Made by a program: the position numbers and the translations under genes. DNA of 64,000 nucleotides from Porticoccaceae bacterium (GTDB lineage: Bacteria; Pseudomonadota; Gammaproteobacteria; Pseudomonadales; Porticoccaceae), in NCBI GenBank assembly GCA_018654575.1, contig JABILI010000077.1:1-64000 (forward strand), given 5' to 3'. The notes under the pieces are model-generated. The model ran no database searches and had not been told where the DNA came from. It saw nothing but the letters and a program-made list of their open reading frames with translations. Positions 1 to 64,000 of the stretch are shown here, one piece after another (position 1 is the stretch's first letter; each line of letters starts with the position of its first letter).

Positions 1-217
1 CAGATTTTTTCTCGCTTCCTGCTTTTCTTTCTTTGTCTGCGGTTTTCAATAATTCTCCAGACGTGTATAAGAAAAATCCTGCTGCCTCACTAACGTTTTT
101 ACAGTCTTCGCTCTTCCAAAATCCTGTATCACCTTCTTCAGCCTCTACGCATGCCGAGGTGGAAAGAAACAAAGTTAACACACAGAAGATGGGGGTAAAT
201 TTATTAAGAATGTTCAT
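1..217 (-). CDS. Exported protein, N-terminal part only (cut by window edge)
   Basis: An open frame on the minus strand runs from an ATG at 217 to the window edge without a stop (72 codons). The first ~23 residues form a signal peptide: MNILNK, a hydrophobic core, then STSAC. The cysteine could be a lipidation site, but the -3 residue is Thr instead of the usual Leu, so a plain signal peptide is also possible. The mature part is acidic and then lysine-rich. The Shine-Dalgarno is weak. I do not recognise the family; the C-terminus lies outside the window. Confidence 0.55.
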   Translation of the reverse strand, partial: MNILNKFTPIFCVLTLFLSTSACVEAEEGDTGFWKSEDCKNVSEAAGFFLYTSGELLKTADKERKAGSEKKS

Positions 218-491
218 ATCTAATTCAACATTATCTAAATGAGAGATTTAGAGTCTATACCGAATAGAAGGACTTATGAAGTGTTGGGGTGTCTAGTCCC
301 TTGTATCACCCACAGTAAGAAAAAGGAGATAGGGGGTGATTGATTATTTCTCGCAGTAGGACATATCAATATTCCACTGCATACCATTTTTATAACATTC
401 TTGAGGTCATTTAGAAATGATAGAAATGTTGGTCAATAGTTTATTTACAGATATAGATTTCATTAATGCTATAAACGAATAGGGATACACA

Positions 492-995
492 ATGAAAACC
501 CAAAGACTGAAATTAATATTTTCGTTGAGTTTGGTGCTTGCATTAGGCGCATGTGCAACCTCACAACATGGCAATACAAAAATTGACGATTTTGGCAAAT
601 ATATGCAGATCCAAATTAATGATTCTGATAAAAGAGATGTATATCTCACCTTTGGTCAACCTCACTACGTTGCATATGACTCTGATGGTAAATCGATTTG
701 GTCGTATAAGAGATTAAATTTGACTCCATCAGGGTGGAGTTATGTGCCAGTGTGGGGTTTACTTTTTGGAGGGATGAACAAAGAGGAAAAAGTTGCATAT
801 TTTGAATTCTCGCAAGAAGGCTTACTCAAGAATATCTCAAGTAAGGATAGCTCAGGCTATGTAAATAGCTGGGTAGGTATTGCTGGAGGCGGCGTAAATG
901 ATGACAAACCTGAGAATGCAACGTCGATTAAAGAAGAAATGGAAGAAAATTCATTGCCGTACGATAAGGCAAAAGATCCAAGTACCTATGACTAG
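492..995 (+). CDS. SmpA/OmlA-type outer-membrane lipoprotein
   Basis: A 167-residue lipoprotein. The signal peptide ends in a good lipobox (LALGAC, Cys21). Residues ~45–75 carry the pattern of the SmpA/OmlA (BamE-like) fold: a helix, 'TFGQPHYVAYDSDG', then 'IWSYKR', the usual V..fG.P......G...W.Y signature. The C-terminal ~30 residues are charged and probably disordered. An AGGGA ribosome site lies 6 nt before the ATG. It is not BamE itself, because the context (fur/smpB) is missing and the tail differs. The job is likely outer-membrane or envelope related; no partner is visible nearby. Confidence 0.7.
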   Translation: MKTQRLKLIFSLSLVLALGACATSQHGNTKIDDFGKYMQIQINDSDKRDVYLTFGQPHYVAYDSDGKSIWSYKRLNLTPSGWSYVPVWGLLFGGMNKEEKVAYFEFSQEGLLKNISSKDSSGYVNSWVGIAGGGVNDDKPENATSIKEEMEENSLPYDKAKDPSTYD

Positions 996-1238
996 AGTCA
1001 TGACTTGGAATTGTTGGTTAAGTATTTGCATAAAGTTAATAACCTCCACTGCAAAACTTGCGGAACTGCTTGATCTATCTAAAACTAAGTTCGAACTAAT
1101 ACTAACAAGAGGCTCAGGTTATAAAAGCCCTGCTCGCTTTCCCTAAACCCTCCCCACAGCCTTTACCTCACCGTGATAGGTGTCATACTGAGGGGTAGGT
1201 GTCCGAACGCCGCGGGGCGCATGTGTCCAGAGCTGCGG

Positions 1239-2171
1239 CTAAGGCTCACGTAATAGCAAAGTGCCGCAAAGTAACTGCACAGTAACGCCGATTGCAATCA
1301 GTGCTCCGGCGCTCAACTGAATGAGAAGCGGTAGGTCGGCGACAGACAAAACGACGATAAAGAAACCGTGCCATAGATACGAGATCCATTGAATCTCACG
1401 ATCTCGGGTACCTCTGAACTGCGGTTGACCCGAGGCCACAATGACACAACCTATGACGAGGAAGAGAATCAAAATGATACCGTCACTGAGTCCCACAAAG
1501 TGAAGGGCGTGATAGGGTATGAACAGCACGAACCCTAAGAGTAGGGTTTTGACCGAAACTACCACTACTTCTGCGTTGAAATGCAGTAAGGATGTTGGTT
1601 GCTCACCACGCTGTCGATCTCGCCGAGCGATCAACCAACACAATGCGCCGTGGAACAAAAACATCCAAAGAGTCGAACTATAGGGCACGCCAAGCCACCT
1701 AGACTCCGTGGTCAGGTGATCCTTCCAAATCCACCACGGCATCTCAGGGCCTATCAGATCGTAAGGCGTGTACATGGCCACTGCCAAGAGCCCGCATACT
1801 GCCGCTTCAGGGATCGGGGTGAGGCTGAGTCGGCGGGCGAAGTGCAGACAGGTATACACCACAGTGTGGTACACAAAGGTAATATAGAGCGGCAGTTTAT
1901 GGTGATACAGCATGACGCTAAAGCGCTCGTGACCAAAATTATCGACATAGTTGTAGGTGATGACCTCAAGTACCACCGCGTAGACTAGGATACTGAGCCA
2001 TGCGAACAAGGATCGTTGGTCGCCTGCTTTGAGTGCCTTGAGGACATGAACCAAGGTCAGCAGCCAGCAGGCGAATAAAGTGATTTCGATCAGTCCATTA
2101 CTGAGCGGATTACTCGCAGGATTAAATAACTCCAACATCGGCAAGCTCGTATCGACAACGGGTAACTTCAT
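1239..2171 (-). CDS. Polytopic membrane protein of unknown function, partner of the hydroxylase-like gene
   Basis: 310 residues with about eight hydrophobic segments, so an inner-membrane protein. I do not recognise the family with confidence. Visible conserved-looking motifs are 'YHHKLPLYI' (~88–96), 'YDLIGPEMPWWIW' (~135–147), 'LGVPYSS..W' (~158–167) and 'PYHALHF' (~218). The D..G...W.W...GVP..S..W pattern recalls carotenoid-pathway membrane proteins of the CruF/DUF422 type, but that is only a resemblance. It starts inside the stop of the upstream hydroxylase-like gene (4-bp ATGA overlap), so the two are translationally coupled and probably act on the same membrane lipid. Confidence 0.6.
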   Translation of the reverse strand: MKLPVVDTSLPMLELFNPASNPLSNGLIEITLFACWLLTLVHVLKALKAGDQRSLFAWLSILVYAVVLEVITYNYVDNFGHERFSVMLYHHKLPLYITFVYHTVVYTCLHFARRLSLTPIPEAAVCGLLAVAMYTPYDLIGPEMPWWIWKDHLTTESRWLGVPYSSTLWMFLFHGALCWLIARRDRQRGEQPTSLLHFNAEVVVVSVKTLLLGFVLFIPYHALHFVGLSDGIILILFLVIGCVIVASGQPQFRGTRDREIQWISYLWHGFFIVVLSVADLPLLIQLSAGALIAIGVTVQLLCGTLLLREP

Positions 2172-3064
2172 GAGCTAGTTTCCAGTGAAACAACGGGCGT
2201 CGATTGGCTCTCGGGTTGGGATCGACGTTTCCGCTTCTTTTCAAGTCGCGCCAAAGAGCGTGCCTTGATAGGCCCGGCAGCGTAGCTAAGCCGGCTGGCA
2301 TGAGAGTGTTCGCTTTGATCTTCCACAAAGCTCTCCTCACCGTAACTGAGTTCCTCGCTACGCCAAGTGCCAAAGAGGTGATCCCACCAATGAATGGTTT
2401 GGGCAAAGTTCACATGGAAATAAGTATGGTGGTCATCGTGAAATGCGGCGGGCCCCTGCCAAGGAAGCACCATGCCAAAGCGAATCCCCGAATGGTCAAT
2501 TAGCGATACGCTGTGCTGATACAGCAACACGGCGATCACACCCCCCGGATGCAAAGGAACCAAGAAGATCGGGGCTAGGGTAATCGCTTGAAAGGTAAGG
2601 GTCTCAAAAGGGTGCGAAGCGATCGCCGTGAATGCACTCGGCGTTCGGTAGCGATGATGAAACCGATGGACGAACTTGTAGAGGCCTTTACGGTGCATCC
2701 AGCGATGAGCCCAATACAGACTGAAATCACCAACAATGAAAAATACCACGGTCGAGAGAATCGTGTAGACCCAGCCATATTGAGCGACGTCAAAGTAGAG
2801 CATGCTGAAACCACCCGTTTTGACATGGTAGTATAAAACACCGCTGACCATGGAAACTGTGACCATATTGAGGGTGCCAAGCCGGCGCTCTTCCTTCACC
2901 AAACGTTTCGGTGCCCAGCGATCAGGCTGCACTTTCCACAGTTCAGGTTCGTGTTGGCGCTGTTTGTAGTAGAGCGCGTCGAGAATCAGAGACGGTACCC
3001 AATAAATGAAAATTCCACCGCTCACGGTAATCGCCATGCACTTGAGCAACAAAAGCCAATCCAC
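2168..3064 (-). CDS. Fatty acid hydroxylase / sterol desaturase superfamily membrane di-iron protein
   Basis: 298 residues with an N-terminal transmembrane segment, two or three more, and the histidine clusters of the FA-hydroxylase superfamily: H120xxxH124, H133xxHH137, H151, H191 and H209xxHH213. These bind two irons and hydroxylate or desaturate a lipid at the membrane face. A basic, Ser-rich tail follows residue ~265. The substrate cannot be told from sequence; carotenoid, fatty acid, sterol or hopanoid are all possible. It is the first gene of a two-gene unit with the coupled membrane protein downstream. A purine-rich AGGAGG-like ribosome site precedes the ATG. Confidence 0.85.
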   Translation of the reverse strand: MDWLLLLKCMAITVSGGIFIYWVPSLILDALYYKQRQHEPELWKVQPDRWAPKRLVKEERRLGTLNMVTVSMVSGVLYYHVKTGGFSMLYFDVAQYGWVYTILSTVVFFIVGDFSLYWAHRWMHRKGLYKFVHRFHHRYRTPSAFTAIASHPFETLTFQAITLAPIFLVPLHPGGVIAVLLYQHSVSLIDHSGIRFGMVLPWQGPAAFHDDHHTYFHVNFAQTIHWWDHLFGTWRSEELSYGEESFVEDQSEHSHASRLSYAAGPIKARSLARLEKKRKRRSQPESQSTPVVSLETSS

Positions 3065-3413
3065 TACATTCCTCCTAAAGTGTACCCACCAAGGGTTATT
3101 TGCAATTCACAGCTACTCACTGGCGTACTAAGGTCAATGCTTGAGTGTACTCGACTAATGATTATATGCAATTGAAGGCTTTTAAGATTCAGTCACCTCG
3201 ATACTGTATAACCCAATGGAACCAGTTATATCAAACAATAAACAAAGAGTGATTATCGTTTCTGCGAACTTTGAAGGCATAATAGTGCGACACAAAATCA
3301 CGTTGTAGATGCGGCAAACCCCCATGTTTAATATTGCTAATGAGGGTGCATCTTAAAATTGGCCGGTCGAAGGTCAGCGTGGCAATATGTACATTAATCT
3401 GGGAAGCTAAACT
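3065..3413. other. Divergent intergenic region between hydroxylase unit and dmdA-like gene
   Basis: A 349-bp gap that must hold the promoters of both flanking units. I see no RNA gene, strong hairpin or recognisable operator. A short minus-strand frame overlapping it and the 5' end of the next gene has no family features. A GGGAAG ribosome site sits 7–8 nt before the ATG at 3414. Confidence 0.5.
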
Positions 3414-4556
3414 ATGAAAGCACATGGCCTCAATCCTCGTATTCGAAAATCCCCCTATTTTCAATCGACGCTAAAATATGGTGCAACCGAGTTCCACCCG
3501 TATAACGGCATGTGGATGCCAGTTGGCTATGACACACCGATAAACGAGTACTGGAACACAATCGAGCGCGCGGGGCTTTGGGATGTCGGAGTACAACGCT
3601 GCGTGGCAATATCTGGACCTGATGCCGAACAATTTATGGCCATGCTGACGCCGCGCGATATCAGCAAGATTAAGGTTGGACAATGCCGTTACATCCTTAT
3701 GACTAATCAAGAAGGTGGTGTTCTCAATGATCCTGTAATGATGCGCATGGCAGCGGACACATTTTGGCTCTCCACTGCCGACAGCGATATGTATCTGTGG
3801 GCTAAGGGTGTTGCCTGTTTTTCTGGTCACGATGTGAACATCGACACGCCTGCCGTTTACCCACTGCAAATTCAAGGGCCACGCTCACCCTTTATTGTCT
3901 CCACCCTTTTTGGTGATGGCGTACTCGATCTTCAGTACTACGACTGGATGAAGGCCGACATTAATGGCATTAATGTCATTATTTCGCGCACGGGTTATAG
4001 CTCTGAAGTTGGATTTGAAATTTACATACTGGGTTATGAGAGGGGTGATGAGCTCTATGAAGCTATTATGCAAGCAGGCAAACCCTTTGAGCTTGCGCCT
4101 GGCTCTCCCAACCGTATTCGTCGCATCGAAGGCGGCGTACTGGACTATGGGTCTGATATTTTGGTGCATAACAACCCTCTTGAGCTTGGGTTGGAGCGCC
4201 TGATCGATTTCGATAAGCCCGACTTTATTGGCAAGGCTGCCTTAGAGAAAATTCGTGATGATGGCATTAAACGAAAGATGGTGGGTGTCTTTATGGATGG
4301 CGATATTTTTCAGAAAAATAACGAACACCGATGGTCAGTTTTTGATACCTCTAAAAGAGTCGGTGAAGTCACTTCAGCTGTGTATTCACCAAGACTCGAA
4401 CGAAATATCGGATTTGCCCTGCTGGATATAGCCTATGACACAATCGGTACAGAGTTGGTGGTAGAAACACCAGAAGGTAGTCGCAACCTAAGTGTTACGT
4501 CCCTTCCGTTCATCGATCCAGAGAAAAAAATACCACGCCAATCCTTAAGAGATTAA
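3414..4556 (+). CDS. dmdA: DmdA-like tetrahydrofolate-dependent demethylase (GcvT superfamily)
   Basis: 380 residues, the normal length of DMSP demethylase DmdA, which moves a methyl group from dimethylsulfoniopropionate to tetrahydrofolate. The N-terminus (LNPRIRKSPYFQS..YG...F..YN.M..P) matches the DmdA pattern RxxRxTPF...VYNHMLLP. 'WDVGVQR' (56–62), 'LTPRDISKIKVGQCRY' (78–93), 'GGVLNDPV' (101–108), 'GFEIY' (200–204) and 'SPNRIRRIEGGVLDYG' (231–246) align by eye with DmdA features. Generic GcvT-like paralogues share much of this, so DMSP specificity is an inference. It is a monocistronic gene, convergent with the peptidase 22 bp downstream. Confidence 0.6.
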   Translation: MKAHGLNPRIRKSPYFQSTLKYGATEFHPYNGMWMPVGYDTPINEYWNTIERAGLWDVGVQRCVAISGPDAEQFMAMLTPRDISKIKVGQCRYILMTNQEGGVLNDPVMMRMAADTFWLSTADSDMYLWAKGVACFSGHDVNIDTPAVYPLQIQGPRSPFIVSTLFGDGVLDLQYYDWMKADINGINVIISRTGYSSEVGFEIYILGYERGDELYEAIMQAGKPFELAPGSPNRIRRIEGGVLDYGSDILVHNNPLELGLERLIDFDKPDFIGKAALEKIRDDGIKRKMVGVFMDGDIFQKNNEHRWSVFDTSKRVGEVTSAVYSPRLERNIGFALLDIAYDTIGTELVVETPEGSRNLSVTSLPFIDPEKKIPRQSLRD

Positions 4557-4578
4557 AATCGGATTCGACGTTGGAGAT

Positions 4579-5859
4579 TTATTCCTTAACCTCAGCGCCC
4601 GTCAACTGCGCGACCGCAGACAGAGTGGTTTGAGCGGCATTTAGACCCAATCTAAAATCTTTATCACTAAAGGTTGTCCAGATATCAAGCGGTGTATGCC
4701 AGGTTGGATTCCAGCCAGCGCCCGTATGAGCACCTCGCTCATTTTCTCGCAGACTAATGGCCGGAACGATATTCATAAAGGGTGTGGAATCAGTGTTGGT
4801 CATGTGCGGCCCCACTGTGGCGGGGTAATCTGTGTTGTAGACATCCGCCGCTGCTTTGAATACAAAGGCTAACCTCATGGACTGCTCTGCCAGATCTGAA
4901 TTAGATTGGAACTCAATATTTACATCAGCCTCTGGCCGCTGTTCTGCGCTCACTGACCCGTCAGCCCGGGGCGCACCATGGTCCCATAGCATCATGTCAT
5001 GTTGAATCATCCCCAACCAACGAGGTTCAGGGTATAGTCCAGAACCAACCGGATTCTCGATACCCTGTAAATTTTGGCGTTGTTCAACATATGCCTTAGA
5101 CCCATTCAGCCCAGTCTCTTCATTATTCCAAAGCGCAAAACGAATAGAGCGCTCAGTGGTGACATCAGCCGCATTGAATATACGCGCTAGCTCCATCACT
5201 AAGGCTGTTCCGGAACCATCATCATTGACGGCTTCGTTAACACCATGACCGTCCATATGAGCACCGATGATGTACATTTCTTCTGGGTGGGTAGTGCCAA
5301 CCTTAGTGCAATACACTTGTTGCCGTTCACCATTAACTGGTTCCTCTACATTAAGGGACTGAATTCGCTGATAGGGTTGAGCCGTCAAATCTCGGTTAAC
5401 ACTGGTTTCAGCTCGATAACCATAAACCGATGCACCGCCAGGACCACTGCCATTACGACCCACAGCACCACCGGTTGTTGTCTGCAGTTGTGCTGGATCA
5501 TTGATGACAGGTTTGCGGATTCTAGGTGCTCGAGGCTCAGGATTAAAGGTATAGGTTATACGTTCAATATTCTCACAACCAACCGCACGCAGCTGATGCT
5601 CTATCCAATTGATCGCGCTGCGATTGCGAGCGGTACCTTCCCGACGATCGCCAAATTGAGTAAGACCTTTAAGTGTAGTTTTATATCTATCCAGAGTTAA
5701 CCGATCAACCAACGTCTTGGTTGAATCATCACTTGGATGAGCCTCTGAGCTTGCCCCATTAACGAACAATATGAGGAATGCGCATCCCAGAAAAGCTGTT
5801 GTATAGATATGCTTAGTCTTTCCCGAAAGACGAATAGTCTTATCATTTAAATCAGGCAT
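4579..5859 (-). CDS. Exported M28-family zinc peptidase
   Basis: About 426 residues. The signal peptide follows a charged N-terminus and ends near NGASSEA. M28 zinc ligands are visible: 'GAHMDGHG', 'NDDGSGTA', 'WNNEETG' (catalytic Glu plus ligand), 'QHD' and 'WHTPLD'. The family comprises di-zinc aminopeptidases/carboxypeptidases, so it likely trims peptides in the periplasm or outside. The start was chosen at the ATG at 5859: an AGGAG at 5868–5872 is 8 nt away, against only 2 nt for the ATG at 5865. It is divergent from the large metallopeptidase gene, suggesting joint use in protein scavenging. Confidence 0.85.
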   Translation of the reverse strand: MPDLNDKTIRLSGKTKHIYTTAFLGCAFLILFVNGASSEAHPSDDSTKTLVDRLTLDRYKTTLKGLTQFGDRREGTARNRSAINWIEHQLRAVGCENIERITYTFNPEPRAPRIRKPVINDPAQLQTTTGGAVGRNGSGPGGASVYGYRAETSVNRDLTAQPYQRIQSLNVEEPVNGERQQVYCTKVGTTHPEEMYIIGAHMDGHGVNEAVNDDGSGTALVMELARIFNAADVTTERSIRFALWNNEETGLNGSKAYVEQRQNLQGIENPVGSGLYPEPRWLGMIQHDMMLWDHGAPRADGSVSAEQRPEADVNIEFQSNSDLAEQSMRLAFVFKAAADVYNTDYPATVGPHMTNTDSTPFMNIVPAISLRENERGAHTGAGWNPTWHTPLDIWTTFSDKDFRLGLNAAQTTLSAVAQLTGAEVKE

Positions 5860-6048
5860 AACCATGACTCCTTTTTAAAGCCTAATTTTTACCTAGAGAT
5901 TCAGTGTAAGCCGTTAGCCTGGCAATGCGAAATTATGAGCCCACCAGTAACCTAACGCAATGATGCTTCCCACCACACTTAGTTTTGTTTATTCTTGCGT
6001 TGCGCGCTAAAAAATGCCGCAATGCTTAAGTTATGAATCACCCAAACC

Positions 6049-8517
6049 ATGGATACGCACTCTATGAATCATCTTTTTTTTGCTCTTGTACTTTGTCTAA
6101 GCTTTTCCAACGTTGCCTATGGGGATGAAATAGATCTTGATGAGTTAATTAAAAAAGAAGGTTTCATTGATTTTTATGTGGACGAAGATCAAGGCAAACT
6201 CTATCTAGCAATTGACAAACTTAACCAAGACTTTCTGTATTTAAGTGCACTCACATCAGGTGTTGGGTCTAATGATATTGGGTTAGACCGCGGCCAGTTA
6301 GGTGGCACTAGAGTCGTGGCATTCAGAAAAACCGGCAATAAAGTATTCTTGGTGCACAAAAATATGGCTTTTCGTGCCTCCTCTGACAATCCCGATGAGG
6401 TGCAATCGATACAAGATGCTTTTGCAGAGTCAGTTCTATGGGGTTTTGATATATTGCAAAAAGATGGAGAGAGTCTAATTGTTGAGGCAACGAAGTTTTA
6501 CTTACAGGACACTCATGGCGTAGCCCAACGATTAAGTCGCAGCGATCAAGGGACCTATAAGCCCGATTCAAGCCGGTCCGGATTGCACTTTCCAATGGTC
6601 AAAAATTTTCCAAAAAATACCGAGGTTGAAGCTACCATCACCCTCACCGGAAAGGCCACAGGGAAGTCGATTAAATCGGTAGTACCAACCCCAAATGCAG
6701 TTACAGTGCGCCAACGTCATTCTTTTGTGCAACTGCCTGATGACCAGTACACACCCAGGGTATTTGACCCCCGAGCAGGATTTAACAGGGTCACGTTTAT
6801 GGATTTTGCAGCACCCATTGCCGACCCTATTAACAAGCGTTATATCACTCGTCACAGGTTAATCAAAAAAGACCCCAGTTCAACGCTCTCTGAAGCTGTA
6901 GAGCCCATCGTCTATTATCTTGATCGCGGCACGCCCGAGCCGGTTAAGTCAGCCTTATTAGATGGGGGAAATTGGTGGAGCCAAGCATTTGAGGCCGCCG
7001 GATTTAAAAACGCATTCCGCGTCGAAATCGCTCCGCCAGGCATGGATTTTCTCGACGTTCGTTACAATGTTATTCAATGGGTGCATCGTTCAACCCGCGG
7101 CTGGTCTTATGGCGCTAGTGTGCGAGATCCTAGGACTGGAGAAATTTTAAAGGGCCACGTATCTCTAGGATCATTGCGTGTTAGGCAAGATTATCTAATT
7201 GCCCAAGGTCTTTTACAGCCTTTTGAAGACGGTAAACCTACAGATAAACGAATGCTCGAACTGGCTGTAGCACGACTAAAACAATTGTCTGCTCATGAAA
7301 TTGGGCACACCATAGGACTAGCGCATAATTTTGCAGCCTCATCGGTTGGCAGGGCCTCGGTTATGGATTATCCCTACCCTCTCATTAAGCAGGATATTAA
7401 GGGAAATCTTGACTTAAATAGCGCTTACGATAACAAGATCGGTGTTTGGGATAAGTGGGCCATCACCTATGGCTATGGCTACCCACCTGAAGGTGTTGAT
7501 GAAACCTCATATTTAACGAAAGCATTACAAGATACCTATCACGCGGGCTATGAGTTTATTACAGATACAGACGCCCGAGACTCTAGCGGGGTGCATCCCA
7601 GGTCACATCTTTGGGACAATGGCGGTTCAGCGGCCGGCGAGCTAAAACGAATGCTAGCGCTGCGAGAGACCAGAATGGCTAGCTTTAATCTAAATGCAAT
7701 ACCTTTTGGCCAGCCTGAAGCCACCCTAGAAGAAGTCTTTGTGCCGCTCTACCTAATGCACCGCTATCAGCTAGAGGCCACCGCTAAACTCATTGGTGGA
7801 ATGGACTATAGCTACAAAATTAAAGGCGATAACCAACCGAATCAAAGCTGGATTACGGCTGCTATTCAACAAGAATCTCTGGATGCCGTGCTATTCGCTC
7901 TAGAGCCCAGTCAACTAAAAGTGCCAGAGCATGTTCTAGCCTTAATACCGCCAAGACCATTTGGTTATTCACGTAACAGGGAGACTTTCGCGTCGCGAAT
8001 GGGCCCTCTGTTTGACCCTATAGCGCCCGCAGAAAACATTGTAGATGTCGCTTTTAAGTTCCTGCTTGAAGGTGGCCGAGCTAACCGTGTTTACATACAA
8101 CAGCTTCAAGACAATAGCCTGTTTGGATTAAATGAACTACTACAGCAACTCAGCAGAGCAGTTTTTTCAGGTAAATCACTCGAAGGTATACCCGCCGAGA
8201 TAAAGATGATGACCCAAGCCAAACTGGTAGATTATTTGATTGTGCTGGCCAACAATCAAGAGATTTCAAATTCGGTGCGTGCAATAGTAAGAGGTCATTT
8301 AAAAGCACTCAGAGAGGGCGGTAAAAGCACGGGTTCTAGGGGGCTAATAGGCCTCGGGAGAACGAGCTCGGTATCTGGCATGCACGCGCAATATTTAGCC
8401 GATAAAATCCAGTCGTTTATTACTTTACCGCTGGAAATCAATCCTCAGAATCCCGTAAAGGTACCTGATGGTTCGCCGATTGGTATGGACAATATGACCT
8501 GTGACTTTGAGTATTAA
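6049..8517 (+). CDS. Exported zinc metallopeptidase, DUF4953/DUF5117 type
   Basis: 822 residues with a signal peptide ending VAYG. The second ATG at 6064 gives an equally good start, and neither has a strong ribosome site. The zinc site is H416EIGH420TIGLAH426 followed by 'SVMDYP' (Met-turn), the arrangement of extended HExxHxxxxxH metzincin-like peptidases. The N-terminal ~200 residues match the DUF5117-type domain and the centre the DUF4953 domain. Family members are large secreted peptidases of poorly known substrate. A hairpin terminator follows at 8548–8582. Confidence 0.85.
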   Translation: MDTHSMNHLFFALVLCLSFSNVAYGDEIDLDELIKKEGFIDFYVDEDQGKLYLAIDKLNQDFLYLSALTSGVGSNDIGLDRGQLGGTRVVAFRKTGNKVFLVHKNMAFRASSDNPDEVQSIQDAFAESVLWGFDILQKDGESLIVEATKFYLQDTHGVAQRLSRSDQGTYKPDSSRSGLHFPMVKNFPKNTEVEATITLTGKATGKSIKSVVPTPNAVTVRQRHSFVQLPDDQYTPRVFDPRAGFNRVTFMDFAAPIADPINKRYITRHRLIKKDPSSTLSEAVEPIVYYLDRGTPEPVKSALLDGGNWWSQAFEAAGFKNAFRVEIAPPGMDFLDVRYNVIQWVHRSTRGWSYGASVRDPRTGEILKGHVSLGSLRVRQDYLIAQGLLQPFEDGKPTDKRMLELAVARLKQLSAHEIGHTIGLAHNFAASSVGRASVMDYPYPLIKQDIKGNLDLNSAYDNKIGVWDKWAITYGYGYPPEGVDETSYLTKALQDTYHAGYEFITDTDARDSSGVHPRSHLWDNGGSAAGELKRMLALRETRMASFNLNAIPFGQPEATLEEVFVPLYLMHRYQLEATAKLIGGMDYSYKIKGDNQPNQSWITAAIQQESLDAVLFALEPSQLKVPEHVLALIPPRPFGYSRNRETFASRMGPLFDPIAPAENIVDVAFKFLLEGGRANRVYIQQLQDNSLFGLNELLQQLSRAVFSGKSLEGIPAEIKMMTQAKLVDYLIVLANNQEISNSVRAIVRGHLKALREGGKSTGSRGLIGLGRTSSVSGMHAQYLADKIQSFITLPLEINPQNPVKVPDGSPIGMDNMTCDFEY

Positions 8518-8547
8518 CACCAAAGGCACATGACTCAAACAATTTAT

Positions 8548-8582
8548 AAAAGGCAACTCTCGGTATACGAAAGTTGCCTTTT
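8548..8582. terminator. Bidirectional hairpin terminator
   Basis: An 11-bp perfect stem (AAAAGGCAACT at 8548–8558 with AGTTGCCTTTT at 8572–8582) around a 13-nt loop. It lies between the convergent metallopeptidase and sugar-permease genes, and the A/T tails on both arms let it work for both strands. Confidence 0.85.
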
Positions 8583-8608
8583 CTCAACTCAAACGGTGTA
8601 GCTGAAAT

Positions 8609-9835
8609 TTAAGACTGATCAGCGCCTCTAAGGGCGTACCAGCCGATATAGACATAGCAAAGCATGGGTACAATAAAGCTCAATTGAATACCTATGCTGT
8701 CAGCAACTACACCTTGAATCAGTGGCACCAAGGCACCTCCGACAATACCTTGGCATATTAGGCCTGAGCCCTTGCTAGTCATAGCACCTAAGCCCTTGAC
8801 GGCTAAGGTAAAGATGGTCGGGAACATAATAGAATTAAAGAAGCCAACTGCCAAAATAGACCACATGGCCACATCGCCTGAGGTGTTCATACTGGCAATT
8901 ATCATCACAATTGCAATGACAGCATTGGCCGCTAGATACTTAGTGGAGGCGATGTAATTCATTAGCGCTGCACCAACCAAACGGCCAACCATCGCTGCTC
9001 CCCAGTAATAGCCAACCATTTCCCCTGCCTCGGCAATCTCCATTCCTGCAATCGAACTCTCAGCAAAGTAGTTGACCAAGAAACTACCTATAGACACTTC
9101 GCCGCCAACATACATAAAGATTGCGAGTGCGCCGAGCACTAGAGATCGATGATTCCAAACACTATCGCCAGCAACATCATCGCTTGCTTCTAAATGGGCA
9201 AGCTTTGGTAAGGTGATATTTCTAAACAGCAGTGCCGCAGCAACAAGTACGGCTGCGATCATCAAGTAGGGCATCTGGACTGCAGAGGCATCTGCCGCTA
9301 CTACGCCCAAAATCAACATAGAGCCAACAACCGGTCCGACTGTCGTACCCAGAGAGTTAGCAGCTTGGGCTAAATTGAGTCGGCTAGCCGCGGTTTTATC
9401 AGGCCCTAAGGCTGCGACATAAGGATTAGCCGCTACCTGCAAAATGGTTATACCACTGGCCAGAACAAAGAATGCAAACAGAAATAGGCCATAAACATGG
9501 AGATCTGCTGAGGGATAAAAGAGGATACAACCCAGCGCGGTTGTTAGTAGTCCAATGACAATACCTGTTTGAAAGCCAACCTTGTCGATTAGTCTTCCAG
9601 CGAATGGCGACACGATGAAATAAGCACCAAAGAAACAAAACTGCACTAGCATGGCTTGGGTGTAATTAAGATCAAATGACTCTTTCAAAAATGGAATTAA
9701 AATATCATTAAGAACCGTAATAAAACCCCAGAAAAAAAACAAACATGTCATTGCAATAAATGCAAACGTTTGAGTTTTCTGTTGTTGCCCGCCTGCAACC
9801 TCTGTTGTCGCGCTATCCGGATTTGAGCCCGCCAT
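8609..9835 (-). CDS. FHS-family MFS sugar permease (fucose/glucose-galactose type)
   Basis: About 408 residues and 12 transmembrane segments. Signatures of the FHS family are 'FFFWGFITVLNDILIPFLK' near residue 35, 'GAYFIVSPFAGRLIDK' and 'ILQVAANPYVAALGP', as in FucP and GluP, which take up sugars with protons or sodium. The substrate is not decidable. The longer frame begins with TTG at 9847; the ATG at 9835, preceded by GGGGG at a 5-nt spacing, is the better start. A run of small residues near the C-terminus ('GSGLICQGIVGGALVPLIQG') is typical of the family. Confidence 0.85.
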   Translation of the reverse strand: MAGSNPDSATTEVAGGQQQKTQTFAFIAMTCLFFFWGFITVLNDILIPFLKESFDLNYTQAMLVQFCFFGAYFIVSPFAGRLIDKVGFQTGIVIGLLTTALGCILFYPSADLHVYGLFLFAFFVLASGITILQVAANPYVAALGPDKTAASRLNLAQAANSLGTTVGPVVGSMLILGVVAADASAVQMPYLMIAAVLVAAALLFRNITLPKLAHLEASDDVAGDSVWNHRSLVLGALAIFMYVGGEVSIGSFLVNYFAESSIAGMEIAEAGEMVGYYWGAAMVGRLVGAALMNYIASTKYLAANAVIAIVMIIASMNTSGDVAMWSILAVGFFNSIMFPTIFTLAVKGLGAMTSKGSGLICQGIVGGALVPLIQGVVADSIGIQLSFIVPMLCYVYIGWYALRGADQS

Positions 9836-10072
9836 CTGTACCCCCAATAATATAAATTAGTGTTTTTTTGTAAGCATCTGAGCATAAATTAGCTAAGGTC
9901 TTCATACAACAGATTTGGTCTAGCGAAAGCCTATTTGATCGCAGTAAAGCGTTACTTGACCGACTTTAGAGGCAAAGACTGACGTAGACGTCCGAGTAAG
10001 TCACTCAGACTCTGGAGAACAAAAAAATTATTTGTAATGTTTGAGCGTTGAAAATGCTTTGATGTAATGCTT

Positions 10073-10113
10073 GGGGTGATAAAATAAGATTTACTAACTG
10101 TCTGAATCACCCC
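10073..10113. promoter_or_regulatory. Inverted repeat upstream of LysE-type exporter
   Basis: GGGGTGAT at 10073–10080 is matched by ATCACCCC at 10106–10113, with a 25-nt A/T-rich spacer. The right arm ends 19 bp before the exporter's ATG. It could be an operator or an mRNA hairpin in the 5' leader. No known regulator motif is claimed. The rest of the 297-bp gap (9836–10132) shows nothing else recognisable. Confidence 0.4.
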
Positions 10114-10132
10114 GAAAAGGAACAGCAGAGCG

Positions 10133-10747
10133 ATGGAATTATATCTAGCGATACTGCTGTTTACAGCGACCGCCAGCATCACACCCGGACCTAACAACAT
10201 AATGATCATGGCGGCGGGAGTTAATTTTGGCGTTCAGAAAAGTCTTCCTCACCTCTTCGGTATTTGCTTAGGCTTCCCCATCATGGTCATCGCCATAGGG
10301 CTTGGGTTTAGCGTAGTCTTTAATGCATATCCTCTACTGCACAACGCTATTAACGTCATCGGAATTATTTATTTGTTATATCTTGCCTGGCTGATTGCAT
10401 CAGCAAAACCGACGAAAATTAGAACCGATGCGACGAAACCACTCAGCTTTATACAGGCAGTATTATTCCAGTGGGTGAATCCTAAAGCTTGGGTAATGGC
10501 TACTGGCGCAATTTCTGCTTATACCTCAAGTGATGGAGATATTCTGGGACACGTACTATTTATTGCCTTTGCCTTTTCCATCACGGCAGGTATATCTGTA
10601 GGCATTTGGTTAGTGTTCGGCGCTGGCCTGAAGCGTTATCTAGATAATCCTCTGCACTATCGTGTGTTCAATATTGTAATGGCGATGTTGCTAGTCGGCT
10701 CTATGTCGCCAGTCATTATTAATCTTATCGAACAATATTTAGTCTAA
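10133..10747 (+). CDS. LysE/RhtB-family amino-acid exporter
   Basis: 204 residues with six predicted membrane helices. The N-terminal 'ITPGPNNIMI' (residues ~16–25) is the family hallmark, and 'QWVNPKAWVMATGA' sits in the middle as in RhtB-type proteins. Members export amino acids such as homoserine, threonine, lysine or cysteine metabolites. An AAGGA ribosome site lies upstream of the ATG. It stands alone, divergent from the sugar permease and separated from YIP1 by 152 bp; an inverted repeat precedes it. Confidence 0.85.
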   Translation: MELYLAILLFTATASITPGPNNIMIMAAGVNFGVQKSLPHLFGICLGFPIMVIAIGLGFSVVFNAYPLLHNAINVIGIIYLLYLAWLIASAKPTKIRTDATKPLSFIQAVLFQWVNPKAWVMATGAISAYTSSDGDILGHVLFIAFAFSITAGISVGIWLVFGAGLKRYLDNPLHYRVFNIVMAMLLVGSMSPVIINLIEQYLV

Positions 10748-10810
10748 GCTTTGAAAAGCCAGTCGCGAAATGGGGCTTTAGCGCCCATCTTCGGTTGACT
10801 TCAATCAATT

Positions 10811-10866
10811 GGGCGCTTTATATTGGTTGAGACTAAATCCCGATTCATAACGTCTTAACAGCACAA
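10811..10866 (+). promoter_or_regulatory. ECF-like promoter, copy 1 (before YIP1 gene)
   Basis: TGAGAC at 10828–10833 and CGTC at 10851–10854 with a 17-bp spacer resemble extracytoplasmic-function sigma promoters (TGAAAC/CGTC type). Positions 10833–10866 match 11633–11666 at 30 of 34 bases. The 18 bases at 10811–10828 are identical to 11576–11593, which lie inside the 3' end of the YIP1 gene, so the segment looks like a product of duplication. The implied leader is about 38 nt. Confidence 0.5.
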
Positions 10867-10899
10867 TCAAATGTTAATCATTTAAAAGGAGCTTTAAAA

Positions 10900-11604
10900 A
10901 TGTCATCTAATTCCCTCCAGGCCTCCGTGGATATTTTAACGTCACCTCGAGAAACGTTTGATGCTCTTAAAGATAAGAAAGGTTGGTCATGGACTCCTTT
11001 TGGACTAGTAATAGCCTCTAGCGTCGCTCTATTTCTTTACTATTTCTCAGTTGTAGATTTTGAATGGATGATTGAGCAGATGCTCGAAAAAATGGCTGCA
11101 CAAGGTGATATGTCGGGTGAAGAACTCCAGGCCACACAAGAATTCATGACCAAAACTTCTATGACCTGGAGTACCACTCTAGGTAGTGCAATTGGCATTA
11201 TTGTTATCAATGCCATCATGGCGGTGTACTTCAATTTGATAACTAAAGTCTCTAGCCCCAATGAACTTACGTTCACTGCCTGGTATGGATTTAGCTGGTG
11301 GGTGAGTATGCCCTTGGTAGTTTCTTGCTTGCTTTCTGGTCTTGTTATTATATTCTCAAGCGCAGGGATGGTCTCATTAGAAGATTTATCACCAACTAGC
11401 CTCGGGTTTTTGGCCGATCAGTCCAGTCCTTGGTTTGGCTTTTTTAGCGGTATTAATTTGTTCAGCCTTTGGAGTATCGCCTTAGGTGCTATTGGACTTT
11501 CGTCTTGGTTGGGGCTCGCCTCCAAAAAGACATTTATTATTGCCGCTTCTCCTACCCTAGTAATTTATACTTGCTGGGCGCTTTATATTGGTTTCTCAGG
11601 GTAG
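10900..11604 (+). CDS. YIP1-family membrane protein
   Basis: 234 residues. It begins 'SVDILTSPRETFDALKDKKGWSW', the usual opening of bacterial Yip1-domain proteins, followed by about five membrane segments, with an acidic loop (~55–75) between the first two. The function of the bacterial family is not established. An AAAGGAGC ribosome site lies just upstream. Its promoter-like element is repeated in front of the next gene, linking it to the MacA/MacB export unit. Confidence 0.75.
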   Translation: MSSNSLQASVDILTSPRETFDALKDKKGWSWTPFGLVIASSVALFLYYFSVVDFEWMIEQMLEKMAAQGDMSGEELQATQEFMTKTSMTWSTTLGSAIGIIVINAIMAVYFNLITKVSSPNELTFTAWYGFSWWVSMPLVVSCLLSGLVIIFSSAGMVSLEDLSPTSLGFLADQSSPWFGFFSGINLFSLWSIALGAIGLSSWLGLASKKTFIIAASPTLVIYTCWALYIGFSG

Positions 11605-11666
11605 ATTAATAGGCGCCTTGATTGCGCTGAATCTAAATACCAATTCATAGCGTCTTAACAACACAA
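11576..11666 (+). promoter_or_regulatory. ECF-like promoter, copy 2 (before macA-like gene)
   Basis: TGAATC at 11628–11633 and CGTC at 11651–11654 with a 17-bp spacer, the same geometry as copy 1. The run TAAAT.CC.ATTCATA.CGTCTTAACA is shared. Relative to copy 1, about 35 extra bases separate the identical 18-mer (11576–11593, overlapping the YIP1 stop region) from the -35-like element. The implied leader is about 43 nt. Confidence 0.5.
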
Positions 11667-11704
11667 AATAGATAATAACTATAGGTAAGGGAAGTAACCG
11701 TTCT

Positions 11705-12937
11705 ATGAAAAAGAATCTGATTATTGTTGGAGTAGTTATCGCTCTGGTGGCTATCGCTTATTTCAACCAAACTGGCAGTTCTGCTGTAGTCTCTGTCAAT
11801 GTAGAGCCTGCTAAGATTGAAGAGATTAAAAGTTCAATATTGGCCTCGGGCACGCTCATCTACAAAGAGCAGATAGAGCTGCGTTCAGAGGTGATTGGGC
11901 AGGTCAGTGAGATGCTCGTGGAAGAAGGCGATCAAGTTAGTAAAGATCAAGTTTTAATGCGCCTGGACCCTCGCACCTTTAATGCCGATGTCGAACAACA
12001 ACAAGCCTATGTGCGCATTCAAACCATCGCTATCGAGCGCCAAAAGCAAGAGTTGAAAAATATAACCTCGAAATGGGAACGCAATAAAAATCTATTTGAG
12101 CGCAAGATGATCGGGCAAGATGCCTTCGAACTTGTCGACAACCAATATGCGTTGGCACGGATAGACTTACGCTCTCGCGAAGAGGCCTTAACTCAAGCGC
12201 AGGCGACCCTAGATAAAGCACTGGAGCGCCTTGAAAAAACAGTGTTCCGATCGCCTATTGAGGGCATTGCTACCTCGGTGGATATAAAACTTGGTGAAAC
12301 TGCCATTAGTGGTACCACAAATATTGCTGGGTCTAACCTTATTACGGTTGCGGACCCCTCATCTATCTTGGTTGAAGTATTGGTTGATGAGGCTGATATA
12401 GCCAACATAGAGATCAACCAAAGTGCTGATGTTTTTGCGGTAGCCTATCCTGACCAGGCGCTGAAAGGCACGGTGCAAAGTATAGCGACCTCTGCAAAGC
12501 GCTCTAACTATCGTCAAGGGCTGAGTTTTACGGTAAAAATTCTCCTCGAAGCAACCGCAGATATTGATATTCGTCCTGGTATGAGCTGCAGAGCTGAGAT
12601 CTTCACTAACATTAAAGGTGACACAATTGCGGTGCCCATTGAAGCGATTGTATTTGAAGACGTCGATAACCAATCCTCAGGCGTTGATGCCGAACAAGAC
12701 GAGGACTCTATAAGCATTGGTGCCTCAAGTAACTTAATCTCTACTAGCCATGTCTTCTTGCTGATTGATGGTAAAGCCGTCAAACGGGATGTTGATTTAG
12801 GGATATCCAATGACCGGTTACAAGAGATCACCTTTGGGTTGGCGGTGGATGATAGAGTGATTATTGGACCGGCCAGAGCACTAAGCAAACTCGAAGATGG
12901 TGAGTCAGTTAAAGCGAATAAAAAAAAGGCTGACTAA
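11705..12937 (+). CDS. MacA-like periplasmic adaptor (HlyD/RND membrane-fusion family)
   Basis: 410 residues: an N-terminal membrane anchor (3–20), a lipoyl/barrel-sandwich half (~45–80, 'SEVIGQVSEMLVEEGDQVSKDQVLMRLD'-like), a helical hairpin (~90–170), the second lipoyl half ('VFRSPIEGIATSV'), a beta-barrel and a C-terminal membrane-proximal domain. It bridges a MacB-type ABC pump to an outer-membrane channel. Its stop overlaps the ATPase start by one base (TAATG), so it is an operon. No TolC-like gene is present here. Confidence 0.85.
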   Translation: MKKNLIIVGVVIALVAIAYFNQTGSSAVVSVNVEPAKIEEIKSSILASGTLIYKEQIELRSEVIGQVSEMLVEEGDQVSKDQVLMRLDPRTFNADVEQQQAYVRIQTIAIERQKQELKNITSKWERNKNLFERKMIGQDAFELVDNQYALARIDLRSREEALTQAQATLDKALERLEKTVFRSPIEGIATSVDIKLGETAISGTTNIAGSNLITVADPSSILVEVLVDEADIANIEINQSADVFAVAYPDQALKGTVQSIATSAKRSNYRQGLSFTVKILLEATADIDIRPGMSCRAEIFTNIKGDTIAVPIEAIVFEDVDNQSSGVDAEQDEDSISIGASSNLISTSHVFLLIDGKAVKRDVDLGISNDRLQEITFGLAVDDRVIIGPARALSKLEDGESVKANKKKAD

Positions 12938-13671
12938 TGTCTAAGCAAACTATCATTGAGTTAAGGGGCATTGCTAAACACTACATGATGGGTAGTGAGG
13001 GTTTTTATGCCCTAGACGGCATTGATCTGGATATTTATCTAAATGACTACATGGCCGTTGTTGGCTCATCTGGATCTGGAAAATCAACCTTAATGAACCT
13101 ACTTGGTTGCCTTGACTATCCAACCGCGGGTGAATACAAACTCAAGGGCACTGACGTAGCAACTCTTGACGAAACCAGCCTTGCAGGTATCCGTAATAGA
13201 GAGATTGGCTTTATTTTTCAAAATTTTAATTTACTACCCAGAGCCACAGCTTTACAAAACGTAATGCAACCTTTGATTTATCGCGGTCTAGCTCCGGCTG
13301 AACGCAAGCAGCGTGCAGAAGATGCCTTGGCCATGGTCGGCTTGCAAGACCGCATGACTCATGTGCCTAACCAATTGTCTGGCGGCCAACGTCAGCGCGT
13401 TGCTATTGCTCGAGCGCTGGTCACTGAGCCGGCAATTTTATTAGCGGATGAGCCCACCGGCAATCTCGACTCGTCGACTACTGTTGAAATTATGGCGCTA
13501 TTTGACCAGTTACACAGTGATGGGCAAACGTTGATTGTGGTCACCCACGAGCAGGAGATTGCCGAGCGTTGCCATAGAGTAATCACCTTAAAAGATGGCC
13601 GCTTAATGTCTGATCAGGCCAATAAAGTACCTGTTAAACCGCTCGTTTCGGGAGTGGCTGCTCATGTCTAA
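12937..13671 (+). CDS. MacB/LolD-type ABC transporter ATPase
   Basis: 244 residues with a complete ABC ATPase set: Walker A 'GSSGSGKST' (~42–50), Q-loop 'FIFQNFNLLPR', signature 'LSGGQRQR' (~144), Walker B 'ILLADEPTGNLD' and the switch His in 'VVTHE'. The subfamily (MacB/LolD/FtsE) drives mechanotransmission-type export from the periplasm. It is encoded apart from the permease, whose start overlaps it by 8 bp. Confidence 0.9.
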   Translation: MSKQTIIELRGIAKHYMMGSEGFYALDGIDLDIYLNDYMAVVGSSGSGKSTLMNLLGCLDYPTAGEYKLKGTDVATLDETSLAGIRNREIGFIFQNFNLLPRATALQNVMQPLIYRGLAPAERKQRAEDALAMVGLQDRMTHVPNQLSGGQRQRVAIARALVTEPAILLADEPTGNLDSSTTVEIMALFDQLHSDGQTLIVVTHEQEIAERCHRVITLKDGRLMSDQANKVPVKPLVSGVAAHV

Positions 13672-14899
13672 TCTCAATTTTAAGATAATTGAAGGGACAC
13701 GTTCAGCCGCACTGTCTATTTTTGCCCATGGTTTTCGAAGTTTTTTAACGACCTTAGGTATTATTATCGGTGTCGCATCAGTCATTGCCGTGGTATCTGT
13801 CGTCCAAGGTTTTAGTGCCAACATAACCCAGCAGTTTGACGGCATGGGTACCAATGTCCTCAATATCGAATCATATACGCCAAGAAAGGAACGACTTCAG
13901 GGTGTGCGTGCAAAATTAACCTATGATGATTATCTTGAAATCAAATACAGAGTGCCTGGCGTTAGCAATGTTCCCCCCACAGTTAGGATTTGGGGCTCTA
14001 ATGCGGTTATTACCTACCGTGGGCAATCGTCTAGTTCGATGATAGTAGGCACAGCATCGACGTATCAGAAATTAAATACTGTTTACCCTGAACGTGGCCG
14101 ATTCTTTAATCTTAGCGACGACAAAAGCCGAAGGCGTGTCGCCGTACTAGGGCCCTCCATAATGTCCAAGCTAGATATTAAAGGAGACCCTATCGGACAG
14201 CATGTTGCTGTGTCGGGTGAGTGGTTTAAAGTCATTGGTATTGCTGAAAAGCGTGGTAAATTATTTGGGTTTGACCAAGATGACTTTATTTTACTGCCAT
14301 TTAGCACGACACGTGCACTCCTAGGCGGTGCCGAAGAACCAGATATCATAGTTAGTCTTCAAGTTGACGAGCCGTCGCAGTTGGAGCAAGTAAAGCAACA
14401 TATTAAGAATTTATTACGCCGTAATCATAAGCTCAGCAAAGATGCTGACGATGATTTTGAGATCGCAACAGCGGATCAAATGCTCGATACCTTTGATCAG
14501 ATTGTGGGCAGTACGACTCTAGTTCTGGGTGGCATTGTTGGGATCTCACTGTTAGTAGGCGGCATCGGTATTATGAATATTATGCTGGTATCAGTGACTG
14601 AACGTACTCGAGAAATTGGCATTCAAAAGGCATTAGGCGCGACTAGATTCGATATTTTGCTACAGTTTTTAATCGAAGCTGTTTTCCTGTGCTTACTCGG
14701 CGGTCTAATAGGTCTGATATTAGGTTTCGGTGCAGGGTCTTTAATCAGTAATTTAACCGGCCTGCCATCGGCAACAGTTCCCGCGTGGGCTATCGTTTTA
14801 TCCTTCGGCTTTAGTGCTGGAATTGGTTTGATTTTCGGTATTATCCCGGCAGCTAAGGCCGCAAACCTTGACCCCATTGATGCTCTTCGGTATGAGTAA
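13664..14899 (+). CDS. MacB-family ABC permease
   Basis: 411 residues: an N-terminal membrane helix ('RSFLTTLGIIIGVASVIAVVSVVQG'-like, ~25–45), a large periplasmic MacB_PCD domain (~50–275), then three C-terminal helices with 'ERTREIGIQKALGA' (FtsX-type coupling motif, ~310–325). It works with the ATPase and adaptor upstream as a tripartite exporter. Known MacAB substrates include macrolides, toxins and siderophore or lipid-like molecules; none can be assigned here. Confidence 0.88.
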   Translation: MSNLNFKIIEGTRSAALSIFAHGFRSFLTTLGIIIGVASVIAVVSVVQGFSANITQQFDGMGTNVLNIESYTPRKERLQGVRAKLTYDDYLEIKYRVPGVSNVPPTVRIWGSNAVITYRGQSSSSMIVGTASTYQKLNTVYPERGRFFNLSDDKSRRRVAVLGPSIMSKLDIKGDPIGQHVAVSGEWFKVIGIAEKRGKLFGFDQDDFILLPFSTTRALLGGAEEPDIIVSLQVDEPSQLEQVKQHIKNLLRRNHKLSKDADDDFEIATADQMLDTFDQIVGSTTLVLGGIVGISLLVGGIGIMNIMLVSVTERTREIGIQKALGATRFDILLQFLIEAVFLCLLGGLIGLILGFGAGSLISNLTGLPSATVPAWAIVLSFGFSAGIGLIFGIIPAAKAANLDPIDALRYE

Positions 14900-15000
14900 T
14901 ACTACGCTAATCGCTGTGGCATAGTCCTTAACGACGGTTTACTATGGTGCCGCTGACGAGTAAACGAGCAAATCACCAAATATGTTGTTGGAGTAAGTAA

Positions 15001-15795
15001 TTGTCACTTTTAGAAGCGATTATCCTTGGTATTGTACAAGGACTGACTGAGTTTTTGCCGGTCAGTAGTAGCGGTCACTTAGAGTTAGGTAAAGCGATCC
15101 TTGGTGACACTAGTATTCCCCAGGAGAGCATGATGTTTACGGTGGTAGTACACTTTGCTACGGCGCTTGCCACACTGGTAGTTTATCGAAATGAAGTAGG
15201 CCGTATCGCTTCAGGCCTTTGGCAGCGAGAAAACAATGATGAGTTTAAGTTCTCGGTCAAAATATTATTAAGCATGATTCCAGCTGCAGCCGTTGGTGTA
15301 TTGTTTGCCGATAAGATAGAAAGTCTTTTTAACCGACAAATTTTGTTAGTTGGCCTAATGCTTTGGGTAACAGGATTGCTGCTTATGGTTGCAGACCGGT
15401 CTAAAAATACCAGCAAAGATGTTAGCTTTTTCCATGCGGCCATCATCGGAGTCTCACAAGCTATTGCTATCCTTCCCGGTATCTCTCGCTCTGGCGCGAC
15501 TATTTCAACGTCGGTGCTATTGGGTGTTGATCGCAGTAAAGCAGCAAGCTTTTCCTTCCTGATGGTAGTGCCCTTGATACTAGGGAAAATAGCCAAAGAT
15601 GTAATGGATGGAGGAATTCATATAACCGAGAGTCAAATAGGCGTTCTCATCGCTGGTTTTATTGCTGCCTTTCTCACCGGAATACTCGCTTGCCAATGGA
15701 TGATTAAACTCGTTCGTAATGCCCAGCTAGTCTACTTTTCTTACTATTGTTTTATCGTAGGTACACTGGCTATTAGCTACCAAGTCTTCCAATAA
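15001..15795 (+). CDS. uppP: Undecaprenyl-diphosphatase (BacA/UppP)
   Basis: 264 residues and about eight membrane helices. Conserved motifs are 'GLTEFLPVSSSGHL' (residues ~14–27, catalytic Glu and Ser) and 'LPGISRSGAT' (~158–167, catalytic Arg). It dephosphorylates undecaprenyl pyrophosphate to recycle the peptidoglycan lipid carrier; overexpression gives bacitracin resistance. The start is TTG with GGAG 8 nt upstream. It lies 101 bp after the MacB-type permease in the same direction and may share its promoter. A 7-bp inverted repeat (14937–14965) lies in the gap. Confidence 0.92.
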   Translation: MSLLEAIILGIVQGLTEFLPVSSSGHLELGKAILGDTSIPQESMMFTVVVHFATALATLVVYRNEVGRIASGLWQRENNDEFKFSVKILLSMIPAAAVGVLFADKIESLFNRQILLVGLMLWVTGLLLMVADRSKNTSKDVSFFHAAIIGVSQAIAILPGISRSGATISTSVLLGVDRSKAASFSFLMVVPLILGKIAKDVMDGGIHITESQIGVLIAGFIAAFLTGILACQWMIKLVRNAQLVYFSYYCFIVGTLAISYQVFQ

Positions 15796-15848
15796 ATCTA
15801 AACTATTGTTCTTTGACCGGCAGCGCCAGTAATGATTGGACTCTGAGG

Positions 15849-16490
15849 TTACGGCAAGCCCAATAATTTGTGGGTCTGTAAGCTCAAACTCCAGCGAGGA
15901 TGTGACAGGCAGTATTCAACCGTCGCTTCGATGTTGGTATTTTCTTGATCATCAAACATGGGTTGTAAGAAGAAGTGGCTAAATTTTAAATGGCTAAAGT
16001 CAGAAGGATGATGCCCTTTTTGGGGGTAAACTAATTTAATTTCATCTCCCTCCTGTACCACCAAAGTCGAGCCCGACTTAGGACTGACACAAACCCAATC
16101 GACACCCTTAGGAACAGGTAAGGTGCCATTAGTTTCAATCGCCACCTCGATACCCTCAGCATGAAAAGCATTAATTAGATCTTCGTCTAACTGCAACAAT
16201 GGTTCTCCACCAGTGCACACCACATAAGGGTGAGTCTGATCTGAGATGCTCTTAGGCCAATATGATTTCACTTGCGACACCAAAGCCTCAGCCAACGTAA
16301 AACTGGCGCCCCCTTCCCCATCGGTTCCCACAAAGTCTGTATCACAAAATTGGCATACAGCTTCGGCTCGGTGTTTCTCCTGCCCACTCCAAAGGTTACA
16401 CCCTGAAAAGCGACAAAATATAGCTGGCCTGCCCGCATGGGCGCCCTCGCCTTGGAGTGAGTAAAAAATTTCTTTTACCGCATAAGTCAT
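15849..16490 (-). CDS. queE: 7-carboxy-7-deazaguanine synthase QueE
   Basis: 213 residues, a radical-SAM enzyme that contracts 6-carboxytetrahydropterin to 7-carboxy-7-deazaguanine in queuosine synthesis. The opening 'VKEIFYSLQGEGAHAGRPAIFCRFSGCNLW' is diagnostic. The cluster cysteines are C31, C46 and C49, i.e. CX14CX2C instead of the common CX3CX2C; this variant is known from Burkholderia-type QueE. 'CTGGEPLLQ' is the SAM-binding GGE motif. It is convergent with uppP, and no other que gene is in the window. Confidence 0.92.
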   Translation of the reverse strand: MTYAVKEIFYSLQGEGAHAGRPAIFCRFSGCNLWSGQEKHRAEAVCQFCDTDFVGTDGEGGASFTLAEALVSQVKSYWPKSISDQTHPYVVCTGGEPLLQLDEDLINAFHAEGIEVAIETNGTLPVPKGVDWVCVSPKSGSTLVVQEGDEIKLVYPQKGHHPSDFSHLKFSHFFLQPMFDDQENTNIEATVEYCLSHPRWSLSLQTHKLLGLP

Positions 16491-16674
16491 TATATTAATC
16501 CGAAGCTAGTTACTTTTATTGATAATCTAGAGCAGTATTCCAGAGTACGAAACACTCAGGTGGTATAGATCACCTTATATCAGGCGCTAATTATAACCGC
16601 GAAAACGATAGGCGTATAAAAGAATGACGATAAATCGTAAGATGATGCCGCCATGGTACGCAGAGGAAAACTAA

Positions 16675-17136
16675 ATGCTCGATAACAAAGGCACTGTTCC
16701 ATACAGCGATAATTACGAAGAGTCCTATCTCAAACAGATACTGACCGATGTTCAAACTATAGCGATGGTAGGTGCCAGTGCCAAACCTGCGCGCGACAGC
16801 TATCAAACGATGTTGGCGTTACTAGAAGCCGGTTACAAGGTGTTCCCTGTAAACCCTTTCGAAGCGGGTAATAGTATTTTAGGTCAGCCCTGTTACGCAG
16901 CACTGACCGACGTTCCCCATAGAATTGACATGGTGGATATCTTTCGTTCATCAGATGCTGCGCTGGCTATCACCGAGGAAGCAATCGCGATTGGAGCGCA
17001 AGTGGTGTGGATGCAACTTGATGTTATTAATCTAGAGGCGCGCGATAAAGCGGTTGAAGTTGGTCTTAAGGTTGTCATGAACCGCTGTCCAAAGCTAGAA
17101 TTAGCAAAACCCTACTGGACAAATACTCTGTCCTAA
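16675..17136 (+). CDS. CoA-binding (YccU-type) Rossmann protein
   Basis: 153 residues forming a single CoA-binding Rossmann domain: 'IAMVGASAKPARDSY' (~29–43), 'YKVFPVNPF' and 'HRIDMVDIFR', with 'VVMNRCPKLE' near the end. This matches the YccU/DUF-type family found across bacteria, which binds CoA derivatives; no reaction is established. An AGAGGA ribosome site is present. It is followed 21 bp later by a crotonase and then an acyl-CoA ligase, so it may belong to a three-gene acyl-CoA operon. Confidence 0.8.
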   Translation: MLDNKGTVPYSDNYEESYLKQILTDVQTIAMVGASAKPARDSYQTMLALLEAGYKVFPVNPFEAGNSILGQPCYAALTDVPHRIDMVDIFRSSDAALAITEEAIAIGAQVVWMQLDVINLEARDKAVEVGLKVVMNRCPKLELAKPYWTNTLS

Positions 17137-17157
17137 GAACACTAAAATGGTAAATCG

Positions 17158-17961
17158 ATGACTGCGACAAAAGATATTTTACTTAGCGAACTCAATAATC
17201 AAGGTGTTTTACGATTAACATTGTGTGATGAGAAGCGCCGTAATGCACTGTCCGAAACAATGCTTAAAACTCTAGGTGACGCGCTAGGTGAGGCTGCTAA
17301 TAACCCCGACGTGAGAGTCATCGTATTAGCCGCAATAGGCCCAGCTTTTTGTGCCGGCCATGATCTAAAGGAGATTAGTGCCAAGCGCAGCACAGCAGAC
17401 GGCGGGCAGGCTTATTTTACTGCCCTATTTTCTAGCTGCGCTAATGTAATGCAAGCCATCGTCAATAATCCTAAACCAGTCATCGCTGAAATAGCTGGCG
17501 TTGCAACCGCGGCGGGCTGCCAGCTGGTCGCTAGTTGCGATCTGGCTGTTGCCGCCGACACTGCAAAATTTGCTACCCCAGGGGTTAATATCGGTCTGTT
17601 TTGCTCTACGCCAATGGTTGCCCTATCGCGCAATGTGTCGAACAAGCACGCTATGGAGATGTTGCTAACGGGTGATATGGTCAGTGCAACTAGAGCCGAG
17701 CAAATTGGCTTAATTAATCGAACCGTAGAGCCGACTCAGTTGACCGAAGAGACGATGGCGATTGCGGCAAAGATTGCTAGCAAGTCCACCATGACCGTCG
17801 CAACGGGCAAAACTGCATTTTATGAGCAACAAAATATGAAGCTGAGCAGCGCATACGCCTATACCTCTCAGATTATGGTGGACAATATGCTCAAGCTTGA
17901 TGCTAAAGAAGGCATTTCTGCTTTCATCGAAAAACGCCACCCAAAATGGCAAGACAGGTAG
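17158..17961 (+). CDS. Enoyl-CoA hydratase/isomerase family protein (ECHDC3-like)
   Basis: 267 residues of the crotonase fold. The oxyanion-hole segments are 'AFCAGHDLKE' (~60–69) and 'GVATAAGCQLVASCDLAVA' (~115–133). The Gly-Cys-Gln-Leu run and 'CSTPMVALSRNV' fit the ECHDC3 subgroup more than classical FadB/PaaF hydratases. The usual catalytic glutamates are not obvious, so the reaction is uncertain. The stop is 7 bp before the acyl-CoA ligase ATG, so they are very likely co-transcribed. Confidence 0.8.
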   Translation: MTATKDILLSELNNQGVLRLTLCDEKRRNALSETMLKTLGDALGEAANNPDVRVIVLAAIGPAFCAGHDLKEISAKRSTADGGQAYFTALFSSCANVMQAIVNNPKPVIAEIAGVATAAGCQLVASCDLAVAADTAKFATPGVNIGLFCSTPMVALSRNVSNKHAMEMLLTGDMVSATRAEQIGLINRTVEPTQLTEETMAIAAKIASKSTMTVATGKTAFYEQQNMKLSSAYAYTSQIMVDNMLKLDAKEGISAFIEKRHPKWQDR

Positions 17962-17968
17962 CCTAACA

Positions 17969-19606
17969 ATGTCCAATATTTACGATCATAATCTCGGGCG
18001 TAATCAGGCCAACTTTCAGCCCCTAACACCGCTAACCTTTTTGGAACGGGCTGCTGCGGTGTTCCCTGAGAACATCGCTGTAATCCATGGTAACGCTCAA
18101 ATTAACTACCGCCAGTTTTACTCGCGTTGCCGCCAGCTTGCCTCGGCTCTTACGGCGCAAGGTGTTCGCCGCGGTGATACCGTGTCAGTAATGCTTGCTA
18201 ATACGCCGGCTATGCTGGAAGCTCACTACGCAGTGCCTATGTGCGGCGCCGTGTTACATTCTATGAATACTCGGCTAGATGCCCGTGTTATTGCCATGCA
18301 GCTAGATCACGCCGAATGCAAAGTATTGATTACCGACCTAGCTTTCTCTGACACCATTAGGGATGCGCTCAAACGATGCAGTGTGAAACCACTAACCATT
18401 GATTACGACGATCCGGAATTTTCTCAACCAGGTAAACCTCTGAGTGAATTTGATTACGAGGAGCTCCTCTCCCAAGGCGATCCTGATTTTACTTGGCTAA
18501 TGCCCAATGATGAGTGGGATGCAATTAGCGTCAACTACACTTCAGGGACTACGGGCGACCCCAAAGGTGTTGTCTATCATCATCGTGGCGCATCCCTGTT
18601 AGTTCAAAGCAGCATCATTACCACCTCTCTTGCAAAGCACAGTGTCTATCTCTGGACCTTACCCATGTTTCACTGTAACGGATGGTGTTTCCCTTGGGCC
18701 ATGGTAGCTGTCAGCGGTACCCAAGTATGCTTGCGAGAAGTGCGTGCCGATGCTATCTGGGCCGCCTTAAAGCAACATCAAGTCACTCTTTTATGCGGTG
18801 CACCGGTGGTTATGTCGACGATGTTAGCGACAGACCCGAGCGAGCGTCCTGAGTTGCCTGACATTGTGGATTTCTTTACCGCTGCCGCACCCCCTCCTGA
18901 AAAAGTGTTGGCCAATATGCGTGATGCTGGGTTTAATGTCACCCACCTCTACGGCCTTACCGAAGTATACGGTCCTGCAGTAGTTAATGACTGGCATGAG
19001 CAGTGGGACCAGCTTCCCGGCCCTGAGCAAGCTACCTTAAAAGCTCGGCAGGGTGTGCGCTATCATGCCCTTGAAAATCTCGACGTTTTAGATCCTAAAA
19101 CCATGATACCAGTGCCTAGAGATGGCGAAACTTTAGGAGAGGTAATGTTTAGGGGCAATGTAGTGATGAAGGGCTATTTGAAAAATAAAGAGGCCAATGA
19201 AGAGTCTTTTTCAGGGGGGTGGTTTCATTCAGGTGATCTGGCCGTTATACATCCCGATGGTTATATTCAACTCAAAGATCGCTCAAAGGACATTATTATC
19301 TCAGGTGGTGAAAACATCTCATCCATTGAGATAGAAGAGGTACTTTATAAATACAGTGATGTGGTCACTGCAGCCGTAGTAGCAATGCCGGATGAAAAGT
19401 GGGGCGAAACACCCTGTGCCTTTGTCGAACTCGATCCTAGCAGCCAAGCCTCAGAAGCAGATATCAAAGACTGGTGCCGAAACTATTTGGCAGGGTTTAA
19501 GGTACCTCGTCATTTTGTCTTTGAAGTTATCCCGAAAACTTCGACGGGTAAAGTGCAAAAATTTACTCTTAGACAACGCGCAAAAGATATGACAAACGCT
19601 AGTTAA
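17969..19606 (+). CDS. Acyl-CoA ligase, DmdB-like (methylmercaptopropionate/medium-chain type)
   Basis: 545 residues, AMP-forming. Motifs: 'YTSGTTGDPKGV' (P-loop, ~190), 'YGLTEVYGP', 'GWFHSGDLAV', 'DRSKDIIISGGENISS' and the C-terminal lysine in 'TSTGKVQK'. The N-terminus 'SNIYDHNLGRNQANFQPLTPLTFLERAA' is that of the large family containing DmdB (3-methylmercaptopropionate-CoA ligase) and related fatty acyl ligases; DmdB-like activity is therefore possible but not proven. The start was placed at the ATG 7 bp after the crotonase stop; a longer frame would overlap that gene by 65 bp. Confidence 0.85.
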   Translation: MSNIYDHNLGRNQANFQPLTPLTFLERAAAVFPENIAVIHGNAQINYRQFYSRCRQLASALTAQGVRRGDTVSVMLANTPAMLEAHYAVPMCGAVLHSMNTRLDARVIAMQLDHAECKVLITDLAFSDTIRDALKRCSVKPLTIDYDDPEFSQPGKPLSEFDYEELLSQGDPDFTWLMPNDEWDAISVNYTSGTTGDPKGVVYHHRGASLLVQSSIITTSLAKHSVYLWTLPMFHCNGWCFPWAMVAVSGTQVCLREVRADAIWAALKQHQVTLLCGAPVVMSTMLATDPSERPELPDIVDFFTAAAPPPEKVLANMRDAGFNVTHLYGLTEVYGPAVVNDWHEQWDQLPGPEQATLKARQGVRYHALENLDVLDPKTMIPVPRDGETLGEVMFRGNVVMKGYLKNKEANEESFSGGWFHSGDLAVIHPDGYIQLKDRSKDIIISGGENISSIEIEEVLYKYSDVVTAAVVAMPDEKWGETPCAFVELDPSSQASEADIKDWCRNYLAGFKVPRHFVFEVIPKTSTGKVQKFTLRQRAKDMTNAS

Positions 19607-19714
19607 TGCGTTGTAGACTATTGATAAGGCTTAAATTACCAGTAGCATGATTTGGCAATAACGTAAATTTTAGGTCCGTATTTAGTGTATACCCGAGCTT
19701 TGGCAACAGAGGTT

Positions 19715-20740
19715 TTAGCCATAGACTCTTTGTGATTTTGATAAGCTCTGCACTCGATATTGACTGGGTGTCGTTTGATTCCATCGAATAAAAGCACGCC
19801 GAAAACTTGCTGCCTCGGCATAATCTAGCAGGCTAGCGATCTCCGCAATAGTCAGCTGGGTGGTCGTTAGATACTCACAGGCTAGTACATTTCTCACCTC
19901 ATCACAAATGGCACGGAAGTTTGTTGATTCATTTCTGAGGCGTCGTCTTAATGTACTCTCACTGACATATAGTCGTTCTGCCACCTGATTAATATCTGGC
20001 AGCTCACCACCAGAATGAATCAATAGACGCCGAATGGCAGCGGAGAAATTCTCTACGCCGTTTAATTCTCGCAGCAACTCCTCGCATTGCTGTTGAAAAA
20101 TGACGTGCCCGGCCGCATTCGCCGTCGTTACCTTTGATTTAATAATACTGTCTGGAATTAATAGCTGGCTGTAGTTCTGGTTGAACTTAACCGGCATTGA
20201 GAATAATGCCTGATAAGATCTTTGGTCAGCAGGTGGTGGATAGTTCAGATGCACTTCACCCGTCTCAATCACTGTATTGACAAGTGTTTCAGCAATAGCG
20301 ATTATCTGAGAAAAAGAGAACTCAGTAATTAGTTGTTTTTGATCGGGATTACCTACATCCAATTGGATGCGTAGGGCGATACCATTATTTAGTTTTTGAA
20401 CCTTGAATGACGGCCCCGGGCCAACTAGTGCTGCGTAGCGAAGATACAGTTTAAGAGCCTCTTCCAAGTTAGCAGAGCTCATCAATCCAAAACCAAAAGT
20501 TCCTAGGCTGGTTATCTCTACCTTTCGTCCAAGACGGAGCATTAACATAGGATCATTCGAGAGAGCCACTGCGGCCTGCAGAACACTAAGCATTTCAGTC
20601 GGTTTGAATGATTTTATGTCTCTGCTTGATAACGCCTGCACTTCCGGCATTGAAAATAGCTGCCATGGCTTAATTCCATCCTCTGCTAGCAGGCCTAGAA
20701 GGGGTTGTAAAAAGAGTTTCTCAATTGATGGACCAGCCAT
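19715..20740 (-). CDS. AraC-family transcriptional regulator (arabinose-binding-domain type)
   Basis: 341 residues: an N-terminal ligand domain of the Arabinose_bd type (~20–205) and a C-terminal double helix-turn-helix (~245–335) with '[15 protein letters not shown]' and '[33 protein letters not shown]', the classical AraC signature. Regulators of this subtype often control lipid or hydroxy-acid catabolism. It is divergent from the PF10118-type gene 184 bp away and probably controls it. Confidence 0.88.
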
Positions 20741-20924
20741 TATGTTACCTGTTGATCTCAGACCTGATGTTAGACGCCATGACGATAATACTAGAAATGA
20801 CCGAAAATATCTCCATCTATGACCGAAAATATCCCCCTCTACATTAAATAACTTAGTTACTATTAAGCCCTAGCCGATCAAATGTAAGCTTTAAAATAAT
20901 CGCGAACTACCTAAGGCCAAGAAA

Positions 20925-21788
20925 ATGAAGCAAGAATCATACACGCCAGCAGACATTGCTATTCAGCTGCGCAATAGAAAGCACGAGCTGACCGAGAGTC
21001 TAGGCAGAGATTGGTACGACAATCATCCGTTTAAGACGGCATGGTTTAACGCTATGTCAATTACTTTTCCCCTTGGCGAAAAATCGTTCATTGATAGTGT
21101 GCGACGCTATGCAGACAAGATTACTGACCCTAAATTACAAAGCGAAATTAAACATTTTTGTGGCCAAGAAGGTGTCCATCGGCGTGAGCATGAGCTTTAC
21201 AATATAACCCTGTGTAAAGAACGCGGCTATGACCTCAAGTACCTTGAAGGACGAATAGCGCGTAAAATCAAAGAATCCGATGCCAAACTCAGCTCGATTC
21301 AGCGCCTATCAGTGACGGCGGCACTCGAGCACATTACAGCTGTTTTAGCGGAGAGAATGTTGGGTGACCATGTCGATGCCAATGGTGTCATTGAGGGGCC
21401 TATGAGAGAGTTGTGGACGTGGCATGCGGCAGAAGAAATGGAACATAAAGCGGTTGCCTTCGATGTTTATCGCTCGGTCACTGAAAATAGGCCTAACAGC
21501 GAAAAGATGCGAAAGTCTTCGCTGAAACTTGCTACGTTCTTCTTAATTCTTGATATTGTTGTGGGTATGGTTCACATGCTACGCAGAGATAAGAAACTGT
21601 GGAACATCAAAATTTGGATTGAAGGGATGCAGTTTTTATTAGGCAAACAGGGATATATACGCTCTTCATGGCCAGCCTACAAAGAGTACTTTAACGACGA
21701 TTTTCACCCCTGGCAACGCGATACTCGGTCTTTATTGGATAATTGGAAGGAAAGCCAACTCAACTCTGAGCAGATGTCCGCCGTGTAA
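20925..21788 (+). CDS. Predicted metal-dependent hydrolase (PF10118-type)
   Basis: 287 residues, mostly helical. Metal-ligand candidates spread as in ferritin-like folds: 'FCGQEGVHRREH' (~85–96), 'ALEHITAVLAE' (~131–141) and 'WTWHAAEEMEHKAVAFD' (~163–179). This matches the family annotated as predicted metal-dependent hydrolase (PF10118). The E..H/EE..H spacing suggests a di-metal site. The reaction is unknown. It is divergent from an AraC regulator, a common arrangement for this family in gammaproteobacteria, pointing to inducible lipid-related metabolism. Confidence 0.75.
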   Translation: MKQESYTPADIAIQLRNRKHELTESLGRDWYDNHPFKTAWFNAMSITFPLGEKSFIDSVRRYADKITDPKLQSEIKHFCGQEGVHRREHELYNITLCKERGYDLKYLEGRIARKIKESDAKLSSIQRLSVTAALEHITAVLAERMLGDHVDANGVIEGPMRELWTWHAAEEMEHKAVAFDVYRSVTENRPNSEKMRKSSLKLATFFLILDIVVGMVHMLRRDKKLWNIKIWIEGMQFLLGKQGYIRSSWPAYKEYFNDDFHPWQRDTRSLLDNWKESQLNSEQMSAV

Positions 21789-21837
21789 GGAATGTTGAAT
21801 CTAGGGGTAAAAATCTTAGTTGGTGCTTATGGCTACG

Positions 21838-22680
21838 TTATTTAAATACAGCCCTATTTGTCCGCTCAGCATCCTTTATTAATCGTGGAATATAGCTTTC
21901 ATTACCTGCATTAAGTCGATGGTTGTCAGTGATATCAATAATATCAGCGACATGACGAAAAAACGCTTTGACGGCCGTAATTTGCAGCTGTAACCATGAC
22001 TCTTTAGAGGTCTCACGCTTGTCTCGATTTAAAATTATACGCTTGCCAGCGTGACTGTAGAATGGTTCTGGTGGAAGATGAACTACAATATCGCCAGCAT
22101 TGACTATTCGATAATGGGGGCCGGTGACAGCATTATTAAGACTCTGAACAAAACGCTCATCTCCCGGGCGAGGGCTTCCAAAGGTATAGATCCCATAAAC
22201 TCGGTGATGTTGATTAATTAACATGCCACCATAGAGCGAAGCTAGCGCCCCCCCCAAACTATGGCCAGTAATCCATATTTTTTTACTCTCTGCTCCAAAT
22301 TTTTCAATGATTCCAGTGAGTTCCTGAACGGCCGGCTCAAGGGCGTCTTGAAATCCTTTATGCGCGTGGCTATCAGTAAATGGGCCAGTCTCAGTGATAG
22401 CTGTAAAATTAGCTAACCAATCTTTTAGATCATCGTTACCACGAAAAACGACTATAATATTGTCATGATCAGCCATTACATAGCACTGCATATCAATACG
22501 ATGGCCTTCGGTAACTTCTAAGAACTGCACCTGAGAGAAACCCCAATCTGACGCCCCAGCGATAATGTTTTTCTCACTTTTATAGGACAGCTGGCAGGCA
22601 AAGGCCAGTGACAGTGCATTTTGTGGATGATACCGCTTAATGGTTTTTAAGGGGTCAAAATAGTTTTTCCCAGCTGTCAT
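21838..22680 (-). CDS. Class 3 lipase family protein
   Basis: 280 residues, alpha/beta hydrolase. The nucleophile elbow is 'ITGHSLGGALASLYGG' (~139–154), the acid is likely in 'NAGDIVVHLPP' and the catalytic His follows near 'NHRLNAGNESYIP'. No signal peptide is visible, so an intracellular lipase or esterase is likely unless export is non-classical. It stands alone, convergent with the PF10118-type gene. The substrate is unknown. Confidence 0.85.
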   Translation of the reverse strand: MTAGKNYFDPLKTIKRYHPQNALSLAFACQLSYKSEKNIIAGASDWGFSQVQFLEVTEGHRIDMQCYVMADHDNIIVVFRGNDDLKDWLANFTAITETGPFTDSHAHKGFQDALEPAVQELTGIIEKFGAESKKIWITGHSLGGALASLYGGMLINQHHRVYGIYTFGSPRPGDERFVQSLNNAVTGPHYRIVNAGDIVVHLPPEPFYSHAGKRIILNRDKRETSKESWLQLQITAVKAFFRHVADIIDITDNHRLNAGNESYIPRLIKDAERTNRAVFK

Positions 22681-22819
22681 AATGTGACCCCAATGATGGC
22701 TCGTTAACTATTCCATTATCTAATGACGTGCTATTTCTTTTAACTACGCCGACACTTGGCCGACAAAGCCTGGTAGGTTTAAATCAGCACAATGCCAAAA
22801 TAACACATCGAAAATAGAA

Positions 22820-24460
22820 TTAAAGACTAGCAGGTCTTGCTGGTGAGCCTTGTAAAAAAGGGCCGTCAACACAAATACGCTGGCCATCGGGCGCTGCACA
22901 AGCTCCACAGATACCCACGCCACACTTCGTTAAGTAGTCAATGGCACTAAAAATCTGATCATCACGGCAAAACTCACGTTGCACTGCCGCGGCCGCATGT
23001 ACCATAGGTGAAGGACCACAGTTATAGAATACCAATTTATCCAGCTCAGTCGGCGTCATCTCCTCCAAACGGGCGCGCAACAACTCCGTGACAACCCCCT
23101 TAAAGCCCTCACTACCATCGTCAGTAGCCACATGTACATCCGCAATTCTCTGGCACTCTTCAAGATAGTAAAGGCGCTCTGCGGTGCGGGCACCTGTATA
23201 TATTTCAGCGTTACCAAAATCTCTAGCAAGTTGATACACAGCCGCTAAACCGGTTCCACCCGCAACAGCCATAATCTTGGCATCTTCAGGCGGCTCTACC
23301 GGAATGCCGTGCGGCCCACGCACGTAGACTTCAGATCCAACCGCTAAATCCATTAATTCGTGAGTAAAGGTACCCACATCAATAACCGCTAATTGAAAAG
23401 GATCATCTGAAAGAGCCGAAAAAGGCTTTTCGCCAACCCCAGGTATCCAAAGAAAAACAAATTCCCCGGCTTGTATGTTGATCTTTCGATCAAAGGTCAG
23501 AACACAAATATCCTCACACACACGCTTATTTTCCACCAGCACAACAGGCTGAAAGTCCATATCGATATCGTACCGGATATGTGCCTCGGCTTTATTACTG
23601 TCAAAGCAGACATCAGATTCAAGTTGACTAAAATAACTCCCAATATCATCGGTAGTCATACCCGTAAGTGCAGATCCAACCCCGACAATAGTAGACCCAG
23701 CGTCAATAAACTCTCGTACATCAGCGGCACTACTCACCCCACCACAACCGACAATGGGAACATCAGTCACTGCGGCAATTTCACGAATACATTTGAGCGC
23801 GATAGGCAGAACACCTTTGCCCGACATCCCTCCAGCGCCGTTACTTAGTACAGGCTGACCATGAGAGGACGTATAACCAGGCCCTACAGTGTTAATTGCG
23901 CACAGGCCATCTGCCCCACCAGCCACTGCGGCGAGTGCTATCTCACTAGTATTAGATGTATTAGGCGTTAATTTTGGGATCACAGGGATATCAACGACAG
24001 CTTTAACCGCAGCCGTCACTTCCCGAACCATATCTGGATCCTGACCCATGGCCATGCCATAACCTTTAGCATGCGGGCAAGAGAGATTTAGCTCGAGACC
24101 ATCGGCAACGGGCGCCATAATCTTAGCCACTTCAACAAACTCTTCAATGCTACCGCCAAAAATTGACACCAGTAAAAACCGATCTTCAGGAATACGCAAC
24201 GTCGACATTGCCGCTGCAGAGGCCTCAGCACCTGGGTTAGTTAAGCCTACGGCATTGACAAAGCAGCCCGGCGCATACTGACTATAGACAGGCTCACGAT
24301 TACCCGCACGTGGTGTGGGCCCAACACTTTTTGTCGTGATGACGCCAATCTGCGGCATATAATCAAACATAGCCTGAATAATCGAGGTTGCAGTAGTAAC
24401 AATTCCAGAGGGAATTGTGAAGGGGCCTGATAGGGTCTTGCCAAGAAACTCTGTTTTCAA
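22820..24460 (-). CDS. PyrD (class 1B)–PyrK fusion: dihydroorotate dehydrogenase-like flavoprotein with Fe-S/FAD reductase domain
   Basis: 546 residues. Residues 1–~295 are a PyrDB-type barrel: 'IGVITTKSVGPTPRAGN' (39–54), 'NLSCPH' with the class-1 catalytic Cys128 (Asn at the usual SCPN position is His here), 'PKLTPN' and 'CGGVSSAADVREFI'. Residues ~310–546 are PyrK-like: FAD-binding 'KPFSALSD', NAD-binding 'AVAGGTGLAAVYQ', and a [2Fe-2S] site at C513, C518, C521 and C530. In class 1B enzymes these are two separate subunits. Gammaproteobacteria usually carry the class 2 quinone-linked PyrD, so this may be extra, or may act on another dihydropyrimidine. Confidence 0.88.
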   Translation of the reverse strand: MKTEFLGKTLSGPFTIPSGIVTTATSIIQAMFDYMPQIGVITTKSVGPTPRAGNREPVYSQYAPGCFVNAVGLTNPGAEASAAAMSTLRIPEDRFLLVSIFGGSIEEFVEVAKIMAPVADGLELNLSCPHAKGYGMAMGQDPDMVREVTAAVKAVVDIPVIPKLTPNTSNTSEIALAAVAGGADGLCAINTVGPGYTSSHGQPVLSNGAGGMSGKGVLPIALKCIREIAAVTDVPIVGCGGVSSAADVREFIDAGSTIVGVGSALTGMTTDDIGSYFSQLESDVCFDSNKAEAHIRYDIDMDFQPVVLVENKRVCEDICVLTFDRKINIQAGEFVFLWIPGVGEKPFSALSDDPFQLAVIDVGTFTHELMDLAVGSEVYVRGPHGIPVEPPEDAKIMAVAGGTGLAAVYQLARDFGNAEIYTGARTAERLYYLEECQRIADVHVATDDGSEGFKGVVTELLRARLEEMTPTELDKLVFYNCGPSPMVHAAAAVQREFCRDDQIFSAIDYLTKCGVGICGACAAPDGQRICVDGPFLQGSPARPASL

Positions 24461-24536
24461 GATCGTTCGCTCGAAACTTGTTTAATGATATTTGCGCAGA
24501 ACATTATTATACCGATTTTACAAAATTAATCTGCTC

Positions 24537-24575
24537 CCAATTTACCTTAAAATACATGGTGGTTAGGGTAAATTG
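24537..24575. promoter_or_regulatory. Long inverted repeat in divergent promoter region
   Basis: CCAATTTACC at 24537–24546 pairs with GGTAAATTGG at 24566–24575 if read as arms sharing a 14-bp stem with one mismatch (TAA at 24548–24550 with TTA at 24563–24565) and a 12-nt loop. It lies between the divergent PyrD–PyrK fusion and phosphodiesterase-like genes, 150 bp from the latter. An operator or hairpin; regulator unknown. Confidence 0.45.
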
Positions 24576-24724
24576 GAGGGGAAAGATAAGGATGACATAA
24601 ATTGTAATAGTCGCACCTAACTGATAATCAAGTTTACCCAGCTCAATACTGTTTCAGTACTTATTGTATCTACAATGTCAAAGTTAAGTGATAATCTTCA
24701 GCAGAGCATTAAAGGAAACACCTT

Positions 24725-25717
24725 ATGATGATCCAGCATATAAGAAGACAACGATGTCTGACAAGCATCCTGCTGATCGCAGTTTTGTCCGGCTGTATGG
24801 GCGCTGCTATTGTGCCGACCACAACGCCGAAAGCAATATTCATTATTGTGGATGGCATTCCTGCTGACGTGCTTGAAAACACTTACACACCCATACTAGA
24901 TTCGATTGCCGACAAAAACGGATACACGAGAGCCTACACCGGTGGAGAGATTGGAGGAGAGTCCCAAAGCCCAACTTCTTCGGCGATTGGCTACAATAAT
25001 CTGCTTACAGGGACTTGGGCTAATAAGCACAATGTTTATGATAATCAGATCGGTGATCCTAACTACGCCTACTGGGATATTTTTAGAATGGCCAAAGAGC
25101 ACGACCCGACCCTGCAAACGGCTCTCTTTTCGACCTGGACGGACAATAGGACCAAACTAATCGGCGATGGTCTGGAGGAGGCTGGCGGCAACAAGCTGGA
25201 TTATACGTTTGATGGCTTCGAGCTTGATATGGAACGTTTCCCTCACGATCCTCTACGAAATTACATCCGCGTTATCGACGATCTCGTCACAGATGGAGCC
25301 GCGGGGTATGTTGAGTCCAACGGACCGGCTTTATCATGGGTGTACTTGGAATACACCGATTCTGTGGGCCATGGCTACGGCGACGGCTCGGAAATGACGG
25401 CGGCCGTGCAACACATGGACGGTCAAATTGGCAAAATTTGGAGTGCCGTTCAAAAACGGCATCAGGCATATGACGAAGATTGGTTGATTATGGTTACAAC
25501 CGATCATGGTCGCGATGACAAAACAGGTCAGGGCCATGGAAATCAGAGCGCACGAGAGCGAACAATCTGGATAGTAACCAATAGTGACGATCTGAATGAG
25601 CGCTACTATCAAAGGCCAGCGATTGTCGACATTCTTCCATCGATTACAACGCATCTTAAACTTAAGATTCCAGAGCATATTCGGAATCAACTTGACGGTC
25701 ATAGCTTCATCGACTGA
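24725..25717 (+). CDS. Type I phosphodiesterase/alkaline-phosphatase superfamily lipoprotein
   Basis: 330 residues. The signal peptide ends in the lipobox 'VLSGC' (Cys ~24). Metal-site motifs of the alkaline phosphatase/NPP superfamily are visible: 'IFIIVDGIPADV' (~37–48), a Ser/Thr-rich nucleophile region 'SPTSSAIGYNNLLTG' (~78–92), 'EYTDSVGHGYG' (~207–217), 'TTDHGRD' (~258–264) and 'GQGHGNQS' (~267–274). It probably cleaves phosphodi- or monoesters at the cell surface or in the periplasm for phosphorus or nucleotide scavenging. The alternative first ATG is one codon downstream. Confidence 0.85.
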   Translation: MMIQHIRRQRCLTSILLIAVLSGCMGAAIVPTTTPKAIFIIVDGIPADVLENTYTPILDSIADKNGYTRAYTGGEIGGESQSPTSSAIGYNNLLTGTWANKHNVYDNQIGDPNYAYWDIFRMAKEHDPTLQTALFSTWTDNRTKLIGDGLEEAGGNKLDYTFDGFELDMERFPHDPLRNYIRVIDDLVTDGAAGYVESNGPALSWVYLEYTDSVGHGYGDGSEMTAAVQHMDGQIGKIWSAVQKRHQAYDEDWLIMVTTDHGRDDKTGQGHGNQSARERTIWIVTNSDDLNERYYQRPAIVDILPSITTHLKLKIPEHIRNQLDGHSFID

Positions 25718-26020
25718 ATTCGGCCCATTCTGCTCAACGATCTGAACGCCACCGGTGAGATCAAAAAAGCCTGTCATGATGTTAGCTTTATGCTCTTGTC
25801 TAAGCTCGCGATACCTTCGCCATAATTGCATTAACCGCTACCCTCGACGGGCACTCTATTGGAGTCGTGTTGTATGCTTTACTTATAAGGGTAATTAAAT
25901 CAATATAGACCCAACAATCTTTGCAAAATATATTAAACTAAGCATTCAAGGACTAACTGTGCAGAATATCGCTTAGTTAGCCCAAAAGGACAAAATAACT
26001 AATTTCCTGAGAGGCTCTCT
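25718..26020. other. Intergenic region before doxX-like gene
   Basis: A 303-bp gap. A minus-strand frame covers its left part but continues as an antisense shadow of the phosphodiesterase gene and has no family features. An 8-bp inverted repeat (AACTAAGC at 25936–25943, GCTTAGTT at 25971–25978) lies ~40 bp before the next gene and could be an operator. GAGAGG just before the ATG at 26021 is the ribosome site. Confidence 0.4.
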
Positions 26021-26443
26021 ATGTCAAATCTTAATTCAACGCTTAATTCGTTAGCTAAACCCTTTACTGGATTAGCACCTTGGTTGCTAAGACTAACTTT
26101 GGGTATCGCATTTTTCTTACACGGTTACAGTAAATTCCCTTTACCTCCGGAAGACATGGTTGGTTGGTTTGGCAGTATTGGTATTCCAGCCCCTGAAATT
26201 ATTAGCAGTATGGTGGCCATTGGTGAAACGACGGCGGGTGTTGGCATTATTTTAGGAGGCCTATTAAGCAGTTCTCTGGGACACTTAATCACCAGACTTT
26301 CCGGTGGAACGATGATAGTCATTATGATTGGTGCATTTTCTATAGCCCATGCTGACTGGTTCATAACAGCTGAATTATTTCAAAGCGAGCAAATTTTTCT
26401 CTTCGCTATAGGCACCTATTTTGCTATTAAAGGTAATGATTAA
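26021..26443 (+). CDS. DoxX-family membrane protein
   Basis: 140 residues and four membrane helices: 'WLLRLTLGIAFFLHGYSKF' (~26–44) is the DoxX opening, followed by 'MVGWFGSIGIPAPE' and a conserved E in 'AIGETTAGVGIILGG'. DoxX proteins are small inner-membrane proteins linked in some organisms to redox or sulfur chemistry; no specific function can be assigned. Single gene. Confidence 0.85.
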   Translation: MSNLNSTLNSLAKPFTGLAPWLLRLTLGIAFFLHGYSKFPLPPEDMVGWFGSIGIPAPEIISSMVAIGETTAGVGIILGGLLSSSLGHLITRLSGGTMIVIMIGAFSIAHADWFITAELFQSEQIFLFAIGTYFAIKGND

Positions 26444-26558
26444 ACTCAGCTATTCATGACATCCATAGGCGGCTTAATCTCCCCTATTTTGAATGTAACT
26501 GTAGCCTTAATGGCTATTTCATCCTCTATCGAATGATACAAATTGAGACTCGATATTA

Positions 26559-27326
26559 ATGTATGTCCCTTCTATTTTTTATAAGGTATATGAAAAAACA
26601 CTTCGTAGACAGATTTTTGCTGCCAAAAGACCTCACCACATGGGTCTCATCGTAGATGGCAATCGACGCTTTGCGATGGCGCAAAAACTGGCTACGAGGA
26701 AAGCCGGCCATATGGCTGGATCCGATAATTTAGAAGGATTTCTAAGGTGGTGTTTAGAGCTCGAGATTAAAATGGTCACCTTATATGGCTTTTCCACGGA
26801 AAACTATAATCGTAGTGGCGAAGAAGTAGAGGAGCTTATGAGTATTATTTTGAATAAGTTTCGGACCCTAAAAACCGACCCTTTAATTGCCGATGAAAAT
26901 GTTAACATCAAAGTCATCGGCAGACGAGATCAGCTCTCACAGGAAATGAACGAAGAAATAGATACTGTAGAAGCTCAAACAGCAGAGAATGATGGTTTTC
27001 AGTTAAATATTGCGATTGGCTACGGCGGTCGCGCAGAAATAGTCGACGCGGTCAAGAAAATCGGTGAGCGAATTAAGATTGGTGAAATAGATATTGACGA
27101 TATTGACGAGCAACTTCTCTCCAATCATCTCTACACAGAGGGTATGCCTGACCCAGATCTTATTATTCGCACCTCAGGTGAGGAAAGGTTGTCTGGATTT
27201 TTATTATGGCAAAGCGCTTACTCAGAGCTCTATTTCACCGAGATATTTTGGCCCGCCTTTCGTAAAATCGATTTTTGGCGAGCGATAAGGGTCTGGCAGC
27301 AACGCAATCGGCGATTTGGTAAGTAA
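26559..27326 (+). CDS. cis-Prenyltransferase (undecaprenyl diphosphate synthase family, 'DGNRR' type)
   Basis: 255 residues. The catalytic Asp lies in 'HMGLIVDGNRRFA' (~26–38); other motifs are 'VTLYGFSTENYNR' (~69–81), 'IAIGYGGRAEI' and 'PDPDLIIRTSGEERLSGFLLWQSAYSELYF' with 'FWP.F...DF..AI'. It condenses isopentenyl units into a cis-polyprenyl diphosphate. The N-terminal extension (Y.V.E..L..QI...KRPHH) and DGNRR instead of DGNGR resemble archaeal/actinobacterial-type enzymes, not the UppS encoded beside cdsA/dxr in gammaproteobacteria. It is probably a second, specialised enzyme with a different chain length. Confidence 0.85.
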   Translation: MYVPSIFYKVYEKTLRRQIFAAKRPHHMGLIVDGNRRFAMAQKLATRKAGHMAGSDNLEGFLRWCLELEIKMVTLYGFSTENYNRSGEEVEELMSIILNKFRTLKTDPLIADENVNIKVIGRRDQLSQEMNEEIDTVEAQTAENDGFQLNIAIGYGGRAEIVDAVKKIGERIKIGEIDIDDIDEQLLSNHLYTEGMPDPDLIIRTSGEERLSGFLLWQSAYSELYFTEIFWPAFRKIDFWRAIRVWQQRNRRFGK

Positions 27327-27348
27327 GGGTATCTTAACCACCCAATAA

Positions 27349-28788
27349 TCACTGAGATTGGCCATAACCATAGTAATCGGCAATGGCCAAACCCGCCGCC
27401 ACGCTGGTAAAAGGATCATGCTCCACCACTTTCCCGGCAAACTGATTGTCGAGAATATCTTTTACCGCAGGGATCAATGAAGAGCCTCCGGTACGCAGTA
27501 CCAGATCAATATCCCTTGCTTCCAAATCAGCCTTGCTCAGAATGAGCGTGATGGCCTGCTCTAACTCAAACAGAGCATCAGAGATCATCACCTCAAACTC
27601 CCACCGTTCTAACTCAACTTCAATATCAAGCTGAGGGATATCGAGTTTCGCTGATTGCTGCACAGAGAGGCTTGCCTTAAAGTCCTTAATCGCTTCAAAA
27701 ACCTGATAGCTATAATTTTGCCTAATAAGATCATAAAGGCGCTTAAATTTATCTGCTGCCACATCAATTTCAACCATACGTTGCATGACCGGTGCAGTAT
27801 ATTTGTTTTGATTAAGCATATAACTGACAGGCCAATTGATCAGTAAATCTTCGAAATCGTCAAACGGGAAAAGAGTATCAACAGTAAGTCCGTCGACCAC
27901 ACGACTCCATCGCTCCCCTTTACCCAATAGCGGAAATACTAGCTCTCTAAAGATGATTTGATCAATTTTATCTCCACCAAGAGCAATACCGTGGGTAGCC
28001 TCAACCTCAAAGGAATCTTCAAGACGGCGCAAAATACTAAAATCTAGAGTTCCGCCACCAAAATCGACTGTTAGCAGTCGCTGGTTCTGGCGGTCGGACT
28101 GGTTGTGCAAAAAGCTAATTGCAGCCGCTGTTGGCTCGGGACAAAAACTCTGTTCCGTGATCCCAGCATGACGATACGCCTCACTAAGCCGTTCCAGTGC
28201 GACAGTATTACGCTGCTGTTCGTTTCCCTCAAAATTAACAGGGTGGCCAATACAGGCGTGATCGGCCAAATCTTGGCTGTCTCCATCTGGCATCTGCCTA
28301 ATTACACCCCGCAGTGCACTCCGGATGCCAACCAGTATCGGTGTCACTAAAGCAACCAGCCTAAATGGGCGAGAAAATATTAATGTTCGATCACTAGACA
28401 GATTACCTAAAAGTCTTTTGGTGCCGCGGAACAAGCGTCCTGGCAAACTTCCATCATTAAAAGCTTGGCCATAAACTTTACTTGTTTCACCTTCACCAGC
28501 AGGCCCGTTAGGGCCTCCAGCACTGGTTCGAGCCTCTCCCAGCACTTCAATGCTAAGCTCCACCTTCCTGCCCTGATTGCCTTTTATATACTCGTCTATC
28601 GCCTTCTGTCCAATCTCTGCCATAAAGTCTCGGTCAATGTAATTGGCTGACGGCATAATTGGATTCTGAGTAGTTAACTTAACTAACTTTACACGCTGGC
28701 CATCAAATATCGCAGCGGCGCTATTACTAGTGCCGAAATCTACACCGATACCGAGCTTGGAGTATAATAAATGTGATTCTTTTGTCAT
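27349..28788 (-). CDS. YegD-like Hsp70-family protein
   Basis: 479 residues of the actin/Hsp70 ATPase fold: phosphate-1 'GIGVDFGTSNSAAA' (~13–26), 'PEPTAAAISFL' (~226), phosphate-2 'LTVDFGGGTLDFSI' (~245–258) and the adenosine motif 'LVLRTGGSSLIPAV' (~430–443). It is shorter than DnaK and lacks a canonical peptide-binding domain, like E. coli YegD. Residues ~75–125 contain a Gly/Pro-rich insertion. The client is unknown. It is convergent with the cis-prenyltransferase, 22 bp apart. Confidence 0.85.
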   Translation of the reverse strand: MTKESHLLYSKLGIGVDFGTSNSAAAIFDGQRVKLVKLTTQNPIMPSANYIDRDFMAEIGQKAIDEYIKGNQGRKVELSIEVLGEARTSAGGPNGPAGEGETSKVYGQAFNDGSLPGRLFRGTKRLLGNLSSDRTLIFSRPFRLVALVTPILVGIRSALRGVIRQMPDGDSQDLADHACIGHPVNFEGNEQQRNTVALERLSEAYRHAGITEQSFCPEPTAAAISFLHNQSDRQNQRLLTVDFGGGTLDFSILRRLEDSFEVEATHGIALGGDKIDQIIFRELVFPLLGKGERWSRVVDGLTVDTLFPFDDFEDLLINWPVSYMLNQNKYTAPVMQRMVEIDVAADKFKRLYDLIRQNYSYQVFEAIKDFKASLSVQQSAKLDIPQLDIEVELERWEFEVMISDALFELEQAITLILSKADLEARDIDLVLRTGGSSLIPAVKDILDNQFAGKVVEHDPFTSVAAGLAIADYYGYGQSQ

Positions 28789-28898
28789 GAATAAAAAACG
28801 CTAGCAGTGAATTAACGCGGCCATTTTAGCGGAAAATCAAACTCAAAGAACTAAATTACGCACGGTTTAGAGAAACTTTTAGATCGGTAGCACTAAAC

Positions 28899-29188
28899 TT
28901 AAGTCTTGATCTCAAAGCGGTTTTCAGCACGATTTTTGATCATCTTTTCGGAATCAAAAATTCGCCCGTTCATGGCTATATAGACTTCTGAGGTTACTGT
29001 TTGTAGCGCACCGATAGCACAGCCGATGTTAAAAACCGCATCAGTTGATTGAGGCTCACCTCGAAACCCACATTCATCCTCTCTAACAAGGCCTCGATTA
29101 CTGGGGCTCCTATCTGGAATTCGCTCGCCGCATCAAAATAGACCTTATCTATTGTTCCTCCTGTAGTCAGAATCATCAGTTTATTCAT
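28899..29188 (-). pseudogene. Asparaginase-family gene with internal deletion and frameshift
   Basis: From the ATG at 29188 the frame encodes an asparaginase N-terminus (MNKLMILTTGGTIDKVYFDA..., nucleophile Thr in TTGGTID) for about 50 residues, then goes out of frame and stops at 28994. In another frame the DNA continues with 'FNIGCAIGALQ', 'EVYIAMNGRIFD' and 'KNRAENRFE', the C-terminal signature of the same short asparaginase family, ending TAA at 28899–28901. The middle, including the expected THGTDTM catalytic block, is missing. An AGGAGGA-type ribosome site is still present upstream. It is a recent-looking deletion with a junction near 29030–29045. Confidence 0.85.
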
Positions 29189-29320
29189 CGTGTCCTCCTG
29201 GAGTGCAGTATTGAACTAAATTCGTTACTAGTTTTAACATTAAAAGTGATTGAGTAGTTTGCTCATTCAAAACGCGTATAGTGTAGTACAAATTCGTGCA
29301 CTACTGACCTAAATAAAGGC

Positions 29321-29350
29321 TGATCCAATTAAGTATAAGGATCGTAAAAC
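29321..29350 (+). promoter_or_regulatory. Candidate autoregulatory ECF promoter (TGATCC type)
   Basis: TGATCC at 29321–29326, an 18-bp spacer, then TAAAAC at 29345–29350, placed directly before the ECF sigma gene. TGATCC is the -35 element reported for RpoE–ChrR singlet-oxygen promoters in Rhodobacter. Transcription would begin near 29356, which rules out the upstream TTG and leaves a ~20-nt leader for the ATG at 29377. Confidence 0.5.
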
Positions 29351-29376
29351 TGTTGATTAGGAAGGTAGTTTATATA

Positions 29377-30030
29377 ATGTTGGGCTTAAAAATTAAACTT
29401 GTTGACGAAAGCGAAGAACCGAGCAAGACAACTGCATCGTTGAGTACTGAGAAGCGCTCTGATCAGTGGTCCCTGTTACTCGTTTCCGTCGCTGAGAATC
29501 TTGACAGGCGCGCCTTTAACCAACTATTCAACCATTTTGCACCCTTACTAAAAAGTTTTGCTCAAGCAAGCCGTCATGAAGGATGGTTCCCTGGCTTAAG
29601 TGAGGATTTAGTGCAAGAGGTAATGATTAAGGTATGGCAGAAAGCGGCAAGCTATAATCCAGAAAAAGCCTCTGCAACGACTTGGATCTACACCGTCGCT
29701 CGGAATTGTAGAATCGACATGCTGCGCCGCAAGAGTAACACTCAGCACTTACCTCTTGAGAACGAAGATTTTTGGCATGAAGCAGACGAGGATACCCCCG
29801 TCTCTTTGATGAGACAAAAGCGCAGTGAAGACAAGGTTCAATCATGTCTTGCCCGACTGCCAAAAGAACAAGATGAGGTCCTTCGCAAAGTCTATTTAGA
29901 GGGTAAATCGCACGCAGAGGCATCCAATGAACTTGGTTTGCCGCTAGGAACCGTAAAATCAAGAGTGCGACTAGCACTTCAAAAAATGCAAATTTTGGTA
30001 GCACCAGAGTTTAGGGATGAAGTGTTATGA
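29377..30030 (+). CDS. ECF RNA polymerase sigma factor, RpoE/ChrR-linked group
   Basis: About 217 residues from the ATG at 29377 (AGGAAGG ends 10 nt upstream; a TTG at 29353 extends the frame by eight codons). Region 2: 'FNHFAPLLKSFAQ', 'DLVQEVMIKVWQKAASYNPEKASATTWIYTVARN' and 'DMLRR'. Region 4: 'RLPKEQDEVLRKVYLEGKSHAEASNELGLPLGTVKSRVRLAL'. The acidic linker 'FWHEADEDTP' is typical of this group. It overlaps the ChrR-like gene by 4 bp (ATGA). By homology it should respond to singlet oxygen and activate membrane- and DNA-repair functions. Confidence 0.88.
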   Translation: MLGLKIKLVDESEEPSKTTASLSTEKRSDQWSLLLVSVAENLDRRAFNQLFNHFAPLLKSFAQASRHEGWFPGLSEDLVQEVMIKVWQKAASYNPEKASATTWIYTVARNCRIDMLRRKSNTQHLPLENEDFWHEADEDTPVSLMRQKRSEDKVQSCLARLPKEQDEVLRKVYLEGKSHAEASNELGLPLGTVKSRVRLALQKMQILVAPEFRDEVL

Positions 30031-30698
30031 GTACAGTTAACCATCATCCTGAATCTTCAATGTTAGTTGATTTTTCCGCGGGCAACCTTGCCATCGCACC
30101 ATCTATATGTGTTTCAGCGCACCTACACTTCTGCAATCAATGCCGTAATGAGTTATTACGCCTTGACCAAGTAGGGTCTAAGTTGATGAGTGAAGTGGAA
30201 CTGACGGAGGTAGGCGATCACTTATTTGATTCGGTGATCACTCAGATTGACCAATTGCCCGACAGCTCTGCTCCTGCTGTAAGTAGCACCTCTGACATGG
30301 CTGATGGCCGCTACCCCCTCTTAGTTAATAAGCTAATAAATGGTAGTGAGGCTGCACCTACTTGGCGCCGCATGTCTGCATCGGTAGATGTAGCTCAGGT
30401 TACCACTGGCCAAAAAGAGTATGAAGTTGCTCTGCATAAAATTTGTGCTGGTGGAAAGACGCCACGTCATAATCATAATGGTCAAGAATTTACCGTGGTA
30501 CTCAAAGGCAGCTTTTCTGATGAGCATGCAGTTTATAAAGAAGGTGATTTCTTGTTCTGCGAGCCCGGTGACATTCACCAACCGATGGGGGCCCAAAATG
30601 GTGAATGTATTTGCCTTTCGGCCTTAGCTGCTCCAATCAAACTCTCGAACCCATTTGGATTTTTAATGAACCCTTGGCTGCGCATCAACCCGATGTAG
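30027..30698 (+). CDS. ChrR-type zinc anti-sigma factor with cupin domain
   Basis: 223 residues. The N-terminal anti-sigma domain has the zinc ligands H6/H7, H32, C36 and C39 (HxxxCxxC). The C-terminal cupin has H148, H150, E154 and H184, with exactly the spacing of R. sphaeroides ChrR H141, H143, E147 and H177. In that protein the N-domain holds the sigma factor and the cupin is needed for release under singlet oxygen. Coupled to the sigma gene by overlap; a strong terminator follows. Confidence 0.9.
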   Translation: MSTVNHHPESSMLVDFSAGNLAIAPSICVSAHLHFCNQCRNELLRLDQVGSKLMSEVELTEVGDHLFDSVITQIDQLPDSSAPAVSSTSDMADGRYPLLVNKLINGSEAAPTWRRMSASVDVAQVTTGQKEYEVALHKICAGGKTPRHNHNGQEFTVVLKGSFSDEHAVYKEGDFLFCEPGDIHQPMGAQNGECICLSALAAPIKLSNPFGFLMNPWLRINPM

Positions 30699-30711
30699 GG
30701 CCTAGCAATTT

Positions 30712-30737
30712 AAAAGGGCCTCAATTGAGGCCCTTTT
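30712..30737. terminator. Bidirectional palindromic terminator
   Basis: A perfect 26-bp palindrome, AAAAGGGCCTCAA with TTGAGGCCCTTTT, A-flanked on the left and T-flanked on the right. It serves both the anti-sigma gene (plus) and hisF (minus), which converge on it. Confidence 0.9.
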
Positions 30738-30764
30738 AGTTTATACAGCAAACGTCAGAGCATT

Positions 30765-31541
30765 CTATAGTCTTATACTAATCCCCTGCTCTGCCATAAA
30801 TTGCTTGGCCTCAGGAACACTGTGCTCGCCAAAATGAAAAATACTGGCGGCCAAAACCGCATCAGCTTTACCTCGGATAATCCCATCAGCTAAATGTTGT
30901 AGAGTTCCAACGCCACCGGAGGCAATCACAGGAACATTTACCTCGTCGCTTACCTTAGAGGTTAAATCTAAATCGAAGCCATTTTTAGTGCCGTCTCGAT
31001 CCATGCTCGTGAGTAAAATCTCACCTGCACCGAACTCAGTCATGTTTCTTGCCCATTGGATAGCATCTATACCCGTAGGTTTACGTCCGCCATGGGTGTA
31101 TATCTCCCAACGTGGGTGTTCACCATGACTCACCTGTTTGGCATCAATAGCAACAACAATACATTGCGAACCAAATCGTTGAGCTGCTTCACCCACAAAT
31201 TCTGGGTTGAAAATTGCCGCTGAGTTAATCGCAACCTTATCAGCGCCAGCATTTAATAAATTGCGAATATCTTGTAATTCGCGGACACCGCCACCCACCG
31301 TCAAAGGAATAAACACTTCGCCTGCCATTCGTTCAACGGTGTGTAAGGTAGTATCGCGGCCTTCATGACTGGCGGTGATATCAAGGAAGGTTATTTCATC
31401 TGCACCCTGCTCATTATAGCGGCGCGCAACCTCTACTGGGTCTCCAGCATCCCGTATATCAACAAACTGAACACCTTTAACAACCCGGCCTTTATCAACA
31501 TCCAGACAAGGAATGATACGTTTGGATAGCCCTCGGCTCAC
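30765..31541 (-). CDS. hisF: Imidazole glycerol phosphate synthase subunit HisF
   Basis: 258 residues, the full HisF length. It opens '[22 protein letters not shown]' with the catalytic Asp (~14), and the second catalytic Asp is in 'IVVAIDAK' (~133). Phosphate-binding loops are 'TVGGGVREL' and 'ASGGVGTL'. It is the cyclase that, with HisH, makes imidazole glycerol phosphate and AICAR for histidine and purine synthesis. No other his gene is nearby; instead it overlaps ribA by 4 bp (ATGA) and is its downstream partner. Confidence 0.95.
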
Positions 31542-32134
31542 TCGGTTTGATCCTCAAGGAGATGACCTAGTTTACCTGCCTTGGTAGAGAGATACTGAAC
31601 GTTATGTGGATTACTATCTGTCTGCAAAGGCTTGCGCTCAACAACATCAAAACCTAACGTTAGCAAGGCATTAATTTTACGAGGATTGTTCGTCATTAAG
31701 TGTACTTTTTTGACCCCCAAATGCTCTAGCATAGGAGCGCAAATAGAGTAATCACGCATATCTGCGCCAAACCCTAGGCGTTCATTTGCCTCAACGGTAT
31801 CGGCACCCTCGTCCTGCAAACTGTAGGCGCGTATCTTATTGACCAGACCAATACCACGCCCCTCTTGCCGAAGGTAGAGAATAGCACCACGCCCTGCCTC
31901 TGAAATACGCTTCATGGCTTCATGTAACTGCTCACCGCAATCACAGCGCAGACTGCCTAAGGCATCGCCGGTAAGACATTCGGAATGAATTCTAATTAAC
32001 AAAGGTTCGTCGGTACCACAATCCCCCATGGTAATAGCGATATGCTCCTTACCTTTGAAGGGATCCTCGAAGCCATGGATATCAAAAGTCCCCCAGAGAG
32101 TGGGCAGCTTAGAAGATTCGATATAACGAAGCAC
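31538..32134 (-). CDS. ribA: GTP cyclohydrolase II
   Basis: 198 residues, the first step of riboflavin synthesis (GTP to diaminohydroxyribosylaminopyrimidine phosphate). The zinc ligands are in '[21 protein letters not shown]' (three Cys, ~53–68); the catalytic region is '[10 protein letters not shown]' and the end '[10 protein letters not shown]'. It is intact, unlike the RibA-like domain of the RibB protein at 39367–40485, so it is the working enzyme. First gene of a ribA–hisF pair. Confidence 0.95.
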
Positions 32135-32163
32135 TGATAACGACTCCAGTATTTGTTAATAAT

Positions 32164-32190
32164 AAGGGTGGCATTGTACAACCAACCCTT
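32164..32190 (-). terminator. Possible terminator of the RND efflux operon
   Basis: Read on the minus strand, AAGGGTTGG pairs with CCACCCTT (one bulge) around a short loop, followed by an A/T-rich stretch. It sits between the RND pump gene and ribA. The stem is imperfect and the T-run poor. Confidence 0.35.
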
Positions 32191-32235
32191 AGCTAATTCA
32201 GGTTTTTCAGAAATACTGGCTAAATCAGACTTATA

Positions 32236-35200
32236 TTATGCTTTAGCTTCGTATTCGGGGAAATGGCCTAGCCACTTTCGCACGGATAATCCAATCATGA
32301 TAGCTATCAGTACTGCCGACACAATTACCGCAGTACCTACGCTAAAGAGCTGAAAGAAAACCATTAAAAAGCTTACCGAAATTAGCAGCAGTAGTAGAAG
32401 TACTAAACTAACAAATCGGTGATTAGTCTCCACAACCAAATATAAACAAGGTATCAGTACCAGCGTTATTGTCGATGCAAACAGAATCCCAAAGCTCAGG
32501 GACAGGGCCATGGGAATAACAAATTGCGCCTGAAGACTAGTCTCGAAGAGCAATGGTAACAAGCCAACAAATGTGGTCAGCGTCGTTAGCAGTATGGCTC
32601 GAAAGCGTTTTTCCCCCGCGTTCAAGATCGCATCTTCAATCGAGAGATTCTCTGCCTTTCCCCGATTAGCAAATTCCACCAATATCAAACTGTCGTTTAC
32701 AACAACGCCAGCCAAAGCGATGATGCCAAACAGTGATAATACATTAATCGACACACCAAACAGGACATGACCGATTACAGCGCCAATGAAACCAAAAGGA
32801 ATCACGGACATAATGACGATCGGTTGAATATAAGATCGCAGCGGTACTGCCAACAACCCATAAATCAAAAATAGGGATGCTAGAAAACCAACACCCATTT
32901 TCCTGTAATACTCACTCTGCTCTTTCGTTCCGCCACTCATTCGGAACTCGATAGTGGGGTATTTTTTAAGTAATAGGGGTACAAAATTTTCAAATACATC
33001 GTCAACCACGTCGCCGCTTTGCACCTTCTCCGTTTCAACTTCAGCAGTAACCGTAACAGTGCGCTTACGATCCAATCGCTCTATCGCTGTGAGTCCAAGT
33101 CCAAGAGTTATGTCCGCAACTTCACCTATTGCAATAGCAGCTCCACTCGCCGTCCGGATATGCATGTTTTCCAAGGTGGAAATGGCGCGTCTTTCCTCAA
33201 TGGGGTATCTAACCATTACTTTAATAGTGTCTGAATCGCGTTGGATACGCTGCGCTTCTTCACCATAAAAAGCTTGCCTTACCTGCCCCGCGACATCTGA
33301 AAATCGCACACCAACCTGACTGGCATAGGGCTTTAAGCTAATGAGCACCTCTTTACTACCCGAACCCTGAGAATTATAAATATCATAGACTCCAGGGAAC
33401 TGTGTCAAATATTGCTGCAATTCAACACTAGCTATGGTTAGCTCATCTGGATCAGTCCCTGACAAAGACAAACTAATTGCCACTCCAGATGGGCCCTCAC
33501 TAGAAAAATATCGTTGCTTTCGCACATTGGGCAACAATCCCACCTCAGTGCGCCACAATCTTTCAATCTCAGTCGCGCTGACACTACGAAATTCTGACTT
33601 GGTCAGCACTGCACGAAAGCTAGCTGTGACATCACCAGTGACAAAAGAGGCAACGTGCTCAACCAGACCGTCCTCGTTCGGATTTTCAACACGATACCTT
33701 TCATCTAATTTGTAGATCGCCGTTTCTATTTGATCAATTGTCTCCGCAAGACCCTCAGAAGACGCACCGTCTTGCATAATAATTTCAGCCCGAACGTTAT
33801 CTCCAGGTACATTAGGGAAAAACTCCATGCGGGCAACACCACTGTTCACTGCACCCACGGTGATAATAAGAATGGCGAGAAATCCGGCTAGAGTCGTGTA
33901 CCGATTGCGCAGAGCTTTTCTTAATCCAGGTTGATAAATTTCCTCAATAACGTAGTCCAACCCGTTGGCAGCTTTTCTCTGAAAGCGATTGATCGCAGAC
34001 AGCTTACCTGAGGGTTGCTGCCCAAACTTTAGCCCCACCAGATGTGCGGGAAGAATTAATTTTGATTCGATTAGAGAGAATATTAGACATAAGATGACCA
34101 CTATGCCGATAGCCTTCTGAACACCAGCAAAGCTTCCGCCAATAAAAACAATCGGGAGAAATGCTGCCATAGTGGTGAGCACGCCTATGGTTGATGGCGT
34201 GGCCACTCTTTTAGCCCCGGCTATAACCGTCTCTACGGAGGCAGAATACCCTGAAGCAGAAATTTGTCCCGCCGCAAGCTTTAAATGGTAATCTTTTTTG
34301 GCTTCACTAAATACGCTCTCGCCAATGACGATGGCATCATCCACGACAATACCCAGCACCATGATAAAGGCAAATAAGCTAAGGATGTTGACCGTTACTC
34401 CCCCATATGGCATCAACCAAAATGCGCCGGCAAAACTAACCGGGATACCCAATATCACCCACAAAGCCACTTTTAAATTTAGAAAAATGCCTAACACTAG
34501 CGCAACTAATATACCGCCTATCAATAGATTTTCAGACATCATGGTGAGTCGGCCATTGAGGCTATATGCTTCATCATCAAACACACTAATACTCAGCTTG
34601 CTTGGCATAGACTGTTGTTTTTTTTCTACGTAAGCGTGCACCGCTTTACTAATATCAAGTAAGTTTTGGTCCTCCAATGAAAATATACCCACCACGATAG
34701 TATTTTTACGATCAAAACGATCATTAGCTATAGTCTCGGTAAACTCATCCCGGACATCAGCAACATCGGAAAGCAACAATTGGGTTCCATCCACCTCACT
34801 CCTGAGTACGATATTTTCAAAATCCTCGCCGATATAAGCTTTACCCTCTGTTCGAACCAAAATATTACCTGCTTCCGCTCTAATAATACCAGCAGGCAAG
34901 TCTAGGGAGGATGATCGTACCGCGGAAGCAACTTCGCTTAGTGTGAGATTAAGTTCACGAAGCCTATTTTCTCTGACCTCAATTGATATTTCGTAAGTTC
35001 CAGCCCCCCATAACTGGAGTTCCTTCACCTCGGGTAAGGCTAAGAGTTCGTCATAAATTTCGTCCCCTATTACCTTCTTTTCTCGCTTTGTCATGTCTCC
35101 ATAGACAGCCACACCCATGCCCCAAAGGTTGCGCTCTAATCTCTTTACGGTGGGCTTTTCTAGATCATCAGGAAGATTAGTAATGCTATCGATACGATTT

Positions 35201-35541
35201 TCTACTTGGCTCATTACCTCATTGATATCTTCGTTAGCTTCAATTTCCAAATAAATTCTGGCGTAGTCTCGATCAGCGGCCGACGTTATTTTTTTGATCC
35301 CCTTTAGCCCTTCAAGCGCTGACTCCATAGGCAAGATAACGCCTTTTTCTACCTCAACGGGCGCGGCGCCGGGATAAGGTGCGCCGATACTGATTATTTT
35401 GGTTTCTGAACGAGGAAAAATCTCCTTACTTATATTGATTAGCGACAATGATCCTGCAAAAAATACAAGCACCATAATTAAATTTGCTGCCACCGGATTT
35501 CGGGCAAACCAGCCGATAAGTCCTTTAGAATTCAGATCCAT
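32236..35541 (-). CDS. RND-family efflux pump inner-membrane protein
   Basis: 1101 residues. It has the RND layout: TM1 (~15–35), first periplasmic porter loop, TM2–6 with 'GIVVDDAIVIGESVF' (proton-relay Asp pair, ~400), second periplasmic loop, and TM8–12 with 'AGVVVNDSLILVEF' (~955). It belongs to the HAE1-like group seen in marine bacteria. About 60 extra C-terminal residues add two more hydrophobic segments and a basic tail, which is longer than standard. It starts one base inside the adaptor stop (TAATG). No outer-membrane channel gene is adjacent. The substrate is unknown. Confidence 0.92.
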   Translation of the reverse strand: MDLNSKGLIGWFARNPVAANLIMVLVFFAGSLSLINISKEIFPRSETKIISIGAPYPGAAPVEVEKGVILPMESALEGLKGIKKITSAADRDYARIYLEIEANEDINEVMSQVENRIDSITNLPDDLEKPTVKRLERNLWGMGVAVYGDMTKREKKVIGDEIYDELLALPEVKELQLWGAGTYEISIEVRENRLRELNLTLSEVASAVRSSSLDLPAGIIRAEAGNILVRTEGKAYIGEDFENIVLRSEVDGTQLLLSDVADVRDEFTETIANDRFDRKNTIVVGIFSLEDQNLLDISKAVHAYVEKKQQSMPSKLSISVFDDEAYSLNGRLTMMSENLLIGGILVALVLGIFLNLKVALWVILGIPVSFAGAFWLMPYGGVTVNILSLFAFIMVLGIVVDDAIVIGESVFSEAKKDYHLKLAAGQISASGYSASVETVIAGAKRVATPSTIGVLTTMAAFLPIVFIGGSFAGVQKAIGIVVILCLIFSLIESKLILPAHLVGLKFGQQPSGKLSAINRFQRKAANGLDYVIEEIYQPGLRKALRNRYTTLAGFLAILIITVGAVNSGVARMEFFPNVPGDNVRAEIIMQDGASSEGLAETIDQIETAIYKLDERYRVENPNEDGLVEHVASFVTGDVTASFRAVLTKSEFRSVSATEIERLWRTEVGLLPNVRKQRYFSSEGPSGVAISLSLSGTDPDELTIASVELQQYLTQFPGVYDIYNSQGSGSKEVLISLKPYASQVGVRFSDVAGQVRQAFYGEEAQRIQRDSDTIKVMVRYPIEERRAISTLENMHIRTASGAAIAIGEVADITLGLGLTAIERLDRKRTVTVTAEVETEKVQSGDVVDDVFENFVPLLLKKYPTIEFRMSGGTKEQSEYYRKMGVGFLASLFLIYGLLAVPLRSYIQPIVIMSVIPFGFIGAVIGHVLFGVSINVLSLFGIIALAGVVVNDSLILVEFANRGKAENLSIEDAILNAGEKRFRAILLTTLTTFVGLLPLLFETSLQAQFVIPMALSLSFGILFASTITLVLIPCLYLVVETNHRFVSLVLLLLLLISVSFLMVFFQLFSVGTAVIVSAVLIAIMIGLSVRKWLGHFPEYEAKA

Positions 35542-36713
35542 TACTCTGCACTGCCATTATTGGACGAATTCTTAACTTTTAGCTTGAGGCCTTCAATCGG
35601 CGTACCTACTGCACTAACGATGACCTCTGCGCCTTCCTTTAGGCCTTCACTAACGTAATAGTAGCCTTCATCAGAAAACACTACATTTACAGAATTAATT
35701 CGCAACCTCTGCATATCATCCACTACAGCAACCTTAGAACCCTGCAACAGCGCACTTCGTGGCACTTTGAAGACATCGCTTAAAGTCTTACCTTTTAATT
35801 TTGCAGTCACAAATGTACCCACTAACAACGGTGGCTTTCTGGCCGTCAAGGTTTGATTAAGTCTATAGGGGTCAGAGATTCGAGCTACCACATATTGAGA
35901 GCGATTAAGCTCATTGACAACGCCTTCAGATCGGACTATTACTGCCGACCAATTAGCTGGATTGCCATTTACAGAACCACTAAGCACGACCCCTTTAACA
36001 TCATTATTATTTTGGAATGATATTGGGTCCATCTGCGATAAGTCTTTTTCAGTCAGGGGCAATCTCACTTCGACAAAATCGATAGCAAATGTTTCACCGA
36101 GACGTGAACCTGTGGTGACATATTGACCAACATCCACTGACTTGACAGATACCATGCCCGCGTATGGTGCCCGAATAGTGGCTCTTTGCAATTTTAGCTG
36201 CGCCTGTTTTACCTGCGCTTGTGCTTGTAGAATATTCGCTTCAGCTTCGGCCAAGTAAGGCTTCCGCAAAGCCAAAATCGGTGCGTCCGACTCAGGCCGG
36301 CCAGTCATTTCCCACTCTTTTTTAGCTTGGACGGCTCTGGCTTTTTCAAACTCTAGTAAGGCATTTTTGCTAATTAACTGTGCCTTGGCTCGCTGTAAAT
36401 CCACTTCATGATCCGTGGGATCAAGACGCATTAATATCTCACCAGCCTTAAAAGTACCACCAACGATGAACTGCTCGGAGACTTCAAGAACAGTGCCCGA
36501 CACTTCTGAAATCAATGTTGTTCGGGTTCTTGGCCGAACTGTTCCCTGAGACTCAACGGCCAAAGTCACCTCAGTACGATTGAGTGTCTGAGTCTTAACT
36601 GCCAAGGCCGCTTCAGGCACCTCGGCTTTTACTGGCTCGGGTTTAAGCGCAGACATCAGAGCAGCAACTGCTATTGCTCCTATAACCAGCAATATGGGTG
36701 CAAAATTTTTCAT
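35541..36713 (-). CDS. RND efflux periplasmic adaptor (HlyD/MFP family)
   Basis: 390 residues: an N-terminal membrane anchor (~4–20), a lipoyl half ('LISEVSGTVLEVSEQF', ~67–82), a short helical hairpin (~110–165), the second half 'RATIRAPYAGMVSVKSVDVGQYV' as beta-barrel entry, then beta-barrel and membrane-proximal domains. No lipobox is seen, so it is membrane-anchored by its helix. It forms a two-gene operon with the pump. Confidence 0.9.
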   Translation of the reverse strand: MKNFAPILLVIGAIAVAALMSALKPEPVKAEVPEAALAVKTQTLNRTEVTLAVESQGTVRPRTRTTLISEVSGTVLEVSEQFIVGGTFKAGEILMRLDPTDHEVDLQRAKAQLISKNALLEFEKARAVQAKKEWEMTGRPESDAPILALRKPYLAEAEANILQAQAQVKQAQLKLQRATIRAPYAGMVSVKSVDVGQYVTTGSRLGETFAIDFVEVRLPLTEKDLSQMDPISFQNNNDVKGVVLSGSVNGNPANWSAVIVRSEGVVNELNRSQYVVARISDPYRLNQTLTARKPPLLVGTFVTAKLKGKTLSDVFKVPRSALLQGSKVAVVDDMQRLRINSVNVVFSDEGYYYVSEGLKEGAEVIVSAVGTPIEGLKLKVKNSSNNGSAE

Positions 36714-36886
36714 TAACTCAGGTTCCTTACTTTTAACTTGATTTCCAATAAATTCTAAGTAATAAGACGTTTCAAAATATCATTTAGATTCATTTCACCT
36801 CTAAATATATAGGGTCAGTTATACTAAAAAAGCAACTTAATCAGGCTAGGCCACATAGCTCACGTCCGCTCAGAAGAACAACGCCC

Positions 36887-37381
36887 TTATATCCAGCCCA
36901 GCAGGTCTATCAAACCGATACTGCCTGCGGTCGCGACACCAGCTGCTATGTCATCAATCATTATGCCAAGGCCACCAGAAATGTTTTTGTCCATCCACCT
37001 AATTGGCCAGGGTTTAAAAATATCGAAAAGTCGAAACAGACCAAACCCTAGAGTAATTGACAACCAAGATACGGGCAGCGCAGCCATGGCTATCCACAAG
37101 CCAACAAACTCATCCCAGACTATGCCTCCATGATCATGTACGCCCAACCGGTCGGCTGCGGCACCACAGATGTAAATGCCGACCAAGGTAGAGACGGTCA
37201 CAAACCCCAAATAGAATGGCAGAGACAACTTTGCCAAGAACACCCAAAGCACCAAACCAAACAAAGAGCCAACGGTGCCAGGCGCTTTAGGGGAAAGGCC
37301 ACTCCCAAATCCAAAGGCCAATAGCATGACAGGCGATTTAAGTAGCTCTGAAAATGTTGGATTATTGGACAAAATGATCAA
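36887..37381 (-). CDS. pgpA: Phosphatidylglycerophosphatase A
   Basis: 164 residues, membrane-bound. 'GFGSGLSPKAPGTVGSL' (~23–39), 'HDHGGIVWDEFVGLW' (~78–92) and 'DDIAAGV' near the end are PgpA signatures with the acidic metal ligands. It dephosphorylates phosphatidylglycerophosphate to phosphatidylglycerol. It starts 20 bp inside thiL and closes the riboflavin/nusB/thiL run. Confidence 0.93.
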   Translation of the reverse strand: MIILSNNPTFSELLKSPVMLLAFGFGSGLSPKAPGTVGSLFGLVLWVFLAKLSLPFYLGFVTVSTLVGIYICGAAADRLGVHDHGGIVWDEFVGLWIAMAALPVSWLSITLGFGLFRLFDIFKPWPIRWMDKNISGGLGIMIDDIAAGVATAGSIGLIDLLGWI

Positions 37382-38384
37382 AGCCTCTTGCTCTTTCCGG
37401 TGACTTAACGCCGTCTACCAAGACAGCCGAAGTGTTATCGCTACAGGGTATTATAGAGCCTATCCATGTGGCGTCTAATTCTCCCCGTGAAATCCAGTCG
37501 TCAACCATCTGATAATTCTCAGCCGGCACAGTAAAACACAACTGATAATCATCTCCGCCAAAGAGCGCCCAATCGAGACATTGATCTTGAAAATTCGACG
37601 CTAAATCTGGATGTATTGGTAACCTTCTACTATCTACGGATGCCGTAACCCCACTGGACTTACAGATATGACCTAAGTCAGCTACCAGACCATCAGATAT
37701 GTCAATGCACGCAGAAGCCAAGCCTCGTATTTTTAAACCTATGTTAATTTGGGGGAGAGGCTTATAGAACTTTAAAAGTAAGCGTTCACTTACGTTTTTA
37801 TTCATATTTTTAAAGGTATTTGTTTTTTTTGCCGCTAATAACCCAGCTGCTCCATCACCCAAAAACCCAGTCACATAAACTCGATCTCCAGTAATAGCAC
37901 CGCTGCGCACAAGGCCCTCAGTTAGGGGTACCTCTCCCAGCATGGTTATAGTTATTGTCAACGGTCCAGCCGTTGTATCTCCACCGATTAAGGCGCAATT
38001 ATAATCTACTGCGATTTCTGACAGACCGGCGCTAAACTCTTTCAACCACTGCTCATTCGCTTTTTTATGAGGTAGCGTCAAGGCTAACATGAACCATCGA
38101 GGAGTGGCCCCCATAGCCGCCATATCACTTAGATTAACGCAAAGAGTTCGCTGAGCAATTTGATAAGCACTTGCGTCGCTAGGAAAGTGCACCTCTTCCA
38201 CTAAAGTGTCGCTGGCTACCGCCAACTGAATATCCGAATGAAGGGGTAGATTTATAATCGCGGCATCATCGCCTATACCTAAAGCAACCCCATCTTGACC
38301 TGTCAGATCTTTAAAATAGTCTGCGATAATGTCAAATTCGCTAAGTCGGAAAGATGTTTTTTGAGTCAGAGTTTTCCGCTCCAT
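37362..38384 (-). CDS. thiL: Thiamine-monophosphate kinase
   Basis: 340 residues. 'GIGDDAAII' (~36–44), 'NLSDMAAMGATP' (~82–93), 'LIGGDTT' and 'CIDISDGLVADLGHI' (~212–226) are ThiL motifs for ATP and magnesium. It phosphorylates thiamine monophosphate to thiamine pyrophosphate. It lies 9 bp after nusB and overlaps pgpA, the usual gammaproteobacterial order. Confidence 0.93.
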   Translation of the reverse strand: MERKTLTQKTSFRLSEFDIIADYFKDLTGQDGVALGIGDDAAIINLPLHSDIQLAVASDTLVEEVHFPSDASAYQIAQRTLCVNLSDMAAMGATPRWFMLALTLPHKKANEQWLKEFSAGLSEIAVDYNCALIGGDTTAGPLTITITMLGEVPLTEGLVRSGAITGDRVYVTGFLGDGAAGLLAAKKTNTFKNMNKNVSERLLLKFYKPLPQINIGLKIRGLASACIDISDGLVADLGHICKSSGVTASVDSRRLPIHPDLASNFQDQCLDWALFGGDDYQLCFTVPAENYQMVDDWISRGELDATWIGSIIPCSDNTSAVLVDGVKSPERARGFDHFVQ

Positions 38385-38393
38385 CGCCAGTAT

Positions 38394-38834
38394 TTATACG
38401 GCTTTATTTGCTATAACTTCAATGGAACGGCGGTCTATAGCGACACGATCAAGAACACCATTTATAAATTTAAACGCGTCCGTGGGGCCAAAGGTTTTTG
38501 CAAGATTAACACCTTCGTTGATCACTACCTTATAAGGCACTTCGATGGTATAGAGCATTTCATAGGTCGATAAACGCAAAACAGCGCGAGAAATTGGATC
38601 CAGTCGCTTATTTTCACGGTCAAGATGCGGCTCAAATGCGCTGTCAACCTCAGCTAAGTTCTTGGGGACGCCAAATAATATATTATGAAATAGTTTACTA
38701 TCGACTTTAGTCATGTTGTGATCAGTATGAAATTCAGCCTCTATCGTCTCCAAGTCAGTGCCACTCATTTCCCATGAGTAGAGTGCCTGAACAACCATTC
38801 TTCGTGCTTTCTGTCGCTCTCTAGATTTAGACAT
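38394..38834 (-). CDS. nusB: Transcription antitermination factor NusB
   Basis: 146 residues, all helical. 'RQKARRMVVQALYSWEMSG' (~6–24) is the NusB opening; 'LDRVDRENKRLDPISRAVLRLSTYEML'-like middle and 'EGVNLAKTFGPTDAFKFINGVLD' match the C-terminal half. It binds boxA RNA with S10 in rRNA antitermination. Its ATG directly follows the ribH stop (TAGATG), so translation is coupled. Confidence 0.94.
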   Translation of the reverse strand: MSKSRERQKARRMVVQALYSWEMSGTDLETIEAEFHTDHNMTKVDSKLFHNILFGVPKNLAEVDSAFEPHLDRENKRLDPISRAVLRLSTYEMLYTIEVPYKVVINEGVNLAKTFGPTDAFKFINGVLDRVAIDRRSIEVIANKAV

Positions 38835-39317
38835 CTACGCGTCACCGTCCATCTGTTTAAACATTGCTAACATCTCAAGAACGGTCAAAGCAGCCTCTTC
38901 ACCTTTATTCTCAGCATTATTTCCCGAGCGCTCTAACGACTGCTCTAAAGTGTCAGTGGTCAGCAGTCCAAAGGCAACTGGTAAGTTCTCTCTTAACCCA
39001 ACTTCTCCAATCCCTCGGGTTGTCTCTGAGCAAACATAATCAAAGTGGGGAGTGTCGCCACGGATGACACAACCCAAAGCTATCACTCCATCAAAACGCC
39101 CTGTTTGGGCCGCTCTCTGACTTGCTAAGGGCAATTCAAAAGCACCTGGCACTCGATATACCTCCAGAGTATCATTACTGATTCCATGACGGCTCAGAGC
39201 GCGAACTGCACCCGCCAATAACCCATCAGTCACCTCTGAGTTCCAACGCGCTGCAACAACTGCTATGCGCACTGCGCCAACATTGAAATTGCCTTCTTCT
39301 GGTCTGTATTCACCCAT
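38835..39317 (-). CDS. ribH: 6,7-dimethyl-8-ribityllumazine synthase
   Basis: 160 residues. 'AVVAARWNSEVTDGLLAGA' (~18–36), 'VPGAFELPLASQRA' (~56–69), 'ALGCVIRGDTPHFDYV' (~79–94, catalytic His) and 'PVAFGLLTTDTLEQ' (~112–125) are all present. It joins the pyrimidine and the butanone phosphate to lumazine, the penultimate step of riboflavin synthesis. Immediately followed by nusB. Confidence 0.95.
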   Translation of the reverse strand: MGEYRPEEGNFNVGAVRIAVVAARWNSEVTDGLLAGAVRALSRHGISNDTLEVYRVPGAFELPLASQRAAQTGRFDGVIALGCVIRGDTPHFDYVCSETTRGIGEVGLRENLPVAFGLLTTDTLEQSLERSGNNAENKGEEAALTVLEMLAMFKQMDGDA

Positions 39318-39366
39318 TTATAATTCCTACTCTTTTAAATTAACGCTATTAATAGTGCTGAAGGCA

Positions 39367-40485
39367 TTAATCGCAATCAACGTATTCCACTACCTCAAGG
39401 TCAAAACCAGAGATTGCGCTAAACTTAAATGGCGCACTCATTAGACGCATTTTATGTACGCCCAAATCCATCAAAATTTGCGACCCCGTGCCCACCTGCT
39501 GATAAACGACATCACTTGCTGATTGAGCACCACCAATACTGGGGTTAACAATCATATCGATACTGTTATCAATATCCTCTGCAGTTTCAGGATAGTAGAC
39601 CAATACCACTGCACCACGCCCTTCCTTAGCAACACGCTCTAGAGCGCTATGGAAAGACCAGGATTTGAATTTTCCGTCCGACTCCAGTGCCAATATATCT
39701 CTTGCAGAACGATTAATGTGAACCCGCACTAGAGATGGCTCATCTGTACTTACATCACCCATCACCAACGCAAAATGTTTTTCATTGCGAGCATTGTCCA
39801 AATAAGTCTTTAAAAGAAATTCGCCATAGTGAGTGGTCACAATGCGTTCATTAATACATTGGGTCGTTTTCTCTGTCACCAGACGATAATGAATTAGGTC
39901 TGCAATAGTGCCAATTTTAAGCTCATGCTTCTCGGCAAATTTCTCAAGGTCATCGCGCCGAGCCATGGTGCCATCTTCGTTCATGACCTCCACAATCACG
40001 GCGGCGGACTCAAAACCCGCAATTCTGGCCAAATCACAACCCGCTTCAGTATGACCAGCTCGACTCAATACCCCACCTGGCTGGGCTTTAAGGGGAAAAA
40101 TATGTCCAGGCTGAACAATATCATTTGGCTTGGCATTACTCGCTACCGCCGCCTGTACAGTTCGCGCCCGGTCGGCTGCAGATATCCCTGTGGTTACCCC
40201 CTCTGCCGCCTCAATAGAAAGCGTAAAGGGTGTTCCATGACTTGAAGCGTTGCTGTCGTCATTAACCATCATCGCTAAATCAAGCTGTTTGCAGCGTTGG
40301 TCATTCAGAGTCAGACAAATCAGTCCACGAGCATAGGTCGCCATGAAGTTAATATCTTGCGGGCGCACCATCGGTGCAGCCATAACCAAGTCACCCTCAT
40401 TCTCTCGGTCTTCGTCATCCATTAAAATAACCATCTTGCCTTGACGGATATCTTCGAGTAACTCTTCTACTGTGTTTAACACCAT
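39367..40485 (-). CDS. ribB: 3,4-dihydroxy-2-butanone-4-phosphate synthase with degenerate RibA-like domain (RibBX type)
   Basis: 372 residues from the ATG at 40485 (GGAAGAG about 9 nt upstream; a frame-extending ATG at 40518 has poor spacing). Residues 1–~200 are RibB: 'MDDEDRENEGDLVMAA' and 'RAGHTEAGCDLARIAG' with the active-site acids and His. The remaining ~170 residues have the RibA fold outline (GEF.L..Y, 'GDVSTDEPSLVRVH', 'TGSQILMDLGVHKMRL') but no zinc CxDxxxxxxxxCxC set and no QEGRGIG. So only RibB activity is expected. This RibBX architecture is known in proteobacteria; ribA at 31538–32134 supplies the missing step. Confidence 0.9.
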   Translation of the reverse strand: MVLNTVEELLEDIRQGKMVILMDDEDRENEGDLVMAAPMVRPQDINFMATYARGLICLTLNDQRCKQLDLAMMVNDDSNASSHGTPFTLSIEAAEGVTTGISAADRARTVQAAVASNAKPNDIVQPGHIFPLKAQPGGVLSRAGHTEAGCDLARIAGFESAAVIVEVMNEDGTMARRDDLEKFAEKHELKIGTIADLIHYRLVTEKTTQCINERIVTTHYGEFLLKTYLDNARNEKHFALVMGDVSTDEPSLVRVHINRSARDILALESDGKFKSWSFHSALERVAKEGRGAVVLVYYPETAEDIDNSIDMIVNPSIGGAQSASDVVYQQVGTGSQILMDLGVHKMRLMSAPFKFSAISGFDLEVVEYVDCD

Positions 40486-40521
40486 GTCGTTTGTCTCTTC
40501 CAGTTTATGTACCATCACTCT

Positions 40522-41127
40522 TTAGTCAGCTGCTTTATCGCCAAGCAATAACCGCTCTAAATACCGAGCCACCAAATCAATCTCAAGATTCACCTGAGTA
40601 CCAACATCGTACTGTCCAATCACAGTATGAATCAGTGTTTGCGGAATAATATTTAACTCAAATTCCGCACCTTCAACATTATTGACCGTCAAGCTTGTGC
40701 CATCAACGGTAATTGAGCCTTTTTGGGCAATGTATTTAGCAAGCTCACGCGGAGCGAGAATCCTTAGCCTCCAAGAGCGTGCATCCTCATAAAAAGCGGT
40801 CACCTCTCCAAGCCCATCAACATGGCCCGACACGATATGGCCGCCAAATCGATCACTCGCGAGCATGGCCTTTTCAAGGTTGACTCGAGTACCGACGCCC
40901 CAACCACCAATTGTGGTCAAACTTAATGTCTCAACAGACACGTCAGCGATAAACCCTTCGCCGGTTAACTCGACAGCCGTCAGACATGCACCGCTGCAAG
41001 CGATGCTATCGCCCAAACCGACATCACCCAAGCTCAAATCACCCGTGTTAATAGTCAATCGAACATCGCCACCTCGAGGCTCCAAATTAGTGACTCCACC
41101 AACAGCCGTAATAATTCCTGTAAACAT
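40522..41127 (-). CDS. ribE: Riboflavin synthase
   Basis: 201 residues, two lumazine-binding repeats. It opens 'MFTGIITAVGGV'; repeat 1 has 'DSIACSGACLTAVE' and 'VSVETLSLTT', repeat 2 'KGSITVDGTSLTVN' and 'IPQTLIHT'. It dismutates two lumazines to riboflavin. It sits between ribD (60 bp upstream) and ribB (36 bp to the chosen start). Confidence 0.95.
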   Translation of the reverse strand: MFTGIITAVGGVTNLEPRGGDVRLTINTGDLSLGDVGLGDSIACSGACLTAVELTGEGFIADVSVETLSLTTIGGWGVGTRVNLEKAMLASDRFGGHIVSGHVDGLGEVTAFYEDARSWRLRILAPRELAKYIAQKGSITVDGTSLTVNNVEGAEFELNIIPQTLIHTVIGQYDVGTQVNLEIDLVARYLERLLLGDKAAD

Positions 41128-41187
41128 AACTTTTCGTCCTAACTATAAATTTTAAATTTCATCATGCCACCCTACGCACAATCAGTA

Positions 41188-42309
41188 TTAATAATCTTTA
41201 TCTGGATACAAAGTAATACGGAGGTCCTCTCCAATTTGTCTAATGTCTTTTATAGACAATGCAAGATGAGCATCGATCGTATTAATCGCCAAATCAAACA
41301 TAGGTCGTGCGTCGCTGCCAAATAATTTAGGTGCCCAGTAGCACACTAATTCGTCCAATAACCCCTCAGCCACAAAAGCACCCGCTAAGCCAGCGCCAGC
41401 CTCCACCATGACTCGATTACAGTTGCGGGAGGCTAGCTCAATTAGCAGCGCCTGCAGATCAATATGATTTCCATTGGCCGGCAAAAATACAACCTCTGCC
41501 CCAGTATCAATAAGTGCCTGAGCCTTTTTCCGTTGACCGTTATCATCCAAGGTGGCAATCAGCGTGTTGCCAGGCTGGGCGAGCATTCTAGCACTAGGTT
41601 GCATCTGAAGTTGACTATCAACAACAACTCGTAAGGGTTGAATTAGCGGGTCATGCACACCCAGCTCTTCTCTCGTTATCCGCACTGTTAGTGAGGGGTC
41701 GTCCATTAACTGCGTACCGATGCCTGTAATGATTGCGCAACTTGCGGCACGCAATCGTTGCACGTCTTGCCGAGATGCCGGTGTAGTCACCCACTGGCTT
41801 TGGCCGCTCGCCATTGCCGTGCGGCCATCCATGCTTGCTGCCATCTTAACCAATACCCAAGGCAACCCATGCTCATGGCGCTTAAAAAAACCTTTATTTA
41901 CCTCTCGGGCCTGATCTTCAAGTAATCCGCACTCAACCTCTATGCCTGCTTCTTGCAGCAATTTGATACCTGAACCAGCCACAACAGGATTAGGGTCTTC
42001 GCAGGCTATAACAACTCTTGCTACTCGCGCTTCGATCAATGCTAGGGCGCAGGGCCCAGTCTTCCCTTGATGACTACAAGGCTCCAACGTCACATAAACG
42101 CAGCTATTGGCCGCATCAGACACCTGATTAAGCGCTTCAATCTCCGCATGATTGCCGCCAGATGGCCGCGTCGAGCCCTCGCCTACAATCTGATCACCGA
42201 TAGAGATCACACATCCAATAGTTGGATTAGGAGACGAGGTATAGCGCCCTTTGGCCGCCAACACCAAGGCTCTAGACATCATTTCGCGATCAACTATAGA
42301 GAAACTCAC
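41188..42309 (-). CDS. ribD: Riboflavin biosynthesis deaminase/reductase RibD
   Basis: 373 residues. N-terminal deaminase: '[10 protein letters not shown]' (zinc His and Glu, ~53) and '[13 protein letters not shown]' (zinc Cys pair, ~75–87). C-terminal reductase: '[14 protein letters not shown]', '[15 protein letters not shown]' and '[13 protein letters not shown]'. It performs the second and third steps of riboflavin synthesis. Its ATG overlaps the nrdR stop (ATGA). Confidence 0.95.
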
Positions 42310-42782
42310 TGCCCTTCTTCCAGAGAAGGTTTTTTATCTTTTAATCGATTGAGTTCATCTTGAAATTCACTTAAGTCCTGAAAACTTCGATACACCGAGG
42401 CAAATCGGATATAAGCAACTTCATCCAATTCATGAAGCTGGGCCATAACTTCTTCACCAATAATGCGAGAGTTAATTTCTCGCTCACCCGTGACCTGGAG
42501 GAAATGTTTTATTTGAGAAAGAGAAATTTCAATTTGCTCAATAGAAACAGGTCGCTTTTCCAAAGCACGCTGCAATCCAGCCCGGAGCTTTTCTTCATTA
42601 AATGGCTCACGAGTGCCATCGCTTTTAATTACTCGGGGCATCACCAATTCGGCAAGCTCATAGGTAGTAAACCGCTCACTGCAATCTACGCACTCGCGAC
42701 GGCGGCGAACTTGACCGCCCTCAGCAACCAATCGCGAATCGACGACTTTGGTGTCATCTGCATTACAAAACGGACAATACAT
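42306..42782 (-). CDS. nrdR: Transcriptional repressor NrdR
   Basis: 158 residues from the ATG giving '[17 protein letters not shown]', the universal NrdR start; a frame-extending ATG at 42809 adds nine unusual residues. The zinc ribbon uses C3, C6 and the Cys pair in '[16 protein letters not shown]' (~31–34). The ATP-cone follows at ~49–139 ('[20 protein letters not shown]'). It represses ribonucleotide reductase genes via NrdR boxes. Coupled to ribD. Confidence 0.95.
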
Positions 42783-42862
42783 AACTAAGCTCGTAAAAGT
42801 GAAGCTCAAAAAATGGAGCGTTATTCTAGCACAACAACTACTGTTATTAGCCTAGTCTGGAC

Positions 42863-43585
42863 TTAAGGCTGATCCATTGGCATAAGGCCAACGTCATCAC
42901 CCGAATGATCATAAAGCATACCCCTGCTGGTGAATACTGTTCGATGTCGCGGCCCTGGCAAAGCTGGATTGATCGAAGCATAACCCGCATCCCCAGGATA
43001 CAGACAAACTATCTCATCTTGGAATTGGCATATCCTTGGCGTTACCTCGTGCGGCTTGCGTACCGCTAGTGCGCTACAGGCTGATTCGGAGGTCTCGTAA
43101 TGCGTCAAAAGACTTAGCGAAAGGTATGTAGGCGGCATAAGCGTTAACCCGCCTTGGTGATGCAGGGTAATGGCGTCTTCAGGACTGATCCATTGGAATT
43201 CGTGAATCTCACCGTCATCAATAATAACTTTTCCCGAGTCACCATCGACATTGCCGACAAAAAACCAAGTGGCGAAACGCCGCTTTTCCCCCGCAGGGGT
43301 AGTCCAATTACAAAAATGGATCAAGTCTTGACAGGGTACATTAAGGCCACATTCCTCGCTAATCTCTCGCACTGCTGCTGTCACAGCGGCCTCTTGCTCG
43401 GTAGCCGCAGCCTCTAACTCATCAATGTTAATTGCACCGCCAGGAAACACCCAGACACCACCAGCGAATGCTAGTTTGGCGTTACGTCTTAACAACAGCG
43501 TTTCTATGCCCTTATCTGAGTTTCGCAACAAAACCGCAGTAGCCGCTAAGCGGAGTGGCACAGATTGGTCAGACATAGATGTCAC
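42863..43585 (-). CDS. Nudix hydrolase, NUDT19-like
   Basis: 240 residues. 'GGVWVFPGGAINIDELEAA' (~41–59) followed after an insertion by 'AVREISEECGL' (~71–81): a Nudix box stretched by extra residues between the Gly and the REXXEEXG part, as in NUDT19/RP2p-type CoA diphosphatases. Likely substrate is CoA or an acyl-CoA, by family resemblance only. The C-terminal ~80 residues are not Nudix. It is inserted between glyA and nrdR, genes that are often direct neighbours. Confidence 0.8.
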   Translation of the reverse strand: MTSMSDQSVPLRLAATAVLLRNSDKGIETLLLRRNAKLAFAGGVWVFPGGAINIDELEAAATEQEAAVTAAVREISEECGLNVPCQDLIHFCNWTTPAGEKRRFATWFFVGNVDGDSGKVIIDDGEIHEFQWISPEDAITLHHQGGLTLMPPTYLSLSLLTHYETSESACSALAVRKPHEVTPRICQFQDEIVCLYPGDAGYASINPALPGPRHRTVFTSRGMLYDHSGDDVGLMPMDQP

Positions 43586-43635
43586 CTAGTTATTAAGGCA
43601 GGCTGTTCTAACACGACAGCTTAGTCCCAAGAAAA

Positions 43636-44895
43636 TCAGCCATAAACTGGGAAGCGCTGGCATATTTTTAGAACCTTCAGCTTAGTCTCAGCAATTACCG
43701 TTTCCGAAGTGCCATTTCCAAGGCTATCGAGAATGTCACACATCCAATTCGTCAGCTCAACCGTTTCATCTAAACCGAAGCCGCGAGTTGTGATCGCTGG
43801 CGTGCCAACACGCAACCCTGAGGTGACAAACGGAGACCGAGGATCGTTAGGAACAGCATTTTTATTGACAGTAATAAACGCCTCCCCCATAGCACGGTCA
43901 GCATCAGTTCCGGTGTACTCTTTACCAATCAAGCTGACCAACATGAGATGATTTTCAGTACCATTAGAGACGATACTGATACCACGCTCCATAAATGTTG
44001 CGGCCATCGCCTTAGCGTTTGCAACAACCTGTTTTTGATAAATCACGAACTCTTCGCTCGCGGCTTCTTTGAAAGCAATAGCCTTAGCTGCAATCACATG
44101 ACAGAGCGGACCGCCTTGGCTACCGGGGAAAACGGCAGAGTTACATTTCTTTGCAATCTCAGCATCATTAGTCAAAATAATTCCGCCACGAGGACCACGT
44201 AATGTCTTGTGCGTCGTAGATGTCACAACATGAGCATACGGTATTGGACTTGGATAAACACCTGCAGCAACCAAGCCTGAGACATGCGCCATATCTACAA
44301 GTAAGTAAGCGCCCACTTTGTCTGCAATCTCTCTAAACTTGGCCCAATCCATAATTCCCGAGTAGGCTGAAAAGCCCGCAATAATCATAGCCGGCTTATG
44401 CTCAATAGCCAGTGACTCAACTTGCTCATAGTCGATCAAGCCTGTATCGGCATTTAGCCCGTACTGAATTGGATTGTAGAGCTTCCCAGAAAAATTGGGC
44501 TTGGCCCCATGCGTAAGATGGCCGCCATCCGCCAAACTCATTCCCAGCACAGTATCACCACCTTTGATCAGCGCTAAAAATACAGCGCTGTTAGCCTGAG
44601 AGCCTGAGTGCGGCTGCACGTTGGCATATTCAGCCTCATAGAGGCTTTTTAATCGATCAATAGCCAGTTGCTCGGCAACATCAACATATTCACAGCCGCC
44701 GTAATAGCGCTTGCCGGGATAACCTTCTGCATATTTGTTAGTCATCTTGCCGCCCTGAGCCTCCATGACCGCAAGACTGGTGTAGTTCTCTGAGGCGATT
44801 AGCTCAATATGCTGCTCTTGACGCTGATCTTCAAGTTGAATGGCCTGCCATAGTTCAGGGTCAATATTTTCAATGGTATGATCTTTATCAAACAT
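43636..44895 (-). CDS. glyA: Serine hydroxymethyltransferase
   Basis: 419 residues. '[18 protein letters not shown]' (~30–47), '[15 protein letters not shown]' (~59–73), '[15 protein letters not shown]' (~199–213) and '[14 protein letters not shown]' with the PLP lysine (~225–238) are present. It interconverts serine and glycine while charging tetrahydrofolate with C1 units. If the DmdA-like protein feeds methyl-THF into the pool, this enzyme shares that pool. It leads the glyA–Nudix–nrdR–rib cluster. Confidence 0.96.
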
Positions 44896-45017
44896 GATTC
44901 AAAGGTTTCCTAAGGAGTTAAATCGAGTTACAAGGTGAAAACAGAGTTTACCTTAAATGGCCAAGCCCTTACAGCCTGATGGCCAACTTCCGGCTTCAAA
45001 GAAAACAAAAATATTAT

Positions 45018-46325
45018 TTATTTCTCGAACAATGCCATTGCTTCCACATGGGCGGTATGAGGGAACATATCTAGCACCCCAAGATCTTTCATCTTATAGC
45101 CGGCGTCTAAAAGATGCTTTGCGTCTCTGACCATTGTCGACGGATGGCAGGAAATATAAATCACCTGTTTGGCTCCTGACTTAGCGACCCAAGGCATGAT
45201 ATCTATGGCGCCACTACGTGGCGGATCAAGCACTACTAAGTCTAGCGATTTTGGGATTTCCTTTATTTTATTTAGACTGTTCTTCTGAGTAAGATCGGCT
45301 GTAAAAAATTGTGCAGTCGTGATCTCGTTTTCGATAGCATTTTGTGCGGCGCCGGCCACTAAACTATTCAATCCTTCAACACCAATCACTTGATCAAACT
45401 GCTTTGCTAAGGGCAATGAAAGATTACCAGCTCCGCAGAATAAGTCGACCGCAACACCCGAACTGCTAGGAGAGACTAGCCGGAGCATTTGATCCACCAT
45501 TTTGGTATTAATCTCGCCATTCACTTGAATGAACTGTCCTGGCTTAAAACGGAACTTAAGGTCTCCCGGCACATTAAGATACAGCTCGTCAGCGCCCTCG
45601 TCTAACCGACGAAACTGGCCATTCTTACCCACCTTCCACCAACACTGGATAGGGGGCTCTCCAAGAGCCTGGAGGCTTTCTCTTATATCCTTGAGCTCAT
45701 CTTCTTTAAGTCGACGACTCGCTTCCAGCGCAATTGCGATGGCATTATCAGCACGGACCAACTCTACCTCATAAAGGGTAATATCTGTGGGTAATAATTG
45801 TAGCCACTGCGGCAATACGACTAAGAGTGCCGCTAAAGAATCATCCAACACGAGGCACTCGGTAATAGGCCCTATTCGCCGACTGCCTGTATTACGAAAG
45901 CCAACAATAAACTGACCGTCCTTAGCTCTTTGCACTGCAAGCCGGGCACGACGTCGATAACCCCATTGAGAACCATTGATCGGTGTTAGTAATGACTCAG
46001 TCATTACATTTGCCCGCTCGAAACTATTCAACACCTGAGTTTTTTTAAATTTAATTTGTTGCTGGTGATCAAGGTGCTGCAAGCTGCAACCACCACAACG
46101 AGAAAAGTGCTTACAGCCGGGTTCTACTCGATGTTCTGAGGTTATACTAAGACTGCGTATACGCCCTTCACCGTAATTACGCTTTTCATTGGTAACTTGA
46201 AACTCAACCGACTCACCTGGCAGTGCACCCTCGACAAAATAGGCTTTACCGTTAATTCGACCTACACCTCGGCCATCATGAAGAAGATCCACGATATCGC
46301 AATTGAGAAGCCGCTGTTTAACCAT
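45018..46325 (-). CDS. rlmD: 23S rRNA (uracil-1939-C5)-methyltransferase RlmD
   Basis: 435 residues: a TRAM domain (~5–62), [4Fe-4S] cysteines C71, C77, C80 and one in 'GPITECLVL' (~158), matching the E. coli RumA pattern, then the SAM domain with 'VDLFCGAGNLSLPLA', 'VLDPPRSGA', catalytic Cys in 'YISCHPSTMVRDA' and base Glu in 'FPHTAHVEAMA'. It methylates U1939. The 122-bp gap to glyA contains no clear terminator. Confidence 0.94.
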   Translation of the reverse strand: MVKQRLLNCDIVDLLHDGRGVGRINGKAYFVEGALPGESVEFQVTNEKRNYGEGRIRSLSITSEHRVEPGCKHFSRCGGCSLQHLDHQQQIKFKKTQVLNSFERANVMTESLLTPINGSQWGYRRRARLAVQRAKDGQFIVGFRNTGSRRIGPITECLVLDDSLAALLVVLPQWLQLLPTDITLYEVELVRADNAIAIALEASRRLKEDELKDIRESLQALGEPPIQCWWKVGKNGQFRRLDEGADELYLNVPGDLKFRFKPGQFIQVNGEINTKMVDQMLRLVSPSSSGVAVDLFCGAGNLSLPLAKQFDQVIGVEGLNSLVAGAAQNAIENEITTAQFFTADLTQKNSLNKIKEIPKSLDLVVLDPPRSGAIDIMPWVAKSGAKQVIYISCHPSTMVRDAKHLLDAGYKMKDLGVLDMFPHTAHVEAMALFEK

Positions 46326-46677
46326 AGGATGCCTAGATGGGATTATCAGAAATAGCGTTTATATTTAGCAAAGAGTCACCAATAAAACCCGTTTGGGTCG
46401 CTAGTTTACACTCTGGACTATGGAGCCGCTAAAAAAAGATTTATATCGAACCTAAAATAGGCAATCTAATTAGACCTTAAGGCCGTAATCCAAAGGCAAT
46501 AAGGTAAATAAATTATCCTAATCAATTAAAACTATTAGACCAAGTGCAAAGATTAGGATTACACTGGAATCGAGGCTTTTAAGTTAGCTCTCACAAAAAT
46601 ATAACCTCACAACTGTAGAGGTCTTTTAACGCAGATATGAATCACTTATGTTTATATCTGATATACGAGGTATAACT
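46326..46677. other. Divergent intergenic region rlmD / rubrerythrin
   Basis: 352 bp, A/T rich, holding promoters in both directions. No RNA gene or strong hairpin was found. The upstream in-frame ATG at 46648 is unlikely to be used: the ribosome site ACGAGG lies ~7 nt before the ATG at 46678. Confidence 0.5.
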
Positions 46678-47097
46678 ATGTCATTACAAGGTTCAAAAAC
46701 CGAAGAAAGCTTAAAAGCCGCATTTGCTGGTGAATCTCAAGCCAACCGTCGTTACCTATATTTCGCCGCCAAAGCTGACGTTGAGGGCTACAACGATGTA
46801 GCTGCAGTGTTTCGCTCGACCGCAGAAGGTGAGACTGGTCATGCGCACGGTCATCTTGAATATCTCGAGGAAACCGGCGATCCAGCGACTGGGATGCCAT
46901 TTGGCGGTACTCAAGAGAATCTTGAAAGCGCTATTGCTGGTGAGACCCATGAGTACACTGACATGTATCCAGGTATGGCAAAAACTGCTCGTGACGAGGG
47001 TTTTGACGAGATAGCTGATTGGTTCGAAACGCTGGCGAAGGCAGAACGCAGCCACGCTAACCGATTCCAAAAAGCGCTCGATCAGCTGGACGATTAA
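46678..47097 (+). CDS. Rubrerythrin (without rubredoxin domain)
   Basis: 139 residues, a ferritin-like four-helix di-iron protein: '[16 protein letters not shown]' (~12–27) and '[15 protein letters not shown]' (~43–57) for the first iron ligands, '[17 protein letters not shown]' (~75–91) and '[11 protein letters not shown]' (~117–127) for the second. It lacks the C-terminal CxxC rubredoxin module. Rubrerythrins reduce hydrogen peroxide, here needing a separate electron donor; the Fe-S oxidoreductase gene 94 bp downstream is the obvious candidate. A start at 46678 matches the family length. Confidence 0.92.
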
Positions 47098-47125
47098 ACG
47101 GCTCTATAACCAGTTTTATCGCTAG

Positions 47126-47153
47126 TGCTGGGGCATTGAATATGGCTCCAGCA
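47126..47153 (+). terminator. Hairpin between rubrerythrin and Fe-S oxidoreductase genes
   Basis: TGCTGGGGC (47126–47134) pairs with GCTCCAGCA (47145–47153), one G·U, 10-nt loop, followed by TTT. It is either a partial terminator that lowers downstream expression relative to rubrerythrin, or an mRNA-stabilising hairpin. Confidence 0.5.
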
Positions 47154-47191
47154 TTTCTGTGGCCCCCTGTTAATGCTTTAGGAGATAATAA

Positions 47192-48529
47192 GTGGCTCAA
47201 CGTGAAGGTAATTTAGTCGCGCCAACGCGCCATCCTTTGGACTGGCAGTCAGACGCATTTTATGACCAAGAATCTCTCGATACAGAGCTAGAGCGTGTAT
47301 TTGATATCTGCCACGGCTGTCGAAGATGCGTCAATCTCTGCGACTCATTTCCAACACTGTTTGATCTTGTCGACGAATCAGAGACTTTTGAAGTAGACGG
47401 CGTTGATAAGACTGATTTCAGTAAAGTAAGCGACCAGTGCTACCTCTGTGACCTATGCTATATGACCAAATGCCCTTACACTCCTCCTCACGAGTGGGCT
47501 GTGGATTTTCCTCACCTTATGCTAAGAGCTAAGGCGGTAAAGTTTGAACAACAAGGTGCAAAACTGCGCGATAAAGTCCTCACCAATACCGACACCGTGG
47601 GCAAGCTTGCCTCCATTCCTTTGGTTGATATCACCGTCAACGCGTTAAATAAAAACACCCTATTCCGCAAGGCTCTGGACAATGGCTTTGGAGTTCACCA
47701 TGAAGCGCCAGTACCTGAATATCACAGCAACACCCTGCGCAAGCGTATGGCGTCAGTCATTAAAGATGATGTGCCGGTTGAAGTAGCATCCGTTGGTAAG
47801 ACCACCGGCAAAATTGCCCTTTATGTGACCTGCTATGGCAACTACAACAGTCCAACTCTAGGGGAGGACTTCTACCAGGTGTTTCGCCACAACGGCATCC
47901 AAATGGATCTTGTCTCAAAAGAACGATGCTGCGGCATGCCTAAACTAGAATTAGGCGACCTCAAGGCGGTGGAAAAACTGAAAAACGCCAATATCCCAGT
48001 GTTGGCAAAACTGGTTGACGAGGGCTATGACCTGACCGCTCCAATTCCGTCCTGCGTGTTAATGTACAAGCAAGAACTGCCGCTTATATTCCCCGGGGAC
48101 CCAGACGTTATAAAGGTCCAAAAAGCGTTTTTTGACCCCTTTGAATACCTCTTTTTACGTCACAAAGAAGGTGCATTAAACACCGACTTCGCCAATCCTT
48201 TAGGGGGTATTAGCTACCAAGTTGCATGTCACCAAAGAGTCCAGAATATTGGCCTCAAGACAAGGGATATTTTGAGCCTAATCCCTGATACCAAAGTGCA
48301 CTCCATCGAAAGATGCTCAGGGCATGACGGCACCTACGCGGTAAAAACAGAAACCCGAGACAAATCAGTAAAAATTGCGCGGCCAGTGGTTCGTAAAGCC
48401 AATGACCAAAACGCAGACCACTTTACGAGTGACTGCCCCATGGCAGCTACCCACATTAGTAATCTTTCAAGCTCAGATAAAAAGCCAGAACACCCAATGA
48501 CTTTGCTGAGAACATCTTACGGAATTTAA
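47192..48529 (+). CDS. GlpC/HdrB-like Fe-S oxidoreductase (CCG domains)
   Basis: 445 residues, GTG start with GGAG 8 nt upstream. Two cubane sites lie near the N-terminus: C40xxC43xxC46xxxC50 and C83xxC86xxC89 with C94. The C-terminal half has a CCG motif ('ERCCGMPKLE', ~250) and a degenerate second one ('ERCSGHDGTYA', ~390), as in GlpC and heterodisulfide-reductase subunit HdrB relatives. It likely passes electrons from a flavoprotein or quinone to a partner; rubrerythrin upstream and DUF3501 downstream (9 bp) suggest that partner. No own flavin domain. Confidence 0.88.
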   Translation: MAQREGNLVAPTRHPLDWQSDAFYDQESLDTELERVFDICHGCRRCVNLCDSFPTLFDLVDESETFEVDGVDKTDFSKVSDQCYLCDLCYMTKCPYTPPHEWAVDFPHLMLRAKAVKFEQQGAKLRDKVLTNTDTVGKLASIPLVDITVNALNKNTLFRKALDNGFGVHHEAPVPEYHSNTLRKRMASVIKDDVPVEVASVGKTTGKIALYVTCYGNYNSPTLGEDFYQVFRHNGIQMDLVSKERCCGMPKLELGDLKAVEKLKNANIPVLAKLVDEGYDLTAPIPSCVLMYKQELPLIFPGDPDVIKVQKAFFDPFEYLFLRHKEGALNTDFANPLGGISYQVACHQRVQNIGLKTRDILSLIPDTKVHSIERCSGHDGTYAVKTETRDKSVKIARPVVRKANDQNADHFTSDCPMAATHISNLSSSDKKPEHPMTLLRTSYGI

Positions 48530-48538
48530 AGGCGATTT

Positions 48539-49132
48539 ATGAACCAACTCACGCGACAAGACCTTTGGTCATTAGAACAATATTCAGAGCGACGGCAGTC
48601 ATTTCGCGCTGAAGTAATGATGCATAAAAAAAACCGCCAGATCACACTAGGCACCCATGCTCGGTTTTGTTTTGAAGACCAACTCACAATGCGCTACCAA
48701 ATCCAAGAAATGTTGCGCATCGAACGTATCTTTGAAGCCGGCGCTATTCAAGAAGAGCTCGATACATACAATCCCCTTGTTCCGGATGGCAGAAACCTCA
48801 AAGCAACCTTTATGCTTGAATATGACGACATCGACCAGCGTAAAGTTATGCTGCAAAAACTTAGAGGCGTCGAAAAGCAACTATGGCTTGAAGTAGAAGA
48901 TATGCCGCGCATTACTCCTGTTGCTGACGAAGACCTAGAACGTGAAAACGATGAAAAAACATCAAGCGTGCACTTTCTGCGTTTTGAGTTTTCAATCGAA
49001 CAAATTGCGGCGCTCAAACAGGGAGCTAAACTCAGTTTAGGGATAGACACCCCATTAATAGAGCCCAACGCAATGGTTGTGCTTGACCCCATAAGGTCTG
49101 CCCTGATTAATGATTTCGACCCTGCAGATTAA
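48539..49132 (+). CDS. DUF3501 protein
   Basis: 197 residues, soluble, no signal peptide. 'LTRQDLWSLEQYSERRQSFRAEVMMHKKNRQI' at the N-terminus and 'LRIERIFEAGAIQEELDTYNPLVPDGRNLKATFMLEYDD' in the middle are typical of DUF3501. No catalytic motif is evident. The family is, to my knowledge, functionally uncharacterised but recurrently placed next to GlpC-like Fe-S proteins and rubrerythrins, as here (9 bp after the oxidoreductase). Likely an accessory of that redox complex. Confidence 0.85.
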   Translation: MNQLTRQDLWSLEQYSERRQSFRAEVMMHKKNRQITLGTHARFCFEDQLTMRYQIQEMLRIERIFEAGAIQEELDTYNPLVPDGRNLKATFMLEYDDIDQRKVMLQKLRGVEKQLWLEVEDMPRITPVADEDLERENDEKTSSVHFLRFEFSIEQIAALKQGAKLSLGIDTPLIEPNAMVVLDPIRSALINDFDPAD

Positions 49133-49153
49133 GTCTTCTACGAAAGTCACTGA

Positions 49154-49186
49154 AAAGAACAGTTAGGCTACCTCAAAATGTTCTTT
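49154..49186. terminator. Hairpin between convergent DUF3501 and acyl-CoA ligase genes
   Basis: AAAGAACA (49154–49161) with TGTTCTTT (49179–49186), 8-bp perfect stem, 17-nt loop. A/T-rich arms; a plausible weak bidirectional terminator. Confidence 0.4.
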
Positions 49187-49246
49187 CTGGTTAAATCAAT
49201 CAACCCCTGAGCCAGATAATTCTGTTTTTTTTGTATCTCTAAGACC

Positions 49247-50791
49247 CTAAATAATTTGGGTTTTGTGGTCAGCCCAATACTTATCTCGGAGCAGGCGCTT
49301 ATAAAGTTTACCAGTAGGATGCCGAGGCAATTCCTTGTCAAAATCAACAGATTTAGGACATTTTATTTTCGCCAAACTCTGCTGGCAAAATACCATTAGT
49401 TCTTGCTCTAAGTCTGGCCCTACATCAGCCCAGTCCATTGGTTGGACAACGGCTTTAACCTCTTCACCAAAATCTTCATTAGGTACACCAAATACAGCGA
49501 CATCAGCGACCTGTGGATGCATGATCAATCGGTTTTCCGCTTCTTGTGGATAAATATTCACGCCACCTGATATGATCATAAAGGCCTTGCGATCGGTTAA
49601 ATACAAAAACCCCTCTTCGTCTACACGCCCTACATCACCGAGCGTTGTCCAGCCTTTTGCATGCTTTGACTCTTTCGTTTTGTCTGGATCATTGTAATAT
49701 TCGAACACAGGACCATCCGCGAAATAAATGGTTCCTGCCTCTCCTACAGCAACCTCATTCCCATCATCATCACAAATATGCAAAACGCCAACCATTGCCT
49801 TACCGACACTTCCTTTATGAGCCAACCATTCATCGGAGTTAATCGCGCAAAAGCCATTACCTTCTGAGCCAGCATAATACTCAAAAATCACCGATCCCCA
49901 CCAATCAATCATTTTTTCCTTGATCTCTATCGGGCAGGGCGCCGCCGCATGAATCGCAACCTGCAATGACGAAATATCATATTTAGTGCGGGTCTCTTCT
50001 GGCAATTTCAACATTTTTACAAACATAGTGGGCACCCACTGGCTGTGGGTGATCTGGTGTTTTTCAATCAAGCGTAACGCTTCTTCTTCATTAAAGTCTT
50101 CCATCACTACACTAGTGCCACCAAAGAGCAGCGTTACGAGGTTATAGCGCAGTGGAGCTGCATGATAGAGAGGCGCCGGAGATAAATAGACCGTTTCACT
50201 GCCAAAGCGGTAGAGCCCTTTTGACAACAGTACTAAATTAGCGGACTCATCTCCTACATTTGTATCTGGTAAAGGAATTTTAACGCCCTTGGGTTGCCCT
50301 GTAGTCCCCGAGGAGTAGAGCATATCAGTGCCGGCAGCTTCATCAACGATAGGGTATTGCGACATCTGGTCACGCAAGGCCTCGTAACTGTCATAGCCAC
50401 TTACTGTGCCATTAACCATTAGTCTAGATTGAACGGCAGACATATCATCAAGCAATTCAGTCGCCAACGCACCTTTCTCAATAGAGCTGATAAAGAGCTT
50501 TGCGCCACAGTCGTTAATAATATAGGCGGCCTCGTCGGCTGTAAGTCGAGAGCTAATGGCGGTATAAAATAAGCCAGTCCGCGCAGCTGCCATACAAATT
50601 TCAAGAAATCGGGCGTTATTTTCCATTAAGAGCGCAATATGATCACCTGTTTGCAAACCCAGCGACCTAAATAATTGGGATGTCTGGCATGTTCGTTCGT
50701 TTAACTGTTTATAAGTGACTGTCTCGCCACTGCCCGCCATAATATAAGCCGCTTTGTTGGGTGTCTGTTTTGCAAGGTCGCCGATGTACAC
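49247..50791 (-). CDS. AMP-forming acyl-CoA synthetase
   Basis: 514 residues, GTG start with GGAG ~8 nt upstream. Motifs: 'MLYSSGTTGQPKGVKI' (~157–172), 'YYAGSEGNG' (~308), 'GWTTLGDVGRVDEEGFLYLTDRKAFMIISGGVNIYPQE' (~382–420) and the acylation Lys in 'PTGKLYKR' near the end. FadD-like group acting on medium or long acyl, aryl or steroid side-chain acids; substrate not decidable. It is divergent from the hydroxyisobutyryl-CoA hydrolase gene. Confidence 0.88.
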   Translation of the reverse strand: MYIGDLAKQTPNKAAYIMAGSGETVTYKQLNERTCQTSQLFRSLGLQTGDHIALLMENNARFLEICMAAARTGLFYTAISSRLTADEAAYIINDCGAKLFISSIEKGALATELLDDMSAVQSRLMVNGTVSGYDSYEALRDQMSQYPIVDEAAGTDMLYSSGTTGQPKGVKIPLPDTNVGDESANLVLLSKGLYRFGSETVYLSPAPLYHAAPLRYNLVTLLFGGTSVVMEDFNEEEALRLIEKHQITHSQWVPTMFVKMLKLPEETRTKYDISSLQVAIHAAAPCPIEIKEKMIDWWGSVIFEYYAGSEGNGFCAINSDEWLAHKGSVGKAMVGVLHICDDDGNEVAVGEAGTIYFADGPVFEYYNDPDKTKESKHAKGWTTLGDVGRVDEEGFLYLTDRKAFMIISGGVNIYPQEAENRLIMHPQVADVAVFGVPNEDFGEEVKAVVQPMDWADVGPDLEQELMVFCQQSLAKIKCPKSVDFDKELPRHPTGKLYKRLLRDKYWADHKTQII

Positions 50792-50938
50792 TCAAGATCT
50801 CCGTTGGATACTTTAATACAACTACTCGAATTACCACGGAAGTAAATCATTTTTTGCATCCGGACCGCAAGCAAGGTCGACATTGGAGGTCTTTTTCGCT
50901 ACTGTCTAGGCCATTAATCTATTCATTTGGAGCTTCTA

Positions 50939-52030
50939 TTGAGCCATATTATTACTGACGTTATTGCCGGCGTTGGACTTATTACCCTTGACCGCCCAGC
51001 GGCCCTAAATGCACTTAACCTGGACATGATTCGCGACCTAACCAAAACGCTAATCGACTGGCGTGACGACTCGGCTATTGAAGCGGTTGCGGTGCGCGGT
51101 TCTAACAAGCATGGCCCTTTTGGTGCGTTTTGTGCTGGCGGTGATATTCGCTTTTTCCACACTGCGGGCGTTGCTAATGATCCTGATTTGGAGGCTTTTT
51201 TTACCGAAGAATATCAATTAAATTATTTAATTTTTAACTACCCAAAACCCTATCTAGCCTTTATGGATGGTATTGTTATGGGCGGTGGTATGGGCATTTC
51301 CCAAGGCGCTGTACTTAGAATTGTCACCGAACGAACTAAAATGGCGATGCCTGAAACCAATATTGGATTATTCCCCGATGTTGGCGGGGGTTATTTTCTT
51401 AGCCGATGCCCTGGCAGTAGCGGCGAGTACCTCGCTCTAACTGGAAAATTATTAGTTGGCGCTGACGCATTAGATGTCGATTTAGCCGATGGCCTTGCAG
51501 ATAGCGATGATATGGCTGATCTCTGGGACGGCCTCACCAATAACCCTATGATGTCTGTAACCGCGCGGATTGGCCGTTTGCAGAGTCGCCTCAAGCGGGG
51601 CACCTCATCAGACTGGCTAACACCCGATATTAACTCGATATTTTGCTTAGATAGCGTTAACGATATCATGCAAGCCTTGGCCGAGAGTGATTCACAATGG
51701 GCCGCAGACACCTTGGCAGTATTGCAAAAACGCTCACCTTTGATGCTCCATGTCACCTTTAAACAGCTTCGGCTTGGCCGCTCAATGTCGCTAGCAGATG
51801 ATCTTAGGATGGAAAGAACACTGGTAAGGCACTGCTTTCAAACTGATCATTTACAACGCTCGGGAACAACTAGCGAAACCGTCGAGGGTATTCGCGCGCT
51901 GGCCATAGACAAAGATCATAGTCCAGCATGGAACCCAGCCCGTATCGAAGAGGTAACGTCTGCCATGGTTGATCCTTTTTTTGAAAGTCCGTGGTCCGCT
52001 GAACATCACCCCTTAAAAGACTTGGTTTAA
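50939..52030 (+). CDS. 3-hydroxyisobutyryl-CoA hydrolase (HIBCH-type)
   Basis: 363 residues, crotonase superfamily. 'AFCAGGDIRFF' (~63–73) and 'GIVMGGGMGIS' (~110–120) form the oxyanion hole; 'MPETNIGLFPDVGGGYFLSR' (~139–158) is the HIBCH signature. The C-terminal ~120 residues match the HIBCH-specific extension. It hydrolyses 3-hydroxyisobutyryl-CoA in valine breakdown. The start was set to the TTG at 50939, which has GGAG 6 nt upstream (50929–50932); the longer frame from TTG 50927 would include that ribosome site. Confidence 0.88.
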   Translation: MSHIITDVIAGVGLITLDRPAALNALNLDMIRDLTKTLIDWRDDSAIEAVAVRGSNKHGPFGAFCAGGDIRFFHTAGVANDPDLEAFFTEEYQLNYLIFNYPKPYLAFMDGIVMGGGMGISQGAVLRIVTERTKMAMPETNIGLFPDVGGGYFLSRCPGSSGEYLALTGKLLVGADALDVDLADGLADSDDMADLWDGLTNNPMMSVTARIGRLQSRLKRGTSSDWLTPDINSIFCLDSVNDIMQALAESDSQWAADTLAVLQKRSPLMLHVTFKQLRLGRSMSLADDLRMERTLVRHCFQTDHLQRSGTTSETVEGIRALAIDKDHSPAWNPARIEEVTSAMVDPFFESPWSAEHHPLKDLV

Positions 52031-52054
52031 GAGGCCCCAGAGATAGAGTCCTTT

Positions 52055-52249
52055 ATGTCCTTTGAACTAATTGAAGAGTCCATAACCTGTCCCTTCTGCT
52101 GGGAGACTATTACGCTGCTAGTAGATCCATCAGAATCCCAAACCTACACCGAAGACTGTTTTGTTTGTTGTCGGCCGATTTTGGTGAACACTGATATACA
52201 AGGTGACCATGTTCAGGTGACTGTCACTCAGGAAGACCTAGGCTTTTAG
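52055..52249 (+). CDS. CPXCG-motif cysteine-rich small protein
   Basis: 64 residues. 'ITCPFCWETITLLVD' and 'EDCFVCCRPI' give two CxxC pairs (the second C-x2-CC), a zinc-ribbon-like arrangement of the Cys_rich_CPXG family. The acidic remainder is 'DHVQVTVTQEDLGF'. Function unknown; often next to core metabolism genes in gammaproteobacteria. It follows the HIBCH gene by 24 bp and may be co-transcribed. Confidence 0.85.
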   Translation: MSFELIEESITCPFCWETITLLVDPSESQTYTEDCFVCCRPILVNTDIQGDHVQVTVTQEDLGF

Positions 52250-52306
52250 CCTGAGGGCCTCTGGCTCGTAGATCAAGAGCATTGCGCCGCGGGGAGTCGA
52301 GTTAGA

Positions 52307-54247
52307 TTAATAACTCAGCCCATGCCCAAACTTAAAGATTGGCGCGACTGAATCATCTGGCAGGTCTTCTTTTTGTGCCATCACTGCTGCCATAGAGGAA
52401 GGTATCTCGAAAGGTAACTTTCCTTGCGGGCTAAATTGACCAAAAATCATTTCAAATAATATGGATTCATAAACGCCGAATGTGCCGATAAGGCCGTCAC
52501 TTATTTGATCCAGTTCGGTCAAAATGGCAGGTCGATTGAGGTCAACCACAGTGATTAAGGTAGCAGTCTCGCTGTAGGCTTTTGCTTTGTCTAAAACCGC
52601 GATGTTAAACGCTAGGTTATCGTCAGGTAAAATACTGCTCACCAGCTTGTCCATAAGTTCATCTGAACCTGGCGTTTGATTACCGTTGAAAATGCTCGGT
52701 AAGTAAAGAATGATGACATCTGCCTGATCGGCACTACTAACCATGGTCCCAAAGGATTTTGCCTGCTCTGGATCTAAACCATCAACAAATATTTTAGAGC
52801 CCTGCCTAACCGGTAGCACTGGTACATCAACCATTTTGTTATTGAGTAATACAATCGATTTACGCTGTGCTTCCAACCCAGCCGCAACGTATTCTGGCGT
52901 TTTAACGATTGAAGGAATGGCTTGCTCATCCACCAAGGCGGATTCAAATAAACCCAGTTCAAACTTGTTCAACAGAATGCGTCGCACTGACTGATTAATA
53001 CGCGCTTCGCTAAGCTCCCCTGACCTCACCAGATCAATGATATGTTCGGGATCACTCTCACCACCATATTGATCAACACCAGCATTAATAGACTTTTTAT
53101 AGCGCTCGCGAATCGATAAATTCTCGACACCCCACGCCCGACTCGAAACAATGCCCCAGTCTGTGCAAACCACACCGGTAAAGCCTAATTGATCACGCAA
53201 AAGATCGGTGAGAATCATTTTATTGAAGCCCATAGCGACGTTTTCATCGGTCTGATCAATGGGCACACCGTAGTACGGCATGATCACGCGAAGGCCATTA
53301 TCAATAGCTTTCTTAAAGGGCTCCACGTGGTAATCAAAGTTGCCGCCCGGGTAAACTTGGCGCTTACCGCTGGGTAGGTGTGGGTCAAATCCAAACTCTT
53401 GAGGCCCGCCGCCGGGGAAGTGTTTAACCATCGTCATGACACTGTCCGATGTCAGAGAGGCACCCTGAAAGCCCAGCATATAGGCATTGGTCAGCTGACT
53501 AGATAATTCAGCGTCAGAGCCAAAGGTGCCAAAATTACGCGACCAACGCGGTTCAGTGGCCAAGTCTGCCATAGGGTGCAAAGCCGTGCGCAAACCAACA
53601 GCGCGATACTCTGCTGCTGCAATTTCACCAAAGCGTTTAACAAGATCAACATCGCGTGTCGCGGCAAAACCAAGCTGCGATGGCCAACCGGAAAAACCTT
53701 TTACAGAGAACGCGGCAATGCCGCCACTGGCTGCCTCATGCAGTGGATCTGAACTAATCGTCAGCGGAATACCCAGTCTAGTTCTTGCCGCTATTTTTTG
53801 TAGCCCATTAAGTTTCTCAGCAATCTCTAAAGGGGTTGGCGCACCATAGAAGTTAAAGTGGCTAATATGTTTGTCAAATATCTCTGCGGCGTCTATATCT
53901 ACTCGCCCCATGGCGAAGTGAAAGGCCAGTAGCACAAAATCGGGCTTAATAGCGATTGCTGGATGCATCATCTGACCGACCTTTTCTTCTAAGGTCATTT
54001 GGCTAAGTAAGTCCTCTGCTCTCTCTGAGGCCGATGCTTGTGTATTCTCATAAATATCTAAACGTTGGTTTTTATTTAAATCACGGTAAGCCAAACCATC
54101 GCTCGTAAGCACTTCCACCTCAGGACCAAGGCTAAGGTAAATACGAAGTTTATCGTAGGGCTGTAGTAGTAAATTAGCGGCAAAAACTGTGGCGACCAGT
54201 ATTAACGACAGCGCACCATAGCCAAAATATTTAAAGATCTTTTTCAT
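52307..54247 (-). CDS. Glycoside hydrolase family 3 (beta-glucosidase type)
   Basis: 646 residues from the ATG at 54247 (AAAGGGA ribosome site; a frame extension to 54331 adds a non-conserved basic stretch). N-terminal membrane anchor or signal (~4–24). GH3 N-domain: 'MTLEEKVGQMMHPA', 'MTMVKHFPGGGPQ' (KHF.G motif) and the nucleophile Asp in 'GVVCTDWGIV'. GH3 C-domain: 'QRKSIVLLNN' and 'GKLPFEIP'. It ends exactly at 'KFGHGLSY', so the FnIII-like third domain of many GH3 enzymes is missing. It likely trims beta-glucans or cellobiose in the periplasm. Confidence 0.92.
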   Translation of the reverse strand: MKKIFKYFGYGALSLILVATVFAANLLLQPYDKLRIYLSLGPEVEVLTSDGLAYRDLNKNQRLDIYENTQASASERAEDLLSQMTLEEKVGQMMHPAIAIKPDFVLLAFHFAMGRVDIDAAEIFDKHISHFNFYGAPTPLEIAEKLNGLQKIAARTRLGIPLTISSDPLHEAASGGIAAFSVKGFSGWPSQLGFAATRDVDLVKRFGEIAAAEYRAVGLRTALHPMADLATEPRWSRNFGTFGSDAELSSQLTNAYMLGFQGASLTSDSVMTMVKHFPGGGPQEFGFDPHLPSGKRQVYPGGNFDYHVEPFKKAIDNGLRVIMPYYGVPIDQTDENVAMGFNKMILTDLLRDQLGFTGVVCTDWGIVSSRAWGVENLSIRERYKKSINAGVDQYGGESDPEHIIDLVRSGELSEARINQSVRRILLNKFELGLFESALVDEQAIPSIVKTPEYVAAGLEAQRKSIVLLNNKMVDVPVLPVRQGSKIFVDGLDPEQAKSFGTMVSSADQADVIILYLPSIFNGNQTPGSDELMDKLVSSILPDDNLAFNIAVLDKAKAYSETATLITVVDLNRPAILTELDQISDGLIGTFGVYESILFEMIFGQFSPQGKLPFEIPSSMAAVMAQKEDLPDDSVAPIFKFGHGLSY

Positions 54248-54524
54248 GTTAGTCCCTTTTAGAAAGATCAAAGTGTAAACGTAACCTTTTTGGTTTGCAC
54301 GCCTCGCTCTGCGATTGCATGTCAGCCACAAAATGCAGCTTAGCTACTGTATCTTTTGGCTATTGAAAAAAATATAGACGTCTTTTAAGATTAGCCGCTA
54401 AGTCGGGACCCAGCTTTGCAGTTTTTGCAGTTCGCCAACAAGTCATAAAAATTAGGCATGGGGCGTTATACTTTCGTAACCATCTTGCCCTTTACTTAAT
54501 TCATTTAATAAAAATCGATTACTC

Positions 54525-55070
54525 ATGGCTCTTAGTGCAACGATCTATAAAGCAGAACTCAATGTTGTTGATATGGATCGTCATTACTATGAACAGCACA
54601 CCCTAACACTTGCACAACATCCCTCTGAAACGGCTGAGCGATTGATGCTGCGGCTTTTGGTATTTGCTCTTCATGCTAGTGATACTATGGCATTTACTAA
54701 AGGATTGAGTACCGATGATGAGCCAGACTTGTGGCAAAAAAGTCTCAGCGATGAAATTGAGCTTTGGATCGAACTTGGCCTTCCTAGTGAAAAACGTCTG
54801 AAAAAAGCCTGTGGCCGATCGCAGCAAGTGATTGTTTATGCTTATGGTGCCGGATCTGCAAGCTTGTGGTGGAAACAAGTTCAGCCGCAGCTGACCCGTT
54901 TTAAAAATCTCACCGTAAAACACATTGATGCAAGATCTCTGGAACAACTAAAGAATTTTTTAAAGCGCACTATTGATCTTCAGGTAAGTATCCAAGATGA
55001 TGAGATTAGTTGTCTGAGTGCTGATTCTGAGGTACTAGTGATGCCAGAGGTTTTTAAAGCTACTGAATAA
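54525..55070 (+). CDS. yaeQ: YaeQ family protein
   Basis: 181 residues. 'MALSATIYKAELNVVDMDRHYYEQHTL' and 'HPSETAERLMLRLLVFALHA' are unmistakable YaeQ sequence; 'LWIELGLPSEKRLKKACGRS' follows. The fold is PD-(D/E)XK nuclease-like; E. coli YaeQ was once proposed as an RfaH-related transcription suppressor, but the biochemical role is unsettled. Single gene, divergent from the GH3 gene across 277 bp with no recognisable signal. Confidence 0.92.
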   Translation: MALSATIYKAELNVVDMDRHYYEQHTLTLAQHPSETAERLMLRLLVFALHASDTMAFTKGLSTDDEPDLWQKSLSDEIELWIELGLPSEKRLKKACGRSQQVIVYAYGAGSASLWWKQVQPQLTRFKNLTVKHIDARSLEQLKNFLKRTIDLQVSIQDDEISCLSADSEVLVMPEVFKATE

Positions 55071-55199
55071 TAGTAGCGCTTGACCATAATGTTGGTGCGA
55101 GGTCTACACACGATTTTGAGTTTGGAACGATTAATTTTCTCTGGATCTTAAATAATCCATACTATTAAAGTAATAAAAATTATTAAAACTGGGAGCAAC

Positions 55200-57368
55200 A
55201 TGGCAATAGCAAAGATATCCGCCGTCCGTCTTTCTTTTATTACGATGCTTATTGTACTGTCGGGCTGCGCGCAAAAGTTTGTCGCTAGTGACTACCTCAC
55301 TCTCGATGATAAGTATCAGGTGGTCATTGAGCGCGATCATCTTGGTGTGCCCCACATTCTTGGCGACCGCGATGTCGATGCTGCTTTTGGCTTTGCCTAT
55401 GCACAAGCCGAAGATAACTGGCAAATTATTCATGACACTATTCCGTTTTATCGGGGTACCAATGCTTCGATCAATGGAAAAGATGCTGCGACCGCCGACT
55501 TTTTAGTTAAATGGTTGGGTATTTGGGAGACCATTGATCGCGACTATGAAACCCAATTAAAACCTGAAACTCGCGCTTGGGTTGGTGCCTTTGTTGACGG
55601 TATTAATTATTACGCCGCACTGCATCCTGAGCAGGCCAATCAATCAATTTTTCCGCTAACCGACAAAGATGTTATCGCCGGTTACATGCTGCGGCATCTG
55701 TTGTTTTACGGTTTTGACGCATCAATTACCGAGCTTTTTGAACCACAACGACAGCGTCCCGTCAGCCGTGGCCCCGCTGATGCAGATCACCAGGCTAGAC
55801 CCATGGCTGAAGGGGTTACTATTAGTGGTCTTCCTATAGGGTCTAACGCTATTGCGGTGTCAGCGCCTTTTACCGTCGACGGTGCGACACGCTTAGCGAT
55901 TAACTCTCACCAACCCACTACCGGCCCGGTAGCTTGGTATGAGGCCCATATCCAGAGCAAAGAAGGCCTCAATGTGATGGGCGGCCTGTTTCCGGGCAGT
56001 GCCACTATAGGCGTTGGCTTTACCGAAAATTTGGCATGGGGCGCGACCGTTAACAAACCCGATTTGGTTGATATCTATGTCTTAGAAATGGACCCCAATG
56101 ACCCAATGCGCTACAACCTCGATGGTGCTTGGAAAACCTTGGAAGCAAAGAAAATCGATATTGATGTTAAGTTGTTTGGCTTCCTTCCTTGGACAGTGTC
56201 TGAGACAGGCTTAAAGTCTGTGCATGGCCCAGTGATTCAGAATGAACATGGCACCTATGCGGTGCGTTATGCGGGCATGGATGAGGTACGACAGTTGGAA
56301 CAATGGCTGGCGATGAGCAAATCGCAAAATTTTGATCAGTGGCGCGATGCGTTGCGTATGCAGGCCTTTGCCAGTTTTAATTTTGTCTATGCTGACCGCG
56401 AAAGCAATACTATGTTTGTGCACAATTCTCTAACGCCTAAAAGACTGCCTGGTTATGACTGGACACAGTATTTGCCGGGTGATGACAGTCGTCTTATATG
56501 GCAAGACTACATGGCCTTTGACGACCTGCCCCAAGTCATTAACCCAAAATCAGGTTATTTGCACAGTGCCAATCAGACACCTTTTCGCGTAAGCGCAGAT
56601 GCTGATAATCCTAATAAAAGTGACTATGGCGTTGAAGATGGCTTCCCCACCAGGATGACCAATCGCGCCGATCGAGGGTTAGAGCTTCTGGCAGAACTTG
56701 ATTCCATTTCAGAACAACAGTTTTATGATATCAAGCACGATAAGAAATACAGCGTTAACTCCCGTGCGTACGGTTATTTGCAACAGGCAGCTGCCGCCGA
56801 TCTTAGTGACATACAAACCGATACGGTACAAAACTACCAAGCGGCACAGAGCCTTATTGCCAACTGGGATCTGTCTACTGATGTCGATAATCGTGGTGCA
56901 GCCCTTAGCGCATGTGTGTTAGGTGGTGAATGGATTTCAGAGCAGAGAGGCCTTACTCCACCAACACCTATCGATGAACTCATTCGCTGTACTGATTTGT
57001 TAATAGATAAGAGTGGCCGAGTTGATCCACGCTGGGGTGATGTTAATCGACATATTCGTGGTGACATTAATATCCCCTTGGGTGGTGGACCAGATGTATT
57101 ACGGGCAGTCTATGGAATGGGTATGGAGGATGACGGTTATCTGACCAATGTTGCGGGTGATGGACTTTACTATCAGGTTTCTTGGGATGCCCAAGGTGAG
57201 TTAAAAGTGCGCGGTGTTCACCAATATGGCTCAGCCACACTGGATAAAAGCTCTCCTCACTATGCTGACCAAGCCGAGGATTATGCCAACGAAATTCTTC
57301 ATGACCCTCTGTTTGATTCATCCCTACGTAAATCAAAAATAGAACGCCGCTACAGGCCTGGTGAATAA
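55200..57368 (+). CDS. Penicillin-acylase family (Ntn hydrolase) lipoprotein
   Basis: 722 residues. The lipobox 'VLSGC' places it in an envelope membrane. 'VIERDHLGVPHILGDRDVDAAFGFAYAQAEDNW' is the alpha-chain start of penicillin/AHL acylases; autocleavage would expose the Ser in 'GLPIGSNAIAVS' (~216). Other family blocks: 'INSHQPTTGPVAWYEAHI' and 'GATIGVGFTENLAWGATVNKPD'-like. Members cleave amide bonds of penicillins, acyl-homoserine lactones or N-acyl amino acids; substrate unknown. The lipoprotein form fits the acyl-peptide or aculeacin-acylase-like branch. Confidence 0.88.
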   Translation: MAIAKISAVRLSFITMLIVLSGCAQKFVASDYLTLDDKYQVVIERDHLGVPHILGDRDVDAAFGFAYAQAEDNWQIIHDTIPFYRGTNASINGKDAATADFLVKWLGIWETIDRDYETQLKPETRAWVGAFVDGINYYAALHPEQANQSIFPLTDKDVIAGYMLRHLLFYGFDASITELFEPQRQRPVSRGPADADHQARPMAEGVTISGLPIGSNAIAVSAPFTVDGATRLAINSHQPTTGPVAWYEAHIQSKEGLNVMGGLFPGSATIGVGFTENLAWGATVNKPDLVDIYVLEMDPNDPMRYNLDGAWKTLEAKKIDIDVKLFGFLPWTVSETGLKSVHGPVIQNEHGTYAVRYAGMDEVRQLEQWLAMSKSQNFDQWRDALRMQAFASFNFVYADRESNTMFVHNSLTPKRLPGYDWTQYLPGDDSRLIWQDYMAFDDLPQVINPKSGYLHSANQTPFRVSADADNPNKSDYGVEDGFPTRMTNRADRGLELLAELDSISEQQFYDIKHDKKYSVNSRAYGYLQQAAAADLSDIQTDTVQNYQAAQSLIANWDLSTDVDNRGAALSACVLGGEWISEQRGLTPPTPIDELIRCTDLLIDKSGRVDPRWGDVNRHIRGDINIPLGGGPDVLRAVYGMGMEDDGYLTNVAGDGLYYQVSWDAQGELKVRGVHQYGSATLDKSSPHYADQAEDYANEILHDPLFDSSLRKSKIERRYRPGE

Positions 57369-57503
57369 CCCTAAGCTTCGCTTTTTCTGAGCCCAAGGCA
57401 TCTAATCTAACGTTTATTGGCGGGTAAGACTTGCTTTTGAAGGGTGACACCCCGAAAATACTCGTCTTCCAAGAGAATTCGCCGTCGATCAAAAGAGCTA
57501 AGC

Positions 57504-58442
57504 ATGTCTATCCAGTGGTATCCCGGTCATATGCGCAAGGCCAGCAACGAGATGATCGAGGCTCTCCCTCTAGTCAATGTCGTCATTGAAGTTCTGGACG
57601 CTCGCATTCCGTTCAGTAGCTCGAATCCATTTATTCAAGAACTGAGTGCCGACAAGCCACACATTAAACTACTTAATAAAACTGACTTAGGTGATCCTAG
57701 TATTACCAAACAGTGGCAGGATTATTTTGAGCAGCAGGCGAACACCAAAACCTTGCTATTGGATTTAAAAAATCATGACCCAAGCCAGCAAATTATTGAT
57801 CTGATTAACAAACTAAGACCACAAAAAGAAGGCCGCAACACCTTGGTTATGGTGACAGGCATTCCCAATGTTGGTAAGTCGTCGTTAATTAACTGTCTGG
57901 CAGGAAAGCATATTACCAAAACTGGTGATGAACCAGCGGTTACCAAAGGTCAGCAAAAGATTAATCTTCGCAACGGAATTATGCTGTTGGATACACCTGG
58001 TATTCTCTGGCCAAAGATAGAAAACCCCCAAGGCAGCTATCGCCTTGGCACGACGGGTGCTATTAAAGATACCGCGGTAAGCTATGAGGATTTGGCGTTT
58101 TTTGCTGCAGAGTTTCTGCTCGAGGCATACCCTCAGCGTCTGAAAGAACGATTTAATATCGAAGAATTACCCAGATCAGAAATAGCACTTCTGGAAATTA
58201 TCGGCGCTCAACGCGGCTGTCTTAGAGCTGGCGGACGCGTCGATTTAGAACGTGTTTCAACCATCTTTATTAACGAATTACGCGCTGGTTTATTAGGGCC
58301 TTTGGGTTTTGAAACACCTGAAGTCATTGAGGCAGAAATGCAACAAGTAGTTATTTTGCAAGCAGAGAAAGCGGAACGTGAAAAGCTGCGTTTAGAGAAG
58401 GCGGCTGCGCGGCGTAGAAAAGCTAAGTCAAATCGCAAATAG
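57504..58442 (+). CDS. ylqF: Ribosome-biogenesis GTPase YlqF/RbgA
   Basis: About 312 residues from the ATG giving 'MSIQWYPGHMRKA' (AAGAG upstream; the longer frame from 57444 adds a basic non-conserved stretch). Circularly permuted GTPase: G4 'LLNKTDLG' first, then G1 'GIPNVGKSSLIN', then G3 'LDTPGILWP'. The C-terminal lysine/arginine-rich tail suits rRNA binding. RbgA is needed for a late step of 50S assembly. Confidence 0.9.
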   Translation: MSIQWYPGHMRKASNEMIEALPLVNVVIEVLDARIPFSSSNPFIQELSADKPHIKLLNKTDLGDPSITKQWQDYFEQQANTKTLLLDLKNHDPSQQIIDLINKLRPQKEGRNTLVMVTGIPNVGKSSLINCLAGKHITKTGDEPAVTKGQQKINLRNGIMLLDTPGILWPKIENPQGSYRLGTTGAIKDTAVSYEDLAFFAAEFLLEAYPQRLKERFNIEELPRSEIALLEIIGAQRGCLRAGGRVDLERVSTIFINELRAGLLGPLGFETPEVIEAEMQQVVILQAEKAEREKLRLEKAAARRRKAKSNRK

Positions 58443-58444
58443 CG

Positions 58445-59635
58445 TTATACGTAACACCCCGCGGCATAACCAGAGGCCCAGGCCCACTGAAAGTTATAAC
58501 CACCTAGATGACCAGTAACATCAAGTACCTCGCCTACAAAGTAGAGGCCCGGTTGCGTTTTACATTCCATGGTTTTGGAAGAAATATGGTCCGTATCAAC
58601 GCCACACAATGTTACCTCGGCGGTGCGATAACCTTCAGTGCCAGACGGCTTTAATTGCCAGTTGTTCAGTGTGTCGGCAATGTACTGAAGTACTCCGTTG
58701 GGTATTTCTGCAATAGCAGTATCCGCATAGGTCGCCCAATAAATACTTTCCAATGACTGAACGAGCCCCTTTGAGAGTAGAGGTGCCAGTAAAGTTCGTA
58801 ACAGACTCTTTGGATTAGCCTTTTTGAACTCTAGCAATAACGCCTCAGTATTTTGGTCAGGTAATAGGTTCACGCTAATAAATTGTCCCGGCTTCCAATA
58901 ACTAGACAACTGAAGGGCTGCAGGGCCACTTATACCGCGGTGTGTAAACAGTAAATTTTCTCGAAAACTCATGTCATTGACTGACATTTCAACATCGACG
59001 GACAATCCCGAATTAGTCTCACTGATATCTTTTACCCAATCACTAAAAGTAAAGGGTACCAATCCCGCGGTGCGTGGCAGTAAATTAAGGCCGAACTGTT
59101 CGGCAATGTCGTAGCCAAATCCCGAAGCTCCCAAAGACGGAATGGATAGGCCGCCTGAGGCGACGACTAAAGACCGACATTTAAAAGGATTTTCACCCAC
59201 TGACAAGGTAAAACCACCCTCTTCACCAACCTCAATCTGATGAATTATCGACTTAGTTTCGATGACTACTCCGACGGCTGCGCACTCATCGAGCAACATC
59301 TTTAGGATATCTTTGGAGGAGTTGTCACAAAATAATTCGCCGTGACTTTTCTCATGGTAAGGAATCTCATGACGCTCAACCAGATCGATAAACTGCCATT
59401 GGTTGTATCGGTTTAGCGCTGAAATGCAAAAATGTGGGTTGTTAGAAAGGAAGTTTTCAGGGGTTGTATCCAAATTGGTGAAATTGCAGCGTCCGCCCCC
59501 AGACATCAGTATTTTCTTACCTACCTTGTTACTGCTGTCGAGTACTAATACTGATTGGCCCCGCTGACCTGCAGTAAAAGCACAAAATAACCCTGCGGCA
59601 CCGCCACCAATAATAATCACATCGTAATCTTTCAC
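58445..59635 (-). CDS. YhiN/HI0933-family FAD flavoprotein (BaiN-like)
   Basis: 396 residues. Rossmann FAD motif 'VIIIGGGAAGLFCAF' (~6–20), 'SGGGRCNFTN' (~44–53), 'SLVVASGGLSIPSLGASGFGYDIAEQFG' (~155–182) and the C-terminal 'GLYFVGEVLDVTGHLGGYNFQWAWASG' (~366–392). This is the HI0933/YhiN family, one branch of which (BaiN) reduces bile-acid intermediates; the housekeeping role is unknown. Its start overlaps the DUF1415 stop by 4 bp; it converges on ylqF. Confidence 0.88.
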   Translation of the reverse strand: MKDYDVIIIGGGAAGLFCAFTAGQRGQSVLVLDSSNKVGKKILMSGGGRCNFTNLDTTPENFLSNNPHFCISALNRYNQWQFIDLVERHEIPYHEKSHGELFCDNSSKDILKMLLDECAAVGVVIETKSIIHQIEVGEEGGFTLSVGENPFKCRSLVVASGGLSIPSLGASGFGYDIAEQFGLNLLPRTAGLVPFTFSDWVKDISETNSGLSVDVEMSVNDMSFRENLLFTHRGISGPAALQLSSYWKPGQFISVNLLPDQNTEALLLEFKKANPKSLLRTLLAPLLSKGLVQSLESIYWATYADTAIAEIPNGVLQYIADTLNNWQLKPSGTEGYRTAEVTLCGVDTDHISSKTMECKTQPGLYFVGEVLDVTGHLGGYNFQWAWASGYAAGCYV

Positions 59636-60201
59636 TTAGCATTATCTCCCGCTATCTGATTCCAGCGCCGCTGAATTTCCTCTCGACCAATAGATTCTAA
59701 AGTACTGATGTTCTTTAACGGAATGGTCTGCGGATTAGGAAAACTACTTAAGGCGCTAGCCATCATGTCTTCCCGCAATAAATGAATTAAAGGATAGGGG
59801 GAGCGATTACTGAAATGGCTCGCTGACTCTTCAGGCTCTCCATCAAATTGATAAAGGGGATGGAAGCTAGCCAACTGAATAATACCCTCTAAGCCCGCCT
59901 CTATTAAAAGGGTTTCAGCAAGATCAATAACATCGAGATATTCTTCAAAATTACCCAAGGCGTTGGGAATGACCAACAAAGTGGTGGCAATATCCAGCTC
60001 GGACGTACTCTGAATAAGGTCTAACTCAGTCAGAAAGGTTTGCATGATCTGCTCTAGCTCAGTTGACTCGCATATTTTTATTCTTAGCCCATCCGAAGAT
60101 ACGACGGGTGACGCGAAAGGGCATAAGTTGAGGCCCACAACGAAGTGTTCGAGCCAAGCTCGAACCTGCTGTTCTATTAAGGACCAAACCACCGTGGCCA
60201 T
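59632..60201 (-). CDS. DUF1415 protein
   Basis: 189 residues, soluble. 'VRAWLEHFVVGLNLCPFASPV' (~13–33) with the conserved NLCPFA, and 'QLASFHPLYQFDGEPEESASHFSNRSPYPLIHLLRE' (~112–147) are the DUF1415 hallmarks; 'RREE..RRW' follows at the C-terminus. Function unknown. Coupled to the YhiN-type flavoprotein by a 4-bp overlap, which suggests a shared redox or maturation task. Confidence 0.88.
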   Translation of the reverse strand: MATVVWSLIEQQVRAWLEHFVVGLNLCPFASPVVSSDGLRIKICESTELEQIMQTFLTELDLIQSTSELDIATTLLVIPNALGNFEEYLDVIDLAETLLIEAGLEGIIQLASFHPLYQFDGEPEESASHFSNRSPYPLIHLLREDMMASALSSFPNPQTIPLKNISTLESIGREEIQRRWNQIAGDNAK

Positions 60202-60425
60202 AGTAAATCCAAGTTGGATAATAATAGGCGCAGGATACCGATTACCAAGAACCGGAACAAGGAATGACTGAGAAGTAAGGCAGGGAATTTTTTCTAATCA
60301 GTGAGCTGTTCTATTTAAATAGGCTTTAATCGGTAGGACTAATTCATCGCTAACCCAGCCTTCCTGAAGGAGAAAATAGTGCTTTGAAATAACCATCTTT
60401 AAGAGTACATTGGCGGCGATATCAA

Positions 60426-61679
60426 TTGAGCGCTTTTGTCATGCCTGTTCGTACCGTTGTTGCCATTTGGCCGCTTTTTGCAGGCCTGTCCCTTATTGGT
60501 CTTGCCGTTGGTGTGCAGGGCAGCTTATTGGGCGTACGTGCAGCTATAGAAGGCTTTGATGATCTTCTTATCGGGCTATTAATGTCCTGCTATTTTGCGG
60601 GGTTTTTAGCCGGCTCGCTACTGACGCCAAGAATGATTCAGCGGGTTGGTCATATTCGCATATTTGCCGCTTTATCGGCTGTGGCCTCGGTAACTATTTT
60701 GATCCATGCGTTGTTTGTTAATCCCTGGGTTTGGGCGTTGATGAGACTATTAACTGGTTTTGCATTTTCAACCATCTATGTGGTCTCAGAAAGCTGGCTT
60801 AATCAATCATCTAATAATGCCAATCGTGGCCAAATTTTATCTGTGTATACGACTATCTTGCTCGCCGGTATCTGCGCGGGTCAATTTATGCTGAATGTGG
60901 CTGATCCAACTGAATTCACATTATTTATTTTAATCTCCGTGATGGTCAGTGTCGCTGCCGTTCCGATTTTGTTGTCGATAGTACAGACGCCACCTATTGA
61001 AGAAACAGAGCGAGTAACCATTAGCCACCTGTGGTATCGCACACCCGTCGGCGTCATTGCGATCATAATGTCCCAATGGGTATCAAGCATACTATTTGGT
61101 ATGGGTGCGGTGTATGCCACAAAATTGGGTTTTAGTGTATATCAGGTGGCGAACTTTATGGGTGCCATGATGGCCGGCGGAATGATTTTACAATGGCCTT
61201 TAGGTAAGCTATCAGACACTATTGATCGGCGCTGGGTAATTGGCGTTTCAAGTCTAGTTGCGGTGTTTGTCGCCATCATTATTAGCTTTATCGACAATGC
61301 ATCTATATGGCTCTACTTCCTTATATTTTTATTTGGCGGTTTCTCGTTGTCGCTATATTCGATTGTTGTCGCCTTTACCAACGATCACTTGCGTCCTGCT
61401 GAAATTGTTCCGGCCAGCGGCACTATTGTCCTGATCAGCGGGCTAACCTCGATTACCGGACCAATTACCGCGGTCTTTTGGCTACAAATTTTTGGCTTGA
61501 AGAGCTTTTTTATACTGATTGCTGTGAGTCTGCTAGGCTTGGGAGCAATGAGTATTTGGCGTGTTCTTACTATTCCAGCGCTGCCTGCCGAATACAAGGT
61601 ACAAAGCACTCTGCAGGCCGCGGCAGCACCTGTAGGTACTATTCTTCATGCGGAAGAAGATGTGGTTACAGCCCTTTAA
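60426..61679 (+). CDS. MFS transporter, YcaD-like
   Basis: 417 residues and 12 membrane helices. 'LGVRAAIEGFDDLLIGLLMSCYFAGFLAGSL' (~34–64), 'RMIQRVGHIRIF' (MFS loop 2–3), 'VVSESWLNQ' (~119–127) and 'SQWVSSILFGMGAVYA' match the YcaD group of small-molecule exporters of unknown substrate. The start is TTG at 60426, or the ATG at 60441 five codons later; neither has a strong ribosome site. Confidence 0.85.
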   Translation: MSAFVMPVRTVVAIWPLFAGLSLIGLAVGVQGSLLGVRAAIEGFDDLLIGLLMSCYFAGFLAGSLLTPRMIQRVGHIRIFAALSAVASVTILIHALFVNPWVWALMRLLTGFAFSTIYVVSESWLNQSSNNANRGQILSVYTTILLAGICAGQFMLNVADPTEFTLFILISVMVSVAAVPILLSIVQTPPIEETERVTISHLWYRTPVGVIAIIMSQWVSSILFGMGAVYATKLGFSVYQVANFMGAMMAGGMILQWPLGKLSDTIDRRWVIGVSSLVAVFVAIIISFIDNASIWLYFLIFLFGGFSLSLYSIVVAFTNDHLRPAEIVPASGTIVLISGLTSITGPITAVFWLQIFGLKSFFILIAVSLLGLGAMSIWRVLTIPALPAEYKVQSTLQAAAAPVGTILHAEEDVVTAL

Positions 61680-61834
61680 GCTAGGTGGATTGTTAAGCCT
61701 TGGCTATTTCTGACCCAACATGTACATTTCATACAATATTAGGCCTCAGCTCATAAATCTACACCCAAATACACTCAAATATCGACTCTTTAATCATAGC
61801 AGCGCAATCCACATCAGTGGCCGATCTAAAAGCT

Positions 61835-61854
61835 GATAATGATAATGATAATGA
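61835..61854 (+). promoter_or_regulatory. Fur box
   Basis: Three tandem GATAAT hexamers (61835–61852) continuing into GA. It matches the 19-bp Fur consensus GATAATGATAATCATTATC at about 16 positions. It lies ~115 bp before the TonB-dependent receptor start, so iron-dependent repression by Fur is expected. The leader also holds a CCCC–GGGG mini-hairpin near 61906–61918. Confidence 0.85.
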
Positions 61855-61968
61855 CTTGTATTATCGCCTAATAAACGTAAAATGAAGGTCGCCCTGCAGC
61901 TTTGCCCCTGAGTGGGGTGGGTGGGCTGACCCTGATCACCGATTTAAAATGTACATTTAAGGATTATA

Positions 61969-64000
61969 ATGTTTAAAACACTCAAGATAACACTGGCTCT
62001 TTTCTCTCTAGTCGCATTAACCATAGCTCCTTTGGTCTATGCCGACCACGCAGAAAAAGCGGCGTTTTTTGAAGAAATTACTATTGTTGGTAACAAGGAT
62101 CGGGCTCGCATGATGCCAGGTTCAGCACACTTTATTGCCGACGACGAGTTAGAGGTTTTTAACTATGCCGACATCCAACAGATATTACGCCAAGTTCCTG
62201 GGGTCAATTTACAGCTAGAAGATGGCTATGGCTTGCGCCCTAACATTGGTATTCGGGGCGTTCAAACCGAACGTAGCGGCCGCATTATGCTCCTAGAAGA
62301 CGGAGTACCCGTAGCCCCAGCTCCTTATGCGGCATCCAGCGCTTATTATTTTCCAACGGCCGGCCGAATGTACAGTATGGAGGTGCTCAAAGGGCCCGCT
62401 GCTATCACCGAGGGTCCTAACACCATTGGTGGCGCTATTAATATGATCTCGACTCCTATCCCGGAGCAAGCTGAGGGTAAGGTCATCGCAGAAATTGGTG
62501 GCGATGCTACCACACGAGTCCATGCAGCCTATGGTTCAACAGGTAGCAATGGCTTTGGCTATCTCTTAGAGACTCATCAGTGGAAAAGCGATGGGTTTCA
62601 ATCAATCGATGGTAGCAATAACGATACAGGCCTGAATATCAAAGATTACACCGTAAAATTATCCTATGCCCCAGATGATTCTCGTCATGCATTGGAATTG
62701 AAATATCAATATGCAGCGCAAGAGTCTAACCAAAGCTATTTAGGGATTACCGATGCGGACTTCCGAGCAGACCCCTACCGCCGTTACTCAGCATCTCAAA
62801 ATGACCTCATGGTTACCGAGCATAATCAGCTAATTTTACGTCATGAGTTCAGCTTAAGTGATCGGGCCAGTATCACTACAACCGCTTATAATAATGAGCA
62901 TGCTAGAAGCTGGTACAAACTAGCGAAATTAGCCAATGTAGGTCCAGAGAAAATTATTGCCGATATCAATAAAGGGACTACCCTTTATTCGGATGCAGCC
63001 CTACAGGCTATTCTATTGGGTAGCGATAGCGGTCCAGGTGATGTCGCCATAAAAGATAATAATCGCGATTATTACTCGCGAGGTCTATCCGTCAAACTCG
63101 ACTGGTTAATAGAGGGCAATACAGCCTCACAGGACATAGAAGTGGGTGTTCGCTACCACCAAGATGAGGAAGATCGATTACAGCGAACAGATAAATATAC
63201 CCAAACTAGCCAAACCTTGGTGCTAGATTCACTAGGTGTTACTGGCGGTAAAGGCAACAATCGTGTTGTTCAAGCTGAAGCGGTGGCGCTGTACGTTAAA
63301 GACGCTATTACTTTTGGCAGCCTTGTTGTTACGCCTGGGGTGCGATTTGAAGATATTGACCTAGAGCGTCTTGATTGGTCTGAAATACCACGAAATTCAA
63401 GTCCTGGGGTGAAAGCAAATAGCGTTTCAGCTGTACTGCCAAGCATTGGCTTAATCTACAATATTAGTGACAATCTATCTTTGCTGGCCGGAGCATACAA
63501 CGGCTTTGGTACGCCGACGACTACTGATGGTGTTAAGGAGGAAGATGCGATCAATATTGAGGTTGGCGGTCGTTATCAGCGAGATGACCTACTGATCGAA
63601 TTAATTGCTTTTTCTAGTGACTACGCAAACTTAGTAGGTGAGTGTACTGCTTCTTCAAGCACGAGTGATTGTGATATTGGTGACCAATTTAATGGTGGTA
63701 AAGCGAGCGTTCAAGGGCTGGAGTTTCAGTTCAGCAATCACTACTCGTTAAGTGACATGACGACTCTGCCCGTATCCGTCGTCTACACCTATACTGATGC
63801 TGAGTTTAACAGTACCTTTGGCGGCGAGTTCTTTGGTGATGTCACTAAAGGTGACCCAATTCCTTACATTCCGGAAAATCAGTTAGCGCTTACAGCCGGA
63901 CTAGAACATGGTGCTTACCAACTTAATGTGTCACTTAACTATGTTGATGCTGTTTGTGTGAAGGCCAGCTGTGAGGGCTTTGAGAAAACTGAGGCTTCTA
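61969..64000 (+). CDS. TonB-dependent outer-membrane receptor, FecA-like (3' end outside window)
   Basis: At least 677 residues, open to the window edge. Signal peptide ~1–26 ending VYA. TonB-box-like 'EEITIVG' follows, then the plug: 'IQQILRQVPGVNLQ', 'RPNIGIRGVQTERSGRIMLLEDGVPVAPAPYA', 'MEVLKGPAAITEGPNTIGGAINMIS', and from ~residue 190 the beta-barrel. The plug resembles FecA (ferric dicitrate) receptors but without an N-terminal signalling domain. With the upstream Fur box this indicates ferric-chelate uptake. Ligand not certain. AGGAT ribosome site just before the ATG. Confidence 0.93.
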   Translation, partial: MFKTLKITLALFSLVALTIAPLVYADHAEKAAFFEEITIVGNKDRARMMPGSAHFIADDELEVFNYADIQQILRQVPGVNLQLEDGYGLRPNIGIRGVQTERSGRIMLLEDGVPVAPAPYAASSAYYFPTAGRMYSMEVLKGPAAITEGPNTIGGAINMISTPIPEQAEGKVIAEIGGDATTRVHAAYGSTGSNGFGYLLETHQWKSDGFQSIDGSNNDTGLNIKDYTVKLSYAPDDSRHALELKYQYAAQESNQSYLGITDADFRADPYRRYSASQNDLMVTEHNQLILRHEFSLSDRASITTTAYNNEHARSWYKLAKLANVGPEKIIADINKGTTLYSDAALQAILLGSDSGPGDVAIKDNNRDYYSRGLSVKLDWLIEGNTASQDIEVGVRYHQDEEDRLQRTDKYTQTSQTLVLDSLGVTGGKGNNRVVQAEAVALYVKDAITFGSLVVTPGVRFEDIDLERLDWSEIPRNSSPGVKANSVSAVLPSIGLIYNISDNLSLLAGAYNGFGTPTTTDGVKEEDAINIEVGGRYQRDDLLIELIAFSSDYANLVGECTASSSTSDCDIGDQFNGGKASVQGLEFQFSNHYSLSDMTTLPVSVVYTYTDAEFNSTFGGEFFGDVTKGDPIPYIPENQLALTAGLEHGAYQLNVSLNYVDAVCVKASCEGFEKTEAS

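Follow-up and report, generated by a model that had tools for sequence, protein, structure and literature searches.

Positions 46,678–49,132 of the window (the whole 64,000-nucleotide stretch of Porticoccaceae bacterium contig JABILI010000077.1 that was analysed) hold the known 'aerobic-type rubrerythrin' system, published in 2016, which consists of a rubrerythrin (RBR), a GlpC-like Fe–S protein (RFO) and DUF3501. We think it probable that this trio forms an electron-fed peroxidase system, with RBR as the peroxidase, RFO as the relay and DUF3501 as an adaptor or assembly factor. Beyond the published system, the analysis adds a cysteine signature in RFO, a conserved loop in DUF3501 and, as a pattern within one genus, the in-place loss of the trio in a KatG-carrying lineage; these additions are new but modest.

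An aerobic-type rubrerythrin locus

Open reading frames and profile searches placed the trio and its flanking genes as follows:

45018–46325, − strand: rlmD, the flank on the RBR side of the trio
46678–47097, + strand: RBR, aerobic-type rubrerythrin, a di-iron four-helix protein (139 amino acids; PF02915, E = 6.1e-30)
47192–48529, + strand: RFO, GlpC-like Fe–S protein (GTG start; 445 amino acids; PF02754 (CCG) and a 4Fe-4S dicluster domain)
48539–49132, + strand: DUF3501 (197 amino acids; PF12007, E = 3.1e-66; PDB 3fjv)
49247–50791, − strand: fadD4-like acyl-CoA ligase gene, the flank on the DUF3501 side
50927–52030, + strand: 3-hydroxyisobutyryl-CoA hydrolase gene, beyond the fadD4-like gene

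The initial annotation had described three adjacent, co-oriented genes for a rubrerythrin without its rubredoxin domain, an Fe–S protein and DUF3501, and both the open reading frames and Pfam agree. The genes are separated by 94 bases (RBR–RFO) and 9 bases (RFO–DUF3501); RBR was taken to start at the ATG at 46678, as in its homologues, rather than at the automatic start 30 bases upstream (46648). Scanning the locus for promoters and terminators gave 4 and 3 sites, compared with 4.6 and 3.3 in shuffled sequences. Among named genomes, those closest to this locus come from Porticoccaceae metagenomes (best DUF3501 identity, 94%), and a relative labelled HTCC2207 has a DUF3501 with 68% identity; we take these relatives to be SAR92-type marine gammaproteobacteria.

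The system was described by Cardenas, Quatrini and Holmes (2016; PMC5114695; papers are cited throughout from partial texts) as an RBR without a rubredoxin domain, DUF3501 and a GlpC-related oxidoreductase, which they named RFO. Across 4461 genomes, they counted 185 cases of triple co-occurrence and 25 of RBR and DUF3501 without RFO, and they placed ferriperoxin, sulerythrin and the Burkholderia pseudomallei protein 4DI0 in one group. The window trio is the same in families, adjacency and co-occurrence, with no difference in content, and represents the system in a marine genome near Porticoccaceae/HTCC2207. The trio has also been reported in Andalucia and other protists, with a predicted mitochondrial location (PMC7050145), in a hot-spring operon and, together with OxyR, in Sideroxydans (PMC7852563), and in Acidihalobacter (PMC7760498); DUF3501 is mentioned in PMC3597751.

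Each member fits this assignment. RBR ends at residue 139 and contains no cysteine at all, and therefore lacks a rubredoxin domain. Its top PDB sequence matches are the B. pseudomallei rubrerythrin 4di0/9onm and the Sulfolobus sulerythrin 1j30 (E = 3.9e-76 for 4di0 and 9.7e-53 for 1j30), and it is nearer to these than to classical rubrerythrin (1b71, E = 2.8e-27), as in the aerobic-type system. Nor does it qualify as a classical two-domain rubrerythrin, scoring 136.9 bits against a cut-off of 200 for the RuberyRbr model and having no C-terminal rubredoxin domain. Residues E19, E52, H55, E89, E92, E123 and H126 are present in all 74 RBR sequences compared; going by rubrerythrin structures, we regard them as candidate di-iron ligands. 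E52 and E123 align with sulerythrin E53 and E126, the residues exchanged in PDB titles, which we equate with the bridging ligands described in PMC12851003. DUF3501 scores 223.4 bits for PF12007 (cut-off, 25) and is adjacent to its partners, as in the aerobic-type system.

Co-occurrence and gene order

The initial annotation had proposed a co-occurrence check of the three families, and they proved to be strongly associated. We sampled 369 genomes of the class: 153 contained all three families, 203 contained none and 13 were partial (DUF3501 only in 2, RFO only in 3, RBR only in 2 and pairs in 6). The totals were 160 genomes for DUF3501 (E up to 1e-3), 160 for RFO (up to 1e-60) and 158 for RBR (up to 1.5e-69), with nine weaker RBR matches (1.1e-38 to 5.8e-31) excluded. 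Pairwise Fisher tests gave P values of 1e-90 or below, which, the genomes being related, indicate strength of association only. Contig breaks may lie behind some of the 13 partial genomes, as matches start less than 260 bases from the first base of the contig in G415, G353 and G262.

Gene order was similarly constant. All three genes were found in 19 of 56 relatives, always on one contig and close together; the two other DUF3501 matches in this set were a divergent lone copy in G043 (L020; 33% identity) and a relic in G007. Across 80 loci found with a DUF3501 query, which cannot test the presence of DUF3501 itself, RFO occurred in 79 and RBR in 75, in the order RBR–RFO–DUF3501, and where RFO or RBR was missing the contig ended at that point. 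Nitrosomonas mobilis (L073) is alone among these loci in having RFO and DUF3501 as a single open frame. An AlphaFold model of this fusion had a mean pLDDT of 85.0; its alignment was the best-aligning subset (12 of 34 RFO rows and all 34 DUF3501 rows) in trials of 4 settings of MAFFT, 9 subsets and another 16 drawn at random, judged on the alignment only. When we looked for an RFO–DUF3501 domain interface in the model, no fixed arrangement was predicted, because the pTM was 0.67.

Some neighbouring genes hint at oxidative stress. We surveyed 74 loci with readable surroundings, testing one representative per neighbour group. A LysR regulator adjoins RBR in 9 loci, the tested one being closest to OxyR at 225 bits, which is below the cut-off of 329. 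MsrB lies near the trio in 10 loci and an FAD/NAD(P) reductase lies upstream in 7; these two groups come mostly from Thiobacillus/Hydrogenophilales and thus represent few independent events. None of the three neighbours is found beside the trio in the window.

A cysteine signature of RFO

RFO is a COG0247-type, GlpC-related protein, as judged by PF02754 (43.5 bits) and two GlpC models (E = 6.5e-63 and 1.4e-39). It shares 28% identity, two cubane motifs and the first CCG site with Escherichia coli GlpC, but falls short of the NCBIfam GlpC equivalog cut-offs (213 versus 278 bits and 136 versus 279.9 bits), has a longer N terminus and is surrounded, with the rest of the trio, by rlmD and the fadD4-like gene rather than by glpA/glpB. 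Its cubane and CCG motifs are as follows, each conserved in 96 of 96 RFO sequences:

47309–47341, + strand: first cubane 4Fe-4S motif CHGCRRCVNLC (C40-x2-C43-x2-C46-x3-C50; four Cys)
47438–47473, + strand: second cubane 4Fe-4S motif CYLCDLCYMTKC (C83-x2-C86-x2-C89-x4-C94; four Cys)
47831–48055, + strand: first CCG site (C214, C246-C247, C288; four Cys)
48227–48436, + strand: second, altered CCG site (C346, C375-S376-G377-H378, C415; three Cys and His378)

These 96 sequences came from 101 loci, all found through DUF3501 and some representing the same genome from two collections, after dropping three loci without RFO and two with a broken or cut RFO. The invariance of all eight cubane cysteines bears out the two cubane sites that had been read from the sequence at the outset. 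The accompanying description of one intact and one altered CCG motif held in part. At the second site, 88 sequences have Ser and 8 have Ala at position 376, so that the second Cys of the CC pair is never present, and position 418 is Ala in 91, Gly in 5 and Cys in none (one sequence has a Cys at 419); Arg374 is invariant, like His378. As all 96 sequences lack the same two cysteines, the 'CSG' is a family-wide hallmark of RFO and not local decay. The first site, however, is not intact in the sense of the full five-Cys type: it reads C288-x2-M291, with Met291 in 95 sequences and Gln in one. E. coli GlpC likewise lacks the fifth Cys at its first site, whereas its second site has both the CC pair and the CxxC, of whose five cysteines RFO lacks two. 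The abstract and Results of PMC5114695 make no mention of this two-Cys loss.

In a related fusion protein, the RFO portion matches LutA, EtfD and HdrB in structure. The kinship of RFO to these proteins and to GlpC speaks for an alternative in which RFO works in reverse or on another substrate, of the thiol- or quinone-linked GlpC/Hdr kind, and is only co-regulated with RBR. We consider this very unlikely. By HdrB numbering, we equate the fifth CCG position of RFO with the catalytic bridging cysteine of Hdr, and this cysteine is missing at both sites, so RFO lacks the five-Cys CCG sites with bridging Cys of a catalytic HdrB or HdrD. Furthermore, no GlpA-type dehydrogenase was found among the nine tested representatives of recurrent neighbour groups, two of which had no Pfam match and all of which rest on crude ORF calling.

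EtfD of Mycobacterium smegmatis offers a closer comparison. The bridging Cys of Hdr is described in PMC13083937, which reports that in the first CCG domain of EtfD one Cys is replaced by Thr and four Cys ligate a linear [3Fe-4S] cluster, that His replaces the bridging Cys at the other CCG site, and that, in the authors' view, fully coordinated, shielded clusters may reflect an adaptation to life with oxygen. Like RFO as proposed here, EtfD conducts electrons through CCG domains and has one altered cluster. It differs in being membrane-bound and in having four Cys at its altered site; in RFO, the altered site lies in the opposite CCG domain and offers three Cys together with an invariant His. 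With three Cys, the altered site of RFO does not match the EtfD type of linear [3Fe-4S] site, defined by four Cys and replacement of the second Cys of the CC pair, and His or another ligand is possible there. Two lone RFO homologues, in G266 and G367 (one genus; 46 and 44% identity), are not accompanied by DUF3501 or a strong RBR (no match, and E = 4.6e-31); they have lost the RCSGH motif and kept the first CCG pair. This loss, in one lineage, would fit a second CCG site that serves RBR.

Peroxide chemistry and electron supply

Evidence that the trio handles peroxide comes from experiments on relatives, from which peroxidase activity and induction by H2O2 would carry over by analogy. Ferriperoxin (Hydrogenobacter thermophilus) and sulerythrin (Sulfolobus tokodaii) are, like the window RBR, rubrerythrins without a rubredoxin domain, although their hosts, unlike that of the window, are thermophiles; the RFO gene of H. 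thermophilus is not located with those for RBR and DUF3501 (PMC5114695). Ferriperoxin is an NADPH- and FNR-dependent peroxidase, and its disruption abolished growth at 10% O2 while growth was kept at 2% or 0% (PMC3317640). In its diferrous form, sulerythrin reacts fast with H2O2, whereas its reaction with O2 is very slow (PMC12851003). In a B. pseudomallei microarray, exposure to 100 µM H2O2 for 10 min raised the consecutive genes bpss1839 (rubrerythrin), bpss1838 (ferredoxin) and bpss1837 (hypothetical) by log2 values of 3.36, 3.31 and 3.37, respectively, and a mutant in sigma E showed reduced levels of all three (PMC4175613). That bpss1837–1839 are the trio is suggested by the order and names of the genes and by the species from which PDB 3fjv comes. 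A separate observation counts against the peroxidase reading: the Km of ferriperoxin for H2O2 is high, at 1.6 mM (PMC3317640).

One possible alternative is that RBR mainly handles iron, as a ferroxidase or store, and that its link to peroxide is secondary. RBR does belong to the ferritin-like superfamily and also matches PF00210 in the profile search. However, relatives act as peroxidases, are induced by H2O2 and, when disrupted, cause a defect in aerobic growth; together with the MsrB and OxyR-like neighbours at some loci, this makes a primarily iron-handling role highly improbable.

For the electron-fed peroxidase that we favour, we propose that the di-iron site of RBR reduces hydrogen peroxide, and probably organic hydroperoxides too, to water. 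Lacking a rubredoxin domain, RBR depends on electrons from elsewhere. RFO is most likely a soluble relay, and an FNR-type flavin reductase is the best candidate donor; electrons would pass from the donor through the two cubane clusters and the CCG-domain clusters of RFO to RBR. The second CCG site, with its three Cys and His, may be a closed, oxygen-tolerant relay cluster rather than a catalytic one, and DUF3501 would dock to RBR or RFO, perhaps through its conserved loop. The transfer of electrons from RFO to RBR, the cluster type of RFO and every role of DUF3501 are what we infer from these data.

Two observations count against the relay. In vitro, NADPH and FNR sufficed to reduce ferriperoxin with RFO absent (PMC3317640), and in Thermoproteales RBR and DUF3501 occur with no RFO (PMC5114695); from these sources, RFO appears dispensable for the chemistry itself. 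It is therefore possible, though in our judgement unlikely, that FNR, ferredoxin or a general carrier reduces RBR directly and that RFO and DUF3501 serve its maturation or repair, by iron loading or re-reduction of inactivated RBR. Besides the sufficiency of NADPH and FNR and the archaea that do without RFO, such a role would suit the B. pseudomallei RBR, whose metal binding is promiscuous (Mn, Co or Fe) with partial occupancy (PMC12585693). Against it, RFO is missing in just 2 (G119 and G134) of the 155 class genomes with RBR and DUF3501, a tighter association than expected for an occasional repair factor. The initial annotation had suggested a dedicated peroxidase or repair chain in an aerobe, an interpretation that matches the published proposal of PMC5114695. 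Co-occurrence, ferriperoxin and H2O2 induction uphold the peroxide-defence set; the electron chain stays a proposal, ferriperoxin having been reduced without RFO.

A conserved loop in DUF3501

The DUF3501 alignment contains no conserved Cys column (C44 varies), and we recognised no cofactor motif. Thus, a role as electron carrier is unlikely and, with modest confidence, we favour an adaptor or assembly factor on the basis of these sequence features. One segment stands out:

48929–48961, + strand: DUF3501 residues 131–141, conserved loop (E131, D132, R135 and K140 in at least 98 of 99 sequences)

The predicted structure of DUF3501 has a mean pLDDT of 91.5, but values below 50 at residues 134–140. 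Because residues 131, 132, 135 and 140 are near-invariant while the model loses confidence at 134–140, we read the loop as probably mobile and functional.

Comparisons with known proteins led back to the same family. An NCBIfam search with DUF3501 returned no model at E = 0.001, and a fold search with the model, at E up to 0.001, matched just the two chains of 3fjv, the B. pseudomallei homologue. In VIA-align, 3fjv (Z = 27.0) was the sole clear structural match, followed by two CrdA entries at Z = 6.3; this value was too low, and kinship to CrdA was dropped. The portions of PMC5114695, PMC7050145, PMC7852563 and one further paper that were available give no function for DUF3501.

KatG and loss of the trio

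Within the genus of the window, the trio and the catalase-peroxidase KatG (PF00141) were not found together. Among 35 genomes, 11 had the trio, 8 had KatG, none had both and 16 had neither; PF00141 was thus present in 0 of 11 trio genomes versus 8 of 24 others (one-sided P = 0.031; two-sided P = 0.037). Similar contrasts were obtained for genomes at least 90% complete (0 of 10 versus 5 of 12, P = 0.030) and, with a cut chosen post hoc, for genomes of at least 2.0 Mb (0 of 11 versus 7 of 12, P = 0.003). The survey of scavengers covered PF00141 and PF00199. No PF00199 catalase was found in any of the 35 genomes, and the genome of the window (97.55% complete) had neither PF00141 nor PF00199 at E = 1e-20.

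This exclusion is a local pattern in the genus, not a law. Across the class, PF00141 occurred in 58 of 160 DUF3501 genomes versus 66 of 209 others (P = 0.37), and at the order level the trio and KatG were both present in 3 of 21 genomes. KatG even adjoins RBR or DUF3501 in G173 and G294. An RlmD tree of 29 of the 35 genus genomes (five lacked an RlmD match and G009, split over two contigs, was omitted; all six have neither system) yielded four independent pairs on well-supported branches, in which KatG was opposite to the trio in 1.7 and showed no difference in 2.3 on average (sign test, median P = 0.5). With no class-wide association and no significance given the phylogeny, mutual exclusion as a general law was rejected.

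Three KatG-bearing, trio-less genomes retain traces of the trio. G003, G007 and G015 carry relics of the DUF3501 end (22, 67 and 23 residues, respectively) between rlmD and either fadD or the hydrolase gene, the same locus as that of the trio, so an ancestor most likely had the trio. In G015, a match to window positions 46490–46610 runs straight into a match to 49057 onward, which reads as a loss of about 2.45 kb covering RBR, RFO and most of DUF3501. The katG genes of the three genomes share their surroundings, each lying beside a LysR-family (OxyR-like) gene and rho, as named by eye. There may have been one loss or several: the relics of G003 and G015 start at nearly the same codon but the RlmD tree pairs G003 with the trio-bearing G027 (support, 90/79). 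A literature search on catalase-peroxidase, rubrerythrin and SAR92 returned no mention of SAR92 among the matches listed; a rubrerythrin protein is reported in Pelagibacterales (PMC8707726).

Implications

Taken further, these data allow a more speculative reading, which we regard as rather doubtful. RFO would contain a new CCG cluster type, built on three Cys plus the invariant His where GlpC has a five-Cys site; through it, a site once resembling that of a disulfide reductase would have become an oxygen-tolerant wire feeding a peroxidase. DUF3501 would be a docking or gating subunit with a conserved mobile loop, and the trio would replace KatG without using haem, with marine SAR92-type bacteria switching between the two. 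Residues C346, C375, C415 and H378 of RFO and the loop at residues 131–141 of DUF3501 make the workings of both proteins directly testable. If the trio can replace a haem catalase-peroxidase, this would bear on how iron- and haem-sparing marine bacteria handle peroxide.

Relics and solitary members of the trio

Three relatives that have the haem peroxidase KatG (PF00141) and lack the trio of rubrerythrin (RBR), GlpC-like Fe-S protein (RFO) and DUF3501 genes carry relics of the 3′ end of DUF3501 (L112 in G007, L115 in G003 and L116 in G015). Each relic sits where the trio stands in the window, with rlmD on one side and the fadD or hydrolase gene on the other. The G007 interval contains SDR, DCC1-like, DUF3429 and RDD genes and, as judged by eye, the G003 and G015 intervals resemble it, with the exception of RDD. 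The rlmD match is split into two pieces in both G027 (contig C29) and G017 (contig C1), in what looks like a frame break, either a sequencing error or real.

Elsewhere, trio genes occur close to KatG, with RBR (G173, contig C10) or DUF3501 (G294, contig C33) within about 0.4 kb of it. Single homologues were also found. A solitary, divergent DUF3501 gene (L020 in G043; 33% identity) is flanked by genes that we named by eye as aldehyde-dehydrogenase-like and agmatinase-like, and the G043 genome yielded no RBR match at E 1e-5 and no RFO match at E 1e-20. Solitary RFO homologues (L109 and L110; G266, contig C76, and G367, contig C170) have an altered second CCG site, which reads CIG/CAG without the histidine of the usual CSGH, and searches of both genomes for DUF3501 returned zero matches.

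Other genes in the window

A single open reading frame at 22820-24460 putatively fuses a dihydroorotate-dehydrogenase-like domain to a PyrK-like FAD/2Fe-2S domain, as read by eye. At 29353-30698, 16 kb from the trio, an ECF sigma factor gene precedes one for an anti-sigma factor of the ChrR family (158.3 bits to model TIGR02451, whose cut-off is 124.5). Pairs of this kind are associated with photo-oxidative stress.
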